From Paenibacillus sonchi (GTDB lineage: Bacteria; Bacillota; Bacilli; Paenibacillales; Paenibacillaceae), in NCBI RefSeq assembly GCF_016772475.1, contig NZ_CP068595.1, positions 930,001 to 994,000 on the forward strand: a DNA stretch of 64,000 nucleotides, given 5' to 3'. Position 1 is the stretch's first letter, and each line of letters opens with the position of its first letter. The position numbers and the translations under genes were made by a program. Positions 1 to 64,000 of the stretch are shown piece after piece. Below the pieces are notes generated by a model that was not told the origin of the DNA, ran no database searches, and worked only from the letters and a program-made list of their open reading frames with translations.

Positions 1-101
1 CTTGGGATAACCTCAATCATAAGCCCGATCATAATCCCGAAATAACCAAGACTCTGAATCCATTCAAACAAATGCGAGATCAGATCAGAAATAACGTGCA
101 A
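1..101 (-). CDS. DedA family membrane protein, N-terminal fragment
   Basis: Only the first 33 codons lie in the window; the gene runs off the left edge. Translation from a TTG codon at 99-101 begins MHVISDLISHLFEWIQSLGY and continues FGIMIGLMIEVIP. This amphipathic start followed by a hydrophobic segment with a Glu-Val-Ile-Pro turn is typical of the N-terminus of DedA (SNARE-associated/VTT) proteins, which act in membrane lipid and proton homeostasis. A strong GGGAGGAGGAG Shine-Dalgarno at 108-118 supports the TTG start. The family call rests on a short stretch, so it is moderate. Confidence 0.6.
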   Translation of the reverse strand, partial: MHVISDLISHLFEWIQSLGYFGIMIGLMIEVIP

Positions 102-361
102 ATGCAGCTCCTCCTCCCGTTTTTTTCGCCGAATTCGCTTACGCCTAATTAAGGCCCTTGGCGATTCCGCTCTATGTACCCAGCTTCTCCTAGCCTATTC
201 TAGCATATGCGGGCTTACGACTTCTACTTAAGGGAAACTGAAAATCTCTCTGGCAAGCAGAAAGGCCGGCGCCTCTCCTTAAATAAGAACGGTGCCGTTC
301 CAGCAAAAAACCGAAGGGAATTTATGACAAGATAAATATTCTTGTATTTAAAAATAGACGA

Positions 362-415
362 TTGACATAACTGATCCGGAATACTTATTATATATTTAGA
401 TAATTATTTAAATAT
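362..415 (+). promoter_or_regulatory. Promoter and ArsR-type operator of the sdpR/sdpI-like operon
   Basis: A -35 TTGACA (362-367) and -10 TATTAT (386-391) are separated by 18 nt. Just downstream is an AT-rich inverted repeat with arms ATATTTA (392-398) and TAAATAT (409-415), the usual shape of an ArsR-family operator. It overlaps the start region of transcription, so autorepression by the following regulator is inferred. Confidence 0.55.
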
Positions 416-426
416 CGAAAGGCCGG

Positions 427-765
427 ATGAACATGAACGAATCCTTCAAGGCGCTGGCTGACCCGACCCGTAGGCAGATCCTGCGTCTGTTAAGGGAAAA
501 GGATCGTACTGCCGGGGAGATCGCCGATTATTTTAATATGTCCAAACCCAGCATCTCGCATCATCTGAATGCTCTGAAGCATGCGGGACTGGTGCAGGAC
601 GAACGTCAGGGGCAATTCATTCTGTATTCGCTCGATACGACCGTGCTTGAAGAGGTGCTAGGCTGGTTCCTTGAGTTCACAGGTACTGGAAAAGAGCGCG
701 AAACACATAGCCGCACAGAGTCCAAACCCAAACCGGTTAAGGATACACACAAGGAGGTTGATTGA
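427..765 (+). CDS. ArsR/SdpR family autorepressor
   Basis: This is a small winged-helix DNA-binding protein of 112 residues. The opening motif FKALADPTRRQILRLL and the recognition helix SKPSISHHLNAL (residues 39-50) are characteristic of the SdpR branch of ArsR regulators. There is no cysteine metal site, so it is not an arsenic or cadmium sensor. The start at 427 has AAAGG four bases upstream; a second ATG at 433 is equally plausible from spacing. The stop lies one base before the ATG of the SdpI-like gene, so the two form an operon. By analogy with Bacillus subtilis SdpR, it probably represses its own operon and is relieved by the membrane partner; that role is inferred. Confidence 0.85.
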   Translation: MNMNESFKALADPTRRQILRLLREKDRTAGEIADYFNMSKPSISHHLNALKHAGLVQDERQGQFILYSLDTTVLEEVLGWFLEFTGTGKERETHSRTESKPKPVKDTHKEVD

Positions 766-766
766 T

Positions 767-1420
767 ATGAAAGACTTCAAATGGAAATGGCAGGACACAG
801 TGATTGTCATTCTGGGCGTTCTCTCGCTGGGTTATGCGCTGGCCAATTACGGCAAGCTGCCCGACCAGCTGCCTGCCCATTTTGACATCAGGGGAGAGGC
901 CGACCGTTATTGGAGCAAAGGATCGGTTATCGCTTTGACAGGCTTTTTGGGCCTCATTTTCCCGCTGGCGATGCAGTTCATCAAAAGCGTTGATCCAAAG
1001 AAAGAGAACTACAGCAAATTTCAAAACGCCTACAAAATGATTCGTCTGGCAATCGCGGCTTTGTTCGATGCTATGCTCGTGCTGACCGTCTCTTACGGTC
1101 TGAATCAAAATATTCCTGCCGGCAAAATAGCTATGGTCGCTATTGGCCTGCTGTTTATCGTGGTCGGCAACTTTATGCCGCAGATCAGAGACAACTATTT
1201 CACAGGTATCCGCACTGCATGGACACTCGCCAGCCCGGAGGTATGGCGGAAGACGCACCGCTTCTCCGGTGTGATGTGGATGATCGGCGGTCTGCTGATC
1301 GCGCTGGGAGCATTTTTACCAAAAAGCCTGTCTATCAGCATGATTATTGCCGCGCTGGTGATTGCCATCATCCTGCCCTTTGCCTATTCGTGGCTGATCT
1401 CAATCCGCAGCAGGGCTTAA
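767..1420 (+). CDS. SdpI/DUF1648 family membrane protein
   Basis: This 217-residue polytopic membrane protein starts at the ATG at 767 (MKDFKWKWQDTVIV), nine bases after a perfect AAGGAGG. The N-terminal half is DUF1648-like (one TM helix, then LPDQLPAHFDIRGEADRYW, where a Pro-x-His-Phe-Asp turn is conserved). The C-terminal half carries the SdpI signature NYFTGIRTAWTLASPEVW. In B. subtilis SdpI confers immunity to the SDP toxin and sequesters SdpR at the membrane. No toxin gene is visible here, so this pair is more likely a cell-envelope-responsive switch; that is an inference. Confidence 0.85.
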   Translation: MKDFKWKWQDTVIVILGVLSLGYALANYGKLPDQLPAHFDIRGEADRYWSKGSVIALTGFLGLIFPLAMQFIKSVDPKKENYSKFQNAYKMIRLAIAALFDAMLVLTVSYGLNQNIPAGKIAMVAIGLLFIVVGNFMPQIRDNYFTGIRTAWTLASPEVWRKTHRFSGVMWMIGGLLIALGAFLPKSLSISMIIAALVIAIILPFAYSWLISIRSRA

Positions 1421-1479
1421 AGCCACATTATTTAAAATATATCTGAAAATGGCTCCAAAATGACGGCAGCCCCCTCCTT

Positions 1480-1597
1480 AGTGGAAAAAGTATCACTAAT
1501 CGAACCGATTGGGCCCATGAAGGTACCCTATGTGGGAAAAAGTATCACTAATCCGGCTGAAATCAGCCTCAGCGAATTAGTTTTACTTTTTCCACTT
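1480..1597. repeat. Intergenic repeat with AGTGGAAAAAG / CTTTTTCCACT ends
   Basis: The segment begins AGTGGAAAAAGTATCACTAA and ends with TTACTTTTTCCACTT, giving inverted ends around an internal second copy (GGGAAAAAGTATCACTAA). Related sequence recurs at 8749-8861 and 50418-50612, always between genes. It is not coding. It fills most of the gap between sdpI and the downstream convergent gene; no clear rho-independent terminator is seen there. Confidence 0.7.
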
Positions 1598-1663
1598 AGC
1601 TTACGTTCTCCTATACAGCTTCAAGGTTCAATGATAGATATGGGGACGAAAAAATCCACAAAA

Positions 1664-4279
1664 TCAAGGCACAACTTCCGGCTCGGTGCCCTCCCCCTTT
1701 ACAGGGAGCATTACTGTCCGTAAATAACGTGCAGCAGCACGTGCTTCCCTCAGCCGAAGGTCTATGCCTTCTGCTTCTTTTTGGGCGCCAAACAGGCGGT
1801 CATTATGCTGCAGCCCCTTGCTGCCTTCTTGCTCAGCCAACAGACGGTACTCCCGCAGCAGCTCCAATCCGGCATCGGCGCTCTGGAGCGCCCCTGAGCT
1901 CATCCCCGGCCTTCAGTTTCCGTACACTCATATCCAGCATTCCTTCGGCTGCTTCTACCCGTTTGACTACATTAAAAACATCGAGCGCTTCGCCTTTGCG
2001 CACCCGGTACAGAGCCGTTCCCGGATGATTTCCGCGCATGGCCCGTTTAGCGAGTTCCCAGTTCAAAGCGGCATCTTCCGGAGTATAGCCCAGAGCCTTC
2101 CGGAGCAGGGCGCTTCCCTCCGGCTCCGGAAGCATCCGGGATAAGGCCGCAGCGGCCTTCGGCTGACGGGGGTTCCACTGCAGGGATTGCCGCAGCAGGG
2201 GTATCCTCTCTTCGCTGTGGGAAGCACCTGCCGCCTGCTTATATAACGACTCCCCTTTCATCATTTGAAAAGACAACACGGACAGCGCCAGAGTGACGCC
2301 GCAGAGCAGCGTAACTACTGAAACTCTCAGCAGCCGATGCTGCACTGCAAAAGGTACCAGCCGCCCGGGGCCGCCAGTGATGGGCGGCGACTTGGCAGAT
2401 ATGGGGCGTACCGGTGAGTTGTCTGGGGCAGCGTGGTGAAGTTTCTCGGCACGGGCAAGCGCCGGCAGCAGGAACAGCAGCAGCCAGACAAGGCCGTAGC
2501 TCCAGTCAAAATCGACGGCGCTATGCAGGGCAAGCGCCAGCAGGGGCGGCAGCAGCCTTGGCGCCCCTGCCGCCACCAGCCATCCTGCGGCCAACAGGAA
2601 CAGCAGGATTACCGCAAGGCCGGCGCCTCCCAGGTTCAGCAGGAGGTCCAGGTAGCCGCTGTGCACCTGGCTGCCCACGTAGGGGCGGGACTGGGCGGCG
2701 AGATACGTGCTCCGCCAAGTCCCGCCCCCGCGCCCCAGCCAGGGCGCTTCTGCCGCGAGCTTCCAGGCATCGCGGTAGAACAGGCCGCGAGCGGCGACCG
2801 TCGATGACGGTCCGGTGATCCGCTCGCTCACCTGCAAGAGGACGGCGCTGCCCGCAGCCGTCCAGAGTGCCGCCGCCAGAGCTGCCCTGGCGGCAAGCCA
2901 TCCGCCTGCCGTGCCAGTCCGGCGGCGGCACAGCCAGGCGCCGCCAAGCAGCGCGGCGCCCACAGTCCGGCCAGCAGAAGCAGGCCGGACACCGGCTCTA
3001 CCGCCAGCCCGGTCCGGGCCAGCTGGCGGTAAAGCCATGCCGCGGCGGCCACAGGCGCGGCACCGGCAAGCAGAAGCGGCATGCAAAGCTGCCGCTTCCA
3101 GAGCAGGGCCGCGGCAGAGGCCAAGGCCGCGGCCAGCCACGCGCCGCGCGACTCGCTGAGCAGCAGCGCGGCAGCGCAGGGGAAAAGCGGCAGCATGCGC
3201 AGCAGCTGCAGCCCTCCTGCGCTGCTGTACAGCCCGCGCAACTTTCTAATCCTCTTCTTGCCGCTCTGCTCCCGCTCAATAATCCTGTGCGCAATGCCCC
3301 GCTCCCTCTGCATGTTTCTCTGCCCGCTAGTCCCCGTCTTGCTACTCCACTCCCGCTCAATAATCCTGTGCGCAATGCCCCGCTCCCTCTGCATGTTTCT
3401 CTGCTCGCTAGTCCCCGTCTTGCTACTCCACTCCCACTCAATAATCCTGTGCGCAATGCCCCGCTCCCTCTGCATGTTTCTCCGCTGACTCTTCCCCGTC
3501 TTGCCGCTCCACCCCCACTCGATAATCCTGTGCGCAATCCGCTCTCTCTGCATGCATCTCCGCCCGCTAGTACCGTTCTTCCCGCTCTTCTCCTTACTTC
3601 CAGCGCCACGTTCTGCCGCCCGGGACTGTACCCGCTGCACATGGAACGCAGCGGCAAACAGCCGCTCCAGCAGGAATACAGCCATGACCGCCCCAAAAGT
3701 ATTCGGATACTGCAGCAGGCCAGCCAGTCTGGCGCCTGTGGCGCTGACTTCAGGCGCTGCGGTGTATGCTACCGCATAGGGGAGCTTCAGCTGAGCGCAT
3801 ACTGCAAGCAATGCGCTTAAGCTGAGGGTCATTCCCGTCACATGCCAAATTGCCGCAAGAAGCCGAGCACCCTGGCGGTCAGCCGCACAGACATAGGCCA
3901 GTAGGGCAAAAGTGGCATAAAATGCCCAGCGCAGCAGCTCATCTGTTGTCTCTTGAGCAGACACAGGACCACGCAGACCCGCCAATGCGTATAAGACAAA
4001 GATCGCCAACGGGCAGCCCAGCAGGATCAGAGCCGGCTTATTCACCACATGGATCATAAGGACATGATCCCTTCTTTCATCATTGAGCAATGCAGATACT
4101 GCCTGGCCCCAGGCGCAAAAAATCCCGCACAGTACCAGCCACACTGTGAGAACCGGATAGATCTCTCCGGCAAAAAACATCCCCCTCAGCAGGGAAGCTG
4201 CCATGACCGCAGCGAATACTGCGCCTGTACAAGCGAAGACCAGCGCTTTTTTCTGGCTGTCCTGGTTATTCAATCTCAT
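1664..4279 (-). CDS. O-antigen ligase-like polytopic membrane protein with C-terminal TPR-like region (two frameshifts)
   Basis: The reconstructed product is about 871 residues with many hydrophobic helices, consistent with the Wzy/WaaL O-antigen ligase family that joins or polymerises glycans at the membrane. The start at 4279 (MRLNNQDSQKK) has AGGGG about eight bases upstream. The reading frame breaks twice. At the CCC run 2959-2961 one extra base restores Ala-Gly-Leu-Trp-Gly-Ala-Ala-Leu. At the CCCC run 1891-1894 removing one base restores Asp-Glu-Leu-Arg-Ala-Leu-Gln-Ser, after which the reading frame closes at 1664. A conserved HSGYLDLLLNLGG loop and the helical TPR-like tail follow the membrane core. 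A four-unit 81-bp tandem repeat inserts about 100 charged residues (RNMQRERGIAHRIIE units) in a loop. The substrate is unknown. Confidence 0.65.
3279..3599 (-). repeat. 81-bp in-frame minisatellite, four units, inside the O-antigen ligase-like gene
   Basis: Four near-identical units begin at 3279, 3360, 3441 and 3522, exactly 81 bp apart. Each encodes 27 residues of the form RNMQRERGIAHRIIE plus a variable WSSKTGTS-like tail on the minus strand. The last unit is 3 bp shorter, so the frame is always preserved. The encoded segment is very basic and lies between hydrophobic helices, so it would sit in a membrane-protein loop. Confidence 0.9.
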
Positions 4280-4421
4280 TCGGATTTCCCCTATATGAGT
4301 CAAGTTACCTCTAGTATTTCCAGAATATGCATAAACCAAAAGGCAGCACAAACAGGACGAACCTGCTCCCGCGGGGAAACGGCCGTCCTGTCATGGCATT
4401 AATGATTCATTGTATGAGAGA

Positions 4422-5615
4422 TTAGCCCTGCACTGTGCCTTCACCCGGCAGCAGATCAGTGCAGACGCGCTCCAGATACGGCTTCGCACCGAGAAAATCA
4501 CGGAATGCGCTGTATTCGCGCCATTTGGCGGTATTGTCTCCGCTTGCGCCTTTGACGGCGCGGATCAAAATGTTCTTCGGGGTATGCTCCATATCAATGA
4601 ACTCCAGCAGCTGTGTGCGGTATCCCATGAGGTCGAGCAGCTTCGCCCGGATCGCATCGGTCGCGAGGGCTGAGAAGCGCTCCTTCAGGATGCCATGCGA
4701 CAGCAGCGGATTCAGCACCCCGCTTTCGATCTGGGCAAACAGCTCATGCTGGCAGCAGGGAACAGACAGAATCACTGAGGCACCCCAGCGGACCGCTTTT
4801 TCCAATGCTGCATCGGTTGCAGTGTCGCAGGCATGAAGCGTTACGACCATATCCACCTGCTCCAGCTCGTTGTAATCCGCGATATCCCCCACCAGGAAAC
4901 GGAGTTTGCCATAGCCGAGCTTGGCCGCAAGCGCGCTGCAGTGCTCAATCACATCGGCTTTGAGATCAAGCCCGACAATATTCAGCTCCCGCTGCTCGCG
5001 AATGGCCAGGTAGTGATACAGCGCAAAGGTCAAATAAGATTTGCCACAGCCAAAATCCACAATGGTCAGCGGACGGCCGGTTGGCAGATCGGCCAGCACA
5101 TCCTCTACCATCTCCAGGAAACGGTTGATCTGACGGAACTTATCGTACTTCTTGGCCAGCACCTTTCCCTCGCTGTTCATAATGCCCAGTTCAACCAGAA
5201 ACGGCACCGGCTCGCCTTCATCCAGCACATACCGCTTGCGGCGGTTATGGGCCAGATTGGGCGCCTCCTGCTTGCTCGGTGATTTGGTCAGGATGGATAC
5301 CTTATACTTTTTACTGATCAGCACTTGATAATCAGCCTCGATGGTACAGAGCAGCCCCTGACGGAACTTCTCTCTAAACAGCGACATTAATTCCGCCGCC
5401 GCAGACTCCGCCGGAATATTGCGGTGCTCGACCTTGGGACCGGTATAGTAGGCAAACTGGTAATGCAGCTTGCCCTTTAATTCAACGGGCTTCACCTGCA
5501 CCTTGGTGTAGGTGGTTTCACCCTTGCTTCGCAGCTGGCTAAGAGTTGCCGTAATCAGTGTACGGCCGCTCATGACTTGTTCAATCAAAGCATCTAAAGA
5601 TTCCACAGGGTACAT
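4422..5615 (-). CDS. Class I SAM-dependent methyltransferase (Methyltransf_32-like)
   Basis: This is a 397-residue protein from the ATG at 5615 (MYPVESLDAL). The C-terminal half is a Rossmann methyltransferase fold: motif I is VDFGCGKSYLTFALYHYL (near residues 186-203), the post-I acidic loop is GLDLK, and HACDTATD and SVPCCQHE follow. DFGCGKxYLTFALYHYL and the CCQH pair are typical of the Methyltransf_32/RRNAD1-METTL25 group, whose bacterial substrates are not established. The basic N-terminal half may bind nucleic acid. An upstream ATG at 5672 is possible, but it falls inside a dispersed repeat and lacks a ribosome binding site, so 5615 is preferred. Confidence 0.75.
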   Translation of the reverse strand: MYPVESLDALIEQVMSGRTLITATLSQLRSKGETTYTKVQVKPVELKGKLHYQFAYYTGPKVEHRNIPAESAAAELMSLFREKFRQGLLCTIEADYQVLISKKYKVSILTKSPSKQEAPNLAHNRRKRYVLDEGEPVPFLVELGIMNSEGKVLAKKYDKFRQINRFLEMVEDVLADLPTGRPLTIVDFGCGKSYLTFALYHYLAIREQRELNIVGLDLKADVIEHCSALAAKLGYGKLRFLVGDIADYNELEQVDMVVTLHACDTATDAALEKAVRWGASVILSVPCCQHELFAQIESGVLNPLLSHGILKERFSALATDAIRAKLLDLMGYRTQLLEFIDMEHTPKNILIRAVKGASGDNTAKWREYSAFRDFLGAKPYLERVCTDLLPGEGTVQG

Positions 5616-5670
5616 CTCACTTTCGCCAAATAGAAGATAATTTATAGTATGATACTTAAGGTCTGCACGC

Positions 5671-5863
5671 ATTCTATTGCACTTTATGCAGCAGATGTCC
5701 GATAAATCGGCTGTAAAACGGGATCTGTTGCAATCTCTGCAGTAGAATCCCCTGGAAAAGTTGTTTTTGGCCTAAAATCCGGTAATAGATTGCACGAAAT
5801 GCAGTAGAATATGATTCATCTCTGAACCTTGGGCAATTCTATTGCAGAATGTACAGTCTTGCA
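5671..5863. repeat. Four copies of a ~22-nt ATTCTAYTGCA...TGCA motif
   Basis: The motif ATTCTATTGCACTTTATGCA occurs forward at 5671 and again at 5836 (ATTCTATTGCAGAATGTACA). It occurs inverted at 5728-5748 and 5788-5810 (both ending TGCAGTAGAAT). The copies fill the gap between two minus-strand genes. Each is an imperfect palindrome around TGCA-N5-7-TGCA. No coding potential is seen. Confidence 0.7.
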
Positions 5864-5968
5864 ACAATTTCTCTGTTGTGATCTGACGTGAATGCTACGG
5901 ATTATAAGTTCAATCTATATAGTATAGCATTTTTTCGGTTACAAAATAGCAGTCCGCGCAAGGCATCA

Positions 5969-6631
5969 TTACTGTCTGACAGCAGCTGTAAGTCTTTCCC
6001 ATTCTTTCAGGCCATCTCTGACCTCTTGTTCGGGAAGACCGCCGAGCTCCAGTTCTTCCGGGCTTTTCAGCAGCAGCCGGCTGTACAGTTCTTTGCCTTC
6101 CTGGACAACATCCTGTCCTTGTTCCCACAGCCTGTAGAGGCTGTCTTCCGCCTTGGCATAGCGCCCGAGCGATTCCATGTAGGACAGCAGCAGCCGCTCT
6201 GTTTTTGCCGGCAGACTGTATGCCTGGGTTTCTCTTAAAAGCTCGTCGATATCAGCGGGCATTTGCAGCAATGCACGGTCAGCACCATGCAGATCAGCAT
6301 ACAAAAACAGATGAAGTGACCTCATAGCTCTGAACAGCCCCGCGTCCTTGTCTCCCGCCGCTGTATAGATGGCTCCTTCCTCCTTAAGCAGCCGGGCCAC
6401 ACCCTGGAGCTTATCAGATTCCACAACGCCCCCCAGCAGATACATATCAATAATATCCTCTACGGATAATGAATTCAGCAGCCGGGAATTCAGGCGGAAA
6501 TGCCGGATCAGCAGCTCATCAACCTCCCACAGGGCTTCGGTTGTCTTTTTCTCCTGCTTAAGCGTCATTACCTTGGCGACCATTGCGGTCATGTCCTCAA
6601 TCATCCGCACGATGTAATCTCTCCGGAACAT
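5969..6631 (-). CDS. DUF6483 family protein
   Basis: This 220-residue, mostly alpha-helical soluble protein starts at 6631 (MFRRDYIVRMIEDMTAMVAK), with AAGGAG eight bases upstream. The opening FRRDYIVRMIE motif and the pattern RLNSRLLNSLSVEDIIDMY are typical of a conserved Bacillota family annotated DUF6483. No catalytic motif is evident and the function is unknown. It is a single gene with the repeat-filled gap downstream and the divergent wHTH/MFS pair upstream. Confidence 0.75.
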   Translation of the reverse strand: MFRRDYIVRMIEDMTAMVAKVMTLKQEKKTTEALWEVDELLIRHFRLNSRLLNSLSVEDIIDMYLLGGVVESDKLQGVARLLKEEGAIYTAAGDKDAGLFRAMRSLHLFLYADLHGADRALLQMPADIDELLRETQAYSLPAKTERLLLSYMESLGRYAKAEDSLYRLWEQGQDVVQEGKELYSRLLLKSPEELELGGLPEQEVRDGLKEWERLTAAVRQ

Positions 6632-6832
6632 ATTGCACACTCCTTCCATAGCTGCAGCGCCTGGACTGCAAATCTTCCTCCAGCGGCCAGTTTTTAAGAC
6701 TGCCCTTGGGATTCATCTTAAACCATTACACCGCTTAGCGCTACTTGGCAAGCCGGAGCCATGCAGCAGCTCGTCGCAGCGATTGTCTGTTGACAGTTCT
6801 GCACAGGATGGACTACACTGCAGTAATACGAT

Positions 6833-6860
6833 CTGTAATCCAGATTGAACTAAATTACAG
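6833..6860. promoter_or_regulatory. Inverted repeat CTGTAAT-N14-ATTACAG upstream of the wHTH/MFS operon
   Basis: Perfect 7-bp arms CTGTAAT (6833-6839) and ATTACAG (6854-6860) lie 33 bp before the wHTH start. A half-related CTGCAGTAAT sits just upstream. The size and position fit an operator for the adjacent regulator; binding is inferred. Confidence 0.4.
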
Positions 6861-6892
6861 TACGACCTGCTTCCAGATAGGAGGATTTACAG

Positions 6893-7396
6893 ATGAATGA
6901 AGATAAGGAATATCAAGCTTCCGTCCAGCGCCAGCCTCTGAAGGTGTCCCCCGAACAGGAAAAGCTGCTGGAAAGTGCACTGCGGATCAAGATCATGCAT
7001 CTGCTGGCTGCAGAGCCCCTGACCTCCAAGCAAGTTGCCGAAAAGCTGGAGAAGACACCGGGGAATGTCCATTATCATATCAGCAAGCTGTTTGAAGGCG
7101 GCCTGCTGGAGCTTGTCCGGACAGAGGCTGCCGGAGGCATTATCCAGAAATTTTACCGTTCAAAGGCCACCTGGTTCCGTACGGAAAATTTCAGCGGTTT
7201 TCAATTCCGGGCGGAGGATCAGGTGGACCATTTCACTACAAGACTGACCTTATCCCCGGAAGAGCTGGAGAGCTTCCGGCGGGAGATGATGGATTTCATT
7301 TCCTCCTGGGAATCCAGGGTTACCTTGGGGACTGAATATGGCGTTAACATCGTCATCGGACACTTAAGGACTCCCGAGCCGGAGGTGAACCCTTAG
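6893..7396 (+). CDS. ArsR-like winged-helix transcriptional regulator
   Basis: This 167-residue regulator has its HTH in residues about 28-80: ALRIKIMHLLAAEPLTSKQV, then a recognition helix with TPGNVHYHISKLFEGGLLEL. The C-terminal half (EDQVDHFTTRLTLSPEELES and a following helix) resembles the effector/dimer domain of transporter-linked wHTH regulators. A GGAGG ribosome binding site precedes the ATG. The MFS gene starts two bases after the stop, so the regulator probably controls expression of that exporter. Confidence 0.8.
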   Translation: MNEDKEYQASVQRQPLKVSPEQEKLLESALRIKIMHLLAAEPLTSKQVAEKLEKTPGNVHYHISKLFEGGLLELVRTEAAGGIIQKFYRSKATWFRTENFSGFQFRAEDQVDHFTTRLTLSPEELESFRREMMDFISSWESRVTLGTEYGVNIVIGHLRTPEPEVNP

Positions 7397-7398
7397 AG

Positions 7399-8694
7399 AT
7401 GATGCCTGCAAGCACTTCTGAATCAGGCAAAACCAATCCGTTCCGCGGGTTTGCCGCACCTTTTGCCAAATCGCGGGCGTTCCCCTTTTTGTGGCTGGGA
7501 CATCTGATTTCTTTCCTCGGAAGCTCAGTGACCATGGTTATTCTCCCCGTCCTGGTCTATTCCCTGACCGGATCTACGACAACCATGGGTGTCGTAATGG
7601 CTGTCTACATGCTTCCCAACATCCTTATGCTGCCGGTCTCCGGACACATTGTAGACCGCTATGACCGGGTGGGAATCATGATGCTGGCCGATATTTTCCG
7701 CGCCTTAATCATGCTTGCTACGGCCGTGCTGGCCTTGACCGGACTGCTCAGCATTCCGTTATTGCTGGTATTAATCGGCTGCTACGGCCTGCTTGACGGC
7801 CTCTTCCAACCGGCATATGCGGCGGTCCGGGCTACAGTATTTACACCGGACATCCGGGTCACGGCAAACTCGGTAACCCAAATAACCACACAGACCGTCC
7901 GTTTGATCGGTCCTGCTCTCGGCGGGCTGCTTATCACTCATCTGTCGGCAGGAATCGGCTTTGGACTTGATGCCTTTACGTATGTGTTCTCATTCATATG
8001 CTTGATCTATTTGCGCAGAGCGCTTATTGCCAGAGTGCGGGCTGATGCATCCGGCACGGCTGGGTCCATGGCCGCTCCGTCCCCCTCAACCGGCTGGAAG
8101 CAGGATTTCATGGAGGGGCTTGCTGTGCTGCGCAGTCATCCCTGGCTCTGGATCACCATTCTTGCGTTTTCATTTATTAATATCTGTTATGGCGGAATTA
8201 CGAGCATTCTGGTGCCGTGGCTGTTTAAAGTCCATCATGGCTGGGCCCCCTACCTCTACGGGCTTGCTGTCACTTGTTCCGGTGCCGGAGCCATCCTTGC
8301 CGGACTGATCTTCGGGGCCCGGCAGAGATGGAGCCGCCGCGGCCTGATGGCTTATGGCGGAGCTTTTATCAGCGGGGTGTCCCTCCTTCTCCTTCCCTTC
8401 GTTCCCAGCGCGGCGGGTGCTGTGATTCTTTTCTCCCTGGAGGGCTTCGGGCTCATGGTATTCATGCTGATCTGGGAGATCAGCATGCAGGAGCTGGTGC
8501 CGCAGGAAGCATTCGGGCGTGTAGCAAGCCTTGATCTCCTGGGCTCCTTCGCCCTGCTGCCGGTCGGCTATATTCTGGTCGGCTGGCTGGCCGATCTGAT
8601 CGGCGGTGTAGCAACCATTGCCATCTTTTCGGGGCTGGGCATGGCCTGCATTGCGCTCGTGCTGAGCATTCCGGCTATCCGCAATTTCCAGTAA
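7399..8694 (+). CDS. MFS transporter (macrolide/multidrug-efflux type)
   Basis: This 431-residue protein has about 12 hydrophobic helices. It opens with a short hydrophilic tail and then FLWLGHLISFLGSSVTMVIL. The GHIVDRYDRVGIMMLADIFR loop matches the MFS motif A region of MefA/MdfA-like DHA3 exporters, and a C-terminal EISMQELVPQEAFGRVASLD loop is typical of that subgroup. It is co-transcribed with and almost abuts the upstream wHTH gene (GGAGGTG at 7381). It is likely an efflux pump for a drug or metabolite; the substrate is not predictable from sequence. Confidence 0.85.
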   Translation: MMPASTSESGKTNPFRGFAAPFAKSRAFPFLWLGHLISFLGSSVTMVILPVLVYSLTGSTTTMGVVMAVYMLPNILMLPVSGHIVDRYDRVGIMMLADIFRALIMLATAVLALTGLLSIPLLLVLIGCYGLLDGLFQPAYAAVRATVFTPDIRVTANSVTQITTQTVRLIGPALGGLLITHLSAGIGFGLDAFTYVFSFICLIYLRRALIARVRADASGTAGSMAAPSPSTGWKQDFMEGLAVLRSHPWLWITILAFSFINICYGGITSILVPWLFKVHHGWAPYLYGLAVTCSGAGAILAGLIFGARQRWSRRGLMAYGGAFISGVSLLLLPFVPSAAGAVILFSLEGFGLMVFMLIWEISMQELVPQEAFGRVASLDLLGSFALLPVGYILVGWLADLIGGVATIAIFSGLGMACIALVLSIPAIRNFQ

Positions 8695-8748
8695 TATAGC
8701 ATTAGGCAGCCGTTTTGTATTTCAGTTTAGCGTTGCCTGGAGAACCGT

Positions 8749-8910
8749 TAACTAATTCAGCTCATTTCGCTCCTTACGCAGTCATACGACCCAATTAAGT
8801 TTCCTTTTTCCACTTAAATCTCACAATTATTGATTTTGGGGTGAAATAAGTTTACTTTTTCCAACTATATAAGTTGAACTATAGTTTATCATTGTGGGGT
8901 ATGGTCGTAA
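8749..8910. repeat. Dispersed intergenic repeat plus half of a TATATAAGTTGAACT element
   Basis: CTAATTCAGCTCATTTCG, CCCAATTAAGTTTCCTTTTT and CCACTTAAA match the repeat at 50418-50612. From about 8866, TATATAAGTTGAACTATAG and ATTGTGGGGTATGGTCGTAA match the left end of the 50655-50870 element; the right half is absent here. No gene is seen in this gap. Confidence 0.7.
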
Positions 8911-8946
8911 TAAAAAGAAGCAGCCCCGTTCCGTCGGGTGCTGCCT
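8911..8946 (-). terminator. Rho-independent terminator of the alpha/beta hydrolase gene
   Basis: On the minus strand an AGGCAGCACCCG arm pairs with CGGGGCTGCTTC and is followed by TTTTTA. It lies 46 bp after the stop of the hydrolase gene. Confidence 0.8.
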
Positions 8947-8992
8947 CTTTAGGGTTTCCCCTGCAGGATCTTGCCCCGCATAGGGTCTCTGA

Positions 8993-9778
8993 TTATTTGC
9001 GCACAGCCGCATGCACATAGTCCTTGATGATTTCGGCCAAACGTTCAGGTGCTTCGTACATGCTCATATGCCCTACCCCGGATATAGTTGCCTGGGTGAC
9101 ATTTGGCTTGTTCGAGGTAAATGTCTGCTCCGGGGTCACCTTGCTGTCCTCTGCACCGGCTACGAGCAGCACCGGCAGCGCCGTAGCTGAGATCACGTCG
9201 CGGCGGTCAGGACGCTCACGCATCGCCATTGCGGCTCCGACTGCCCCTTGCGGAGGCGTTCTGTAACCAATTTCCTTCGTGCGTTCGAGAAGCTGCGGAG
9301 CAGCGCCCGGTGCAAACAGGCCCGGTACCAGCCCATCCACAAAAGCGAAGATTCCTTCATTCTGAATCTTGCTGACACTTTTCAGACGGTTCTCCCTGGC
9401 TTCCCCGCTGTCCGGATAACCGGTAGAGTGAATCAGACCGAATCCCTTCAGACGGGAGGCGTGGCGCTGGGCAAAGGAAAGCGTGATATAGCCGCCAAGG
9501 GAATGACCCAGCAGATAACACTCTGGAATCTCCAGCGCTTCAAGCAGGGACAACACATCATCAGCCATCTGATCTATGCTGTACGCCCCGAGTGGAGCAT
9601 CCGAGACGCCATGGCCCCGTAAATCCGGAGCGATTACCCGGTAATTGCCGCTCAAGAGCGGAATTACCTGCTCCCAGTAGCTGGAGCTTCCACAGAAGCC
9701 GTGCAGCAGTACAATAACGTCACCTGTGCCTTGATCACTGTAACAAATATTGCTTCCCTCACAACGAACAATTTCCAT
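8993..9778 (-). CDS. Alpha/beta-fold hydrolase
   Basis: This 261-residue hydrolase has an oxyanion-hole motif LLHGFCGSS (residues 24-32) and a nucleophile elbow GHSLGG (91-96, Ser93). A late acidic residue lies in AGAEDSKV, and the catalytic His is in GVGHMSMYEAPERL. Length and motif spacing match the general epoxide hydrolase/esterase/BioH-like group; the substrate cannot be assigned. It is a single gene with its own terminator. Confidence 0.85.
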   Translation of the reverse strand: MEIVRCEGSNICYSDQGTGDVIVLLHGFCGSSSYWEQVIPLLSGNYRVIAPDLRGHGVSDAPLGAYSIDQMADDVLSLLEALEIPECYLLGHSLGGYITLSFAQRHASRLKGFGLIHSTGYPDSGEARENRLKSVSKIQNEGIFAFVDGLVPGLFAPGAAPQLLERTKEIGYRTPPQGAVGAAMAMRERPDRRDVISATALPVLLVAGAEDSKVTPEQTFTSNKPNVTQATISGVGHMSMYEAPERLAEIIKDYVHAAVRK

Positions 9779-9883
9779 GGCAGCTTCCCCTCTTTCTATG
9801 TAGTAGTCAAACCCGGCCCGCAGACAACTGGACGCCCCGTGGTCTGAGACGGTTTGCTTGTCTTAATTATTTAAGCTATTTCT

Positions 9884-10429
9884 TCAATCTTGAAACGCTT
9901 TCCCGGTCTCCATCCCGAAACCGGCCGCCGCAGCCAGCGCTATCTGTTTGGCCATTACCATCACTCTGTGCAGGGGAGTACTTTGCAGCGTCCGGTATGG
10001 CCGTGGTCCATAGACATCTACAATAGCCGCCAGGCTGTAATGCCCCACTGCCGGAAGGTTCAGCCCCACCGATTGTGCCGGCCGCAGCGGCTCATCAGCC
10101 GTCAGGAAATAGCCAAGGGAAGCCGGAGGGCCCAGACAGGCGTCAACGGCAATAACAATCTGCCCGGCAGGAATCTCCGCGATCCGTGCCTCCAAATTAT
10201 CTGCGTCGCACGGAGAAGGCATTGTCCCGCTTACATGCGGAAAGCCTTGCTCCAAGAGCTGGCTGCCGGTCAGCGGCCCAAGCGCATCACCTGTGGACCG
10301 GTCTGTGCCGATGCACAGAAACGTGATCTGCTCCGGCGGATGCTGGGACGCGATCTCCCGGAAGAAGAATATCAGCCCGGAAGCATCCCTTTTCTTGCGT
10401 TTTCTGCTTTCCTGCTCCCTGATTGCCAA
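9884..10429 (-). CDS. yyaC: Spore protease YyaC
   Basis: The protein contains ITFLCIGTDRSTGDALGPLT and IVIAVDACLGPPASLGYFLT, the signatures of YyaC. YyaC is a sporulation protein structurally related to hydrogenase-maturation and GPR-like peptidases. A TTG start at 10429 has AAGGAGG eight bases upstream and gives 181 residues. An upstream ATG at 10462 would add 11 residues but has no Shine-Dalgarno. The gene is divergent from the DUF1128 gene. Its presence supports a spore-forming host. Confidence 0.85.
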   Translation of the reverse strand: MAIREQESRKRKKRDASGLIFFFREIASQHPPEQITFLCIGTDRSTGDALGPLTGSQLLEQGFPHVSGTMPSPCDADNLEARIAEIPAGQIVIAVDACLGPPASLGYFLTADEPLRPAQSVGLNLPAVGHYSLAAIVDVYGPRPYRTLQSTPLHRVMVMAKQIALAAAAGFGMETGKAFQD

Positions 10430-10574
10430 TGTCCTTGCCTCCTTCTGTTTTTTATAGCCCATGTATTGTTTTTAATTTAACAGATATCACCGAAATGGAC
10501 AAAACAATGGTGTTTGCGCCCTCAAACATGTTAGAATGTTTGAATTAATAATATAGAGAGGACTGTTAAACCCA

Positions 10575-10799
10575 ATGGATTTATCGCAGCCAACCCAGGA
10601 AAATGTTGAATATATGATCGAGGGCATTAAAAGCAAGCTGAAGATGGCGAGTGCGGCAGCTATGCAGGCCTCTGCCTTTTCAGTGAAGAATTACGAGGAC
10701 ATTCTTGATATTTATGAAGTCGCGATGGGCAGTGACAGGCTGAGCATTTCCCAGGTGGAAGCACTGGTCTCCGAGCTTGGACGCCTGCGGGACAAATAA
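10575..10799 (+). CDS. DUF1128 family protein
   Basis: This 74-residue soluble protein (MDLSQPTQENVEYMIEGIKS, then a helical body ending SELGRLRDK) matches the DUF1128 family, present in many Bacillota with no known function. Its ribosome binding site is the AGAGAGGA just upstream. It is monocistronic: a strong terminator follows 20 bp after the stop, and yyaC is divergent. Confidence 0.85.
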   Translation: MDLSQPTQENVEYMIEGIKSKLKMASAAAMQASAFSVKNYEDILDIYEVAMGSDRLSISQVEALVSELGRLRDK

Positions 10800-10819
10800 A
10801 CAGGAATACACACGGACAG

Positions 10820-10873
10820 GAGCCCCATCCTGACATCCACCGGCTAACGGATGTTTGGATGGGGCTCTCTTTT
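10820..10873 (+). terminator. Rho-independent terminator after the DUF1128 gene
   Basis: A perfect 11-bp stem GAGCCCCATCC / GGATGGGGCTC with an internal second helix (GACATCC/GGATGTT) is followed by TCTTTT. It may also serve the convergent pirin gene. Confidence 0.9.
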
Positions 10874-10892
10874 GACTCGTCCGCTCTGGAAA

Positions 10893-11618
10893 CTATGGAA
10901 GATCAATCAATATGAACTCCGCGTTGCTGTCACTGCCCGTTCCTTTAAGGTGCAGATCACAGCTCTTGCGGATGCGGGCCGCATCGCCCGGCTCTAGCTG
11001 GAATACTCCGTCCGAGCAAGCAATCTCCAGATGGCCGGAGATGAGATAGATATGCGTCCGCCTGTCTTCACGCTGCTGGTATTTCAGTTCCCGGCTCCGC
11101 TCCAGAGAAGACAGGTAGACGGTTACATTCTCATTGATCTCCAGCGCACCCTCTTCCCCTTTTCCTGATGCTACAGGCAAAAGAGTATTGGTCTTATGCT
11201 CTGCCGGATAGAACTTTGCATCCCATTTGGGCTGCCGCCCCGGCTGATCCGGGAGCAGCCATATTTGCAGAAACCGGGCATGCTCACTGTCTGACGGGTT
11301 CGTTTCCGAATGATTGATCCCCGTCCCCGCGCTCATAACCTGGACACTCCCCCCTTGCAGTTCTGCATGATTGCCGAGATCATCCTGATGCTTCAGCACC
11401 CCTGAGACTACATAAGTAATAATCTCCAGATCATGATGCGGATGCTCATGCATGCCTTGCCCGGGGCTAAGCTCATTGTCGTTATGGGCCAGCAAGGCTC
11501 CAAAGTGCGCATTGCTCGGGTCATCATAATCGGCAAAAGAAAAGCTGAACTCACTGTGTATCCATTCTCTATTCGAAGTATGGCGCTCTGCTGATGTAAT
11601 GACTTTGATCATAATCAT
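10893..11618 (-). CDS. Pirin family protein (bicupin)
   Basis: This protein of about 241 residues starts at the ATG at 11618, five bases after GGAGG. Two cupin domains are visible. The N-terminal one carries the metal ligands in HEHPHHDLEIITYVVSG and the glutamate-containing SAGTGINHSETNPS, and the C-terminal one includes THIYLISGHLEIACSDG and QLEPGDAARI. These are the marks of YhhW/YxaG-type pirins, some of which oxidise quercetin with Fe or other metals. The physiological substrate is unknown. Confidence 0.85.
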   Translation of the reverse strand: MIMIKVITSAERHTSNREWIHSEFSFSFADYDDPSNAHFGALLAHNDNELSPGQGMHEHPHHDLEIITYVVSGVLKHQDDLGNHAELQGGSVQVMSAGTGINHSETNPSDSEHARFLQIWLLPDQPGRQPKWDAKFYPAEHKTNTLLPVASGKGEEGALEINENVTVYLSSLERSRELKYQQREDRRTHIYLISGHLEIACSDGVFQLEPGDAARIRKSCDLHLKGTGSDSNAEFILIDLP

Positions 11619-11766
11619 TTGCACCTCCAATGATGTAGGAACCTTATCCTTACTTCAGGGTATGGCCGCTTCTTAATTGATTGTTGTTTTAGGCGCTGTA
11701 ATTATGTATTTTTTACCCGCATCCCTTCCAGGTCAATCAGCATTATTTACTAAATAGTTCCATGTC

Positions 11767-11811
11767 AAAAAACCGCCTTGCGGGGAACTGCAGCTCCCCG
11801 CAAGGCGGCTA
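11767..11811 (-). terminator. Rho-independent terminator of the maltodextrin transport operon
   Basis: On the minus strand a 15-bp stem beginning GCCGCCTTGCGGGGA closes with TCCCCGCAAGGCGG and is followed by TTTTTT. It lies 37 bp after the mdxG stop. Confidence 0.9.
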
Positions 11812-11847
11812 ATTATTGATGTGTACCGTCTATCCGCCTGGCCCCGG

Positions 11848-12684
11848 TCAGCCTTTCATCGCACCTGCAGTCAGGCCGTCAATCAGGAACCGCTGCAGAA
11901 ATATGAAGAGCAGTGTTACCGGGAGAGCAACCAGAACCGCGCCTGCTGCGAACAGGGTGAACTCGGTGGAATTGCTCTGATTCACCATGCGGAACAGGCC
12001 AACAGCAAGCGTCCTCTTCTCCTCTGTGCGCAGAATAAGGTCAGCGAATATAAAGTCCACAAAGCAGCCGTTAAAGATCATCAGACTGGCATAGGTGAGC
12101 ATTGGCTTCGACAGCGGCATCATGATGGAGAGGAACACTTTCATGTGGCTCGCCCCGTCTATCCGCGCGGCATCCTCCAGGCTTTTCGGGATGGTGTCAA
12201 AGAAGCCTTTGGCTACAAAAACGTTCGTAATTATTGAGCCGCTGCTATATACAAGCACAAGGGCCCAGTGGGAATTCAGCAGCCCCAGGGTGTTCAGCAG
12301 CACGTAAATGGCAATCATCGCCATGAACCCCGGGAACATTTGCAGTACCAAAAACGCCGTCAGCATGCTTTTTCTGCCCGCAAAACGATACCGGGATATA
12401 GCATAAGAGGCCAGCAGCAAAAGCGATGTGCCAATCAGTGTCGAGAGTGCTGCAACTTTGAGTGTGTTCAGGAACCACTGCAGATACTTGGTCTGCTCAA
12501 ACAATTCCTGGTAATGAACTAAGGTCATCCTGCGCGGAATCAAGGTGTCGCTGAACAGGCTGTTTCCCGTCTTGAACGAGGACATCACAATCCAAAAAGC
12601 GGGGAACAGGCTGATGCAGCTAAGCAGAATCAGCAAGGCATAGCTGCCAATCGTTTTTGCGGCTTCCTCCGGTTTCCGGTTCAT
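11848..12684 (-). CDS. mdxG: Maltodextrin ABC transporter permease MdxG
   Basis: This 278-residue inner-membrane permease has six predicted helices. The EAA loop reads SLEDAARIDGASHMKVFLSI, and the protein ends with the MalG-type RFLIDGLTAGAMKG. Its start codon overlaps the mdxF stop by four bases (ATGA), indicating translational coupling. It pairs with MdxF to form the translocation pore. No ATPase is encoded nearby, so the shared MsmX-type ATPase is presumably used, as in B. subtilis; that is an inference from the family. Confidence 0.9.
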   Translation of the reverse strand: MNRKPEEAAKTIGSYALLILLSCISLFPAFWIVMSSFKTGNSLFSDTLIPRRMTLVHYQELFEQTKYLQWFLNTLKVAALSTLIGTSLLLLASYAISRYRFAGRKSMLTAFLVLQMFPGFMAMIAIYVLLNTLGLLNSHWALVLVYSSGSIITNVFVAKGFFDTIPKSLEDAARIDGASHMKVFLSIMMPLSKPMLTYASLMIFNGCFVDFIFADLILRTEEKRTLAVGLFRMVNQSNSTEFTLFAAGAVLVALPVTLLFIFLQRFLIDGLTAGAMKG

Positions 12685-13988
12685 GTAATCATGTCCTCCT
12701 CTTTATAGGATCGTGTCCGGCGGTAGCTCCAGATGGAGAATGTGGCGACCAGCAGGAAGATGATAATTCCGATGACGGAAGCGAAGCTGTACTGCGATTG
12801 GTTCAGCGCCAATTTATACAGCCAGGTCACGAGCAGATCGGTATCGCCCGCATACTGATAATGGGGATTGACCGGCTCTCCGTTAGTCATAAGATAGATC
12901 ACGTTAAAGCTGTTGATATTGCCTGCGAATTGCATAATGAGAATGGGGGCGGTTGCAAAGAGCACCATGGGCAATGTAATCATCCGGAACTTATGCGCCG
13001 ATCCGGCACCATCTACTTCGGCTGCCTCATACAAGTCCCGCGGTATGGTCGTCAGCACCCCGAAGGCAAGGATCATCGTAACCGGAATGCCGATCCACAT
13101 GTTGGCCAGTATAACGGTGACTTTAGCCCAGAACGGGTCTGTCAGCCAAGGCAGGCCGTTCAGCCCAATCATCCCCAGATATTTATTGACCGGTCCGAAC
13201 TGGTTGTTGAACATGTTGCGCATCACGAGCAGCGAGATCATATTGGGAATGGCGAAAGGCACGATCAGCAGAGTCCGCCACAGCTTTTTGAAGCGGACAC
13301 GCGGCTGGTGAATGAGCACAGCGACAAGGACCCCTCCGATGTAAGTCGTTACCGTGGCAATCACCGCCCAGCACAAGGTCCATGTCAGAATACCGCCAAA
13401 AGTGGTGCTCCATACATCCAGACTCAGCATCTTCTTAAAGTTGCCGAAGCCGACCCAGTCCACCAGATTAGCCGGGGGCAGAATCGGGTCCGCATAGTTT
13501 GTAAACGCCAGGAGGACCGAGAATACAAGCGGCAGGATCGTCAGAAAAACTATAGCGGTTAAGGGGATGGCCAGCACCAGATAGGCAAAATGTCTGCGGC
13601 CCATATACTTAAGCGATTGGCCAAAGGACCGGATCTGCTCCTGTCTCGCCCGCGCAGCTCCAACCATGAAGGCATCTCTGATATTCAGCAGATAAAATCC
13701 GCAGTACAAGAACAGCGCAAGCAGGGCCATCAGGCCGTTAATCATCATAAAAATGGAGTGGTCGCCCTCTACCATCCGGGTCATCTTACCCACCTTGACC
13801 ATGCGGCTTGGCAGCTCGCCTAGTGTAATCAGTCCGCGCAGATGGCCGGTCAAACCATGGGTCATGAAATAGAACCAGGCCATACCTGTCACCAGGAACG
13901 CCAGCCCTTTCAACCACTGCCTATTGTACATCTGGCCCAGGCCCGGGATTACAGCCGAAAGCACCGCTGCGCCTGTTTTTTTTGGCAT
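12681..13988 (-). CDS. mdxF: Maltodextrin ABC transporter permease MdxF
   Basis: This 435-residue permease has the extended N-terminus (two extra helices and a long loop) typical of MalF/MdxF. The EAA loop is PRDLYEAAEVDGAGSAHKFR, and VTWLYKLALNQSQYSFASVI near the end is a MalF hallmark. The Shine-Dalgarno AGGTGG precedes the ATG by eight bases. It is the middle gene of the binding protein-MdxF-MdxG operon, separated from the binding-protein gene by 19 bp. Confidence 0.92.
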   Translation of the reverse strand: MPKKTGAAVLSAVIPGLGQMYNRQWLKGLAFLVTGMAWFYFMTHGLTGHLRGLITLGELPSRMVKVGKMTRMVEGDHSIFMMINGLMALLALFLYCGFYLLNIRDAFMVGAARARQEQIRSFGQSLKYMGRRHFAYLVLAIPLTAIVFLTILPLVFSVLLAFTNYADPILPPANLVDWVGFGNFKKMLSLDVWSTTFGGILTWTLCWAVIATVTTYIGGVLVAVLIHQPRVRFKKLWRTLLIVPFAIPNMISLLVMRNMFNNQFGPVNKYLGMIGLNGLPWLTDPFWAKVTVILANMWIGIPVTMILAFGVLTTIPRDLYEAAEVDGAGSAHKFRMITLPMVLFATAPILIMQFAGNINSFNVIYLMTNGEPVNPHYQYAGDTDLLVTWLYKLALNQSQYSFASVIGIIIFLLVATFSIWSYRRTRSYKEEDMIT

Positions 13989-14007
13989 AAGTCAAACCAC
14001 CTGTCCT

Positions 14008-15329
14008 TTATTTCGACTCCAGATCGGACTGAATCGTCTTAACCGTCTGATCCATAGTCTGCTTGACATCAAGACCCGGATCATTCCACAAGGACACAAA
14101 TGCGGCCTTCAAGGGTTCCCATACGGCGTTGATTTCTGATATGGCAGGCATTGGCACAGAGTGTTGGAACTGCTCAAAGAACCCGAGGGTAATGGGGTCA
14201 TTTTTGATTTCTTGTGATTCTCCGGCTTCAATGCTTGCAGGGATCGCTCCGGTCATTTTATAATTTTTAAGCTGATTGTCCTTGCTGCTGGCAAAATGTG
14301 CGAATAACCGGGCAGCAACGGGATAAGCGGTATAAGAGTTAACATAATAGGATTTGACGCCAGAAAAAGATATCATTTCCTCTCCGTCCGGTCCTTTTGG
14401 AAGCGGTACCACACCGAAGTTGACATGATCCTTGAACGACCCTGTGGACCACGGACCGTCAATGTTCATGGCAAGTTTCCCTTCCTGGAACAGCTGGGTT
14501 TTTACGTCAAAGGTGATATCTCCCGCATTCAGCGGCAGGATTTTTTTCAGGCTCTGGAGAAAGGTGAACCCTTTGATTGTTCCTTCATTATTCAAACCGA
14601 TATCCTGCGGATTGCTATTGCCGTCGCCGAAAATATAGCCGCCGAAGCTGCCGATAAACGGATACGTATAATACCCGACAAATTCCCACATGACTGCAAA
14701 TTTGTTTTCTTTCGGTTTGTTGTACGTATTGGCAAAAGCTATAATATCATCCCAGGTCTTGGGGGCCTCAGGAACCAGATCCTTATTATAAAACAGCGCA
14801 TAAGTCTCTACCGACTTGGGATAACCGTACAGAACCCCATCATAGGATGATGCCTGCACCGCTGTCTCCACCATGCTTGCTTTCGTTTCCTCCTCAAACA
14901 CATCATTGGGCAACAGCAGACCGGCTTTGACGGCCTGGCTGATCTGGTCATGCGGAAGGGTCAGCACATCGGCTGCAAGCTTGGATGGACCATCGGTAGC
15001 CAGCCGTCCCCCTGATCGCCGCCCGCCAATTCCTCAACGGTGACGGGGACACCGTATTTTTTTTCAAAATCGGCGGCAACCCCCTTCATATACTCAAGCT
15101 GCTCCTTGGCTTCCCAAACCATCAGCTTTGCTCCCTGTTCCGGCTCCATTTCCGGATCGGCGGTATTCTCTGGAGCAGAAGTTTCGGCGGTCTGGTTGTT
15201 CCCGCCCTTCGGGCTGGAGGCGGTCTTCGGGCTGTCTGAGCTGCAGGCTGTGGCCGTCATAACCAGAAGCATACATAGAACTACCATCAATGATACCGCA
15301 TTCATTTTGGAACGCTTAAATCTCTTCAT
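14008..15329 (-). CDS. mdxE: Maltodextrin-binding lipoprotein MdxE-like (one frameshift)
   Basis: The reconstructed product has 440 residues. It starts at 15329 (MKRFKRSKMNAVSLMVV) with GGGGAG upstream. A signal peptide ends in a lipobox-like Ala-Thr-Ala-Cys, followed by a Ser/Thr/Asn-rich linker, and then a family 1 solute-binding fold that includes GAKLMVWEAKEQLEYMKGVA. The frame breaks at the CCCCC run 15008-15012; one extra base restores Gly-Gly-Asp-Gln-Gly-Gly-Arg-Leu-Ala-Thr-Asp and leads into DVLTLPHDQISQAV. The protein should bind maltodextrins outside the membrane for MdxF/MdxG. Its expression is probably governed by the attenuator-like leader and the cre-like site upstream. Confidence 0.85.
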
Positions 15330-15393
15330 GTACTCATCTCCCCTGTGATTACTCATTGAACAAACCTGTCTCTCATACAAAATTCAGGCAAAT

Positions 15394-15463
15394 AAAAAAG
15401 GCACAACCCCTTTTGCACAAAGTGCCGAGGTTGTACCCTTACAGGTAACATTGCCTTTAATTT
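15394..15463 (-). promoter_or_regulatory. Attenuator-like leader A of the mdx operon (terminator/antiterminator candidate)
   Basis: Reading the minus strand, the conserved box AAATTAAAGGCAATG (15463-15449) is followed by TGTTACC (15450-15444), GGGTACA (15438-15432) and then a terminator. The terminator is GGTACAACC pairing with GGTTGTGCC (15408-15400), followed by a T run. The GGGTACA segment can pair either with the upstream TGTTACC or with the downstream terminator arm. The element matches leader B on the other side of the intergenic region. Regulation by conditional termination is inferred. Confidence 0.6.
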
Positions 15464-15500
15464 AGTGTATTAATGAATTTCCAAGTTTGTTTGCCATCAT

Positions 15501-15537
15501 TTTATAATAACCGGAAATTCGAATGCAAGCGCTTTAT
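15501..15537 (-). promoter_or_regulatory. SigA promoter and cre-like site of the mdx operon
   Basis: On the minus strand -35 TTGCAT (15528-15523) and -10 TATAAA (15506-15501) are 16 nt apart. The cre-like TGCAAGCGCTTTAT (15524-15537, plus strand) overlaps the -35, the position expected for CcpA repression. One position deviates from the cre consensus. Confidence 0.55.
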
Positions 15538-15650
15538 TTTAAAAAACCCTCCGTTTTCCCAAGCTTTCCGTATTGTTTTCTTCTGATTTTGGCCATTATC
15601 TAAGTATATCTCCATTTTTCTACCCTCCCGGCTTAATAAAAATAAGACGC

Positions 15651-15680
15651 TTGCCATAACCGGAAAACATGTGTTATGAT
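15651..15680 (+). promoter_or_regulatory. Promoter of the GH13 amylase gene
   Basis: TTGCCA (15651-15656) and TATGAT (15675-15680) are separated by 18 nt and lie just before leader B. Initiation would fall close to 15687, so the transcript would begin at or just before the conserved box. Confidence 0.55.
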
Positions 15681-15687
15681 GCAGGAA

Positions 15688-15750
15688 AATTTAAAGGCAA
15701 TGAAACCGAAAGGGTTCAACCTCCACAATTGTGAGGTTGAACCTTTTTTT
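15688..15750 (+). promoter_or_regulatory. Attenuator-like leader B of the GH13 amylase gene
   Basis: The conserved box AATTTAAAGGCAATG (15688-15702) is followed by TGAAACC-GAAA-GGGTTCA (15701-15718), a potential hairpin with a GAAA loop. GGTTCAACCTC (15713-15723) then pairs perfectly with GAGGTTGAACC (15733-15743) and is followed by seven T residues, a clear intrinsic terminator in the 5' untranslated region. It parallels leader A with compensatory changes. Confidence 0.65.
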
Positions 15751-15781
15751 ACGTTTGCTGCCGCGAAGGGATGATGTGGGT

Positions 15782-17532
15782 ATGATTCACCTGGAAAGCG
15801 TTTATCACCGGATGGGCCAGAACTGGTCCTATGCCTACGATGAAACTGTAATCCATATTCGCCTCCGGACGAAACGGGACGATGTATCACGGGTAGTTTT
15901 GATTTGCGGGGACAAATACGGCTGGGACAGAACCCATTCCGAATATGCGATGGAACATCTGTCCAGCGATAATTTGTTCGATTACTGGCAGGCTGCCGTT
16001 CGGCCGCCTCACCGCCGGCTGGCCTATTATTTTGCGCTGCACCAAGACGGAAATACAGTATATTTTCTGGAAAAGGGGTTTCTGGAACATCCTCCTGAAA
16101 TTATCTATGAAGGCTTATTTGACTTTCCAATACTGAGTCCTGAAGATGTGCACCGGCCGCCCGCTTGGGTGAAGGATGCTGTTTTTTATCAGATATTCCC
16201 GGAACGTTTCGCGAACGGGGACCCTTCCAATGATCCCGAAGGCGTACTTGAATGGGGGGCACACCGAGCCCGACGAATTTTTTTGGCGGAGACCTGCAAG
16301 GCGTGCTGGAGCATTTGGATTATTTGTGCGAACTTGGCATTAACGCCATATATTTTAACCCGCTCTTCGCGGCAACCACCAACCACAAATACGACACCGC
16401 AGATTATTTAAGAATAGACCCCCATTTCGGGACAAATGAACTGCTGAAAGAACTTGTGGATGCTTGCCATGCGAAGGGAATCCGTGTGCTGCTGGACGGC
16501 GTATTTAACCATTGCGGCCATACCTTCCCCCCGTTTATGGATGTGCTGGAGAACGGGCGTGCTTCGCGTTATGCTGACTGGTTTCATGTGAAAGAGTGGC
16601 CTCCCGGCGTAAACGGAGGAATCCCCACCTATGATACCTTCGCCTTTGAGCCGATTATGCCTAAATTTAACACAGCGAATCCGGAAGTCAGGGAATATCT
16701 GCTGAAGGTCGGCCGCTACTGGATTCAGGAAATCGGTGTAGACGGATGGCGCCTGGATGTCGCCAATGAGGTTTCCCATCAATTCTGGCGTGATTTCCGC
16801 ACTATGGTTAAACAGATCAATCCCGATGCTTATCTCGTTGGAGAAATCATGCATGATTCCTTGCCATGGCTGCTCGGAGACCAGTTCGACGCCGTAATGA
16901 ATTATCAGCTGACGAACATGCTGCTGAACTTTTTTGCCCGTGGGCAGACCGGTGCCGGGCAGTTCTCGCGGTCGGTCGGAACTTTACTGGCCAATTATCC
17001 GCAGCAGATTACGGAAGTCTCCTTTAATTTGCTGGACAGCCACGATACCGTACGTTTCCTGACCCTGTGCGGCGGGGATATCCGGCGTCTGAAACTGGCC
17101 TTTCTGTTCCTGATGACCTATCAGGGCACGCCTTGTATTTATTACGGAGATGAAATCGGCATGGATGGGGAGTATGATCCACACAACCGGAAATGCATGG
17201 AATGGGACCCCCGGAAACAGAATCAGGACCTTCTGGAGTATTACCGCTGGGCCATCCGGCTGCGTAAATCGAACTCCGCATTCCGCGGCAGTGCGATTAA
17301 GTTTCTTGAACACCCGGAGCACCCGGAGCTGCTTGTTTATGAACGGTGGGATGAGCACGACCGTTTCCTGGTAATCATGAATAACTCCGAACTTCCCATA
17401 GACGCCCACATTTCAGCGCTTAAATTAGAAAGCACCTGGATCAATCTGGAGCTCCAGCAGCCGGCAGACATCTGGGAACGGGGACAGCTCCAGCTGCCCG
17501 CCTACGGATATATGATTCTCCGCGAGACTTAA
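15782..17532 (+). CDS. GH13 neopullulanase/cyclomaltodextrinase-type amylase (one frameshift)
   Basis: The reconstructed product has 583 residues, the usual length of the GH13_20 group, with an N-terminal CBM34-like domain ([20 protein letters not shown]). Conserved regions are present in order: [28 protein letters not shown] (nucleophile Asp), EIMHD (acid/base Glu) and LLDSHDT. There is no signal peptide, so it should act in the cytoplasm on imported maltodextrins or cyclodextrins. The frame breaks in the G6 run 16254-16259; a seventh G restores [16 protein letters not shown]. It is divergent from the mdx transport operon. Confidence 0.88.
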
Positions 17533-17655
17533 GGATAGGCAATTCATTTCAAGTGGTTTGTAAAGTTTCAAATATCTTAATTTTTACGGCATATAACCAA
17601 TAAAATTCACTCATGCTTCCATATGCTGCGGCAATCTTTCCCATGCTTTTTTGCT

Positions 17656-17681
17656 GTTTCAGCCCATTCACCCACGTTTAT
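17656..17681 (+). promoter_or_regulatory. Weak SigB-like promoter upstream of ytxH
   Basis: GTTTCA (17656-17661) and GTTTAT (17676-17681) are separated by 14 nt, the same spacing as the better SigB candidates in this window. The -35 and the first spacer bases match those upstream of ytxG, but the -10 lacks the GGG core, so the call is weak. Confidence 0.25.
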
Positions 17682-17787
17682 ATACGAAGTAAGAACCTTC
17701 AGGCCACCCTGATATCCAGATGACGGCCCTGGTCATTACCTGCAGCCGAGACGCTGGACTACAATAATCCAATGAGGAGTGATTGGA

Positions 17788-18291
17788 ATGAATAAAGCAG
17801 AAACGGAATATCCGGTAGAGAGTGGAAGCACATTTTTCAAAGGAGTTTTTATCGGAGGTTTGATTGGTGCTGCTGCAGCATTGCTGTTCGCTCCCAAGCC
17901 GGGCCGTGAAATGCGCAGTGACTTGTCGGAAAAATTCTCAACCGCTACGGACAAAACCAAAGAGGTTGCCGGTGTCGTAACGGATAAAACCAAATCGATT
18001 GCTGCTACTGTTGGGGAAAAGGCTACGGACCTTGCCAGCACTGTGTCGGCCAAAGCTTCGGATATTTTCACCACAGTCAACGACAGCAAACAGCAAATAG
18101 CCGCCACTTTATCGGAAACGGGTAAAAAAATCGGTGATACCGTAGGGAACGCGTCGGCTGATGTCGCCTCTGACGTAAAAGACGCTTCCAAAGATGTTGC
18201 CGAAGAAGCTTCCGCTTCTTCCAAGGATATAGCGGATACGGCAAATGATGCCAAAGAGGAAGTTAAAGCCTCTTATAAATCCTCTTACTAA
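17788..18291 (+). CDS. ytxH: YtxH domain-containing general stress protein
   Basis: This 167-residue protein starts at the ATG at 17788, eight bases after GAGGAG. The YtxH signature GVFIGGLIGAAAALLFAPKP is a glycine-rich membrane helix followed by the GREMRSDL motif. The rest is a long Ala/Lys/Asp/Thr-rich repetitive helix (repeats of the form VTDKTKSIAATVGEKATDLA) resembling LEA or apolipoprotein-like proteins. In B. subtilis YtxH is SigB-dependent; here the sigB locus lies just downstream on the opposite strand. Confidence 0.85.
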   Translation: MNKAETEYPVESGSTFFKGVFIGGLIGAAAALLFAPKPGREMRSDLSEKFSTATDKTKEVAGVVTDKTKSIAATVGEKATDLASTVSAKASDIFTTVNDSKQQIAATLSETGKKIGDTVGNASADVASDVKDASKDVAEEASASSKDIADTANDAKEEVKASYKSSY

Positions 18292-18326
18292 TCTGTGGTG
18301 ACCCGGGGCTTGATCTAAACGCAGGG

Positions 18327-18355
18327 AACAGCCAGCTCACTAGCAGCTGGCTGTT
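18327..18355 (+). terminator. Terminator-like hairpin after ytxH
   Basis: A perfect 11-bp stem AACAGCCAGCT / AGCTGGCTGTT with a 7-nt loop follows 35 bp after the stop. The T tract is poor (GTTAT), so termination strength is uncertain. Confidence 0.6.
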
Positions 18356-18444
18356 GTTATGTGAAAGATGGCTTCTTACTGGCAAATGAGGCTTAATTCC
18401 CTTATTAAAGTCCGGTTACGGGCTATAGAAAGCAGGTATGCCTT

Positions 18445-18777
18445 ATGGGAGATGCGGGCGGCAACACGAAAAGGTACGAAGTGGAAGAGCATCCCTTCGA
18501 GCTGAGGCATGAGGTTAAACGGTTGAATGCCCGGCTTGATAAAATTGCTGATTCCCTGGAAAAATCGGAATTCAAGGATATCCTTGAAAACTATACCAAC
18601 CCCAAAAAACGGATTATTACCAATCTTATGGCAGGCATATCCCGTGGTCTGGGACTCTCGCTTGGCACCTTTGTGATTCTCGGCTTACTGGGCTATATTC
18701 TCAGCCTGTTCCTGAATGTGCCGGTGATCGGAGAATATCTTGGTGAAATCAAAAAATATATTGATGCCAATAGCTGA
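18445..18777 (+). CDS. DUF5665 domain-containing membrane protein
   Basis: This 110-residue protein has a charged coiled-coil-like N-terminal half (ELRHEVKRLNARLDKIADSL). It is followed by NPKKRIITNLMAGISRGLGL and one or two hydrophobic helices, the DUF5665 pattern seen in Bacillota. The function is unknown. The GCAGGT ribosome binding site is weak. It lies between ytxH and the convergent sigB gene and shares a bidirectional terminator with the latter. Confidence 0.7.
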   Translation: MGDAGGNTKRYEVEEHPFELRHEVKRLNARLDKIADSLEKSEFKDILENYTNPKKRIITNLMAGISRGLGLSLGTFVILGLLGYILSLFLNVPVIGEYLGEIKKYIDANS

Positions 18778-18825
18778 TCCCTCCCGGGATCAGCACCATC
18801 CGCTTATACATTTGCTGCACCCAAA

Positions 18826-18873
18826 CCAAAAGGACATGCCCTATTCCCGGCCGGGAAGGGCATGTCCTTTTGG
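18826..18873. terminator. Bidirectional rho-independent terminator
   Basis: A perfect 16-bp stem CCAAAAGGACATGCCC (18826-18841) pairs with GGGCATGTCCTTTTGG (18858-18873). A-rich and T-rich flanks on the two sides allow termination of both the DUF5665 gene and sigB. Confidence 0.92.
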
Positions 18874-18911
18874 TTACAAGACTTATACAGGCTTATACGC
18901 GCATATCTATA

Positions 18912-19682
18912 TCAATAGGATGAATTCGCCATGATCTGCTTCAGCTTTTCTGTAGCCCGTTTTTGAATCCGCGATACGCTCATTTGCGACACTCCAAGCT
19001 TCTGGGCAATGGCACGCTGTGACTGGCCATCCTGGAAAGCCAGCAGCAGCACCTGCTGCTCCTGTTCTTTCAGTTGTCCCAGAGCCTGCTGCAGGTCCAT
19101 TCGCTTCTCCACGGTCTCATAATCATCGGCTTCAGAGCTGATGAGTTCCCCAAGCGTAGCACCTGTCTCCTCTTGAGAAAGTGGGGAATCCAGGGATACG
19201 TAATGGTAACACTCTCTTCCGGCCAGGACTTCGACTGTTTCTTCTACGGTAAGATCAAGATAATGGGCAATTTCCTCAACTGCAGGAGAACGTTCCAATC
19301 TGATGGTTAGCTCATCAATGGCCTGCTGAACAAGGGCACCCTTCTCTTTGATCCTTCTAGGAACCTGTATGTACCAGGATTTGTCGCGCAGAAAATTTTT
19401 CATATGCCCGATCATGCTTTTCATAGCATAAGGCTCAAACGGAATTCCCAGGCTGATGTCATATTGCTGCAGCAGTCTAATCAGCGCCATTTGGCCTACC
19501 TGATACAGATCTTCATAAAGGTCAGGACGGTTGCGGGCAATCTTCCCGGCAGCCATCTTCACCATCGGTTCATATTTCCGGATCAAAGCTGTTGCAATTT
19601 CATTATCTTTGGTCTGCTGGTATTCCCAGATCAGACTTACCGCTTCGTTCATGGACTCAGGGGGAGTCACTTTTTCGTTCAT
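18912..19682 (-). CDS. sigB: General stress sigma factor SigB
   Basis: This 256-residue sigma-70 family group 3 factor has region 2 (EDLYQVGQMALIRLLQQYD, then FEPYAMKSMIGHMKNFLRD) and region 3 (VPRRIKEKGALVQQAIDELT). Region 4 ends with the HTH RAIAQKLGVSQMSVSRIQKR. This matches SigB/SigF-like factors, and the adjacent rsbV and rsbW genes identify it as SigB. Its ATG overlaps the rsbW stop (ATGA), with GAGGAG upstream. It should direct transcription of the general stress regulon and be held inactive by RsbW. Confidence 0.88.
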   Translation of the reverse strand: MNEKVTPPESMNEAVSLIWEYQQTKDNEIATALIRKYEPMVKMAAGKIARNRPDLYEDLYQVGQMALIRLLQQYDISLGIPFEPYAMKSMIGHMKNFLRDKSWYIQVPRRIKEKGALVQQAIDELTIRLERSPAVEEIAHYLDLTVEETVEVLAGRECYHYVSLDSPLSQEETGATLGELISSEADDYETVEKRMDLQQALGQLKEQEQQVLLLAFQDGQSQRAIAQKLGVSQMSVSRIQKRATEKLKQIMANSSY

Positions 19683-20130
19683 ACCTTCTCCTCGCTGAAA
19701 TTAAGCCGTTTGGTCAGGGTTACGACTGTCCCTCTTCCTGCTTCGCTCACAACGCTAACGTCATCCATGAGCGCTTGCATTAGGTAAAATCCCAGCCCGC
19801 CTACCTGAACATCATTCAGCTCTTTGTCATGCAGCGTCATGCGTTCACCGGACGCATCCATACCGTCAAAGCTCTCCCCTCATCTTTGACCGTGATGGAC
19901 AAGGCACTTGATCCAACTTCAAAGATTACGTCAACCAAACCGTCTTCCTGACCGTAGGCATAGAGTACAGAATTGTTACAGGCTTCCGATACAGCTACTT
20001 TCATATCTTCAATGTCCTCATAAGTAAAACCCATCTTGGAGGCAATGCCATATAAATTCAATCTGACGATATCGACATATTCTGCGCTTGCGGGTAACTG
20101 AAGAACTACTTTTTGCACGTCATCACTCAT
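19679..20130 (-). CDS. rsbW: Anti-sigma B factor and serine kinase RsbW (one frameshift)
   Basis: The reconstructed product of about 150 residues has the GHKL kinase boxes of anti-sigma factors: an N box (DMKVAVSEACNNSVLYAY), a G1 box (ITVKDEG) and a G2 box (GGLGFYLMQALMDDV). RsbW binds SigB or phosphorylates RsbV. The frame breaks at the CCCC run 19876-19879; one added base restores Asp-Glu-Gly-Glu-Ser-Phe-Asp-Gly-Met-Asp. It starts two bases after the rsbV stop and overlaps sigB at its end, giving a compact rsbV-rsbW-sigB operon. Confidence 0.88.
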
Positions 20131-20132
20131 CC

Positions 20133-20486
20133 TTAGTTCGATCCTTTCCTAGTGGGAATTCTCTTGGGGGCAAAAAACTTGGAGATGCCTGTCATATCAA
20201 ATAATTTCTGTATTTGCGGCGGAACTTCTTCGACCGAAAACTTAACGTCCATTCCATGTCTTGCTTTTAAAATCGAGAGCAGAATCCCAATCCCTGTGCT
20301 GTCGATATATCTCAATTCCTTCAGATTAATCACAAGATCAAGCCCAGTGTCCCCTACGAGCGGTTCCATAACCAGACGAAAATCGGGAGCAACCGACAAA
20401 TCGAGCTCTCCGATTAAATAAACCGTGCTTACATTGTCTTCAGTTTCAGTTCTTGTGTGGAACTTTTCGCTTTTATTTGTATTCAT
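20133..20486 (-). CDS. rsbV: Anti-anti-sigma factor RsbV (STAS domain)
   Basis: This 117-residue STAS protein starts at 20486 (MNTNKSEKFHTRTETEDNVS), with AGGAGA upstream. The signature LRYIDSTGIGILLSILKARH contains the serine that RsbW phosphorylates. Dephosphorylated RsbV binds RsbW and frees SigB. A SigB-like promoter lies 36-61 bp upstream, implying positive autoregulation of rsbV-rsbW-sigB, as in Bacillus. Confidence 0.88.
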   Translation of the reverse strand: MNTNKSEKFHTRTETEDNVSTVYLIGELDLSVAPDFRLVMEPLVGDTGLDLVINLKELRYIDSTGIGILLSILKARHGMDVKFSVEEVPPQIQKLFDMTGISKFFAPKRIPTRKGSN

Positions 20487-20521
20487 AGACAATCTCTCCT
20501 GATAAATGTTTTCTTTACCAA

Positions 20522-20547
20522 TAACCCTAAAGCTGTACCCTTGAAAC
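20522..20547 (-). promoter_or_regulatory. SigB-type promoter of rsbV-rsbW-sigB
   Basis: On the minus strand GTTTCA (20547-20542) and GGGTTA (20527-20522) are separated by 14 nt. This is close to the B. subtilis SigB consensus GTTTAA-N12-15-GGGWAW. It sits in the 97-bp gap after the hybrid kinase gene. Confidence 0.65.
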
Positions 20548-20583
20548 AAAAAGCGCGCCATTGACACACTGGTACTTATTGGA

Positions 20584-22254
20584 TTATGCCTTAAAAAGAG
20601 TGGTATTCCGCTGTGTTGCCGGATGATCCTCACTAGTATAACGTGAAATAATCTGCTGAACACTGCTCATCTTCAAAGGCTTGCTAATGTACCCGTCCAT
20701 TCCCGCAGCCGAACAGCGGTTTTGGACTCCTTCCATTACATTTGCTGTCATTGCGATAATGACGGCTTTGGTGGCGTTATGGCCTGAACCCTGCCGAATT
20801 TTGGAGGTCGCCGTTAGGCCATCCATCACCGGCATCTGCAGGTCCATAAAAATAAAATCGTAATCCTCATGAAGCGACCGCTCCACTGCCTGCTGTCCAT
20901 CCTCTGCCACTGTGGATTCATACCCCAGCTTGTCCAGCATACTGACCATCAGACGCTGATTGATGGGATGATCATCCACTACCAGCACCTTTTTGCGCCA
21001 TTGCTGACCGGATATACCGCCAGGATGTTCTTCTTCCTGAAGGTTTTTCCCAAGCTCGTCTTCGGAAACGGCAGTCTTAATCGTAAAAACAAAGGTTGCA
21101 CCTTTTTCCTCCATGGATTCCACGCGGATTTCACCGCCCATCATCCCTACCAAAGATTTGCAAATGGCCAGTCCCAGACCTGTTCCGCCATATTTGCGGG
21201 TCATCGAGGAATCCAGCTGGGAGAAAGGCTGGAACAGCCGGTCACATTTCTCCGGAGAGATTCCGATGCCGGTATCCTTGATGGTAAACTCGACCGTTAA
21301 TTTATTATCTTCCGAAGGAACGCTGGAAGCAACAAGGTAAACCCCGCCATGGTTGGTGAATTTAACCGCATTAGCCACCAGATTGATTAATACCTGACGC
21401 AAACGGGCCATATCCCCGTAAATCAGCCTGGGCAGCTTCTGGTCGATGAAATAGGCCAATTCGAGATTTTTTTTGCCGGCTTCTGCAGAAAATAAGCTAA
21501 ACACCTCCTGGATAGTGGTCTGCAGCTCAAATAACTGCTCCTCCATTTCCATCTTACCTGATTCCATTTTGGTGAAATCAAGAATATCGTTAATGACGGT
21601 GATCAGGGTATCGGCACTTTTACGGATAATTTCCGTGTACTCTTTCTGCTCAGGGGCAAGCTCTGTTTCCATAAGCAGATCAATCATGCCCACTACACCG
21701 TTCATAGGCGTCCGGATCTCATGGCTCATCATGGCAAGGAACTCCGTTTTGGCCTTAGCGGCAATTTCCGCCTCTTCCTTGGCCCTGGTCAGCTCCCCGT
21801 TTATCCTCTCCAGCTCCTGCGTCTTTTGCTGCAGAAGCATAGTCTGCATCTGATGTTTCTTGGTCGTAAGGTACATATCAACGAAGCCTTCAATTTTGGA
21901 TTTCAGAATCTGGGGAATGAAGGGCTTGACCATATAATCAATCGCGCCAGCAGAATATCCCGCGAACAGATGCTCCGCCTCTTTGCTGTTAGCTGAGATA
22001 AAGATAATCGGAATATCCTTCGTTTTCTCTCTGGCTTTGATTAATTTGGCGGTTTCAATTCCATCCATACCCGGCATCTGTACGTCCAGTACAATCACTG
22101 CAAATTCATGCTTTAATAAACACCGCAGTGCTTCTTCACCGGAATTGGCTTTGACAAGCGTATAATGCTGGCTTTCAAGCACTGCTTCCAGCGCCAGCAG
22201 ATTCTCAGGACGGTCATCGACAAGCAGTATATGAATCGGTTCTTGAACCCCCAT
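20584..22254 (-). CDS. Hybrid histidine kinase with receiver domains at both ends
   Basis: This 556-residue cytoplasmic protein has no membrane helix. An N-terminal receiver ([20 protein letters not shown], phospho-Asp in [11 protein letters not shown]) is followed by a coiled coil and a HisKA H-box [19 protein letters not shown] near residue 170. An HATPase domain ([20 protein letters not shown]) and a C-terminal receiver ([31 protein letters not shown]) complete it. AGGAGGGG precedes the start. The gene lies between the cheR-like gene (17 bp away) and rsbV, so it probably feeds phosphorylation signals into the SigB pathway; the partner is not identified. Confidence 0.85.
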
Positions 22255-22271
22255 TGGCCCCTCCTAACCCG

Positions 22272-23141
22272 CTATTTATTCTTGCGGTATATTTTTTCTA
22301 CTCTATCCAAGGGCTCGTAGCTGTCGCTGTACCTGGTGAAATGAATAGACTCCTTGGAACCGAGTACCAGGACTCCGAAACGGCTTAGGCTCTCATGGAA
22401 CAGTCCGTGAACGTGATCTCTAAGCCCGTCGTTGAAATAGATCATGACATTACGGCAGAAAATTACATTGAATTCATTAAACGATGTATCTGTCGCCAAA
22501 TTATGCTCTGCAAAAATAATATTCTTGCGCAAATAAGGCTGGAGAATCACTGAGTTATATTTCGCTGTATAGTATTCAGAGAACGCGCGGGTACCGCCCG
22601 CTTCCATGTAGTTCTTGGTATACTGCCTCATCTTGCTGATTTCGTATACGCCTTCCTTGGCCTGCTGCAGTGAGCGTGCGTTCATGTCTGTGGCATAGAT
22701 GCGCGCTTTGTCATACAGCCCTTCCTCATGCAGCAGGATGGCCATGGAGTATACTTCTTCTCCGGTGGAGCATCCGGCATGCCAGATCCGGATATAAGGG
22801 TAAGTCCGAAGCAGCGGGATGACCTTCTGGCGGAAGGTCAGAAAAAGTCCGGGGTCCCGGAACATCTCCGTCACCGGTATGGACAGGCTGTATACAAACC
22901 GCTCAAAGCAGGCACGGTCATGCAGCACCTTCTCCTGCAGTGCGGATATCGTCGGCACATTCTCCGCATGTACGTGATGCCAGATGCGGCGTTTCAGGGA
23001 AGGCAGCGCATAGTTCCTGAAGTCATATCCATAGAAGCGGTGTACACCGCTGAGAAGCAGTTCTATCTCGATCTGCTCCAGCTCCTGTCTGGTGGCGGTC
23101 TGGATCATTTGCTCTTCGTACCCGCGTTCCATCGCTGTCAT
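22272..23141 (-). CDS. CheR-family methyltransferase (RsbM-like)
   Basis: This protein of about 289 residues starts from the ATG at 23141; the TTG nine bases upstream is an alternative. An N-terminal helical CheR_N domain (FYGYDFRNYALPSLKRRIWH) precedes a SAM-binding domain with IWHAGCSTGEEVYSMAILL and FNVIFCRNVMIYFNDGL. CheR enzymes methylate glutamates on chemoreceptors. In the B. cereus group a CheR homologue (RsbM) next to the SigB genes methylates the sensor kinase RsbK. The same neighbourhood here suggests the same role; no chemotaxis genes are nearby. Confidence 0.8.
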   Translation of the reverse strand: MTAMERGYEEQMIQTATRQELEQIEIELLLSGVHRFYGYDFRNYALPSLKRRIWHHVHAENVPTISALQEKVLHDRACFERFVYSLSIPVTEMFRDPGLFLTFRQKVIPLLRTYPYIRIWHAGCSTGEEVYSMAILLHEEGLYDKARIYATDMNARSLQQAKEGVYEISKMRQYTKNYMEAGGTRAFSEYYTAKYNSVILQPYLRKNIIFAEHNLATDTSFNEFNVIFCRNVMIYFNDGLRDHVHGLFHESLSRFGVLVLGSKESIHFTRYSDSYEPLDRVEKIYRKNK

Positions 23142-23223
23142 TATTATCAAGGCTCCCTTGCTCCTGACGTATTACCGGCCCGGTGATATTTTATACTGTA
23201 ATCCTATTACCCCAAAAGCAGGC

Positions 23224-26200
23224 TTACGAATACAACCACACACGCATTAGCGAAAGAAGCTGTTCCGTACTGATAGGTTTCTTCATATAATCGGAGGCAC
23301 CGGCTTCAATACACTTGGCGCGGTCTTCTTTCATCGCCTTGGCTGTAAGCGCAATAATCGGCAGCTTCTGGTATTGCGGCATCTGCCTGATCCGGCGCAT
23401 CGCCTCGTATCCATCCATCTCCGGCATCATCATATCCATCAGCACCAGATCGAAGTCCTCCTGCTCGACCAGCATGTCCAGCGCCTCCCGGCCGTTCTCC
23501 GCAAATTTCACTTCCATATGGTAACCTTCCAGTACGCTGGACAGAGCGAATACGTTGCGGATATCGTCATCGACCAGCAATATCTTCTTACCGTCGAAGA
23601 GCTCTTCTTTATTGTGCAGCTTTTGCAGGATTTTACGCTTGTCTTCAGGCAGATTGGCTTCCACACGATGCAGGAACAATGTGGTTTCATCCAGCAGCCT
23701 TTCCGGAGAACGCACATCTTTAATGATAATCGATTCTGCATATTTTCGCAGCCTGGTCTCTTCCTTGCTGTCCAGATCCTTGCCGGTATAGATAATAATC
23801 GGCAGATCATTTAGCTCTTCATCATCACGGATCTGGTCCAGCAGCTCGAAACCGGTCATATCATCCAGCATCAGATCCAGAACCATACAGTCGTATTTTT
23901 GCTTGCGCAGTTCTGCCAGCGCTTCATGGCCGGTGGAGACTGCGGTGATGGCCACATCATCATGTCCGATAAGCTCCATAATGGAACGGCGCTGAATATC
24001 GTCATCCTCAACAATCAGCAAATGCTTCAAAGTGCTGGCTGTATAGCTCTCAATCTGCGAGAACGCCCGCTCCAGCGCTTCCCTGGTAGAAGGTTTTCTT
24101 AAGTAAGCCATTGCCCCCATCATCAGTCCCTGCTTCACTTCATCATTCACAGAAATGACATGAACAGGAATATGCCGGGTCTGCGAAGAGCCCTTGAGCT
24201 CCCGGAGAATGGCCCAGCCATCCATAACCGGCAGCTGAATATCAAGAATAATGGCGTCCGGCAGATACGTTGTAGCCATGTTCAGACCGGTATCCCCCTG
24301 GAGAGCCACCAGACCTTTGAACCCGCGGCTCCGGGCCATATCGAGCAGAATTTTGGCGAACTTCTCATCATCTTCAATAATCAGGAGAACCTTGTCCTTG
24401 GAAGACAAATCCTCACGGTCATCCTCTACAACTACAGGTTCCAGCGGTGCTGGCGAAGCTTCCTGAGTATAGTCCTCCCCCGGCCGCTATCATAATCAGG
24501 CACAGCATAAGCCTCTTGGGCGGCTGCAGCCTGAACTGCACCTGGAAGCAGGCTGTAATGGCCTTTAACCGGCAGGTACAAGGTGAAAATGCTGCCTTGG
24601 CCTTCGCGCGAATCCAGTCCAATGGCTCCCCCCATCAGCCGGGCAAGCTCACGGCTGATGGACAAGCCCAGTCCTGTACCGCCATATTTGCGGCTGGTCG
24701 TTCCATCCACCTGCTGGAAAGCTTCAAAGACAATATCCGTCTTATCCGCAGGGATGCCAATCCCGCTATCCTTCACGGAAAGCGCAATATAATCGTACTC
24801 ATGCGGAAGAAAGGCAGGCAGCTGTTCCTTATCTGCGGCACTCACCGAAAATTCCACAAAGCCCTCACTAGTAAACTTGAAGGCGTTGGACAGCAGATTC
24901 CGCAGAATTTGTTTCAGGCGGTGGCTGTCCGTATAAATCACATCCGGCAGCGGCTCGTCGAATAAAAGGCGCAGAGACAACCCTTTTTTGGCAGCCTGCG
25001 GTGCAAAATTCTGCTTCACAAAGGTTTTCAGATCGGTCAGCGGTACTTCTTCGTAGTTCAATTCCATTTTGCCGGCGTCCACCTTGGACAGATCGAGAAT
25101 CTCATCGATCATTTTGAGCAGGTCCGCACCGGACATATAGATGGTATGTGCAAACTCCACCTGCTTCTCTGTCAGATTCCCTTCCTTGTTCTCTGTAAGC
25201 AGTTGGGATAGAATCAGCAGACTGTTCAACGGAGTGCGAAGCTCATGGGACATATTGGCCAGGAACTCGGATTTATATTTACTGGTCACTGCAAGCTGCA
25301 TCGCCTGCTTCTCCAACTGGCGGCGGGCATGCTCGATTTCATCCTTCTTCTCCTCAACCTCTTGGACCTGATCCTCCAGGGCCCGGGTCTTGGCGACCAG
25401 CTCGGTATTGTAGTGCTCCAGTTCTTCCTGCTGGCGCTGCAGCAAATCTTCGGAACGTCTGAGCGCATCCGTCTGCTCCTCCAGATTTTCGTTGGAGCGG
25501 CGGAGCTCTTCCTGCTGTGTCTGCAGTTCCTCCGACTGGCACTGCAATTCTTCTGTAAGCGCCTGGGATTCGCGCAGCAGCTCTTCCACCACAAGCCGCC
25601 GGCTGATATTATTCAGAATCACACCCAGGTTGTTCGCAAGCTGATGCAGCAATTCATTCTGCAAGTTGCTGAGTGGCGTAAAGGAAGCAAATTCCACAAC
25701 CCCCATCAACTCATCTTCAAAGAGCACCGGATAAATCAGAATATGATCCGGGTGCGAACCTCCAAATCCGGATGTAACCGAAACGTAGTCCTCCGGAGCG
25801 TTGGCCAGCTTGATCGGCTTTTTGTCCAGCGCGCTTTGCCCCACAAGACCCTGGCCGATTTCAAAGCTGTCCTTAGGCTTCCCGCCTGCTTCACCTGCAT
25901 AATAGGCACTGCTGGAGAGCAGGTTCGGATTGTTCTGATCCTTCAGATAGATCGCCCCGTATTCGGCCCCGAGTACAGGAGTGAATTCACTGATAAAGGT
26001 CTGCGATACCTGCTCCAGCGAGCTGACTCCGCGCAGCAGTTCCGTCACACGGGCAATATTCGCATTCAGCCAGGCCTGATCGCTTTGCGCCTGCGCATAA
26101 GCCTTCTCCATCTCCTGCTTCTGTTCGAGATCCCCCGCCATGTTCTGAAACACCCGGGCGACCTCCCCAATCTCATCCTTGGAGGTAACCTTGATCCGGC

Positions 26201-26890
26201 GGATAGCCCTCATTTTGCCATTGCCAAAGCTTCTTATCATCATGGAAACAACATTAAGACCGCGTGTAATGCTCGGAATTACCCACAAAACGACTCCAAG
26301 CCCCAGCAGCAGCCCCACAATCATAATTAAGGTCACCATTTGAATAGACCGCTCATAAGCAGCCTGAGCTTTGCTGTTTTCCTCGGTCATTCTGAAGGCG
26401 TTGTAATCCGAGAGGGCATTCAGGCTGTCCAGCACCTCATTCTGAATCTTCTGCCCCTCCGAATTCCGGTAGGCATTCGCATTCTGAAAATAGCCGGCGG
26501 AGAGCATATCAAGCGCTTTGTTCTGATAAGTCATATAAGCGGTGTACGCCGCTTTAATCCGGGTCAGCAATTGCATTTCTTCCGCTGTTTCCGTCGACTC
26601 CTCTATCGCCTTCAAGTATCCCTCGGCTTTTTTTTCTTTGGCATTAATCTCGTTTTTTTGGGATTCGACCGAGAGCTGGTCGGCATTCAGCATAGATGTC
26701 GTGAGAATGCGCGCCATGTCGTTAACTTCCCCCGGAGTCCCGAGGAGGAGCGGCCCTTGCTGTATCTGTCCTGAAAGCTGTCCAGCTGGCTGCTCATATA
26801 ATTGAGCCGATCGTATCCGATAAAGGTCAGCGCCAGCATAATGGCGAGTATTGCACTGAAGCCGATCAGCAGTTTTGCCTTTATTTTCAT
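23224..26890 (-). CDS. RsbK-like multisensor hybrid histidine kinase with three receivers (two frameshifts)
   Basis: The reconstructed product has about 1222 residues. It starts at 26890 (MKIKAKLLIGFSAILAIMLA), with the ATG overlapping the upstream phosphatase stop. The first TM helix is followed by an extracellular helical CHASE3-like segment, a second TM near 185-208, HAMP, a GAF-like domain and a long coiled coil. HisKA (FLANMSHELRTPLNSLLILS), HATPase (GTGLGLSISRELARLMGG) and three receivers (LLIIEDDEKF, LLIVEDDDIQ, ILLVDDDIRN) complete it. Added bases at the C5 runs 26729-26733 and 24477-24481 restore one frame through Arg-Gly-Glu-Val-Asn-Asp and Arg-Gly-Glu-Asp-Tyr-Thr. The architecture and context match RsbK, which signals to the RsbY phosphatase. 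Confidence 0.85.
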
Positions 26891-28058
26891 TCCGGATCTG
26901 TTCCTTTCTTCAGCGAAATCCATACTAAGCATTTATCATCGTCCCGCTCCTGATTAGGAGCCTCATTGAAGAAAGCAGCACGCATTGGCTCTTCCAGCCA
27001 TTCATGTCCCCCATTCAAATGAGAGGTCATAAATTCCAGCTGTTCTTCCTGGCCGCCCTCGGCCATTTCCAGCAACCCGTCCGTATACAGCACCAAGTGG
27101 CCTTCATCCTCAAAGGTCAGGGTCTGCGGCTGGATCTCAATACTGTCGAATAAGCCCACCGGATGGCAGTTGCTCTCCAGTAAAACCGGTTTGGCGGCTC
27201 CCCCTTCAAAGAAGAGCCCGGGCGGGTGTCCGGCATTCACGTAGTCAATGCGTTTCAGCCGGGTATCGATGACAAGATAGATCGCGGTAAAATAATACTG
27301 CACCAGCTGCTTCTCGATATACAGCTGATTAAAACGCCGGTTCAGCTCCTGAATGACTTTCTCCGGCTGCACATAAGTGGTTACGGTATCCTTGAGAACA
27401 GAGGCCAAAAACATGCAGAACAGTGACGAGGAAATCCCATGTCCCATCATATCCAGCAGAATAACGGCATACCGTCCATCCCCCAGGGGATACCAGGCAT
27501 ACAAGTCCCCCGCGAGTTCAAATGACGGCTGATAAATGGCATGGACTTCAAACGCCTCATCCTTCAGCGGCAGACTGAGAACCGCATTCTGCACCAGGGC
27601 GGCCAGCTTCAGCTCATCCTGTATCCGCTGATCCCGCTCCACATGCCAATCCTTCTCGCGTTTCAGGCGCAGCGCCAGCCGGATACGCGCCATCAGCTCA
27701 ACCTTGTTAATCGGCTTGGTCACATAGTCCACAGCACCGGCGTCCAGCGCCTCCGCTAATTTTTTGGAATCGCCGACGGCGGTAACCATGATAATCGGGA
27801 TATCCCGCAGATGCTCATGCTGCTGGACAACCCGGCAGGCCTCAATCCCATCCATCTCCGGCATCATCATATCCAGCAGAATCAAATCTATATCGGACTG
27901 TCTGGAACGCTTCTCGTCATTTCCTGATCCGATACCCAGCAGTTTGAGCATTTCTTTGGCAGAAGCTGCCGTTATAAAATTCCGGTAATTCTCTTTTTTA
28001 GAATTTCACGGATAATGATTACGTTGGTCGGATTATCGTCTACGATCAAAATTCTCAA
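26887..28058 (-). CDS. RsbY-like receiver-PP2C phosphatase (one frameshift)
   Basis: The reconstructed product has about 390 residues. An N-terminal receiver (MRILIVDDNPTNVIIIREIL, phospho-Asp in LLDMMMPEMDG) joins by a helix to a PP2C/SpoIIE domain. That domain shows ELAGDLYAWYPLGDGRYAV, DMMGHGISSSLF, YVNAGHPPGLFF and LVLYTDGLLE. The TTG start at 28058 follows GGGGTGA by seven bases. The frame breaks in the T6 run 27994-27999; a seventh base restores Leu-Lys-Lys-Glu-Asn-Tyr-Arg. In the B. cereus group RsbY, activated by RsbK, dephosphorylates RsbV. It is the first gene of the rsbY-rsbK-cheR-kinase series. Confidence 0.85.
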
Positions 28059-28192
28059 TCTTCTTCACCCCGCACATATAGTGTGTCAACGTAAAATTCA
28101 GCAATAGTCCATTCTATCATACGATATTTAAACCGCTGGTTTCCATTAAACAATATATTGGAAGAAAGGCATGTTATCGTATTCAACAAAGT

Positions 28193-28230
28193 AACCTCCA
28201 GCACCACCACGTGTAGTGGGACTGGAGGTT
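28193..28230. terminator. Strong hairpin between the YflT-domain gene and the rsbY-like gene
   Basis: AACCTCCAG (28193-28201) pairs with CTGGAGGTT (28222-28230), with an inner CACCAC/GTGGG helix. It lies 43 bp after the YflT-domain gene stop. The T tract on the minus strand is interrupted (TTACTTTG), so it is a probable but imperfect terminator. Confidence 0.55.
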
Positions 28231-28272
28231 ACGCTATTGAACCATAGGACTCTTCATAAGAAAACAATGAGA

Positions 28273-28620
28273 TTAATGCAGATTTTTTTTGGCGATCACG
28301 AGAACCTTGCCCGAATCAAGCTCTTTCTCGTAATAAGCCGCTTCTGCGGGACTGAATCCCAGAGAAGTGATCTTGTTCCGGAGCGCGTCACCCCGCGAGC
28401 GGAACATGTTGGCAATCGCGCCAAACAGCCCCTCTTCATGCAATCCCACTTCATTCGTATCCGCAGCATCCGCAATCCGGCCTTCGCGGTCCTCATTATG
28501 GCTGATCACATAGAGGTCATCCCTTGTGTAGCCGCTGCCCAGCAGCCGGTTCACTTCTTCTATCGCCTGAATACCATTATCCAGCAGCTTGGCATAAGCC
28601 TGCGTACGGATTGAATCCAT
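28273..28620 (-). CDS. General stress protein with YflT (17M) domain
   Basis: This 115-residue protein contains the YflT-type fold (LLGSGYTRDDLYVISHNEDR, then GDALRNKITSLGFSPAEAAY and YEKELDSGKVLVIAKK). B. subtilis YflT/GSP17M is a heat- and SigB-induced protein of unknown activity. AAGGAG precedes the ATG. A SigB-type promoter with a 14-nt spacer lies 60-85 bp upstream, which together with the neighbouring sigB locus supports stress control. Confidence 0.82.
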   Translation of the reverse strand: MDSIRTQAYAKLLDNGIQAIEEVNRLLGSGYTRDDLYVISHNEDREGRIADAADTNEVGLHEEGLFGAIANMFRSRGDALRNKITSLGFSPAEAAYYEKELDSGKVLVIAKKNLH

Positions 28621-28679
28621 GAAATCACGCTCCTTGTATGATATGAGAGGACAACGCTATTAAGATGGCTGAATTTCAT

Positions 28680-28705
28680 TAACCATTTTATCGTCCTATT
28701 GAAAC
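28680..28705 (-). promoter_or_regulatory. SigB-type promoter of the YflT-domain gene
   Basis: On the minus strand GTTTCA (28705-28700) and TGGTTA (28685-28680) are separated by 14 nt, the same spacing as the rsbV and ytxG candidates. Confidence 0.55.
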
Positions 28706-28708
28706 GCC

Positions 28709-29242
28709 TCAGGAAGAATTTCCGTCAAACAAATCAATACCGTCCCATTCACCTGTCTGGGAATTACGGTAAATCTTGAGTGCGGTACTTCCTCTCATAT
28801 ATACATCTCCGTCCTCGGCAACAAAATCAGGTGTGCCCAGCATCTCTACGAGATTATTCTTATGCGGTTCAATCCGCTGATCATTCAGATACAGGCCGTA
28901 TTGTCTTGCTTCCGTTGGAGTGACATGCACATACAGTACAGCCCCCTCACAAATTCCTGCAGACATATCGGCATAATGGTACTCCTGGCAGCCCTGCCAA
29001 GGATCTGGCGTAACCTCAAGCGGTGAGCCCTTAACCTGCAGCAGTTCTTCTAGCGGCATGTAGAGCGAAACCCCTGCTAAGGAGTTGAAGCTTCCTATAT
29101 AGGAACTGGTATTCACACTGTGCCCAAAGGACTGGACTACGGGCGGTTGCGGGTACAGCCAAGCGGCAGCAACAGGCTCCTGTTGCGGAGATGCAGAGAA
29201 ATAGGAAGAAAGGAGACCCAGCAAGAGAAGGATAACATTCAT
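28709..29242 (-). CDS. Hypothetical exported protein
   Basis: This 177-residue protein has an N-terminal hydrophobic segment (MNVILLLLGLLSSYFSAS) consistent with a signal peptide or anchor. The mature part includes YMPLEELLQVKGSPLEVTPD, a possible SmpA-like small fold, and ends MRGSTALKIYRNSQTGEWDG. No catalytic motif is recognised. It lies between ytxG and the YflT-domain gene on the same strand; joint transcription from ytxG is possible. Confidence 0.6.
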   Translation of the reverse strand: MNVILLLLGLLSSYFSASPQQEPVAAAWLYPQPPVVQSFGHSVNTSSYIGSFNSLAGVSLYMPLEELLQVKGSPLEVTPDPWQGCQEYHYADMSAGICEGAVLYVHVTPTEARQYGLYLNDQRIEPHKNNLVEMLGTPDFVAEDGDVYMRGSTALKIYRNSQTGEWDGIDLFDGNSS

Positions 29243-29314
29243 TGAACCATCCCGCCTTTCATCAGATTTCTGCTGCCTGGCATTGCCGCCAAGGACTTTC
29301 CTCAGCTTTGCCGG

Positions 29315-29821
29315 TTAATGACGGAATTTCTGCCAGATGGCAGCAGCTGTGTCTACGCCTTTTAGTGCCATGGCGATCTTTCCGGGTGCTTTCTTGGCAT
29401 TTACAGTCTCATAGGATTTCACGGTCCGTTCTTCCGCAGGAGTAAGCGGAGTATTTTCTATAGATACAGCCTTGGCCTTTTCCTTCAGCTCACGCGATTT
29501 GCGGAATTTCTCAATTACAGTTACCGATACCTGCTTCACAGTCAGTGTCAATTCGTTCATGACATCGCCAAGGTTCTTCACAGAATCGACAATCGGATCA
29601 ATCTTTTGAATTTTGTTTTGAACATCTGCGGTAATATCGTTAGCGTGTCTGACCGTTGTTTTCACTTCATAAGTAAGCTCATCGATCGTTTTCTGAACTT
29701 CCTGCAGAGTCTGGCTGACCTTGTCGAGGGATTCCTTCGCTGATTTCAAGGTTTTAATTAAAAAGAAGACAAGTACGGCGAATGCAATCGCAACCAGTGC
29801 GACGCTAAGATCAATGATCAT
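29315..29821 (-). CDS. ytxG: DUF948 general stress protein YtxG
   Basis: This protein of about 168 residues starts at the ATG at 29821 (MIIDLSVALVAIAFAVLVFF), eight bases after AAGGGG. One N-terminal membrane helix is followed by a long coiled coil (VSQTLQEVQKTIDELTYEVK and following), the DUF948 pattern of YtxG. B. subtilis ytxG is in a SigB-controlled operon with ytxH; here the two genes are split to opposite sides of the sigB cluster. A very good SigB promoter candidate lies upstream. Confidence 0.85.
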   Translation of the reverse strand: MIIDLSVALVAIAFAVLVFFLIKTLKSAKESLDKVSQTLQEVQKTIDELTYEVKTTVRHANDITADVQNKIQKIDPIVDSVKNLGDVMNELTLTVKQVSVTVIEKFRKSRELKEKAKAVSIENTPLTPAEERTVKSYETVNAKKAPGKIAMALKGVDTAAAIWQKFRH

Positions 29822-29876
29822 TTCCAAAACCCCTTCCAATCTTGAATGTCGGCTTGCTCTGCCTTGTACTGCATAG

Positions 29877-29902
29877 TTACCCTTACCGGAATGGGCCGAA
29901 AC
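29877..29902 (-). promoter_or_regulatory. SigB-type promoter of ytxG
   Basis: On the minus strand GTTTCG (29902-29897) and GGGTAA (29882-29877) are separated by 14 nt. This is the best -10 match among the SigB candidates in the window. Confidence 0.68.
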
Positions 29903-29947
29903 AAAATGTCAAGGGCCTCTGCTCCTTGTTTCAAAACAAAAGTCCCC

Positions 29948-29974
29948 GTTTAAACAATGACTACATTCGACTAT
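29948..29974 (+). promoter_or_regulatory. SigB-like promoter of the DUF1328 gene
   Basis: GTTTAA (29948-29953), a perfect SigB -35, and GACTAT (29969-29974) are separated by 15 nt. It faces away from the ytxG promoter 45 bp to its left. Confidence 0.4.
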
Positions 29975-30003
29975 ATTCTTCATCACCGAAAGGATGACAC
30001 ATC

Positions 30004-30171
30004 ATGCTAAAATGGTCGGTAATTCTGCTCGTCATAGCTTTAATCGCCGGTATTTTCGGATTCTTCAATGTTGTTGCAGCCGCTGTAGGCATTGCAAAGG
30101 TGCTGTTCTACATCTTCCTGATTCTGTTCATCGTTTCACTCTTCATGGGACGCAGGGGAAGATCGATGTAA
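30004..30171 (+). CDS. DUF1328 family small membrane protein
   Basis: This 55-residue protein, MLKWSVILLVIALIAGIFGF followed by a second hydrophobic helix and a basic MGRRGRSM tail, matches the DUF1328/YtjA family of two-helix membrane proteins. The AAAGG ribosome binding site is ten bases upstream. Family members are often stress-induced in bacteria; a SigB-like promoter upstream and the divergent ytxG fit that. A terminator follows. Confidence 0.82.
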   Translation: MLKWSVILLVIALIAGIFGFFNVVAAAVGIAKVLFYIFLILFIVSLFMGRRGRSM

Positions 30172-30217
30172 CCCCGGCCTGCTGTCTTCAAGATAATCTG
30201 CACAGGCAGACCTCTGA

Positions 30218-30250
30218 GCCTGAACTCCTTTTGGAGTTTTGGGCTTTTTG
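30218..30250 (+). terminator. Rho-independent terminator after the DUF1328 gene
   Basis: AACTCC-TTTT-GGAGTT extended by AGCC/GGGCT forms a stem followed by TTTTT. Confidence 0.75.
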
Positions 30251-30468
30251 TGCGGTAAGCTTTCCGCTGTGCACCCCCGCTTCTAAATTCCCTATATCTT
30301 ATTCACCCTGCAGAAAATGTAGGCCTCGCACCCTCAACAGTGCTGCGTAAAATAAAAAAAATAATCCGATTGGTTCATAGGGTCCTTTTTCTGTTTACAT
30401 CATATTAGCACAGATAAACATGGGAAATCCCACTACAACAACCAAACTTATCCTAGGAGGAATCACCG

Positions 30469-30852
30469 ATGAAAAAATTCGCCAGCATCGCAGTAGCAAT
30501 GGGACTTGTAGCTTCTTTTGCAGCAACGGCTTCAGCCGATGAAGCATCCGGTACCGCCGCTAACGCCACAACCGTAACAGGCAGCACTTATGGTGACAAA
30601 TTCGAAACGGTAATCACGCAAACAGATCTCAAACCGGCAACACCTATGATTATCCTGACAAAAGCCACTCCTTTCCACCTTTCCGTGGGCAGCATGACTC
30701 CAGCAGGCTGGCTGAGCGCCCAGACCATAGATACTACAGGAGCTGTAACGACCGACAGCGCAGGCAATGAATGGAGAGAAATTTACACATGGCTGGGCAA
30801 AGCATGGATCAAGGTGCCCGCATCCGCCTATGTAATCACTCCGGCCCTGTAA
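30469..30852 (+). CDS. Hypothetical secreted protein
   Basis: This 127-residue protein has a clear signal peptide (MKKFASIAVAMGLVASFAAT, cleavage likely after Ala-Ser-Ala). The mature part of about 104 residues is rich in Thr and Ala, with WREIYTWLGKAWIKVPASAY near the end. There is a perfect AGGAGG upstream. No family is recognised. The compact size and single Trp-rich region suggest a small extracellular beta fold. Confidence 0.7.
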   Translation: MKKFASIAVAMGLVASFAATASADEASGTAANATTVTGSTYGDKFETVITQTDLKPATPMIILTKATPFHLSVGSMTPAGWLSAQTIDTTGAVTTDSAGNEWREIYTWLGKAWIKVPASAYVITPAL

Positions 30853-30965
30853 TCACTCCCTCCATTGTAGCCTGGAACTCAAAAACATGCTGTGAAGCTT
30901 ATCTATAGCTTTGATGGGGCCCGTAAACCGCGTCCTTTACTCTCTCTGCGGGCGTACATACAAGC

Positions 30966-31437
30966 GGGGCTGTCCCAAAAGCCATGTAATGGCTGCTTGG
31001 GATAGCCCCTTGTTTTTAAATAGGATCAACGTGAGCACTTGGGTGGTCGCTCCGCGAACGGACCGTTGTTCCAATCGCTGTGGTCTCCAGATTTTTTTCT
31101 ATTCCCCTTAGCGGTGAAAACCCGGAGACCAAGGCGACGGAGTGAAGAAGGTTACGCCTTGGCCGTGCGCCGGATGACGGAACCGGAAAGTGTATTTGGC
31201 CAACTGAAGAACAACCGGGGATTCCGGCGCTTCCTACTTCGAGGGACGGAGAAAGTGAAACTCGAGGTCGGTTGGCTTTCCCTTGCCCATAATCTATTAA
31301 AGCAAGCAGCCAATGACCAAAAACGCAAAGCAGCGATTCTTCCAGTAACGGGAGAATCGCTGCTTTGCTCAATTTTTGTGGTTTTAAGAATAAAGAAAGC
31401 TATCACAGTCAAAGAAATCTGCTTTTGGGACAGCCCC
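30966..31437 (+). mobile_element. Internally deleted IS1182-family element (472 bp)
   Basis: The ends are inverted repeats GGGGCTGTCCCAAAAGC (from 30966) and GCTTTTGGGACAGCCCC (31421-31437). The interior keeps only the transposase C-terminus in frame (SVFGQLKNNRGFRRFLLRGT, then LEVGWLSLAHNLLKQAA), a signature of IS1182 transposases. The left end also folds into a long hairpin. The N-terminal half and catalytic core are missing, so it could only move in trans. Confidence 0.8.
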
Positions 31438-31705
31438 TTCTATATTTCTCCCATTGCCTCCGCTTCGCCCGCTGGTCATTAGGGATGAAGCTCTGTCCAG
31501 GAATAGCCTCCGTCCGCTGTACTCCAGAGATATTCTTATGTTCAAAAGATTACACAAAAATGCACAAACGCTTGCTGTTACGGGTTTTCTATGAAAACTA
31601 ATAATATCCATTTAATCAAAAATTAATATAAAATATGTTTACTATTGGTATATTATATGGTATATTTATCCTGAATTTCATACCAAAAAAAGGAGATGTT
31701 GTAAA

Positions 31706-32473
31706 ATGTTCATGAAGATGAAGAAGAGTTTATCGATTTTGGTTTTCGCAGCTGTTTTTGTGCTAACGTTTGCGCAATCTGTCTTTGCCAGTGACCAGCC
31801 TGTTCAACTGACTTCAGCCAATCTATATATTTACAAGTTTGGATACGTTGGATTCAGCGGCAATATCGAAGTAAGCAACCTGGGCAACCCAAAAACTGTA
31901 ACTATTCACTATACTCCTGGAGACGGTCAGTGGTATGATACGAACGCCTCCTATCAAGGCCTAACGGACTCCACACATGAAAAATGGAATTTTATAGTTT
32001 CCACCGATAACATTAGCAATAATAATCCGCAGCTCGCAAATGCCCAAACGATTCAATTTGCAATTAAGTATGAAGTCAATGGACAAACGTATTGGGACAA
32101 TAACAACGGACAAAACTATTCCGTCAGCCGTTTTAATGAAAGTTCAACCATTCTTGGTAAACCGAACGTTTTTCGCGCTTACGATGATTTATATGAGAAC
32201 ACCTTCTCGGGAAGTGTATATGTCAAAAATTTAGCCTCCAGCAAAGAGGTTAAAATCAAATATACAACCGATAACTGGAATACAACCAGGGAAGGATTCG
32301 CCAGCTACTCCATACCGGCGAACTCCGATGGCAGCGTAGAAATCTGGGGTTTCAGCTTTAATAATATTGACCCAAGTGTTACGCAAATTCAGTACGCTAT
32401 CTCCTACACCGCAAATGGACAAACGTATTGGGATAATAATTACGGGAACAACTACACAGTAAACCGCCGTTAA
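31706..32473 (+). CDS. Secreted stand-alone protein with two CBM21-like carbohydrate-binding domains
   Basis: This 255-residue protein has a signal peptide (MFMKMKKSLSILVFAAVFVL, cleavage near Val-Phe-Ala-Ser) and then two repeats of about 105 residues. Each carries a VSNLGNPKTVTIHYTP or VKNLASSKEVKIKYTTDNW strand and ends with GQTYWDNNxGxNY. That WDNN-G-NY ending is the hallmark of CBM21, a starch/glycogen-binding family. There is no catalytic domain. GGAG lies about ten bases upstream. It sits between two deleted IS1182 copies and is visibly more AT-rich than its neighbours, suggesting horizontal acquisition. Confidence 0.8.
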   Translation: MFMKMKKSLSILVFAAVFVLTFAQSVFASDQPVQLTSANLYIYKFGYVGFSGNIEVSNLGNPKTVTIHYTPGDGQWYDTNASYQGLTDSTHEKWNFIVSTDNISNNNPQLANAQTIQFAIKYEVNGQTYWDNNNGQNYSVSRFNESSTILGKPNVFRAYDDLYENTFSGSVYVKNLASSKEVKIKYTTDNWNTTREGFASYSIPANSDGSVEIWGFSFNNIDPSVTQIQYAISYTANGQTYWDNNYGNNYTVNRR

Positions 32474-32528
32474 TACAGAAATATATCCGAGAACTTAATG
32501 CTCTTCCCCTTGTTTAAAACGAACTTTT

Positions 32529-33202
32529 GGGGCTGTCCCAAAAGCCATGAAATGGCTGCTTGGGACAGCCCCTTATTTTGGAGTAGGTTCAACGTGAGCC
32601 CTTGGGTGGACGCTCCGCGAACGGACCGTTGTTCCAATCGCTGTTGTCCCCAGATTTTATTTATTCTCCTTAGCGGTGAAAATCCGGTGACAAAGGCGAC
32701 CGCTACCGCTTTTCCACAATCGTTCCGTCCTCTCCGCTGTTTAAGCGGAAAAAGTTTCTTCAAATCTTTCTAAAATCACAAAAAGAAACCGTCCTTTGGT
32801 AAAATGGAGTTACCACACAACCATTTCAAAGGAGAGGTTTCTTTTGTACATTCAATATACCATGGACCAACTTTGCTTGCCAATGGATCTGGAAGAAGAT
32901 ATTCCAGAAAGTCACGGGGAAAGCCGTTAGTAAACATAAGTCCAAGCTGCAAGAAAAGGTACATACATTGAAGAACAACCGGGGGTTCCGGCGATTTCTG
33001 CTTCGCGGCATGGAGAAAGTGACGCTAGAAGTCGGTTGGCTTTCGCTCCCCCATAATCTATTGAAGCAAGCTGCAATGGACCAAAAACAGAAAGCAGCGA
33101 TTCTCCAATAACGGGAGGATCGCTGCTTTTATAACATTTGAAGCTTTTGAGAAATTTGAGAATCTGACTCGTCAGTAGAATATCTACTTTTGGGACAGCC
33201 CC
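32529..33202 (+). mobile_element. Second internally deleted IS1182-family element (674 bp)
   Basis: Ends GGGGCTGTCCCAAAAGCC (32529) and CTTTTGGGACAGCCCC (to 33202) match the copy at 30966. The transposase start is kept (TTG at 32844 after AAAGGAG; MYIQYTMDQLCLPMDLEEDI) but stops after about 28 codons. The C-terminal remnant (LKNNRGFRRFLLRGMEKVTL) follows, so the catalytic middle is lost. A repeat of the TTGTCCCCAGATTT...AAATCCGGTGACAA type lies in its left part. Confidence 0.82.
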
Positions 33203-33245
33203 TTTTTGCGGCTGCTAGTGAAAATCCGGCCGCAGCATAGAAATA

Positions 33246-33290
33246 GGGGCTATCCCTACAGTAGAATCATTCCACTGAAGGGATAGCCCC
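33246..33290 (-). terminator. Terminator-like hairpin downstream of the NlpC/P60 gene
   Basis: A perfect 12-bp stem GGGGCTATCCCT / AGGGATAGCCCC encloses a second palindrome CAGT-A-GAAT...ATTC-C-ACTG. On the minus strand it is followed by TATTTC. It also resembles the left-end hairpin of the nearby IS1182 copies. Confidence 0.55.
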
Positions 33291-33360
33291 GCCAAACACC
33301 CGCCCTAGTTCACCCGTCACAAACTGTACTGCTCTCGCTTCATGCCCTACACTCTATATT

Positions 33361-34443
33361 TTAGCGGATGACCGAACCTCCGTAAAGGAAACGTTTCATC
33401 CAAGAAGCGCTTAATTTATCAACCCGTACGCCGCCGGAGGCCACGGAATAAGTCTGGAGCAGCTGGCCGTCACCTAAATACATAGCCACATGCGTAATTC
33501 TTGCCGTAGACTTGTCAATTCCGGCATAAGCTGAATCCGAGCTGCCCTTATAATCCATAAAAAACATCAGATCTCCGCGCTTGAGTCCGGAGATATCCGT
33601 CACCACCGTACTGTTCTGCTTGATCCAATCTCCTTGCTGCCGCGAATCGGCAGGAAGCCTCAGATTGGCTGCGTCCATGAAGATCTGCCGGATGAAATCG
33701 GAGCAATCGAAGGTGCTGGTATCGCTGCGGCTGGAGCCGAACTCATAAGGAGTCCCAAGATAACCCATACCCGCGGCGATTACACTCTCAATTACATTCA
33801 CCTGCGGAGGAGCCGTAGGCACCGGGGCTGGCGTCGGCACAGGCGTAGGAGCTGGAGCCGGAATTGGTACGGGCGCCGGAGCTGGAGCCGGTGTTGCTGT
33901 TCCCCCATCCGCTGCAATGTACTGATCCGACGAGCTGGTATAACCAACATTGCCATTTGCCGTTCTTACCTTGTACCAGTAACTATTCGTTTCTTCCACA
34001 ATAGTTACCCGGTCACCTGTGTATAAATAGCCTATCACCTGTCCGCTGGTTGAGGGGGCCTCCCGAAGTCGGACAGTCGCTTGAATCACTGCCGTTTGTG
34101 ACGCCGGGGCAGCAGCCACACTGATATACTGCTCTCCCCTGCTGGTATACCCAACGTCGCCGCCTGCAGTTCTGACTTTATACCAATAACTGTTCGTTTC
34201 TTCAAGAATGGCCACCTGGTCGCCTTTATTCAAATATTTCAGCACTTTCCCGCTTGTCGATGGCGCTGAGCGCAGACGGACAGAAGATATAATCACACCT
34301 GTTTGCGCTGCAGATGCTGTAATAGATGAATTAGCAGTGACAGAAGCCGCCTGCACCTGCTGAGGATTGAATACTCCGGATGACAGTGCAAGTGATGCCG
34401 AGACGAGCAGCGATGCTGCTATCCTTTTATGTGGTACGATCAT
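33361..34443 (-). CDS. Secreted NlpC/P60 peptidase with two SH3 domains
   Basis: This 360-residue exported cell-wall hydrolase has a signal peptide (residues 1 to about 32, ending Val-Gln-Ala-Ala). Two bacterial SH3 domains follow (VRLRSAPSTSGKVLKYLNKG and VRLREAPSTSGQVIGYLYTG), then a Pro/Ala/Val linker with repeated APAPAPVPIP-like units and a C-terminal NlpC/P60 domain. Catalytic Cys is in TFDCSDFIRQIF, His in ITHVAMYLGDG, and the third polar position is near LLQTYS. It should cleave gamma-D-glutamyl-meso-diaminopimelate links in peptidoglycan. GGGGGA precedes the ATG. Confidence 0.92.
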   Translation of the reverse strand: MIVPHKRIAASLLVSASLALSSGVFNPQQVQAASVTANSSITASAAQTGVIISSVRLRSAPSTSGKVLKYLNKGDQVAILEETNSYWYKVRTAGGDVGYTSRGEQYISVAAAPASQTAVIQATVRLREAPSTSGQVIGYLYTGDRVTIVEETNSYWYKVRTANGNVGYTSSSDQYIAADGGTATPAPAPAPVPIPAPAPTPVPTPAPVPTAPPQVNVIESVIAAGMGYLGTPYEFGSSRSDTSTFDCSDFIRQIFMDAANLRLPADSRQQGDWIKQNSTVVTDISGLKRGDLMFFMDYKGSSDSAYAGIDKSTARITHVAMYLGDGQLLQTYSVASGGVRVDKLSASWMKRFLYGGSVIR

Positions 34444-34654
34444 AGAGTTCCCCCGGTTAGCGTAGTGAGAAATTCAACAACGTCGCGCGCTTCGTTAGTT
34501 GCTTTCTGCACTCATTATAGGCTTGACCGGGAATTGGAACATGCTCCAAATTTCACAAAAAAGCTTGCCAACTTATGGTAACATCCGGGTCTATAGTCTT
34601 GATTCCTCCTTGAATTTGGTGGAAATTACAGCTAACTAGGAGAAATTCAGGATA

Positions 34655-35524
34655 TTATTGCTTGGGTTCCACATGAACCTGCACATTCATAATATTATGA
34701 AGCGTGCTCATCCGCTCCTCGATGGAGTCGCTAATCTCATGGCCCTGCATTACTGTAATCTCGGCATTGACTTCTACAACCACATCCACCAGCACATGAT
34801 TGCCGTGAACACGGGCTTTTAAATCCTTGATGCCTTCGACTCCGGGTGTCCGGGCAATCGTGCTGCGCAGGTCCAGCAGTCTATCCTGATCGAATCCGTC
34901 CGTCAGGCGGTACGTGGAATCGCGGAAAATATCCCAAGCCGTCTTCAAAATGAGCAAGCCGACGGCCACCGCTGCGGCCGAATCAATCCAGGGTAAGCCG
35001 AACTGCGCACCGACGATCCCCACCGCAGCACCTATGCTGACCATGGCATCGGAGAAATTATCCTTGGCTGCTGCCAGCAGCGCGCCGTTATTAATCTGTC
35101 TGGCGAGCCGCTTGTTATATAGATATACCCCCATCATGGCTGCGGCACACACCACCGCCACCCCGGCTGACCATAGCTGCGGTACTTCTTTGGCCCCTTC
35201 AAACAAGGAGCGGACCGCTTCCACAATAACCTGAATGCCGACCATGGCCATGATGAAGGAAGCCAGCAGCGCCGCCACCGTCTCCGCGCGGAAATGTCCG
35301 TAGGTATGATCGGAATCAGGCGGCTTCCGCGAAATGCGCAGGCCGATCAAGACCGCCAGCGAAGCCACAATGTCGGTGAGGTTGTTGAAGCCGTCCGCCA
35401 GCAGCGCGCTTGAGCCAAATACATAGCCGCTGATCAGCTTGAAGGCCGAAAGAATGAGGTAGGCGATAATGCTGAGCAGAGCGCCCCGTTCACCTTTACG
35501 AATATCATCATAGATATCAGCCAC
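34655..35524 (-). CDS. Cation diffusion facilitator family transporter
   Basis: This protein of about 289 residues starts from the GTG at 35524, seven bases after GGGGGG; a TTG at 35530 overlaps the Shine-Dalgarno and is less likely. Six membrane helices carry the CDF metal site residues in SALLADGFNNLTDIVASLAV and AAAKDNFSDAMVSIGAAVGI. The HTYGHFRAETVAALLASFIM segment and the cytoplasmic C-terminal domain (VHGNHVLVDVVVEVNAEITV) are also typical. It exports divalent cations such as Mn, Zn or Fe against protons; the metal is not assignable. Confidence 0.9.
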   Translation of the reverse strand: MADIYDDIRKGERGALLSIIAYLILSAFKLISGYVFGSSALLADGFNNLTDIVASLAVLIGLRISRKPPDSDHTYGHFRAETVAALLASFIMAMVGIQVIVEAVRSLFEGAKEVPQLWSAGVAVVCAAAMMGVYLYNKRLARQINNGALLAAAKDNFSDAMVSIGAAVGIVGAQFGLPWIDSAAAVAVGLLILKTAWDIFRDSTYRLTDGFDQDRLLDLRSTIARTPGVEGIKDLKARVHGNHVLVDVVVEVNAEITVMQGHEISDSIEERMSTLHNIMNVQVHVEPKQ

Positions 35525-35660
35525 TGCCAATCCCCCCTATTGATCTCTATTCGGTTCCCGAGCACCGGCAGATCATTCTTTGAATTATTCTTGCCCTTGT
35601 GGCAGCATTTAAAAACAATTAAAATGAAGGAAAGAACTTGCTACCTAAGGGGGTTACATA

Positions 35661-35846
35661 ATGAGCGAGAGCAACGACAAACCAAAGATCAATCTGGCGG
35701 ATGCCATCCGCCAAAAGCTGGAACAGAAGAAGCAGCAAACTTCCGCCAGACCCGGCTCCACGTTTCAGGCCGGTTCCGCCAAACCGCTGAAAAGCCAGAA
35801 CAACAAAAAGCCCAACAACCAGCGCCGCCGGACCGGAGGCTCATAG
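35661..35846 (+). CDS. Small basic hypothetical protein
   Basis: This 61-residue, highly polar protein (MSESNDKPKINLADAIRQKL, ending KKPNNQRRRTGGS) has a good AGGGGG ribosome binding site and its own terminator, which supports it being real. One short N-terminal helix is followed by a disordered, Lys/Gln/Arg-rich tail. No family or function is recognised. Confidence 0.65.
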   Translation: MSESNDKPKINLADAIRQKLEQKKQQTSARPGSTFQAGSAKPLKSQNNKKPNNQRRRTGGS

Positions 35847-35857
35847 ATTTGAACATA

Positions 35858-35898
35858 AACGGCTGCGTTATCCCTTCCGGGATGACGCAGCCGTTTTT
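35858..35898 (+). terminator. Rho-independent terminator of the small basic gene
   Basis: AACGGCTGCGTTATCCC pairs with GGGATGACGCAGCCGTT around TTCC and is followed by TTT. It may act in both directions, also serving the convergent ABC-F gene. Confidence 0.88.
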
Positions 35899-35939
35899 CC
35901 TATGAACCTGATTAGTGTTCAAGGCTTCATATATAGTTC

Positions 35940-37564
35940 TTACACCTCTACAGGATACATACGGGCACGCATTTCCTTGATTTCCGGATTCTCCAGATAT
36001 TCATCATAGGTCATGGTGCGGTCGATAACCCCTGCCGGTGTAATTTCAATGATACGGTTGGCAATCGTCTGGATGAACTGATGGTCATGGGAAGTGAACA
36101 GGATTGTACCGTCAAAATCAATCAGCCCGTTGTTCAGCGCAGTGATCGACTCCAGATCCAAGTGGTTGGTAGGTTCATCAAATACGAGTACATTCGCCCC
36201 GTTCAGCATCATCTTGGCCAGCATACAGCGGACCTTCTCGCCCCCGGACAGCACACTGGCCTTCTTCAGCGCTTCCTCACCGGCAAAGAGCATCCGGCCC
36301 AGGAATCCGCGCAGGAAGGTTTCGTCCTGATCCTTGGAATATTGGCGCAGCCATTCCACCAGGTTCAGATTCACCCCGTCAAAGTAACTGGAGTTGTCCT
36401 TAGGGAAATAAGCCTGGGTGGTTGTAACCCCCAGGTATACTCTCCGGCGTCGGCTTCCTTCTCCCCCATGATGATGTCGAACAGCAGGGATTTCGGCTGG
36501 GAATTCGGACCGACAAAAGCGATTTTGTCGCCTTTATTGACCACAATGCTGAATTCATCCAGCATTTTTTCGCCTTCAACTGTTTTGGTCAGGCCGCTGA
36601 TCGTAAGCAGCTGCTTGCCGGCCTCACGCTCAGGCTTGAAGTTGAGGAACGGATATTTCCGGTTCGATGGACGGATATCGTCCAGCGTAATCTTTTCCAG
36701 CTGCTTCTTGCGGGAGGTTGCCTGCTTGGACTTGGAAGCATTGGCCGAGAAGCGCTGGATAAACGCCTGCAGCTCCTTGATCTTGTCTTCCTTCTTCTTG
36801 TTCGCGTCACGCTGCAGCGCCTGTGCAAGCTGGCTGGACTCGTACCAGAAGTCGTAGTTGCCGACATACATCTGGATTTTGCCGAAGTCAATGTCCGCAA
36901 TATGGGTACATACCTTGTTCAGGAAGTGGCGGTCATGGGATACAACAATAACAGTGCCCTCATAATCCATGAGGAAGTTCTCCAGCCAGCCGATGGATTC
37001 CAGATCCAAATGGTTGGTAGGCTCATCGAGCAGCAGGTTGTTCGGACGCCCGAACAGAGCCTGGGCCAGCAGGACGCGAACCTTCTCATTGCCGCTGAGT
37101 TCGGCCATCTTTTTGTCATGCATCTCGCGCATAATGCCAAGGCCGATCAGCATTGCCGCCGCATCCGGCTCGGCGTCCCAGCCGTTCAGCTCGGCGAATT
37201 CCCCTTCAAGCTCACCGGCGCGCAGGCCGTCGGCTTCGGAGAAATCGCTTTTGGCATAGAGCGCATCCTTCTCTTTCATAATGTCATACAGGCGGGTATG
37301 CCCCATGATTACCGTTTCCAGCACCGGGTATTCATCATACTCGAAATGGTTCTGCTTCAGAACTGCCAGCCGCTCACCAGGAGTCATGTGCACTTCACCG
37401 GTATTGGCTTCAATCTCTCCGGACAGAATTTTCAGGAACGTGGATTTGCCGGCACCGTTGGCCCCGATCAGGCCGTAGCAGTTGCCGGGTGTGAATTTTA
37501 TGTTTACATCCTCAAATAGTGCGCGTTTTCCGTAGCGGAGTGTTACGCCGCTTGTACTGATCAT
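35940..37564 (-). CDS. ABC-F family ATPase, YbiT/YkpA-like (one frameshift)
   Basis: The reconstructed product has 541 residues with two ABC domains and no membrane segment. Domain 1 has Walker A GANGAGKST, ABC signature LSGNEK and Walker B LLLDEPTNHLDLES. Domain 2 has a degenerate Walker A (GPNSQPKSLLF, lacking the second Gly, as in YbiT relatives), signature LSGGEKVR and VFDEPTNHLDLES. A charged linker (about residues 230-290) separates them. The C5 run 36428-36432 breaks the frame; one extra base restores Thr-Trp-Gly-Val-Thr-Thr-Thr-Gln-Ala-Tyr-Phe-Pro. ABC-F proteins act on the ribosome, in translation or antibiotic protection; this subgroup is not a known resistance determinant. Confidence 0.9.
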
Positions 37565-37683
37565 TAAGCATTACCATCCTTTTCACTTAGGGTTCCGGCT
37601 CATTATAGCATAAATATAAGAGAAAAGGCCCGCAGATCACCCTATAAAGTGTAGTTTTGCCCTAAAAGTGGATGCAGGTGATC

Positions 37684-38673
37684 CTATAGGCCAGGCATGC
37701 GTTCCTCGGGATGCACAATCAGCGTTTCCCCGTAGGCCAGGGTGCGTATCCTCTCCCCGGCAATCCCCTGTGCCAGCCGCGCCTGCTCCATCCGGTCCAG
37801 CGCCTCACGTGCGGTGTCATCGGCCAGACGGAAGGTTCCGAAATGCATCGGAATCATCAGCTCCGCGCCAACATCCAAAAAGGCCTGGATGGCCTCCTCA
37901 GGGGTCACATGCTGTGAGCTCATGAACCATTCCGGCTCATAGGCCCCGATCGGCATCAGCGCCACATGCAGCTTGAAGCGCCTGCCAATCTCCTTGAACC
38001 CCGGGAAGAAGCCGCTGTCCCCGGCAAAATACAGATTGGGCGGCAACCTGTGCGCGCCCCCGTCCCCCTGGGGATGCTTGCGGGGTTCAGCAGGCTCCAG
38101 CACAAAGCCGCCCCAGTGGGAGGTATTGGTATCAAACGGCGTCCGCCGTGTCCAGTGCTGCGTCGGGACAAAGGTCAGCTTCACCGCGCCTACCTTTATT
38201 TCCTCCCACCACTGCATTTCCAGGCAGTTCACAAACCCTTTGCGCACCATCTTGCGTTTCAGCCCCACCGGCACCACAAGCGTAGTTCCCGCCTTGTACA
38301 GCTTACGGATAGAAGCGAGATGCAGATGATCGTAATGGGAATGGGAGATCAGAATCAGATCCACGGGCGGAATCCCGCTGAGCGGAATGCCGGGCGGGGT
38401 AATGCGTTTCTCCAACCCGAGCCGCCGGGCCCATACAGGATCAGTTATAATATTTACCCCTTCATATTGAAGCAAAAAAGTGGAATGCCCGATCCAGGTA
38501 ATGGTCGTATCCAGACGGTTCTCCGCCAGATAGTCCAGCTTTGGAGGAAGATTGGGTACTTTATAGGAGTAATCCTTTTTCTTCATCCGCCGTTCCTCGC
38601 GCCATTGGCGGAGCTGCTTAAGCGTTTTATCCGTACTGACATTGTCGATGTTATTGTAGCGTACTCTGGCCAT
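37684..38673 (-). CDS. MBL-fold metallo-hydrolase (NAPE-PLD-like)
   Basis: This 329-residue enzyme has TWIGHSTFLLQYEGVNIITD near residue 59, the metal-binding LISHSHYDHLHLASI, FVPTQHWTRRTPFDTN and LYFAGDSGFFPGFKEIG. The late GAELMIPMHFGTFRLADD completes the metallo-beta-lactamase signature of the NAPE-PLD/UlaG-like group. Its likely role is hydrolysis of a phosphodiester or lactone; the substrate is unknown. AAGGAG precedes the ATG. Confidence 0.85.
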   Translation of the reverse strand: MARVRYNNIDNVSTDKTLKQLRQWREERRMKKKDYSYKVPNLPPKLDYLAENRLDTTITWIGHSTFLLQYEGVNIITDPVWARRLGLEKRITPPGIPLSGIPPVDLILISHSHYDHLHLASIRKLYKAGTTLVVPVGLKRKMVRKGFVNCLEMQWWEEIKVGAVKLTFVPTQHWTRRTPFDTNTSHWGGFVLEPAEPRKHPQGDGGAHRLPPNLYFAGDSGFFPGFKEIGRRFKLHVALMPIGAYEPEWFMSSQHVTPEEAIQAFLDVGAELMIPMHFGTFRLADDTAREALDRMEQARLAQGIAGERIRTLAYGETLIVHPEERMPGL

Positions 38674-38916
38674 TCCGTATCTCTCCTTAACAAGCTGCCG
38701 GAATATATCTCTTTTTGTGAATTATAGGATTCCACGGCTCGTTTTGCAAAAGCGTGCGCTGAGCGCATATCCTTATTTAATTAAAAGTTTAACCATTTCG
38801 TACCAGGCTTAAGCGGACATATGCGGTCTGCCTTTTGTGTTGGGTGCCCGAAATGAGGTAAAATGCGGGTAAAGCATCTACGGTCAATTATGCCGATCAA
38901 AGGGGGAGCCTAACGT

Positions 38917-40050
38917 ATGAAGATCACATTTATAGAACCGACTCCAAGTCCCAATACGATGAAGCTTCATCTGGATGAGACTCTGGAGCCCGGAGTCCGC
39001 CGTACCTATACACCGGAAAGCCAGCGTTCCGCCCCTTCCTGGGCGCGGGAAATGCTCACGATTCCGGGCGTCACCAGCATTTATCACGCTGCCGATTTCG
39101 CTGCACTGGAGCGCAAAGGCAGCGCTGACTGGGCCGCCATTCTCCGCGAGGTCCAGACCCGGTTCGGCGCGGAGGGCCTAAGTGCAGACTTCAACCTGGA
39201 GGATGAGAATGCCGGTGCACACTTTGGAGAATCACAGGTATTCGTGCAGATGTTCCGCGGCATCCCGATCCAGATCCGCGTCAAAACCGGCGCGAGTGAG
39301 GAGCGCATCGCCCTCTCCGCCCGGTTCACAAAGGCGGTAACGGATGTCGCCAGCGCCGTACTGATCAAAGAGCGCAAGCTCACCGATTACGGCGTGCGGT
39401 ACGGCGAGCCCGAGGCCATCGCGCGCGAGGTCGAGCAGGAGCTGGAAGCGGCGTATCCGCAGGAACGCCTCGACTCCCTCGTGCAGCAGGCCATCGCGCA
39501 CGGGGCCGGCGGCGAGTTCGTCGAGCAGCGGCAGAAGAAGGATCAGGCCGAGCTGCTGCGAGACCTGAAGGACGAGGACTGGCGCGTGCGCTACGCCGCG
39601 CTGGAGGACCTTGCGCCGACAGCAGAGCTCCTGCCGGAGCTGCGCGCGGCGCTGCACGACCCCAAGCTGCATATCCGCAGGCTGGCGGTCGTGTACCTGG
39701 GCGACATCCGCACGCCCGAGGCGATGGAGCTGCTCTATGAGGCGATGGCAGACAGCGCCCCGGCCGTGCGGCGCACGGCCGGAGACACGCTGTCCGACAT
39801 CGGCGATCCCGCAGCGACGCCGGTGATGACGGCGTCGCTCACGGACAAGAGCAAGCTGGTCCGTTGGCGGGCAGCGCGCTTCCTCTATGAGGTCGGCACG
39901 GCCGAGGCTCAGGAGGCCTTAAGCCTGGCTGTGGACGATCCGGAATTCGAGGTGGGTCTGCAGGCCAGAATGGCGCTGGAGCGCATCGCCTCCGGTGAAG
40001 AGGCTGCCGGTACCGTATGGCAGCAGATGTCGGAGCGCCGGAGAACCTAA
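38917..40050 (+). CDS. Conserved virulence factor C (CvfC)-like protein with Nfu-type N-domain and HEAT repeats
   Basis: This 377-residue protein has an N-terminal domain (MKITFIEPTPSPNTMKLHLD, then WAREMLTIPGVTSIYHAADF) that resembles the Nfu/NifU N-terminal scaffold domain. A conserved middle region (MFRGIPIQIRVKTGASEERI) follows. The C-terminal half consists of PBS-lyase HEAT-like repeats (DEDWRVRYAALEDLAPTAEL, DPKLHIRRLAVVYLGDIRTP and further copies). This layout matches YpgR of B. subtilis and CvfC of Staphylococcus aureus, whose molecular role is unresolved. GGGGGAG lies upstream of the ATG. Confidence 0.85.
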   Translation: MKITFIEPTPSPNTMKLHLDETLEPGVRRTYTPESQRSAPSWAREMLTIPGVTSIYHAADFAALERKGSADWAAILREVQTRFGAEGLSADFNLEDENAGAHFGESQVFVQMFRGIPIQIRVKTGASEERIALSARFTKAVTDVASAVLIKERKLTDYGVRYGEPEAIAREVEQELEAAYPQERLDSLVQQAIAHGAGGEFVEQRQKKDQAELLRDLKDEDWRVRYAALEDLAPTAELLPELRAALHDPKLHIRRLAVVYLGDIRTPEAMELLYEAMADSAPAVRRTAGDTLSDIGDPAATPVMTASLTDKSKLVRWRAARFLYEVGTAEAQEALSLAVDDPEFEVGLQARMALERIASGEEAAGTVWQQMSERRRT

Positions 40051-40073
40051 CGCTTACCTGCCGTAATTTGTCA

Positions 40074-40102
40074 TTGCTTGCCCAGGCAAGTTGCATTATA
40101 CT
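40074..40102 (+). promoter_or_regulatory. Promoter of the lysine riboswitch-lysP unit
   Basis: TTGCTT (40074-40079) and TATACT (40097-40102) are separated by 17 nt and lie 38 bp before the riboswitch P1 helix. Confidence 0.6.
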
Positions 40103-40139
40103 AATCCCTGTTGTGTTCATATCATTATAAAGATAGCCT

Positions 40140-40377
40140 CATCATACCTAAGATGAGGTAGAGGTTGCGGATATAAAGAGTACGCGCGTGGAGACGCTAT
40201 AAGAGCCGTCTGTGAAACGCCGCCGAAAGGAATATCCGCCGAAGTCTGCGCCGCTGCTCTTATTATGCTGCGCCGGCTGGGGCCGTTGCCGAAAGGTACG
40301 GAACTGTCACAGGGCATGGCCCGTCAGGAAACTGCGGCCAGGCACTGTGTTGCGCTATCTGAACAGGGAGTATGGTG
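40140..40377 (+). promoter_or_regulatory. Lysine riboswitch (L box)
   Basis: The aptamer core is recognisable from AGATGAGGTAGAGGTTGCGG, AAAGAGTA, two GCCGAA loops, CTGGGG and GGAACTGTCACAGG, in the order found in L boxes. P1 is closed by CATCATAC (40140-40147) with GTATGGTG (40370-40377). It is followed by an intrinsic terminator and then a lysine-type permease. Lysine binding would favour termination and reduce uptake. Confidence 0.92.
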
Positions 40378-40395
40378 CGGAGCTGTAAATACAGG

Positions 40396-40426
40396 AAACC
40401 GCAGAATCTGTCTGCGGTTTTTTTTA
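40396..40426 (+). terminator. Expression-platform terminator of the lysine riboswitch
   Basis: AAACCGCAGA pairs with TCTGCGGTTT and runs into a tract of T residues, between the aptamer and the permease start. Confidence 0.9.
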
Positions 40427-40501
40427 CGCTTGCGAATGGATATGCTTCTTGGTTAGAGCCCTTGAACAGAAACATTATAATTTAGAGGGAGTGTCCTATT
40501 T

Positions 40502-41995
40502 ATGCAAGTCAGGAACAACAATCAGGCGCACCAACCGGGGCAGAGCAGCAATGCATCCGCGCCGGGGCTGCGCAAAACCTTCAAGGCCAGACATTTAACC
40601 ATGATCGCGCTCGGCGGCTCCATCGGAACCGGACTGTTCCTCGCCAGCGGCGGCGCGATCGCCTCTTCGGGTCCGGGAGGCGCGCTGCTGGCTTACACTG
40701 CTGTCGGCATTATGGTGTATTTTCTGATGACCAGCCTGGGTGAGCTGGCAACTTACTTGCCGGACTCCGGCTCTTTCAGCACTTACGGCACGCGGTTTGT
40801 CAGCCCCGCCTTCGGCTTCGCCATCGGCTGGAACTTCTGGTACAACTGGGCGGTCACTATCGCTGCAGAGCTATCCGCTGCCACTGTCATTATTAAGTAC
40901 TGGTTCCCGGATAGCCCTTCCATCCTCTGGAGCCTTCTGTTTCTGCTGCTGATGTTCGGACTCAACTTTCTGTCTGCACGCGGCTATGGGGAATCGGAAT
41001 ACTGGTTTGCCATTATCAAAATCATTACCGTTATCGTCTTTCTGACGGTAGGGGTGTTGATGATCTTCGGTATTTTGGGCGGCAAGGCGGTTGGTTTCGG
41101 CAACTTCCAGCTTGGCGGCAGCTCTTTCCACGGCGGATTTTTTGCCTTCGTCGGCGTCTTCATGGCTGCGGGTTTCTCGTTCCAGGGGACTGAACTTGTC
41201 GGGGTCGCCGCAGGTGAGAGTGAAAATCCGCGCCGGAATGTGCCGCTGGCCATCCGCCGGGTGTTCTGGCGCATTCTAATCTTCTATATCTTCGCCATAC
41301 TTGTCATCGGGCTGCTGATCCCTTACACCAACCCCGATCTGCTCCGCAGCGGAATTGATGATATCGGCGTCAGTCCGTTCACGATTGTCTTCAATAAAGC
41401 AGGACTTGCGATTGCTGCATCTGTCATGAACGCAGTCATCCTGAGTTCAGTGCTGTCAGCCGGGAACTCGGGCATGTATGCTTCCACCCGCGTCCTGTAT
41501 GCGATGGCCAAGGACGGCATGGCCCCGCGTGCCCTCGGCAGGCTCAACCGCCGCGGAGTGCCTGTAGGTGCGCTGCTGGTTACCACTGCAGTCGGCATGC
41601 TGGCTTTTCTGGCCTCATTCTTTGGCGACGGGGCGGTCTATAACTGGCTGCTTAATGCATCCGGAATGTGCGGCTTCATTAACTGGCTGGGCATCGCCGT
41701 ATGCCATTACCGTTTCCGCCGCGCTTTTGTGAAGCAGGGACATTCGCTGGAGGAACTGCCTTACCGGGCCAGATGGTTCCCTTTCGGCCCGCTCTTCGCA
41801 CTGGTCTTATGCCTCATTGCTGTTTTTGGCCAGAACCTCGGCGCTTTCACCGGGGGAAGCATCGACTGGTACGGTATCCTTGTCTCCTATATTAGTCTGC
41901 CGTTGTTCCTGCTGATCTGGTTCGGCTACCGCTGGTTCCGCAAGAGCCGCATTGTCCCGCTGGATCAATGTGACCTAAGCACCCATCCGGAGTAA
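40502..41995 (+). CDS. lysP: Lysine-specific amino acid permease (APC family)
   Basis: This 497-residue permease has 12 predicted helices. It carries the AAT/LysP signatures MIALGGSIGTGLFLASGGAI, FWYNWAVTIAAELSAATVII and GFSFQGTELVGVAAGESENP. AGNSGMYASTRVLYAMAKDG lies in the second half. GAGGGAG lies upstream of the ATG. The lysine riboswitch in the leader identifies lysine as the likely substrate, with proton-coupled uptake expected from the family. Confidence 0.92.
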   Translation: MQVRNNNQAHQPGQSSNASAPGLRKTFKARHLTMIALGGSIGTGLFLASGGAIASSGPGGALLAYTAVGIMVYFLMTSLGELATYLPDSGSFSTYGTRFVSPAFGFAIGWNFWYNWAVTIAAELSAATVIIKYWFPDSPSILWSLLFLLLMFGLNFLSARGYGESEYWFAIIKIITVIVFLTVGVLMIFGILGGKAVGFGNFQLGGSSFHGGFFAFVGVFMAAGFSFQGTELVGVAAGESENPRRNVPLAIRRVFWRILIFYIFAILVIGLLIPYTNPDLLRSGIDDIGVSPFTIVFNKAGLAIAASVMNAVILSSVLSAGNSGMYASTRVLYAMAKDGMAPRALGRLNRRGVPVGALLVTTAVGMLAFLASFFGDGAVYNWLLNASGMCGFINWLGIAVCHYRFRRAFVKQGHSLEELPYRARWFPFGPLFALVLCLIAVFGQNLGAFTGGSIDWYGILVSYISLPLFLLIWFGYRWFRKSRIVPLDQCDLSTHPE

Positions 41996-42100
41996 TCCGC
42001 TTCTCAGAGCCGAAGCCGGGGCCAGAAGCTCTCTCCGTCCGCATGAGTAGTGGTTGAGACAGAACATACGAGGGATCGTGCCATATTTTCTTAAATCAGT

Positions 42101-42150
42101 AAAAAAGGGGATGCATTTGGAGCCAACCCGCTCCAGATGCATCCCTTTTT
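42101..42150 (+). terminator. Rho-independent terminator after lysP
   Basis: A long stem (AAAAAGGGGATGCATTTGGA with its complement TCCAGATGCATCCCTTTTT) around CCAACCCG ends in T residues. It lies 105 bp after the stop. Confidence 0.85.
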
Positions 42151-42199
42151 GATGATCAGTATCGTACTCCCATTGGCAGCAGCCCCTCCTTTCAGCCCC

Positions 42200-42530
42200 A
42201 TCGGCTAAGCGTATCTATGCGGACTCACGTTCCGCTATTCTCTGCAAACGGGCAATATACAAGGTGATCCGGACACACAATCCGTTATTGAGGTGAAAAA
42301 GGCTGCAATCTCCCCGAAAACAAGGAAATAAGGGCTCTGTAGTCCGGGAGCGCCGAAAAATCCGTGTTTTCCTATAAATAAGGGCTTCTGTGTCCGGAAG
42401 ACAGCCGGAGCGGGGAGACGATCAGCAGCTAGGCACATAACGGGAACGTCCGGCCGGGAGACGATCAGCAAAACGCACATAGCGGGAAACGTCCGGCCGG
42501 AAGGCGCACACCAAGCGGCATACAGCCAAA
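42200..42530. repeat. Gap filled with degenerate GGAC...ATCCGYTAT-type and direct repeats
   Basis: The gap between lysP and the transglutaminase gene holds GCGGACTCACGTTCCGCTAT and CGGACACACAATCCGTTATT, two AAATAAGGGCT-type segments, and a direct repeat of about 43 bp. The direct repeat (GGGAGACGATCAGCA, then GCACATA and CGTCCGGCCGG) occurs twice between about 42414 and 42502. Related GGAC-ATCCGC sequence occurs at 59831-59893 and 61469-61580. No gene is seen. Confidence 0.6.
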
Positions 42531-42545
42531 AAACGAGCCCGGTGC

Positions 42546-43681
42546 CTACTTCCAGGTCACATAAACCTTCAAATCCCCGGTGTTGTCAAAGGGGGAGCTG
42601 GTGTAGGCCAAGTTCTCCAGGCCTAAGCTGTAGAGCCCCTGCAGATCTATTTTGAGCAGTTTTTCACTGCCCCGGTAACGGAATAACAGGGATTGCTTGC
42701 CGGAGGCAACCGCCTCACGCACGAGCGTATTCAGCTCTGCCGCAGAAGTAATCACCTCATCCTCCTCGTACAGCCGGTAATCGAGCTTCTTTTGAAGCTC
42801 CTGGTATACCGGCACGCTCTGCCCGCCGCGGCTGACCAGTTCGGACAGGGTCTGGGCATAGCCGACAGACGCTGCCGGGTAGGATTTGGTCCAGCTGTGG
42901 TCACGGCGCATCTGGGCGTCCGTCCTCATGTAGTAGACCGTACTGACTCCACCCTCCGGGCTGGGGGTTGGATCATCCCAGGTTGTGTCCAAATGGTACC
43001 AGCGTCCGTCCAATTGCACCAGATTCCAGGCATGTGACTGGGCGACGCCTCCCTCCGGTTTTGCCGTACCCTCCACAATTTTATTCGGGATGCCTGCGCC
43101 CAGGAGCAATTTGTAGGTCAGAAGCGAATACCCCTGGCAAACAGCGCTGCCGGTCTGCAATCCTTCATAGGCGGTATATTTGCGGTATGTGTTATCATAT
43201 TGCAAATGCAGCACCACCCAGTCATGGATCACCTTCACCTTCTGGTGCTGGTTCATTCCAGGGGTAATGATCTGCTGTAAAATGGTTTTCACCTGCTTGT
43301 TCACCAGAGCCGTCTGCTGCAGCGTCTCCCGGTACGCCACCTGCACTATTACTTTGGCCGACCGGCTGCTTCCGCGATACGAAAAAGCGTAGCTGTCGAT
43401 AATATAATAGAGGTAAGGATCGCTGCCCATCGCCTGGTCAATCGCCTTCTGCACCTCGGATTTCAGGTTGGTTGTCTTGCCTTCGTATACGAACGTAATG
43501 TTCTCTCTGCGGTTATTCATGGCTGCAGTCAGCTTCTGGGCCATCTCCGCCCCCGATTGCAGCACCGCTGAAGTGCTGGCGGCGTAGGCATGATCCCAGC
43601 CCCAGTACAGGGCAGGCGGCAGAGCGGCGCACACCAGCATTCCTCCAAGCATGGCCTTGACCAATGTATATCTTTTTTCAT
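42546..43681 (-). CDS. Exported transglutaminase-like protein (frameshift at the N-terminus)
   Basis: The reconstructed product has 378 residues. The ATG at 43681, with AGGGG upstream, reads Met-Lys-Lys-Arg-Tyr-Thr-Leu-Val-Lys-Ala-Met if the A6 run (43673-43678) is seven, giving a proper signal peptide. As sequenced, only a TTG start at 43664 without a ribosome binding site remains. The transglutaminase core has Cys in GSAVCQGYSLLTYKLLL, His in AQSHAWNLVQLDGRWYHLD and Asp in LDTTWDDP. Bacterial members act as proteases or cross-linking enzymes of the envelope; the specific role is unknown. Confidence 0.85.
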
Positions 43682-43868
43682 ATATGCCCCTGCTTTCTCT
43701 GCTGCAATGGATATGGATGAAGTTCCGCGTGTGTACTCTATTTTATTAAATGCGGAAATACGGCATTACACGACTATAATATTTCAGGAAGATCAGAAGG
43801 ACCGGCTGCGCTCTCCTGGTTATTATTATCGGTCCAGCAGGCCTGGTGAATAAGTCCGGCAGGCAAAA

Positions 43869-43914
43869 AAGGCGGTTTCCGCATAGAGTAACTCTCTGCT
43901 GCGGAAACCGCCTT
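43869..43914 (-). terminator. Terminator hairpin after the GH95 gene
   Basis: A perfect 15-bp stem AAGGCGGTTTCCGCA / TGCGGAAACCGCCTT with a 16-nt loop begins 12 bp beyond the GH95 stop. On the minus strand it ends in TTTTTTGCC. Confidence 0.85.
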
Positions 43915-43926
43915 GATGCGCTGTGT

Positions 43927-46305
43927 TTAATTTTTTTTATGCTGCGGGATCAGAATATAAGTTTCTCCGGCAATGGTCTCAAAAACAGCACCCGCATCCG
44001 AAAGCGTCCCATCCGGTTTCTGCAGCGTTAGGGGCAGGCTGCCGGACACGCTGCACGGATAGCCATGCGTAGACACAAGCACTGCCCGGACCAGCTGGCC
44101 GCCGCTCCACTCCATATCAACGATAAAACCGCCGCGCGCCCGAAGTCCGCTGACCCGTCCCCCGCTCCAGCTCCCGGGAAGCGCCGGCAGCAGCTTCAGC
44201 CCGTTCTGGTGGCTCTGGAGCAGCATTTCGGCGATCCCTGCCGCAACGCCGAAGTTGCCGTCGATCTGGAATGGCGGGTGATTGCCAAACAGATTCGGCA
44301 GCGTGGCTGCCTCCAGAATCCGCCGCACACAGCGGTAGGCCTTTTCGCCATCCTGCAGCCGGGCATACAGATTAAGCAGCCAGGAGGCGCTCCAGCCGGT
44401 ATGTCCGCCGCCGGATTCGAGACGCGTCTCCAGCGACAAGGCCGCTGCAGCCGCCAGCTCCGGCGTTTTGTCAGGGCTGATCACATTGCCCGGATACAGG
44501 CCGTACAGATGGGAGACATGACGGTGTCCCGGCTCCTTCTCGGCAAAATCCCTGTTCCATTCCCGTATCCGCCCGTCCGGAGCGATCCCGGGATGCGCAA
44601 GACGCGCCCGCTTAGCGGTTAATTCCCTGCGGAATTCAGGCTCCGTATCCAGAATTTCCGCAGCCTGAATACAGTGGGAGAACAATTCGGCAATCAGCGA
44701 CATATCCATAGCTGATCCGGCAGACACACTGCAAGGCTCCCCTTCGCCAGTAAGAAAGACATTCTCCGGTGAGGTGGACAAGCCCGTAGTCAGCCGGCCA
44801 TCCGGCAGCTCTACCAGAAAGTCCTGACAGAACAAAGCTGCTCCTTTGAGCACAGGAAATGCAGTGTCTTGCAGAAACGCCCTGTCGGGGCGGAAGGCAT
44901 AGCGTTCCCACAGGTGCCGGGAAAGCCACACGCCGCCCATCGGCCAGAAAGCCCACATGGACAGTCCATCGGAGGGGGTCGTCATCCGCCAGAGGTCGGT
45001 ATTGTGATGAACGCTCCAACCGCGCGCTCCATAATGAATATTTGCGGTGCGTCTCCCGGCCAGGCTAAGCTCTGTAATTAAATCCATTAATGGTTCATGG
45101 CATTCACCTAATCCGCACGGCTCGGCTGGCCAATAATTCATTTCTGCATTAATGTTCGTGGTATAGTTGCTGTTCCATGGCGGCTGAACATGCGGGTTCC
45201 AGATCCCTTGAAGATTCAGAGCCTGCGTGCCGGGCCGGGAGCCTGCGATCATCAGGTAGCGGCCATATTGGAACAGCAGCACTTCCAGGGCCGGATCTGC
45301 TTGCCCTTCGCGGTAGTGTGCCAGCCGGTCATCGGTTGGCAGCTCCGCCAGGGAAGAAGCAGGAGCAAGTTCAAGACTCACACGCCGGAACAAGGTTTGG
45401 TGATCCCGGATATGGAGCAGCCTTAGCTCTGCATATGCTTGGGAGGCCGAAGCCAGCTGCTTGAGGCACAGCTCTGAAGGCACTGTGCCGCCCCTTCCCG
45501 GCATCCTGTCATACCCGGCATAATCGGTTGCCGCCGCCAGCCGGATGGTAACCGCGTTCGCACCTGAAACCGACAGACTTCCGTTCTCAGCCGTACAAGC
45601 GCCGCCATCCGTACGGATCTCCAAGGCCGCCGCATAACTTATGCCCAGGCCTTCTTCATACAAGACGGAGCGCGGATGGTCACCCGCATAATTATCGGCC
45701 ACATGTGACGGAGCGCGTCCGTTCATAATCAGTGTTCCGTCCGGAGTCATCCGGAAACGGGAAGGATGAGGCGAACTCAGCTCCGCGGTGAAATCCGGCA
45801 ATACGTTCAGTTCTCCCATGCCCTCCGCACGGATATGGATCGCTATAAGCTCATCGGGTCTGCTGGCGAGTACTTCACGAACGATCTTAACGCCTCCGGC
45901 GGTATAGGAGACGGCAGCCAATGCCTGCTCCAAATCAAGCTCTCTGCGGTAATCCTCTACTGGACCTGCGAGGTCGAACCTGATCCTCAAGTCCCCAAGC
46001 GGTTGGTAGGATTCCGTACGGCTGCCGAGCATTTTGGCATCAATCAGCGCTTCCGCTTCCTTGTATTTCCCCTCCGCTACCAGCTGCTTGGCCGGAGCCA
46101 AATGGCGCAAGGCTTCATAATTGGTTGTATCGCGCGGGAAGCCCGACCACAGAGTATCCTCATTTAACTGGATCAGCTCCTCCTCCACTCCGCCGAAGAT
46201 TATCCCCCCAAGCCGGCCGTTGCCCACCGGCAGCGCCTCTTCCCATACGGCGGCCGGCCTGTTGTACCACAGTTTATGCCGGCCGGTATCTCTGCTCTCT
46301 CCCAC
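43927..46305 (-). CDS. Glycoside hydrolase family 95 (alpha-L-fucosidase type)
   Basis: This protein of about 792 residues starts from the GTG at 46305, seven bases after GGAGG; the ATG at 46311 is too close to the Shine-Dalgarno. GH95 marks are [20 protein letters not shown] at the N-terminus, [16 protein letters not shown] and [40 protein letters not shown] and [20 protein letters not shown] follow. The family contains alpha-1,2-L-fucosidases and alpha-L-galactosidases acting by inversion. No signal peptide is visible, so it acts on imported oligosaccharides. It is the last gene of an Lpl-type ABC importer cluster. Confidence 0.9.
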
Positions 46306-46381
46306 GTACATGCCTCCTGTCTGTCTCGTTAGGACTCAGTGATAAACGACATTTTCCTGATGTTACAGGGTAAACAGCAAT

Positions 46382-46419
46382 CGGCGGGAAGCCCGCACTT
46401 ACTTTAGGGCTTCCCGCCG
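46382..46419. other. Strong intergenic hairpin between the binding-protein and GH95 genes
   Basis: GGCGGGAAGCCC pairs with GGGCTTCCCGCC around a 12-nt loop. There is no good T tract on the minus strand, so it may attenuate read-through into the GH95 gene or stabilise the upstream mRNA rather than fully terminate. Confidence 0.6.
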
Positions 46420-46451
46420 TCTTCATGCTTTTCTGAAGGAGTAACGACTAA

Positions 46452-48188
46452 TTATTCATTCCACAGTTTCACACGTTTTTTAACCAGCTCTTCACGTAAA
46501 TCTTCTGCCTTCGTTACACCGGCTTTATCAAGCTCTCCCATGTAGGCATCCCAAACTTTATCAAAATCTGCCGGTTTGGACAGGATAGCTTCTGGAATCC
46601 GTTTCCAGGTAATATCCTTCAGCTTGTTATCAAGCACAACAATTTCGCTGTCGCCAGGGATAGTGATATTCCAGGCAGCACCCCAAGGCTTAACCTTGAA
46701 TTCATCTTCGCTTGGGAACAAATCTTTCCAGGTGTTGGCTTTGTAGGCCGCCAGTGTTTCTTTCTCTACTTTATTGTAGCCTGCTATGACTTGCTCAGGG
46801 AAACGGGTTGTATAGTAGCTGCCGGTCGGGTCCAATACGCCGTCGCCATAGTGAGCGCTAAGCAGTGCGTAGTTGGAGCCGACATTCCCCAGTCCGGTTT
46901 CTTTCTGGAAATTGGTGGTGTCATTATATTTACGGTTATTTACATCTTCAGGAATGACGCGTTTGCCGTCAACGACGTTGTAGTGCTTGCCTTCGATCCC
47001 CCAGTTGACCAGCACTTGGCCTTCATCGGAAGCCAGGTAGTCCAGGAATTTAATAGCGCGCACCGGATCTTTAGCATCTACGCTGATCCCGATTCCGTTG
47101 CCGGCCATGAAGCCTGTAGGCCAGAAGGAAGTCTCCTTATACTCCTCAGACAAAGTCACAGGGAAGTGTGCATATCCCTGATCCAGCTTGCCTTCGGCTT
47201 TCAGTGCTTTTTCTCCGTCTCCATAACCCCAGTCTTGGTCTATCAGACCAATGACACGGCCTGTAGCAATCTTGGCTTTGTACTGATCATACTTCTGAAC
47301 AAAGCTCTCCGGATCAAGCAAACCGATATCGTTCATATGGTTGAGCCAGCGGAAATATTCTTTCTCGGCCGGACGGCGGAAGTGATAGGTCACTTCTTGC
47401 GTGTCAATATCAATCGCATACTCTCCATCATCAGGTGAACCTGTAGTAATGAATGCCGGGTTGGTCACTGTAATGTACATGTACCAGTCATCTGCATTTA
47501 GAGTCATACCGATGTTTTTGTTGCCGTTCTCATCGGTAGGATGTTTTTCAAGATAAGCCTTGATGACGTTTTCATAATCCTGAACGGTCTTGATTTCCGG
47601 ATAACCGGCTTCTTTGACGGCACGGTGCTGAAGCTCGAATCCGCCGCCCGCATCAAAATATTTGTTATCCACACCTGCGTAGGTAGGAATAGCATAAATC
47701 GCATGGTCGTCATCACTGTAACGTGAACGTTTCAGGCCTTCTTCGCCAAGCACTTTTTTGATGTTGGGAGCATATTTATCAATCAGGTCCGTCAGATCCA
47801 GCATTGCGCCTGCATCTACGAGCTTGTTGATGTCGGTCTTGGCACTGATCAGATCCGGATATTCACCGCTGGCAGCAATCAGGGCTACTTTTTGTTGGGG
47901 GTCACCCACTGCAAATTCCGCTTCTAGGGTTACACCCGTTTTTTCGGTAAGAACTTTACCCACTTCATCCTGCATTCCTGTCCAGTTCGGGTTAGGGTCT
48001 GCACTGAAGTAAGTCATGGTCAGCGGAGAAGTATCCTCAGCCTTGTTAGCGTTGTTTCCCGTATCTGCGGCATTTCCGGCTGCGTTATTCCCGTTATTAC
48101 CGCCGCAGCCGGCGAGCAAACCGAGCAGCATAACAGAAGTGAGCGTAATCGCCGATGCTTTGGCTTTTATTTGTCTATTCCTTGCCAT
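46452..48188 (-). CDS. Extracellular solute-binding lipoprotein (LplA-like)
   Basis: This 578-residue binding protein has a lipoprotein signal (LTSVMLLGLLAGCGGNNGNN, lipobox Leu-Ala-Gly-Cys) and an Asn/Gly-rich linker, then a long family 1 solute-binding fold. AAGGAGG precedes the ATG. The length is typical of LplA/YtcQ-type proteins found with LplB/LplC permeases. It should capture an oligosaccharide for the neighbouring permeases; the adjacent GH95 enzyme suggests a fucosylated or galactosylated glycan. Confidence 0.88.
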   Translation of the reverse strand: MARNRQIKAKASAITLTSVMLLGLLAGCGGNNGNNAAGNAADTGNNANKAEDTSPLTMTYFSADPNPNWTGMQDEVGKVLTEKTGVTLEAEFAVGDPQQKVALIAASGEYPDLISAKTDINKLVDAGAMLDLTDLIDKYAPNIKKVLGEEGLKRSRYSDDDHAIYAIPTYAGVDNKYFDAGGGFELQHRAVKEAGYPEIKTVQDYENVIKAYLEKHPTDENGNKNIGMTLNADDWYMYITVTNPAFITTGSPDDGEYAIDIDTQEVTYHFRRPAEKEYFRWLNHMNDIGLLDPESFVQKYDQYKAKIATGRVIGLIDQDWGYGDGEKALKAEGKLDQGYAHFPVTLSEEYKETSFWPTGFMAGNGIGISVDAKDPVRAIKFLDYLASDEGQVLVNWGIEGKHYNVVDGKRVIPEDVNNRKYNDTTNFQKETGLGNVGSNYALLSAHYGDGVLDPTGSYYTTRFPEQVIAGYNKVEKETLAAYKANTWKDLFPSEDEFKVKPWGAAWNITIPGDSEIVVLDNKLKDITWKRIPEAILSKPADFDKVWDAYMGELDKAGVTKAEDLREELVKKRVKLWNE

Positions 48189-48337
48189 GAATGAAACCCT
48201 CCTTAAAATTGTTAATCTATCGTATCACAGGTAAATGCCTGTTAATACCTTGTCCAAGTGCGGCTTGCTGCAAGAAAACGGATACATCCCGGAGTAAATG
48301 ACAGAGGAGACCTGCTCCCCTGCAACTGAAGCTGTAA

Positions 48338-49242
48338 CTAGCTCTTCACGGCTCCAAGCGTCATGCCTTTGACGAAATATTTCTGAATAAACGGATAGAC
48401 CATCAGGATGGGCACAGTCACAACAATCGTAATCGCCATTTTGAGCGACTCCGGCGAGACCTGGTTGGAGGCCATTGAAGCAATATTGGAGCGGTAATCA
48501 CCGTTATTGCCACTGGTTGTGGTCTGCAGAACCTTCATCAGTTCATACTGCAGCGTGGTCAGATGAGGGCTGGACCCGTTATACAGATACGTATCAAACC
48601 AGGCATTCCATTGGCCCACGGCCAGGAACAATGAGATGGTCGCCAGCGCCGGCTTCAAAAGCGGCAAAATGACACGCAAGTAGATCGTGAAATCATTAGC
48701 CCCGTCCAGCTTCGCGGATTCCTGCAGCGCATAAGGCAAGCCGTCGATAAAGGAGCGGATGACGAACACATTGAAGGCACTAACCAGACCAGGAACAATG
48801 TAGACTGCAAAAGAGTTCATCATGCCCAGATCCTTGACCAGCATGTAAACCGGGATCATACCTCCGGATATATACATGGTCATCGCCAGAAATGTCGAAA
48901 CGAACTTGCGGCCTTGAAAGTCCGGACGGCTGACGGTGAATGCCAGCATTGAGGCGCTGATCAACCCGAGCAGGGTTCCGGCTACGGTCCGTAAAGCGGA
49001 TATCTTGAACCCTGTGACCAGCCCCGAGAAGGTGAAAATCTTCAAATAATTGTCCCAGGTAAATTCCCGGGATAGATTGTGATGCCGCCGCGTACACTGT
49101 CCACTGAATCATTCAGCGAGATCGCAAGCACATTTAGAAAAGGGTATATCGTGACTACAATCACGATTAGTACCACGAGATACACGATGAAGTCAAAAAT
49201 CCGGTCTGCCCACGACTTTCCTGTAAGAGCTGTATTTCCCAC
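48338..49242 (-). CDS. ABC transporter permease, LplC/YtcP-like (one frameshift)
   Basis: The reconstructed product has about 301 residues. It starts from the GTG at 49242, nine bases after AAAGGAG (MGNTALTGKSWADRIFDFIV). Six membrane helices and the EAA loop (SAKLDGANDFTIYLRVILPL) are present, and the protein ends FVKGMTLGAVKS. The frame breaks at the CCCGGG stretch 49066-49071; one added C or G restores Tyr-Pro-(Arg/Gly)-Glu-Phe-Thr-Trp-Asp-Asn-Tyr-Leu. It pairs with the LplB-like permease 65 bp upstream. Confidence 0.87.
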
Positions 49243-49307
49243 AATAATATTCTCCTTTCACGAAAAGGCAATTTGCTGCCACGATTGGTTAAAGGGACCT
49301 TGTCTAA

Positions 49308-50288
49308 TTACAGAAGGCTCTCTTTGGTTGTGCGTTTGAAGATTCCATTAATCGTAAACAGCAGAATTACACTGATCACAGAGTTGAATATATTGATCGC
49401 GGTACCGTAGGAATATCTCGCCATGCCCAGCCCGTATTTCAGAGAGTACAGATCGAGCACCTGCGAATAATCGGTAACGAGGTTGTTCTGAAGTAAGAAT
49501 TGCTTCTCAAAGCCGATATTAAGCAAGTTCCCAATCGACATGATCAGCAGAACGATAATGGTCGGGCGGATACCCGGCAGTGTAATATGCCATACCTGGC
49601 GGAGCCTGCTGGCACCGTCCACCCGGGACGCTTCGTAGAGCTCAGGTCCGATACCCGAAATAGCCGCAAGATAAATGATCGCGTTCCATCCGGTTTCTTT
49701 CCACACATCCGATAAGGTAACGATTCCCCAGAAGAGATGGCCCTGGGCCATAAACTGGATAGGCGAGTCTATAAATCCTATTCCTAACAAGATATCGTTT
49801 ACAAGACCATTTTCACTGGACAGCATTTTGGTTACAATACCAGCCGCAACCACCCATGATACAAAGTGGGGCAGATACGAGACGGTCTGAGCAAACCGTT
49901 TGAAAATGCCGAGGCGGACCTCATTAAGCAAAATGGCAAACGTTATCGGGAAAATAAAGCCTGCGACCAGGCCCATTCCGCTCATCGCCAGCGTATTGCG
50001 CAGCGCCAGAAGGAATTGCGAATCGCTGAACAGCGTCCTAAAGTGGTCAAAGCCCACCCATTCTTGTTCAAAAAAGCCGCGTGCGGGCTTGTACTTCTGG
50101 AACGCCATCGTCCAGCCCCATAACGGCAGATAGCTGAAGACGAATGCCCAGATTACAAACGGGATCGACATCATCCATAAATACTTCTGATTCTTAAAGT
50201 TTCTCCAAAACCGTCCTCCTGAAGCAGGCTTTTTGTTGCGCATTCGGGAATCCGGCGGGATTGGAGCAGTTGCTGTGTCCGCTTTCAT
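49308..50288 (-). CDS. ABC transporter permease, LplB-like
   Basis: This 326-residue permease has a positively charged N-terminus, then LWMMSIPFVIWAFVFSYLPL. The EAA loop is PELYEASRVDGASRLRQVWH, and NLVTDYSQVLDLYSLKYGLG is characteristic of LplB proteins. GAGGAGGGGG precedes the start. It is the first gene of the importer operon (permease, permease, binding protein, GH95). No ATPase is present, so a shared MsmX-type ATPase is likely. Confidence 0.92.
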   Translation of the reverse strand: MKADTATAPIPPDSRMRNKKPASGGRFWRNFKNQKYLWMMSIPFVIWAFVFSYLPLWGWTMAFQKYKPARGFFEQEWVGFDHFRTLFSDSQFLLALRNTLAMSGMGLVAGFIFPITFAILLNEVRLGIFKRFAQTVSYLPHFVSWVVAAGIVTKMLSSENGLVNDILLGIGFIDSPIQFMAQGHLFWGIVTLSDVWKETGWNAIIYLAAISGIGPELYEASRVDGASRLRQVWHITLPGIRPTIIVLLIMSIGNLLNIGFEKQFLLQNNLVTDYSQVLDLYSLKYGLGMARYSYGTAINIFNSVISVILLFTINGIFKRTTKESLL

Positions 50289-50417
50289 AAAGCCCCCTCC
50301 TCTCTATGTCTATTATTCTAGAACGCTGTAAGCGATTGCAGTACCCTATAAATTTGATCTAAAATCAGATAGAAATTAGAGATTTGAGAACGCCCCCCGT
50401 GAACCCTACGGTAACTC

Positions 50418-50612
50418 TTTAAGTGGAAAAAGGTTACCTAATTTGCCGGAGTACCCTATCCTCGGGCAGATGAAGTGGAAAAAGGGACACTAATTCAGCT
50501 CATTTCGCCATTGGACAAGAAAAGTGGCCCAATTAAGTTTACTTTTTCCACTTAAAGCTCAGGATTTTTTAATTTCCGGAAAAATAAGTTCCCTTATTCC
50601 AACTAGCACCTG
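50418..50612. repeat. Dispersed intergenic repeat with AAGTGGAAAAAG / CTTTTTCCACTT arms
   Basis: Two AAGTGGAAAAAGG units (50418 and near 50474) face TTTACTTTTTCCACTTAAAG (around 50540). The CTAATTCAGCTCATTTCG and CCAATTAAGTTT blocks are shared with 8749-8861. It lies in the 0.7-kb gap between the importer operon and the YesN-like gene. Confidence 0.7.
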
Positions 50613-50654
50613 CGTAGAAGCCGGTAAACAAGTGTTAGTTGGAATTAGGATATC

Positions 50655-50870
50655 TATATAAGTTGAACTTTATTTTTACATTGTGGGGTACAATCGTAAC
50701 TACGGGTAATGTTTGGACTTCCAGCCGCTGTTGTCCCCAAATTTCTTGATTGGAACCGCCTTTTGCGGTTGAAATCCGGTGACAAAGGCGGACGCTACCG
50801 CTCTTCCAGTTCCAAACTTCCCCTCCGCACTTCTACCCTTTTTATGAATTTTTCAAGTTCAACTTATATA
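50655..50870. mobile_element. 216-bp MITE-like element with perfect 16-bp terminal inverted repeats
   Basis: The ends are TATATAAGTTGAACTT (50655-50670) and AAGTTCAACTTATATA (50855-50870). The interior contains nested palindromes: TTGTCCCCAAATTT facing AAATCCGGTGACAA, around ACCGCCTTTTGCGGTT. It encodes nothing. A left half occurs at 8866-8910, and the internal TTGTCCCC...GGTGACAA part recurs inside the IS1182 remnants near 31080 and 32645. Confidence 0.75.
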
Positions 50871-50932
50871 AACCGACGAATCCCTCAGAACTCGGCCTTC
50901 AACACTCCAACAACAAAACATATAAATCTCTC

Positions 50933-50971
50933 AAAAAAGCAGCCCGGCTGAAATAGCCGGACCGCTTTTTT
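50933..50971 (-). terminator. Rho-independent terminator of the YesMN operon
   Basis: On the minus strand AAAAAGCGGTCCGGCT pairs with AGCCGGGCTGCTTTTTT around ATTTC. It starts 16 bp beyond the reconstructed YesN stop at 50987, supporting that stop rather than the longer sequenced frame, which would run through the terminator. Confidence 0.9.
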
Positions 50972-50986
50972 CCAGTGCAAACGCAC

Positions 50987-52539
50987 TCAGTTATTTTTGC
51001 GGAAGGAACTGGGGAGGTCCCGACATATTTACGGAACTTGGCGTTGAAATAATCAGAGTTCATGTAGCCAACCTTCTCGGCCACTTCATATACCTTCATC
51101 CCCTGGGCTAAAAACTCTTTGGCTTTCTCAATCCGCACCTTATCCAGGTAAGTGTTGAAATACTCGCCGGTGGTATTCTTGAACATCTTGCCCAGATAGG
51201 CACTGTTATAACTGAACAACTCGGATAACGTCTCCAGCTTCAGGTTCTCGTTATACCTGCGCTGGATCAGCTCCGTAATTTTCTTGATCTCGTTCCCCTT
51301 GACGCCGCTGGTCATCTGCCCTGCGATCTCAGCCAGAAAGGCTACGGACTGCTCCTGAAGATCCTCAAGATAGTGGCTCTGGTACAGCTCTCCAATCGGC
51401 GGAAAGTGCTTGGCTGTATTATTGCGGATCTCCGGGTATACCGGCTCCAGCCTGGCTAATACCGTGCTGAGAATGCGCACGAAGGTGTCTTTGATCTGCT
51501 GCTCCTCTCCGCCTGCGGCGATCAGTCCGGCGCTGATCGCCTGTACCAGCGGCTCAATGGCCGCCCGGCTTCCGGTTTCGACGGCCAGCAGCAGACGGCT
51601 CTCCGCATCCGTCACCTGCTCTGTATCCGCTTCCCCGGAACCAGGGAACAACATCTCTGATGGATCTGCAGTAAGCATCCTCCCTTTGCGATAAAAGAAG
51701 GCCCGCCGCAACAAGGCACGCGCCGCATTGAACGATTCCGCTGCTTCTTCCGGCCGGGGAACCGCCCCTCCCGCAGCAGCGGTGAAGTTGAACCCGCATG
51801 GGCAGATCAGCCCGGCGAGCTCATCAATCAGGTGCTCCCGGCGCATCCCATCCTGCAGCGGCTCCTTCAGCAGCAGGCCGATATACGGCGGCAGCGTAAA
51901 AAACAGCCGGTCTCCGCTGCCGGCGAAATGCTGCTCCACAGCAGCAATGATCTTCCGTTCTTCCTCTTCGTTGGCATGGGCAGGCGCAAGCAGCTCTATC
52001 AGAACCACCTCCACACGGCCGGGCGTTAGGCCAAGCGCAGCGGCCTGCTTGCCCGGATCGTCCGCCCCGGACTCTTCTGCCGGCGGCTGCAGCAATGCAC
52101 GCAGCAGACCCTCCCGGTTGCGGGTGGGCTCCTCTTCGTTCCAGCGGCTAAAGCGGTCTTCCCTGTCAATGGTTTCCCGCAGCTCCTTCAGGAGGGAGAT
52201 CATCTCCTCCTCATCCACCGGTTTCAGCAAATACCCGTCGATCCGGTAGCCAATCGCCCGCTTCGCATAATCAAAATCGGCATGCCCGCTTAAGATCAGC
52301 ACATGGCTTGTCGAGCCTTCGTTCCGAAGCTCACCGATCAGCTCCAGCCCGTCCATTCCCGGCATGCGGATATCCACCACAATCAGCTCGGGATCATGGA
52401 TATGGTATTTTTCAAGGGCCTGCAAGCCATTAGCCGCCGTGGCCACTACCGTAAATCCCAACTGTTCCCATGGAATCAAAGCTCTCAGGCCTTCACGCAG
52501 CTTGGGCTCATCATCCACAATCAGCACTTTAATCATCAT
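50987..52539 (-). CDS. YesN-like response regulator, AraC-type (frameshift near the end)
   Basis: The reconstructed product has 517 residues. A receiver (VLIVDDEPKLREGLRALIPW, phospho-Asp in LIVVDIRMPGMDG) is joined by a long linker to a C-terminal AraC DNA-binding domain (LETLSELFSYNSAYLGKMFK, then VGYMNSDYFNAKFRKYVGTS). Adding one base to the GGGG run 51011-51014 (plus strand) gives the usual ending Thr-Ser-Pro-Ser-Ser-Phe-Arg-Lys-Asn-Asn and a stop at 50987, just before a terminator. Without it the frame reads on to 50899 with an unrelated tail. It overlaps the kinase gene by four bases and should activate the importer/GH95 operon downstream. Confidence 0.88.
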
Positions 52540-54319
52540 TTTGCAACCTCCATTGGGATGCGGAAGGAGATCCTGGTGCCTTCGCTCGGATGGCTCTCGA
52601 TCGTCAGTCCGTACTTCTCACCATAGGACAGTTTTAAGCGGTCATGCACATTGCGCAGACCAATCCTTGCCCCTTCCTGCTCCTCCTGAGTCTCCAGCGT
52701 AATCCGTATCTGCTCCAGCCTGTCCCGTGTGATTCCTACTCCGTTATCTGTAATCGTAAATACGGCATGATCCTGCTCATACCGGATCTCCACCGTCACC
52801 ACCGCCCCTTCCAGGGTGTTGTCCAAGCCATGAATGACCGCATTCTCCACAAGCGGCTGAATGATCAGCGGCGGCATGGAGAGAGATTCTATGGCCGGAT
52901 CTACGATAAAATGATATTTTAACCGCTCTTCATAGCGGAATTGCTGAATCTCCAGGTAACATCTGACCATATCCAGCTCCTGCTTCAGTGTAACCTTGCT
53001 GCGCCCGACTTCAAGGCTGCTTCGCATCATTTGGCCGAGAAGACGGACAACCCTGGCAATTTCCTGCTGGTTTTTCATATGGGCTTCCATGCGGATCGAC
53101 TCCAGCGCATTGAATAAAAAATGGGGGTTGATCTGGCTCGCCAGCATTTTGAAGCGGATATCATTCTGCTTCTGCTGCAGCAGGCTGTTCTGCTCATTAG
53201 ATACCTGCACTTCAAGCATCAGGTCATGGATACTGCGCACCATGGAATTGAACTGCCGCGCGAGCAGCGCAATCTCATCCTTGCCGTCAATTTGCAGCGA
53301 GGTGTCAAAATCCCCTGTGCCCACCCGGTTGATATGCTTGCTGAGATGCAGCAGACGTCGGGAGAAGAGCGAAGAAAAGCTAAAAATCAGCAGGAAAGCC
53401 AATACTACGCTGATGGCGATGACCGAAAGCGCCAGCCGGATAATCCGGTTGGGTTCTTTGACAATGCTGTCAATGGAAAAGACTGAGACGACCCTTAGGG
53501 CGTTGCGGCTGGCCTGCGGACTCAGCTCATCAATCACAATTTGGGATGGCTCCCCGTCCACTACTGCCTCATAGCTGCCGCTCCCCCGCCCCAGCAGTTT
53601 GGTATCAAACGAGATATCGGCCAATGTCTTGCCTTCCCGTTCTTTCCGGTTCGAGGCAATAATATTGTTCTGGTCATCCACAATCATGGTATCAAATGAT
53701 TCCTGGTTCAAAATGGACGTCAGCTTATTGCTGTTGACATTGATGACCAGCACTCCGGTTTTGCTGGACCCCTCCAGCTCTATTTTGCGGACAAGACTTA
53801 AATATTTGTGGTGATCCCGCTCGTCTTCAATATATTCCCAGCCTACCAACCCCTCATACCGCTGTGCGCGCTGATACCACTCGCTCTCTTTAATGGCCGG
53901 TGAAGGGTTAATCAGCTCCCAGTTATTAAGCAGTGAGGAGTTGTCCGTATATAGACGAATATTGCTGATCTCCGAATACAGCCGTAGGTATTCCCGCACA
54001 TCTGTATAGTCCTGGTAAGCCTTCACCACTTCATAAATACTCTCATATTTTCGGACGGCCAATCGTTTCAGCCGGGTATCGTTGTTCAACCGGTAGGAAA
54101 TATCCTGGGAGACACCAATAACCTCTTCCGTTCTTTTGCGGACCCGGTCTACGTTAGTGGAGGCTTGCTCCAGGGCATTGTCAAAGGCCATCGTCCTCAT
54201 CTCAAAAGTCAGATACCCCCCTACCAGCAGCACGGGCAGCAAGGTCACCCCAAAAAGGCAAGCAGCAGCTTATTACGGATTTTTATATCATTCATCAACT
54301 TGACGAACCAGTGAAACAT
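52536..54319 (-). CDS. YesM-like sensor histidine kinase (frameshift at the N-terminus)
   Basis: The reconstructed product has 594 residues. The ATG at 54319 follows GGGGAGG by nine bases (MFHWFVKLMNDIKIRNKLLL). The CCCC run 54248-54251 needs one more base to read Ala-Phe-Leu-Gly-Val-Thr-Leu-Leu-Pro through the first TM helix. A large extracellular sensor domain, a second TM (LALSVIAISVVLAFLLIFSF), HAMP, a His_kinase domain (QINPHFLFNALESIRMEAHM) and HATPase (PLIIQPLVENAVIHGLDNT) follow. YesM/YesN pairs typically sense oligosaccharides and control adjacent ABC importers. Confidence 0.88.
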
Positions 54320-54410
54320 GGCTTTACGCCTCCCCTGACCCTCTTTTTCCCGGTAAGGCTACTCCCTTGGAATACACATACATTACAGAAATTCGATGAA
54401 AACGGCAACA

Positions 54411-54441
54411 AAAAGCCCTCCGCGCGTAGCGAAAGGCTCTT
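54411..54441 (-). terminator. Rho-independent terminator of xylB
   Basis: On the minus strand AGCCTTTCGC pairs with GCGGAGGGCT (two G-U pairs) and is followed by TTTTTG. It begins 38 bp after the xylB stop. Confidence 0.7.
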
Positions 54442-54478
54442 GGGATAAAGTGAAGCAGCCATTACAGCACGCGGGAAG

Positions 54479-55975
54479 CTATTTCCGGTAAGCCGCCAGT
54501 TTGTCGTTAAGTTCACGGGTTTGGCCGTATACTTGCTGATAGAGATGAAACAATCCGTCATAGACTTCAGCCTGCTGCGCATTGGGTTTGTACACTTCCG
54601 CAGGACGGATGAAGGCCTCTGCGCATTCACTCAGGGAGGCAAACCAGCCGCTGCCGTAAGCTGCAAGCATTGCCGCCCCCATAGCCGGTCCCTGCTCGCT
54701 CTCCAGCTTGATAATCGAGGCATTGAAAATATCCGCCTGCATCTGCAGCCAGGCTTCATTTTTGGCGCCGCCGCCGATGGCTACAACCTCGGTGATTTCC
54801 TTGCCGGAATCACGCACGATATCAATTGATTCACGCAGCGAGAACGTAATCCCCTCCAGCACCGAACGGGTGAAGTGGGCCAGCGTATGGCCGGCATCCA
54901 TGCCGATGAAGCTGCCGCGGATATTCGGGTCAGGATGCGGGGTGCGTTCGCCGACAATATACGGTGTGAACAGCAGGCCGCCGCTGCCGGCCGGAATGGA
55001 GTCTACGCCTTGAAGCAGTTCATCAAAGCTTTTATCCCCGGCAAAGGTTTCCTTGAACCAGGTAAGGCTGTAACCGGCAGCCAGCGTAACGCCCATGATG
55101 TAATAGGCATCCTTCTCTCCGTGGTTGAAGAAATGCACCTTGCCTTCCAGGTTCAAGTCCTTGTTGCTCTCATAAGACAGCACCACCCCGGAGGTGCCGA
55201 TGCTGCACATGGTCCGGCCTTCGCCAAGAATGCCGGCACCAAGTGCGCCGCAGGCGTTATCTGCGCCGCCGGCGAACACTTTGGTGGAAGGCAGCAGGCC
55301 GGAAGCTTCGGCAATCTCGGGCAGCAGTGTGCCGGTCAGATCGAATGATTCCACTAGCTTTGGACAGAGTGAGAACGGCAAGCCGAAGGCCTCCGTAATT
55401 TCGGCGCTCCAGGTTTTAGCGCCCACATCCAGCAGCAGCGTACCTGCCGCATCGGAGTAATCCATGGCATAGTCACCGGTCAGCCGGTAGCGCACATAAT
55501 CTTTCGGCAGCAGGAACAGCGCGGCCTGTGCCAGCACTTCAGGTTCATTCTCCTGCACCCACACAATCTTGGGCAGCGTGAAACCTTCCAGCGCACGGTT
55601 TCTGGCAATCCCGATCAGCTTGCTGCCGAGTGTCTGCTCGATCTTCCGGCACTGCGCCGTAGTCCGGGTATCGTTCCAGAGAATGGCCGGACGCAGCACC
55701 TTGCCTTCACGGTCCACCAGCACCAGCCCGTGCATCTGCCCGGAGAAGCTGATGCCGTCTACCTGCGAAGGGTCCACGCCTGATACTTCGATCAGACGGC
55801 GCAGGCTGACCAGTGTGCCCTGTACCCAATCCTCAGGGTTCTGCTCGCTCCAGTTCGGCTGCGGGCGGCTTAAGGGATACGATTCGGAATGCTCAAAAGC
55901 CACCTTCCCCTGCGGGTCTACCAATACTGTCTTTACCGCACTGGTACCAAGATCGACACCGATTACATATTTCAT
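54479..55975 (-). CDS. xylB: Xylulokinase XylB
   Basis: This 498-residue FGGY-family sugar kinase begins MKYVIGVDLGTSAVKTVLVD (phosphate-binding loop). GISFSGQMHGLVLVDREGKV and ILWNDTRTTAQCRKIEQTLG are xylulokinase signatures, and FAGGADNACGALGAGI and VVAIGGGAKNEAWLQMQADI complete the fold. It phosphorylates D-xylulose to xylulose 5-phosphate, entering the pentose phosphate pathway. AGGAGG precedes the ATG directly after a tandem repeated leader. It lies downstream of xylA on the same strand. Confidence 0.95.
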   Translation of the reverse strand: MKYVIGVDLGTSAVKTVLVDPQGKVAFEHSESYPLSRPQPNWSEQNPEDWVQGTLVSLRRLIEVSGVDPSQVDGISFSGQMHGLVLVDREGKVLRPAILWNDTRTTAQCRKIEQTLGSKLIGIARNRALEGFTLPKIVWVQENEPEVLAQAALFLLPKDYVRYRLTGDYAMDYSDAAGTLLLDVGAKTWSAEITEAFGLPFSLCPKLVESFDLTGTLLPEIAEASGLLPSTKVFAGGADNACGALGAGILGEGRTMCSIGTSGVVLSYESNKDLNLEGKVHFFNHGEKDAYYIMGVTLAAGYSLTWFKETFAGDKSFDELLQGVDSIPAGSGGLLFTPYIVGERTPHPDPNIRGSFIGMDAGHTLAHFTRSVLEGITFSLRESIDIVRDSGKEITEVVAIGGGAKNEAWLQMQADIFNASIIKLESEQGPAMGAAMLAAYGSGWFASLSECAEAFIRPAEVYKPNAQQAEVYDGLFHLYQQVYGQTRELNDKLAAYRK

Positions 55976-55990
55976 AGTTATCCTCCTAAA

Positions 55991-56120
55991 AGTTTTGCGA
56001 GCTTCTGCTTCTTGAATTTACTTCAAGCAAAACTCGCTTCGGAAGCATTTGCTTAAGTTTTGCGAGCTTCTGCTTCCTGAAATTACTTCAAGCAAAACCC
56101 GTTTCGTAAGCATCTGCTTA
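55991..56120 (-). repeat. Two tandem 65-bp units directly upstream of the xylB ribosome binding site
   Basis: Unit 1 is 55991-56055 and unit 2 is 56056-56120, differing at only a few positions. Each starts AGTTTTGCGAGCTTCTGCTT and ends with GCTTA (plus strand). In the transcript each unit contains GAGTTTTGC facing GCAAAACT, CTTGAA facing TTCAAG, and AAGCAAATGCTT. The first bases of unit 1 adjoin the AGGAGG of xylB. A related copy precedes the glutaredoxin gene. Confidence 0.85.
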
Positions 56121-56150
56121 GTTATATGAAGCGTTGCCTGTCTATTCATC

Positions 56151-56190
56151 AAAAAAGGGGCTGCCGAAGAATGCTCTCTTCAGCAACCCC
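56151..56190 (-). terminator. Rho-independent terminator of xylA
   Basis: On the minus strand GGGGTTGCTGAAGA pairs with TCTTCGGCAGCCCC (minor mismatch) and is followed by TTTTTT. It begins 40 bp after the xylA stop, so xylB expression needs read-through or its own promoter. Confidence 0.88.
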
Positions 56191-56229
56191 CGTTGCGTTA
56201 ATGTTTCAGGCTTGACCTAAGTCCCGCTC

Positions 56230-57549
56230 TTATTGCTCAGCAAGGATGTATTGGTTGAGTGTGGCTCTCAGCAGTTCTTGACGCCCGGACTCATTCTTGC
56301 GCGGATTCTCATTGTTCAGCGCATAGTCAGCCAGCGAAGCCAGCGTGGCTTTGCCGGATACGATATCAGCGCCAACGCCTTCAGTGAAGCTGCTATAGCG
56401 CTTATCGATGAAGTTCTCAAATACGCGGTCTTCAAGCAGCTTGGCAGCCACTTTCAGGCCTTTGGCATAGATGTCCATACCGGAGATGTGGGCCAGGAAC
56501 AGATCTTCCGGCTCAAAGGAAGGACGACGTACTTTGGAGTCGAAGTTGATTCCGCCTTTGCCAAGTCCATCGTTCTTCAGCACTTCATACAGCGTCAGGG
56601 TAGCATCATAAATGCTTGCAGGGAATTCATCGGTATCCCAGCCGAGCAATGGATCGCCCTGGTTGGCATCAAGGGATCCCAGCATGCCGTTGATGCGGGC
56701 TACGCGCAGCTCATGCTCGAAAGTATGGCCGGCAAGTGTCGCATGGTTGGCTTCAAGGTTCAGCTTGAAGTGCTTGTCGAGATTATATTTCTGCAGGAAC
56801 GCAATCGTTGTTGCTGCATCGAAGTCATATTGGTGTTTGGTAGGCTCTTTTGGTTTAGGCTCGATCAGGAATTGGCCGTCGAAGCCGATTTCCTTGGCAT
56901 AATCTACAGCCATGCTGAACAGGCGGGCAATGTTGTCCTGCTCCAGGCTCATGTCGGTATTCAGCAGGGTTTCGTAGCCTTCACGGCCACCCCAGAATAC
57001 ATAGTTGTCTGCGCCCAGACGTTTACCCACTTCCAGGCCTTTCTTCACTTGTGCAGCAGCGTGTGCGTATACATCAGCATTGCAGGTGGAGCCTGCACCG
57101 TGCATGTAGCGCGGGTTAGTGAACATGTTGGCAGTGTTCCATAGCAACTTTTTGCCGGAAGCCTTCATGCCTTGTTCAAGGATATCTACGATAGTATCGA
57201 TGTTGCTGTAGAATTCACGCAAAGATGCGCCTTCAGGAGCGATGTCCACATCATGGAAGCAGTAGTAATGAAGGTCCATCTTTTCCATGAATTCAAAAGC
57301 TGCTTCCGCACGGGCTTTCGCTTTGTCCAAAGTGCTGAGCTTATCCCAGGCCCGGACTGCAGTTTCTGCGCCGAACGGATCGGAACCGCCAGCGGTTAGT
57401 GTATGCCAATAAGCCATTGCAAACTTCAGGTGCTCTTCCATGGTTTTGCCGGCTACGATTTCTTTCGGGTTGTAGAATTTAAATGCGTAAGGGTTGGTGG
57501 AACGGCTTCCCTCGTAAGAGATCTTGCCTACAGATTCAAAATAAGCCAT
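56230..57549 (-). CDS. xylA: Xylose isomerase XylA
   Basis: This protein of about 439 residues starts at the ATG at 57549 ([14 protein letters not shown]), with GAGGAGG upstream. It shows [20 protein letters not shown] with the catalytic His/Asp pair, [20 protein letters not shown], and [20 protein letters not shown] containing a metal ligand. [20 protein letters not shown] carries further metal ligands. It converts D-xylose to D-xylulose using Mg, Mn or Co. A cre-like site and a xyl operator candidate lie upstream, and xylR is divergent. Confidence 0.96.
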
Positions 57550-57580
57550 TGTGAAATCCTCCTCGATATTTTGCTTCGCC

Positions 57581-57594
57581 CGCAAGCGTTTACA
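57581..57594 (-). promoter_or_regulatory. cre-like site in the xylA leader
   Basis: On the minus strand TGTAAACGCTTGCG matches the catabolite-responsive consensus at 13 of 14 positions. It lies between the xylA promoter and start codon, where CcpA would block elongation. Confidence 0.6.
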
Positions 57595-57618
57595 GCATCA
57601 TCTTAACACATCTTTTTG

Positions 57619-57650
57619 ACTTTGTATATTGGTTAAACAAAGTTTTTTGC
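57619..57650 (-). promoter_or_regulatory. xylA promoter with XylR operator candidate
   Basis: An inverted repeat ACTTTGT (57619-57625) and ACAAAGT (57637-57643) overlaps a minus-strand promoter, with -35 TTGCAA just upstream of AAAACTTTGTTTAACC and -10 TATACA. Arm spacing and the TTTGTTTAA core resemble xyl operators of Bacillus. Confidence 0.5.
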
Positions 57651-57953
57651 AACTTTATTTTCTTCTGGCATGGCCTCCGGCCAGTCCCTTCAATTACGCG
57701 ATTCTCTCTGCAGACTGTCTGCTAATCATGAACATAAAGTACCCCTGAGCACTGCTCGCTATGCGTCTGCCGCAGCAAGACTTGCAGTCCCACAGCTGAT
57801 AGACTCTCCATCATGCTTCTCCCTCGCTGTACCTGGTGCCGTAACCTTTCAGAATAAAAATGCTGGTGCTTGCCTGTTGCATTTTCGCGCGCATCACACT
57901 AGACTAAGTGGCATACTGTACATGAGAACGTTGCCAAGAAGGAAGTGTAAGAC

Positions 57954-59113
57954 GTGAAGGTTACCGGTGATCAGGCGCTGGTCAAAAAAATCAACAAATC
58001 GATTATTTTACATACGATTCGCAAGCACTCTCCGGTATCCCGGGCCCGGGTATCCGAAATGACGGGGCTGAATAAGGCCACCGTCTCCAACCTCGTCGCT
58101 GAGCTTTGCGGACAGGAGCTGGTTACCGAAGCGGGGCCGGGAGAATCAAGCGGCGGCCGCAAACCGCTGATGCTGCATTTCAACAGCATGGCCGGCAGTG
58201 TAATCGGCATCGAGCTGCAGGTGAAGCAATTGAAGGCAGTGCTGTGCGATTTGGGGGCAGCACTCTTCAGGAATTGGACTGCCCGCTGGAAGTCCACGAT
58301 CTGCCTTATGTCCTGGAGAAAATGAAGGGGATCATTTCAGAGCTGATTGCATCCGCCCCCTCCTCGCCTTACGGCATTGTGGGGATTGGGGTAGGTGTGC
58401 CGGGAATGGTCGATGAGCAGGGCATGGTGCTGTTTGCACCCAATCTGGGCTGGGAAATGGTTGATCTGCGGGCCATTCTGGAGCAGTCATTCGCAGTCCC
58501 CGTCACCATTGACAACGAGGCTAACGCGGGAGCACAAGGGGAACTGAATTTTGGCGCAGCGCGCGATGTGCGCCATCTGCTCTATATCAGTGCAGGTTCG
58601 GGGATTGGTTCTGGAATCATTATTGGCGGAGAGCTGTACAAGGGGGCCCGCGGGTATGCCGGAGAGACCGGCCATATGACCATAGAGGCCGAAGGGAAAC
58701 CCTGCAGCTGCGGCAGCCGGGGATGCTGGGAACTGTACGCCTCGGAGAGAACCTATGACAATCCCGGGCTGGCGCTCCCCGCCCGCAGTACAACCGAGCT
58801 GGTCCGGTATGCACGTGAGGGACAGGAGGACACGCTGCGCCATTTCACAACCATCGGCGAATATCTCGGCATTGGGGTAACCAATCTGATCAACAGCTTC
58901 AACCCTGAGCTGATTGTGATCGGCGGCGCCCTGTCCGAAGCCGAGCCCTGGCTCGGCGAGCCACTGCGCAGAGTGGTGGCCGAACGGACGCTTCCTTACC
59001 ATAAACAGCAGCTCGAAATCACCTTCTCCCGGCTGGGCAGCCGGGGAACCATGATTGGAGCAGGCTTTTCGGCAGTGATGCATTTCCTGGGGAACATCCG
59101 CGTGACGCTCTAG
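57954..59113 (+). CDS. xylR: Xylose repressor XylR, ROK family (one frameshift)
   Basis: The reconstructed product has 386 residues, starting from a GTG at 57954 with AAGGAAG upstream. An N-terminal HTH (HSPVSRARVSEMTGLNKATV) precedes a ROK sugar-kinase-like domain with VGIGVGVPGMVDEQG, SAGSGIGSGIIIGGELYKGA and the zinc-binding GKPCSCGSRGCWELYASE. The G5 run 58253-58257 breaks the frame; a sixth G restores Cys-Asp-Leu-Gly-Gly-Ser-Thr-Leu-Gln-Glu. It should repress xylA/xylB until xylose binds. Confidence 0.9.
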
Positions 59114-59243
59114 AGCAAATTGACGTAAATTCGCCGCAATTACGGAAGAATCAGGTACAGTCAAAGGAAGATCAATCCTATATAATAAGGGATAAAAGTG
59201 TGATATATGTCACCATACCCCTTTTTCTGAACGGAGAGAGTCC

Positions 59244-59438
59244 ATGACCTATGTTGATACGTCTGATATTTCGGCGCAGATGTTCATCACTGTGCTGCTG
59301 CTGCTGCTCATCATCGCTCCACTCATCAGCCTCGGCGTTCTCCGGCTGTTCCAGTCGAGGAAGAAATCGGGACTGCTGCTCATTGTCAGCGGAATTGCCG
59401 TGTATGCCCTTTTTCAAATCATTATGTACTTTACTTAA
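59244..59438 (+). CDS. Small two-helix membrane protein
   Basis: This 64-residue protein (MTYVDTSDISAQMFITVLLL, then a basic RLFQSRKKSG turn and a second helix ending YALFQIIMYFT) has a good GGAGAGAG ribosome binding site. The topology is two TM helices with a short cytoplasmic loop. No family is recognised. It lies after xylR and before a tandem repeat region. Confidence 0.6.
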   Translation: MTYVDTSDISAQMFITVLLLLLIIAPLISLGVLRLFQSRKKSGLLLIVSGIAVYALFQIIMYFT

Positions 59439-59546
59439 GCTTGCAAATACATCACCCACAAATAGACCAAAGCCCGATGCTTCGGTCAAAAGGCCTGTGC
59501 AAGGGGCCAAACCTGCAACAATGCATTGAAATAACGGGCGCCGGAG

Positions 59547-59790
59547 CTCCAACAACGGCATTTCTGCCGTTGTTTTGCAGCTCACCTGGCGCCGGGGCTC
59601 CAACAACAGCATTTCTGCCGTTATTTTGCTGCTTAGCTGGCGCCGGGGCTTCAACAACAGCATTTCTGCCGTTATTTTGCTGCTTAACTGGCGCCGGGGC
59701 TCTAACAACGGCATTTCTGCCGTTGTTTCGCAGCTTACCGGGCGCTGGAGCTCTAACAACGGCATTTATGCCGTTGTTTCGGTTTTTGCC
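59547..59790. repeat. Five tandem 51-bp units, each with a hairpin
   Basis: Units begin at 59547, 59598, 59649, 59700 and 59751 (the last is partial). Each contains AACAACGGCATTTCTGCCGT or a close variant, a perfect hairpin with a TTTC loop, followed by a variable CAGCTCACCTGGCGCCGGGG tail. Reading frames cross the region on both strands only because 51 is a multiple of three; no start signal supports a gene. Confidence 0.85.
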
Positions 59791-59893
59791 GTCATGCTCA
59801 AAAGATGCTTATCCCGCTCCGCCAGGTGATGCGGACAGGAGATCCGCTATTGAGGCGAATCAGGCGATTCAGCAGCTCAAACGGACACAGAAT

Positions 59894-61468
59894 CATTAGC
59901 GTTGCATAAACACTGACATTAACCGCAATGACAATTGAATTTAGTGATTATTTTCACAATATATTCAGTCAAGAAGAAAATGAACGACCTTTCTTAAGCG
60001 TAGGTCATTGTCATCCATATTATTCCATAACACTCTTTATTTGTTGTTCTTGTTCTGCTCGATACCCGCTTTTTTCTGCTTCCGATCCACGATCCGTTTT
60101 TCGTTGACTGCTTTGGTGTAGGCTACTGGATGGTCGAGTGTCGGTGTTCTGCGCTTCGCCCCGGTCTTTCTTCGTCCTTTGGACGTTCGGGTCGGCCTTC
60201 GATTGAGCTCCTGGATGAATTCTTCCCACGTGTGCTCTTTGGCCGCATGAATTCGTAATCGTTTGAGGACTTCCCATTCTGTTTTCTCCGGCGCTTGCGT
60301 GTAACGAATGTACAGTGTCAGCGCATGGGCAATCAGAGAGAGGTACAAATGATTCCAGATTCCCTGCGGCTGGGTACTTTGCAAGCGAACCAACCGCAGA
60401 TGCTGCTTCAGCCACTTAAAAAAGAGTTCGATCAGCCACCGGTGCTTGTATATCTCTGCGATATCTTCGGCGGAGGCCTCCCATTGCGTGGTCACAATTC
60501 GGTACAATCGTCCCTTTTCATCCGTAAATTCGACGAGACGAACGCGTTGCTCCATCGCCGTATATCCGCTCCCCATTTGGACGGTGGCGTCCCGCAGGAT
60601 GCGGCTTCCTTCCGGAACGGGGTGCTCGTGGAGCACATTGGCTTGATGGTGGTCGGCGATGCGCATCACAAAATTCAGCCCACCTTCAATCCAGCGGTCC
60701 ATCCGCTCGTAGCATACGTACCCGCGATCCAGGACATAGGTGACCTCTTCCTCGTGCAGCAACAGATCCGATCCTTCGTAGTCACTCACATTCCCCGTGG
60801 AAGGCACCATGTGCTGAACGAAGGTATGTTCCGGGGAAGTCACCGCGTACGAGACATGAATTTTAACGCCGCAGCGGTCCCGCGTCACCCGGGCCCAGTC
60901 AGACAAAAAGGCAGGAAGTTTCAAGCAACTGGCATCCACAAGAAGTAACCGCCCGACTCGCTGAAGCAGCCCGCTCGAGGCAGGACGGGACAGGTTTTTG
61001 ATAAGATGGGTTAGGGCATAAAACAGATGTTCCAGCAAGGCCGTAGGCAACTGATTCATCCGCCGGCTGACCTGTGAAGCACTAATGCTTGGAAGCCCTA
61101 GGAGTTCCTGCAGATCAGGGGAAGCGTCGAGCTGCCACGCATACTCGCGGTAGGATTCCCAGCGCAAAAGATGAGCGGTTACCGAAAGCTGCAATAGTGC
61201 GAGGGTACGCAGCTTTTTTACCCCATAGTCCAAAGGGACGCAAGTGGGGGACAAGGTAGGCAATAAAGAAAGGCATTGACGAATGACGGTCATTTTAGGT
61301 ATGTTATCCATGGTGAGTCTCCTTTTGTAAAGTTGGGGTTGGATAACGACCTACATCTTTACAATAGGGGATTTTTCAGTTTATGCCCATGAAAATAAAA
61401 TAAAATTTCACAAATATAGTTAATTTATCTAAATCAAATGTTGTGGGAGCTTTTATGCAACGCTAGTG
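59894..61468 (-). mobile_element. Complete IS4-family insertion sequence (1575 bp)
   Basis: Terminal inverted repeats CATTAGCGTTGCATAAA (59894-59910) and the complement of CACTAGCGTTGCATAAAA (ending 61468) flank one transposase gene. A 9-bp target duplication ACACAGAAT is present at 59885-59893 and 61469-61477. The target is a GGACACAGAATCCGCTAT-type intergenic repeat. The intact ends and transposase suggest recent, possibly active insertion. Confidence 0.92.
60037..61311 (-). CDS. IS4-family transposase
   Basis: This 424-residue DDE transposase has its first Asp in RLLLVDASCLKLPAFLSDWA, second Asp in VTYVLDRGYVCYERMDRW, and Glu within the YREK signature YKHRWLIELFFKWLKQHL. The C-terminus is very basic (GRRKTGAKRRTPTLDH). 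AAAGGAG precedes the ATG. No frameshift or stop interrupts it, unlike the IS1182 remnants elsewhere in the window. Confidence 0.95.
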   Translation of the reverse strand: MDNIPKMTVIRQCLSLLPTLSPTCVPLDYGVKKLRTLALLQLSVTAHLLRWESYREYAWQLDASPDLQELLGLPSISASQVSRRMNQLPTALLEHLFYALTHLIKNLSRPASSGLLQRVGRLLLVDASCLKLPAFLSDWARVTRDRCGVKIHVSYAVTSPEHTFVQHMVPSTGNVSDYEGSDLLLHEEEVTYVLDRGYVCYERMDRWIEGGLNFVMRIADHHQANVLHEHPVPEGSRILRDATVQMGSGYTAMEQRVRLVEFTDEKGRLYRIVTTQWEASAEDIAEIYKHRWLIELFFKWLKQHLRLVRLQSTQPQGIWNHLYLSLIAHALTLYIRYTQAPEKTEWEVLKRLRIHAAKEHTWEEFIQELNRRPTRTSKGRRKTGAKRRTPTLDHPVAYTKAVNEKRIVDRKQKKAGIEQNKNNK

Positions 61469-61653
61469 ACACAGAATCCGCTATATGACCTATTCTGCCT
61501 CATTCTGTGCTTGAATTAACGATATAACGGCTGAGTCCGAATCCGCCCGGAAAGCAGACTTTTTTTGCAAAATAGGGGCTTCTCTGTCCTCTTCATCCCG
61601 CAGCTGTCCCCATTCCTCATCCCGGTGATACGTACCGGCTTTACTGCAAAACA

Positions 61654-62093
61654 TCAAAGCGCATATTCCGCTTGGCTGCTGACCGGCAGAACACAGTCGA
61701 AGCGCTCCACGCCCGGATCCTTTTCACCGAGGCTGGTGACCACAAATCCGCTTTTTCTGAAAAAGCCCGCGCCATCAAGGTCCGTCTCTGCCCGCAGCAT
61801 ATCATTCCCTCTGCATCTCCGGAGCTCTTCGACCATTGCCCGGCCAATGCCGCGGCCCCGCAAGCGGGCTTGTACAGCAATATGCAGGAGTCCGACCGCC
61901 TTCCCCGGTTCATGACGGATGCCGGCCAGACCGGCCAACTCGCCATTTACGAAGGTGCCCAGCAATTCCCGGGAATCCCGGTAAGATACCGGTCTACTTC
62001 TTCTGCGATCTCAGCAGCCCCGGCCTTCATACACTCTGCCAGCAGCCGCTCTACTGCATCTCTGTCCCAATAATTCTTTAAGCTGATTAACAA
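61654..62093 (-). CDS. GNAT family N-acetyltransferase (one frameshift)
   Basis: The reconstructed product has 146 residues, starting from the TTG at 62093, nine bases after AAAGGAG (MLISLKNYWDRDAVERLLAE). The acetyl-CoA loop is VQARLRGRGIGRAMVEELRR, followed by LRAETDLDGAGFFRKSGFVV. The CCCGGG stretch 61968-61973 breaks the frame; one base restores Gly-Ile-Pro-Gly-Glu-Leu-Leu-Gly-Thr-Phe-Val. The acyl acceptor is unknown. Confidence 0.8.
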
Positions 62094-62170
62094 ATTGTCC
62101 CAGCTCCTTTCAGCAAAAATACAAGGAATAATAAATAGCATGAAGCAATCCGCTGCTTATAATTCGAGAA

Positions 62171-62206
62171 AGAAAAGACCGCTTCCGGTGTGGAAGCAGC
62201 CTTTTC
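62171..62206 (-). terminator. Rho-independent terminator of the glutaredoxin gene
   Basis: On the minus strand GGCTGCTTCC pairs with GGAAGCGGTC around ACACC and is followed by TTTTC, 27 bp beyond the stop. Confidence 0.75.
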
Positions 62207-62233
62207 CCTAATGCAGGCTATTAGTGGAAATGA

Positions 62234-62467
62234 TTATACGTTCGCCAATGCCTTGTCGAATTGGGTTTTGTTCATGCCGACGATCTTGAAGTCGCCAATG
62301 ACGGTGACTGGCACAGCTCTCATCCCCATATCCCAAACCTGCTGGGCATAATCATCATTCTGTTCAATGTTGCGCTCCTCGTAGGAGATGCCCTTCTCGC
62401 TCAGGAAGCTTTTGACCTGACGGCAATGCGGACAGTTGGTTGAAGTGTACACAATTACATTTTCCAT
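62234..62467 (-). CDS. Glutaredoxin family protein
   Basis: This 77-residue thioredoxin-fold protein (MENVIVYTSTNCPHCRQVKS) has a CPHC redox motif at residues 12-15. RAVPVTVIGDFKIVG contains the conserved cis-proline of NrdH/glutaredoxin-like proteins. It probably receives electrons from the thioredoxin reductase encoded next to it. GGAGGAG precedes the ATG, immediately downstream of a copy of the structured repeat also found before xylB. Confidence 0.9.
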   Translation of the reverse strand: MENVIVYTSTNCPHCRQVKSFLSEKGISYEERNIEQNDDYAQQVWDMGMRAVPVTVIGDFKIVGMNKTQFDKALANV

Positions 62468-62486
62468 AGTAAAATCTCCTCCTAAA

Positions 62487-62570
62487 AGTTTTGTGAGCCT
62501 TGCTTCCTGAATCAGCTTCGTACAAAACTCGCTTCGGAAGCATAGTCCAAGTTTTGTGAGCGTTGCTAAT
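62487..62570 (-). repeat. Structured leader repeat upstream of the glutaredoxin gene
   Basis: AGTTTTGTGAGCCTTGCTTC through CAAAACTCGCTTCGGAAGCA is a diverged copy of the 65-bp xylB leader units, followed by a partial second unit (AGTTTTGTGAGCGTTGC). As at xylB, the repeat ends at the AAAACTTTTAGGAGG Shine-Dalgarno region. Confidence 0.75.
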
Positions 62571-62623
62571 ATATCAATGTTCTATATTGTAGCACTACAG
62601 TTCCTGTTATACCAAGTTAGGTG

Positions 62624-63565
62624 TTACAGAATTACCGCGCTGTGCTCCAGGCTCTCAATGTACTTCTCGGCATCAATAGCAGCCATACATCCGCTGCCTG
62701 CTGCGGTAATCGCTTGTTTGTAACGGGTATCCTGCACATCTCCGCAAGCGAATACGCCGGGAATGTTGGTTTCCGAGGTGCCTGGATTCGTCACGATATA
62801 GCCATTCGCATCCGTTGTAATCTGTCCGCCCAGGAACGCTGTGTTCGGATGGTGCCCGATAGCGACGAATACACCGCTGGCTTCAATGAACTCTTCTTCT
62901 CCGGTCACATTGTTAAGCACCTTAATGCCGTTCACGCCTCTGTCGCCGGAAGTCACTTCCAGCGGGGTGCGGTTGAGGCTCCAGGCCACCTTTTCGTTGT
63001 CGCGGACGCGGTCCTGCATGATTTTAGAGGCACGCAGCTCTTCACGGCGGTGAACAAGGGTTACTTTTGAAGCAAAACGGGTCAGAAAGCCTGCTTCCTC
63101 CAGCGCTGAATCACCGCCGCCAACCACTACGATCTCCTTGCCGCGGAAGAAAAAGCCATCGCAGGTCGCACAAGTGCTGACACCGCGTCCGATGTTGTCC
63201 TGCTCACCCGGAATACCCAGGTATTTGGCCGTTGCACCCGTCGACAGAATCAAGGTATCCGTAGTCAGCGCGCCCATTCCTTCCACATTGAGCTTAAACG
63301 GACGCTCGCCCAGTTCTACACTGTTGACCCAGCCTGTCACAAACTTGGCACCGAAGCGTTCAGCCTGCTTGCGCATATTGTCCATCAGTTCCGGACCCAT
63401 GATCCCGTCAGGAAACCCCGGAAAGTTCTCTACTTCAGTAGTTGTGGTAAGCTGGCCTCCCGGCTGAGGACCTTCAATAACCAACGGATTCAGATTGGCC
63501 CGGGCCAAGTAGATGGCTGCAGTCAATCCGGCAGGTCCGGTACCAATAATGATTGATTTATACAT
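62624..63565 (-). CDS. trxB: Thioredoxin-disulfide reductase
   Basis: This 313-residue flavoprotein has an N-terminal FAD motif IIIGTGPAGLTAAIYLARAN, the redox-active CATC at 132-135 and an NADPH motif IVVVGGGDSALEEAGFL. A C-terminal FAD motif GVFACGDVQDTRYKQAITAA completes it. It reduces thioredoxin with NADPH. AAGGAGG precedes the ATG. The length is standard and no defects are seen. Confidence 0.96.
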   Translation of the reverse strand: MYKSIIIGTGPAGLTAAIYLARANLNPLVIEGPQPGGQLTTTTEVENFPGFPDGIMGPELMDNMRKQAERFGAKFVTGWVNSVELGERPFKLNVEGMGALTTDTLILSTGATAKYLGIPGEQDNIGRGVSTCATCDGFFFRGKEIVVVGGGDSALEEAGFLTRFASKVTLVHRREELRASKIMQDRVRDNEKVAWSLNRTPLEVTSGDRGVNGIKVLNNVTGEEEFIEASGVFVAIGHHPNTAFLGGQITTDANGYIVTNPGTSETNIPGVFACGDVQDTRYKQAITAAGSGCMAAIDAEKYIESLEHSAVIL

Positions 63566-63768
63566 GACTATATCCTCCTTGAGATGGACGGCTTAGGCGC
63601 CGGTTTATATTTCCTTAATTAAAATTATTATAATGTAGTACTAATTATGCTCACCTTAAGCGAATCTGTCAATATGCCAGACACAATGTAATCGCTCCAT
63701 TTTGTGAACAATTCAATTTTAAACAATTAAATTTCTGGAATTGGCAAAAAACTTGGACACTGCCGCCC

Positions 63769-64000
63769 TCACCGCAATAATCTCAGTCCATTGAGGATGA
63801 CCAGAATCGTGCTGCCTTCATGGCCAATAACACCGAACGGAAGGGCAATTCCCTGCAAAAAGTTGCTCAGCATCAATGTAGCGATTACGGTCACGGCAAA
63901 AACCATATTCTGCTTCACAATCCGCTGCGAGCGGCGGGCCAGTGTAATTGTGGAAGCAATCTCTTCAATATTGTCGTTCATCAGCACGACATCGGCGATT
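63769..64000 (-). CDS. Heavy-metal P-type ATPase, C-terminal fragment
   Basis: The last 76 or so codons are present; the gene runs off the right edge. ADVVLMNDNIEEIASTITLA, then RRSQRIVKQNMVFAVTVIAT and two helices ending NGLRLLR, match the region after the hinge motif in CadA/ZosA/PfeT-type (P1B) metal exporters. The metal cannot be told from this part. Confidence 0.8.
   Translation of the reverse strand, partial: IADVVLMNDNIEEIASTITLARRSQRIVKQNMVFAVTVIATLMLSNFLQGIALPFGVIGHEGSTILVILNGLRLLR

Follow-up and report, generated by a model that had tools for sequence, protein, structure and literature searches.

Two short RNA leaders that face outward between an MdxE-type gene and a neopullulanase-type GH13 gene of Paenibacillus sonchi are probably transcription attenuators, each off by default and each with an antiterminator that the availability of alpha-glucans would stabilise. 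The proposal draws on two competing folds, their conservation, a compensation that runs through three strands and the set of target genes, all read from sequence. Because the targets are catabolic, we infer that termination is the default, that maltodextrins induce and that a trigger holds the antiterminator under alpha-glucans. Starch use in Bacillus has been described via DNA-binding regulators. To the control of starch use in bacteria the leaders would add a family of regulatory RNA that seems to be undescribed and that 140 of the 296 genomes sampled from the order carry. Competition between an antiterminator and a terminator is a known class of mechanism; the RNA family, its regulon and the missing regulator appear to be new.

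Two divergent leaders share one build

The window (the whole stretch of DNA analysed, 64,000 nt) carries both leaders (Table 1), and the sequence-only reading, which had described paired divergent leaders of the same arrangement, was right about their presence and place. Each leader combines the box AAAGGCAATG with a small bulged hairpin, the 3′ strand of which serves again in a terminator. With up to two mismatches allowed, TTAAAGGCAATGNNACC occurs just twice in the window, both times with 0 mismatches; 4 of 100 dinucleotide shuffles give at least two such matches. The box of leader B begins 12 nt downstream of a promoter-like site. The candidate promoter of leader A is absent from the list of the promoter scan, and a consensus terminator scan of the window listed neither leader terminator, its loop limit being 3 to 8 bases and these loops being longer. 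No match to the CcpA cre consensus (up to one mismatch) falls within 15394-15750; the window as a whole has 22 such matches against 15.4 expected.

Table 1. Leaders, their parts and the genes beside them (window coordinates; C1, contig of the same genome)
Feature	Position	Strand	Detail and basis
Leader A	15460-15394	-	sequence reading
A, possible promoter	15501..15528	-	TTGCAT, 16 nt, TATAAA; by eye
A, box AAAGGCAATG	15458-15449	-	sequence
A, antiterminator/sensor hairpin	15427..15458	-	folding, alignment
A, antiterminator pairs	15456-15454/15430-15428; 15450-15449/15433-15432	-	AGG/CCT; TG/CA
A, antiterminator bulge and inner helix	15448; 15447-15444/15437-15434	-	bulge T; TACC/GGTA, loop between
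A, middle segment/terminator 5′ arm GGGTACAACC	15438-15429	-	
A, intrinsic terminator	15394..15438	-	folding, alignment
A, terminator 3′ arm GGTTGTGCC	15408-15400	-	
A, T tract	15399-15394	-	
MdxE/MalE-type substrate-binding protein gene	14008..15329	-	under leader A; start read by eye at ATG 15329
MalF/MdxF-type permease	12681..13988	-	downstream in leader A operon
MalG/MdxG-type permease	11848..12684	-	downstream in leader A operon
Leader B	15691-15750	+	sequence reading
B, promoter-like site	15651..15680	+	TTGCCA, 18 nt, TATGAT preceded by TG; consensus match only
B, box AAAGGCAATG	15693-15702	+	sequence
B, antiterminator/sensor hairpin	15693..15723	+	sequence, folding, alignment
B, antiterminator pairs	15695-15697/15720-15722; 15701-15702/15717-15718	+	AGG/CCT; TG/CA
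B, antiterminator bulge and inner helix	15703; 15704-15707/15713-15716	+	bulge A; AACC/GGTT, loop between
B, conserved C residues	15698; 15723	+	unpaired; flank
B, middle segment GGGTTCAACC	15712-15721	+	sequence
B, intrinsic terminator	15712..15750	+	sequence, folding, alignment
B, terminator 5′ arm GGGTTCAACCTC	15712-15723	+	equals 3′ strand of antiterminator
B, terminator 3′ arm GAGGTTGAACC	15733-15743	+	
B, T tract	15744-15750	+	
Neopullulanase/cyclomaltodextrinase-type GH13 gene	15782..17532	+	under leader B; relatives place the start at ATG 15782
Third copy, own genome	C1:4338484		before second neopullulanase-type gene
Fourth copy, own genome	C1:7168568		before nucleotidyltransferase gene

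Both full leaders fold into the terminator form, A at -24.8 kcal/mol (z -3.1) and B at -24.4 kcal/mol (z -5.4). Without the 3′ arm of the terminator, they adopt the fold proposed for the antiterminator (about -7 kcal/mol); taken alone, this short fold is no better than those of shuffled sequences (z -1.1 for B, -0.3 for A). The 5′ part takes the form AGG-CAA-UG-N-NACC-loop-GGNNCA-A-CCU. In leader A the short segment pairs with the middle one as TG[T]TACC/GGTACA; the helix of leader B is TG[A]AACC/GGTTCA. The earlier claim that the middle segment can pair with either neighbour stands for both folds, but its helix detail had to be redrawn as six pairs with one bulged base.

These folds suggest how the leaders would work. 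RNA polymerase would start shortly upstream of the box, and the first ~45 nt would fold into the small bulged hairpin AGG-CNN-UG-N-NACC / GGNNCA-N-CCUCG, acting as both sensor and antiterminator. Once the 3′ arm is made, the far more stable terminator (about -24 versus -6 to -7 kcal/mol) would capture the 3′ strand of the hairpin and stop transcription, the default off state. If alpha-glucans or a product of them are present, the trigger would bind and stabilise the hairpin, the terminator would be blocked and the operon would be read.

The leaders belong to a family centred on Paenibacillus

Of 118 genomes of the family, 25 contain the pattern AAAGGCAATGN{4,16}GGGTNCAACC and 0 its reversed control. 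In a species-level genome collection, the same pattern gave 110 stretches, 84 of them from Bacillota. A complementary arm and a T tract stand behind the match in 82 of the 84 Bacillota stretches versus just 2 of the remaining 26, whose phyla are different or unnamed, so these 26 look like chance matches. All 110 stretches were counted in this comparison; a broader motif, used below, requires a T after CAACC, which excludes most chance matches beforehand. By family, the 84 terminator-bearing stretches come from Paenibacillaceae (69), Bacillaceae (9), Caryophanaceae (3) and Fictibacillaceae (1), with 2 from outside Bacillota.

We aligned 81 of 82 copies (alignment A1; L026 was left out as a near copy of L024) and built a covariance model from them. 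The model finds the element in 79 of 116 genomes of the family (E<=0.01), 140 of 296 of the order (E<=1e-4), 37 of 398 of the class (E<=1e-5; eight of the 37 outside the order) and 6 of 398 of the phylum (E<=1e-6; all six in the same family as the window), these draws of genomes overlapping. By these matches, the leader family is found mainly in Paenibacillus and its relatives. A covariance-model search in Paenibacillaceae had been proposed with the sequence-only reading, and many relatives indeed have conserved instances upstream of maltodextrin genes. The comparison with Rfam proposed alongside returned no family that covers the leaders: a gathering search of the window with Rfam 15 had no match over either one, and a search of eight loci at E<=5 had two weak matches, neither over a leader. 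The sole gathering match of the window is a lysine riboswitch (RF00168) at 40151-40365 (+), 85.4 bits. Searches of an open paper library on antitermination, attenuation, terminators and riboswitches listed no relevant paper, and no description of the element turned up in that library. Among the matches listed for the literal box AAAGGCAATG in the literature, all are unrelated by title, and excerpts of a review of alpha-glucans (PMC11046441) do not mention riboswitch, antiterminat or Paenibacillus.

The genome of the window holds four copies, leaders A and B and the two others in Table 1. The divergent arrangement is conserved too. Back-to-back pairs of leaders, 192 to 258 nt apart, come from 13 sources, 11 of them distinct (L054 and L060 repeat loci L021 and L022); in 9 of the 11, GH13 is on one side and MdxE on the other. 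At the other extreme, the element is a single copy (E<=0.01) in 7 of 11 genomes, mostly from Bacillaceae and Planococcaceae, to which named loci had led. Six of these single copies stand before the nucleotidyltransferase and one before GH13. Such distant, solitary leaders fit either an RNA that acts by itself or a factor that Bacilli share.

Both folds and a three-strand compensation are conserved

The covariance model gave 121 matches. The last 7, which matched the near-palindromic terminator in antisense or in part, were removed; the other 114 make up 106 distinct rows, and 104 of these could be used for folding. Over these 104 copies, the terminator averages -24.4 kcal/mol versus -6.3 for the antiterminator. 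As isolated sensors, 92 of the 104 form at least two of four antiterminator marker pairs; with the 5′ strand and loop shuffled, a mean of 0.75 of 104 did so (maximum 3 in 20 rounds). Within the pattern-selected set, bases pair in 98.1% of cells of the terminator and 98.8% of cells of the antiterminator, counts above all 500 shuffles and slid registers, with just one pair changed on both sides in each structure.

Leaders A and B differ at one base in all three strands together (TGT/ACA/TGT and TGA/TCA/TGA), and the sequence-only reading took this as a sign of mutually exclusive structures. The compensation recurs in relatives. At positions 20 (antiterminator 5′ strand), 38 (shared strand) and 76 (terminator far arm), 55 of the 106 distinct copies have A/T/R and 45 have T/A/T; six fit neither, partly explained by a shifted bulge. 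A motif-based set of 143 instances divides into 95 A/T/R, 43 T/A/T and 5 others. Elsewhere among the 106, 2 copies have T/A/T in place of C/G/C at positions 23/35/79, 1 has changed to G/C/G at 21/37/77, and 3 have T-A instead of A-T at the terminator pair 41/73. Many changes on both sides are seen at just one antiterminator pair, the other compensations resting on one to three sequences each. On a tree of the GH13 proteins (n=49), the type switches at least two times on supported branches, and only two switches are forced by the tree. The conserved instances and the recurring compensation argue for the mutually exclusive antiterminator and terminator that had been suggested. The GGTACA type accounts for all 14 leaders assigned to MdxE, and the GGTTCA type for all 57 assigned to the nucleotidyltransferase; the pair type therefore follows gene lineage.

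A terminator shares a strand with the hairpin in 143 of 150 distinct instances of the broader motif. Columns of A1 that the search pattern fixes were excluded from the counts of conserved positions. C45 is kept in 142 of the 143 instances, although it has no terminator partner in 57 of them, G46 in 131 of 143 and A4 in 76 of 81 aligned copies. All three lie outside the search pattern and yet are conserved, so conservation extends past the hairpin and exceeds what the terminator needs.

Starch genes and a nucleotidyltransferase lie under the leaders

Downstream of the 143 terminator-bearing copies we found the nucleotidyltransferase 57 times, neopullulanase-type GH13 54 times and the MdxE-type binding protein 14 times. 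Rarer were a CBM48-type GH13 enzyme (4), AraC-type (2), beta-amylase (1) and MATE (1). Each assignment takes the best match within 1.2 kb to one of ten chosen seed proteins, and families outside the seeds could not appear; the 10 copies without a seed match include some at a contig or locus end and others, L091, L135, L204 and more, that are not. The label neopullulanase-type, or GH13_20, was given because the domains Alpha-amylase_N, Alpha-amylase and Malt_amylase_C follow one another in that order. To judge by these genes, the common theme of the targets is the use of starch and maltodextrin, with the nucleotidyltransferase as a large exception. One RNA signal would thus link starch genes with an antibiotic-resistance-like enzyme. 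We know of no link of this nucleotidyltransferase to starch and of no known function that predicts such a connection.

The target nucleotidyltransferase (~258 aa) keeps a motif of the GxGS...DxD active-site type. Its similarity to lincosamide nucleotidyltransferases is weak (Lnu(F) profile, E 3.8e-6; PDB 3jyy, E 7e-4), and unlike Lnu enzymes it scores far under the curated cut-offs, and also under the Pfam NTP_transf_2 cut-off. In 20 of the 22 genomes that have the gene, a leader lies no more than ~75 nt upstream. G094 has only fragments of the gene, without a leader, and in G097 the leader is 1.8 kb upstream (contig C4:15136-17030). In L264 (G615), a 438-aa ORF, transposase-like by eye, separates leader and gene; the gap in G097 perhaps has a similar reason. 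The nucleotidyltransferases of L055, L058, L067 and L117 share 63 to 80% identity with that of Paenibacillus, as though the gene had travelled together with its leader. Its neighbours differ among 12 loci, as they would for a stand-alone gene.

These features raise the question of whether the nucleotidyltransferase is itself an RNA-binding regulator that controls its own synthesis through its leader. It is the commonest target, the leader stands close upstream, and the differing neighbours suit a gene that works alone. However, we consider this very improbable, given that a copy of the gene (E<=1e-10) is missing from 57 of the 79 genomes with a leader, including G013, G053, G002 and G004, whose leaders are strong. 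That absence rules the protein out as a general regulator.

MATE exporter genes lie directly under a leader in L185 (by Pfam) and L270 (by eye), and beside a leader-nucleotidyltransferase unit in L149 (11381-12742) and L055 (3118-4536), both by eye, which may point to a branch of the regulon that serves detoxification. Further single loci add, by eye, another MATE gene and a putative esterase. Putative esterase genes are near or under leaders in L193 (by Pfam), L196, L269 and L186 (by eye).

What may trigger antitermination

The two short leaders make a clean test system for finding the trigger. We clustered 718 ORFs from 81 loci, and no regulator stood out near the leaders; there were only targets, transporters, enzymes and general DNA-binding regulators. 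By eye, a response regulator occurs at 8 of the 81 loci, a LacI-type regulator at 7, and TetR-, MarR- and LysR-like ones at 3 to 4 each. Three known antiterminator families fared no better in 19 chosen carrier genomes: CAT_RBD (PF03123) is absent from 8, ANTAR (PF03861) from 9 and GlpP (G3P_antiterm, PF04309) from 8, which rules out each as the general regulator. GlpP and ANTAR systems resemble the leaders in relying on leader hairpins, there for protein-dependent antitermination, and differ in that some of these carriers do without such proteins. One carrier, G126, has none of the three, the completeness of genomes reached via loci not being given.

We lean toward a trigger that is an RNA-binding factor widespread in Bacilli and outside these three families, and give it about an even chance, ahead of direct sensing of a metabolite by the RNA, which is our tentative second choice. 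In the latter case, the ~40-nt sensor would be a riboswitch that binds a small molecule without a protein. This is possible but rather doubtful, as are its candidate ligands, namely, maltose, maltodextrin, a glucose phosphate or an amino-sugar alpha-glucosidase inhibitor. The single copies in 7 of 11 distant genomes reached from loci speak for it, as do the dispensability of CAT, ANTAR and GlpP (all three in G126) and the conservation of C14, A41, C45, G46 and A4, which are unpaired or often unpaired. Conserved sensor positions on a strand shared with the terminator amount to a sensor domain coupled to an expression platform, as in riboswitches. Riboswitch-type attenuators also have mutually exclusive folds, a self-contained leader and a sporadic spread together with the controlled gene; the leaders differ in having no known ligand, a sensor of only ~40 nt and no match in Rfam. 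That sensor is very short and its hairpin loop variable, while the strict identity of most helix pairs suits a protein as well, and the search for a protein covered three families, so another common one is possible. We know of no riboswitch for a neutral sugar.

In its boldest form, which we regard as unlikely, a self-sufficient ~40-nt riboswitch would be the first for an alpha-glucan-like sugar, and its ligand would be an acarbose-like amino-pseudo-oligosaccharide that inhibits alpha-glucosidase. If true, such a ligand would unite the importer, the neopullulanase/maltogenic-amylase-type enzymes, the drug-modifying-type nucleotidyltransferase and the MATE exporter in one regulon. According to excerpts of one report, a Geobacillus maltogenic amylase hydrolyses acarbose (PMC3777949).

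Canonical antitermination by a PRD protein at a RAT sequence, as with BglG, LicT and SacY, has a much smaller chance than either the widespread factor or the riboswitch. These systems too place a short hairpin with an internal loop and a bulge in the 5′ leader of carbohydrate genes, where it excludes a terminator, and they serve several unlinked targets. By sequence and folding, the hairpin here likewise shares a strand with an intrinsic terminator and excludes it, its size of ~30 nt is similar, and the genome of the window (G000) has three CAT_RBD genes. All three lie outside the window, so the earlier statement that the window has no BglG-type gene holds. In a wider draw, 77 of 116 genomes have CAT_RBD. 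However, by its box and alignment the family appears to differ from the RAT consensus in sequence and loop arrangement, and its targets include an ABC importer rather than a PTS, amylase-type genes and a nucleotidyltransferase. It also does not require CAT_RBD, leader-rich genomes without it being G035 (six model matches), G003 (four) and G009 (three). Because 8 of the 19 carriers lack that domain, the element is, on sequence grounds, not an ordinary BglG/LicT RAT.

It is equally improbable that the element serves a repressor as its DNA operator, with the terminator incidental. The sequence behind an RNA hairpin forms an inverted repeat at the DNA level too, and LacI-type genes lie near some loci, as noted above. 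But the spacing of the half-sites varies, the loop running from about 3 to more than 20 nt across copies, one strand is common to the terminator in nearly all motif instances, and the compensation reaches the far arm of the terminator. Leader-peptide attenuation is ruled out by the ATG of the box, which is not always kept: it is CTG in 6 of 41 model-found copies, with two further exceptions at its T.

Reading frames of the controlled genes

Three of the four leader-controlled genes in the genome of the window seem to have broken reading frames: MdxE (window 14008-15380), GH13 (window 15731-17532) and the nucleotidyltransferase (C1:7167771-7168541). The MdxE-type gene under leader A appears split into ORFs 14961-15380 and 14008-14967, and the GH13 gene under leader B into ORFs 15731-16411 and 16252-17532. 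These breaks look more like assembly errors than decay.
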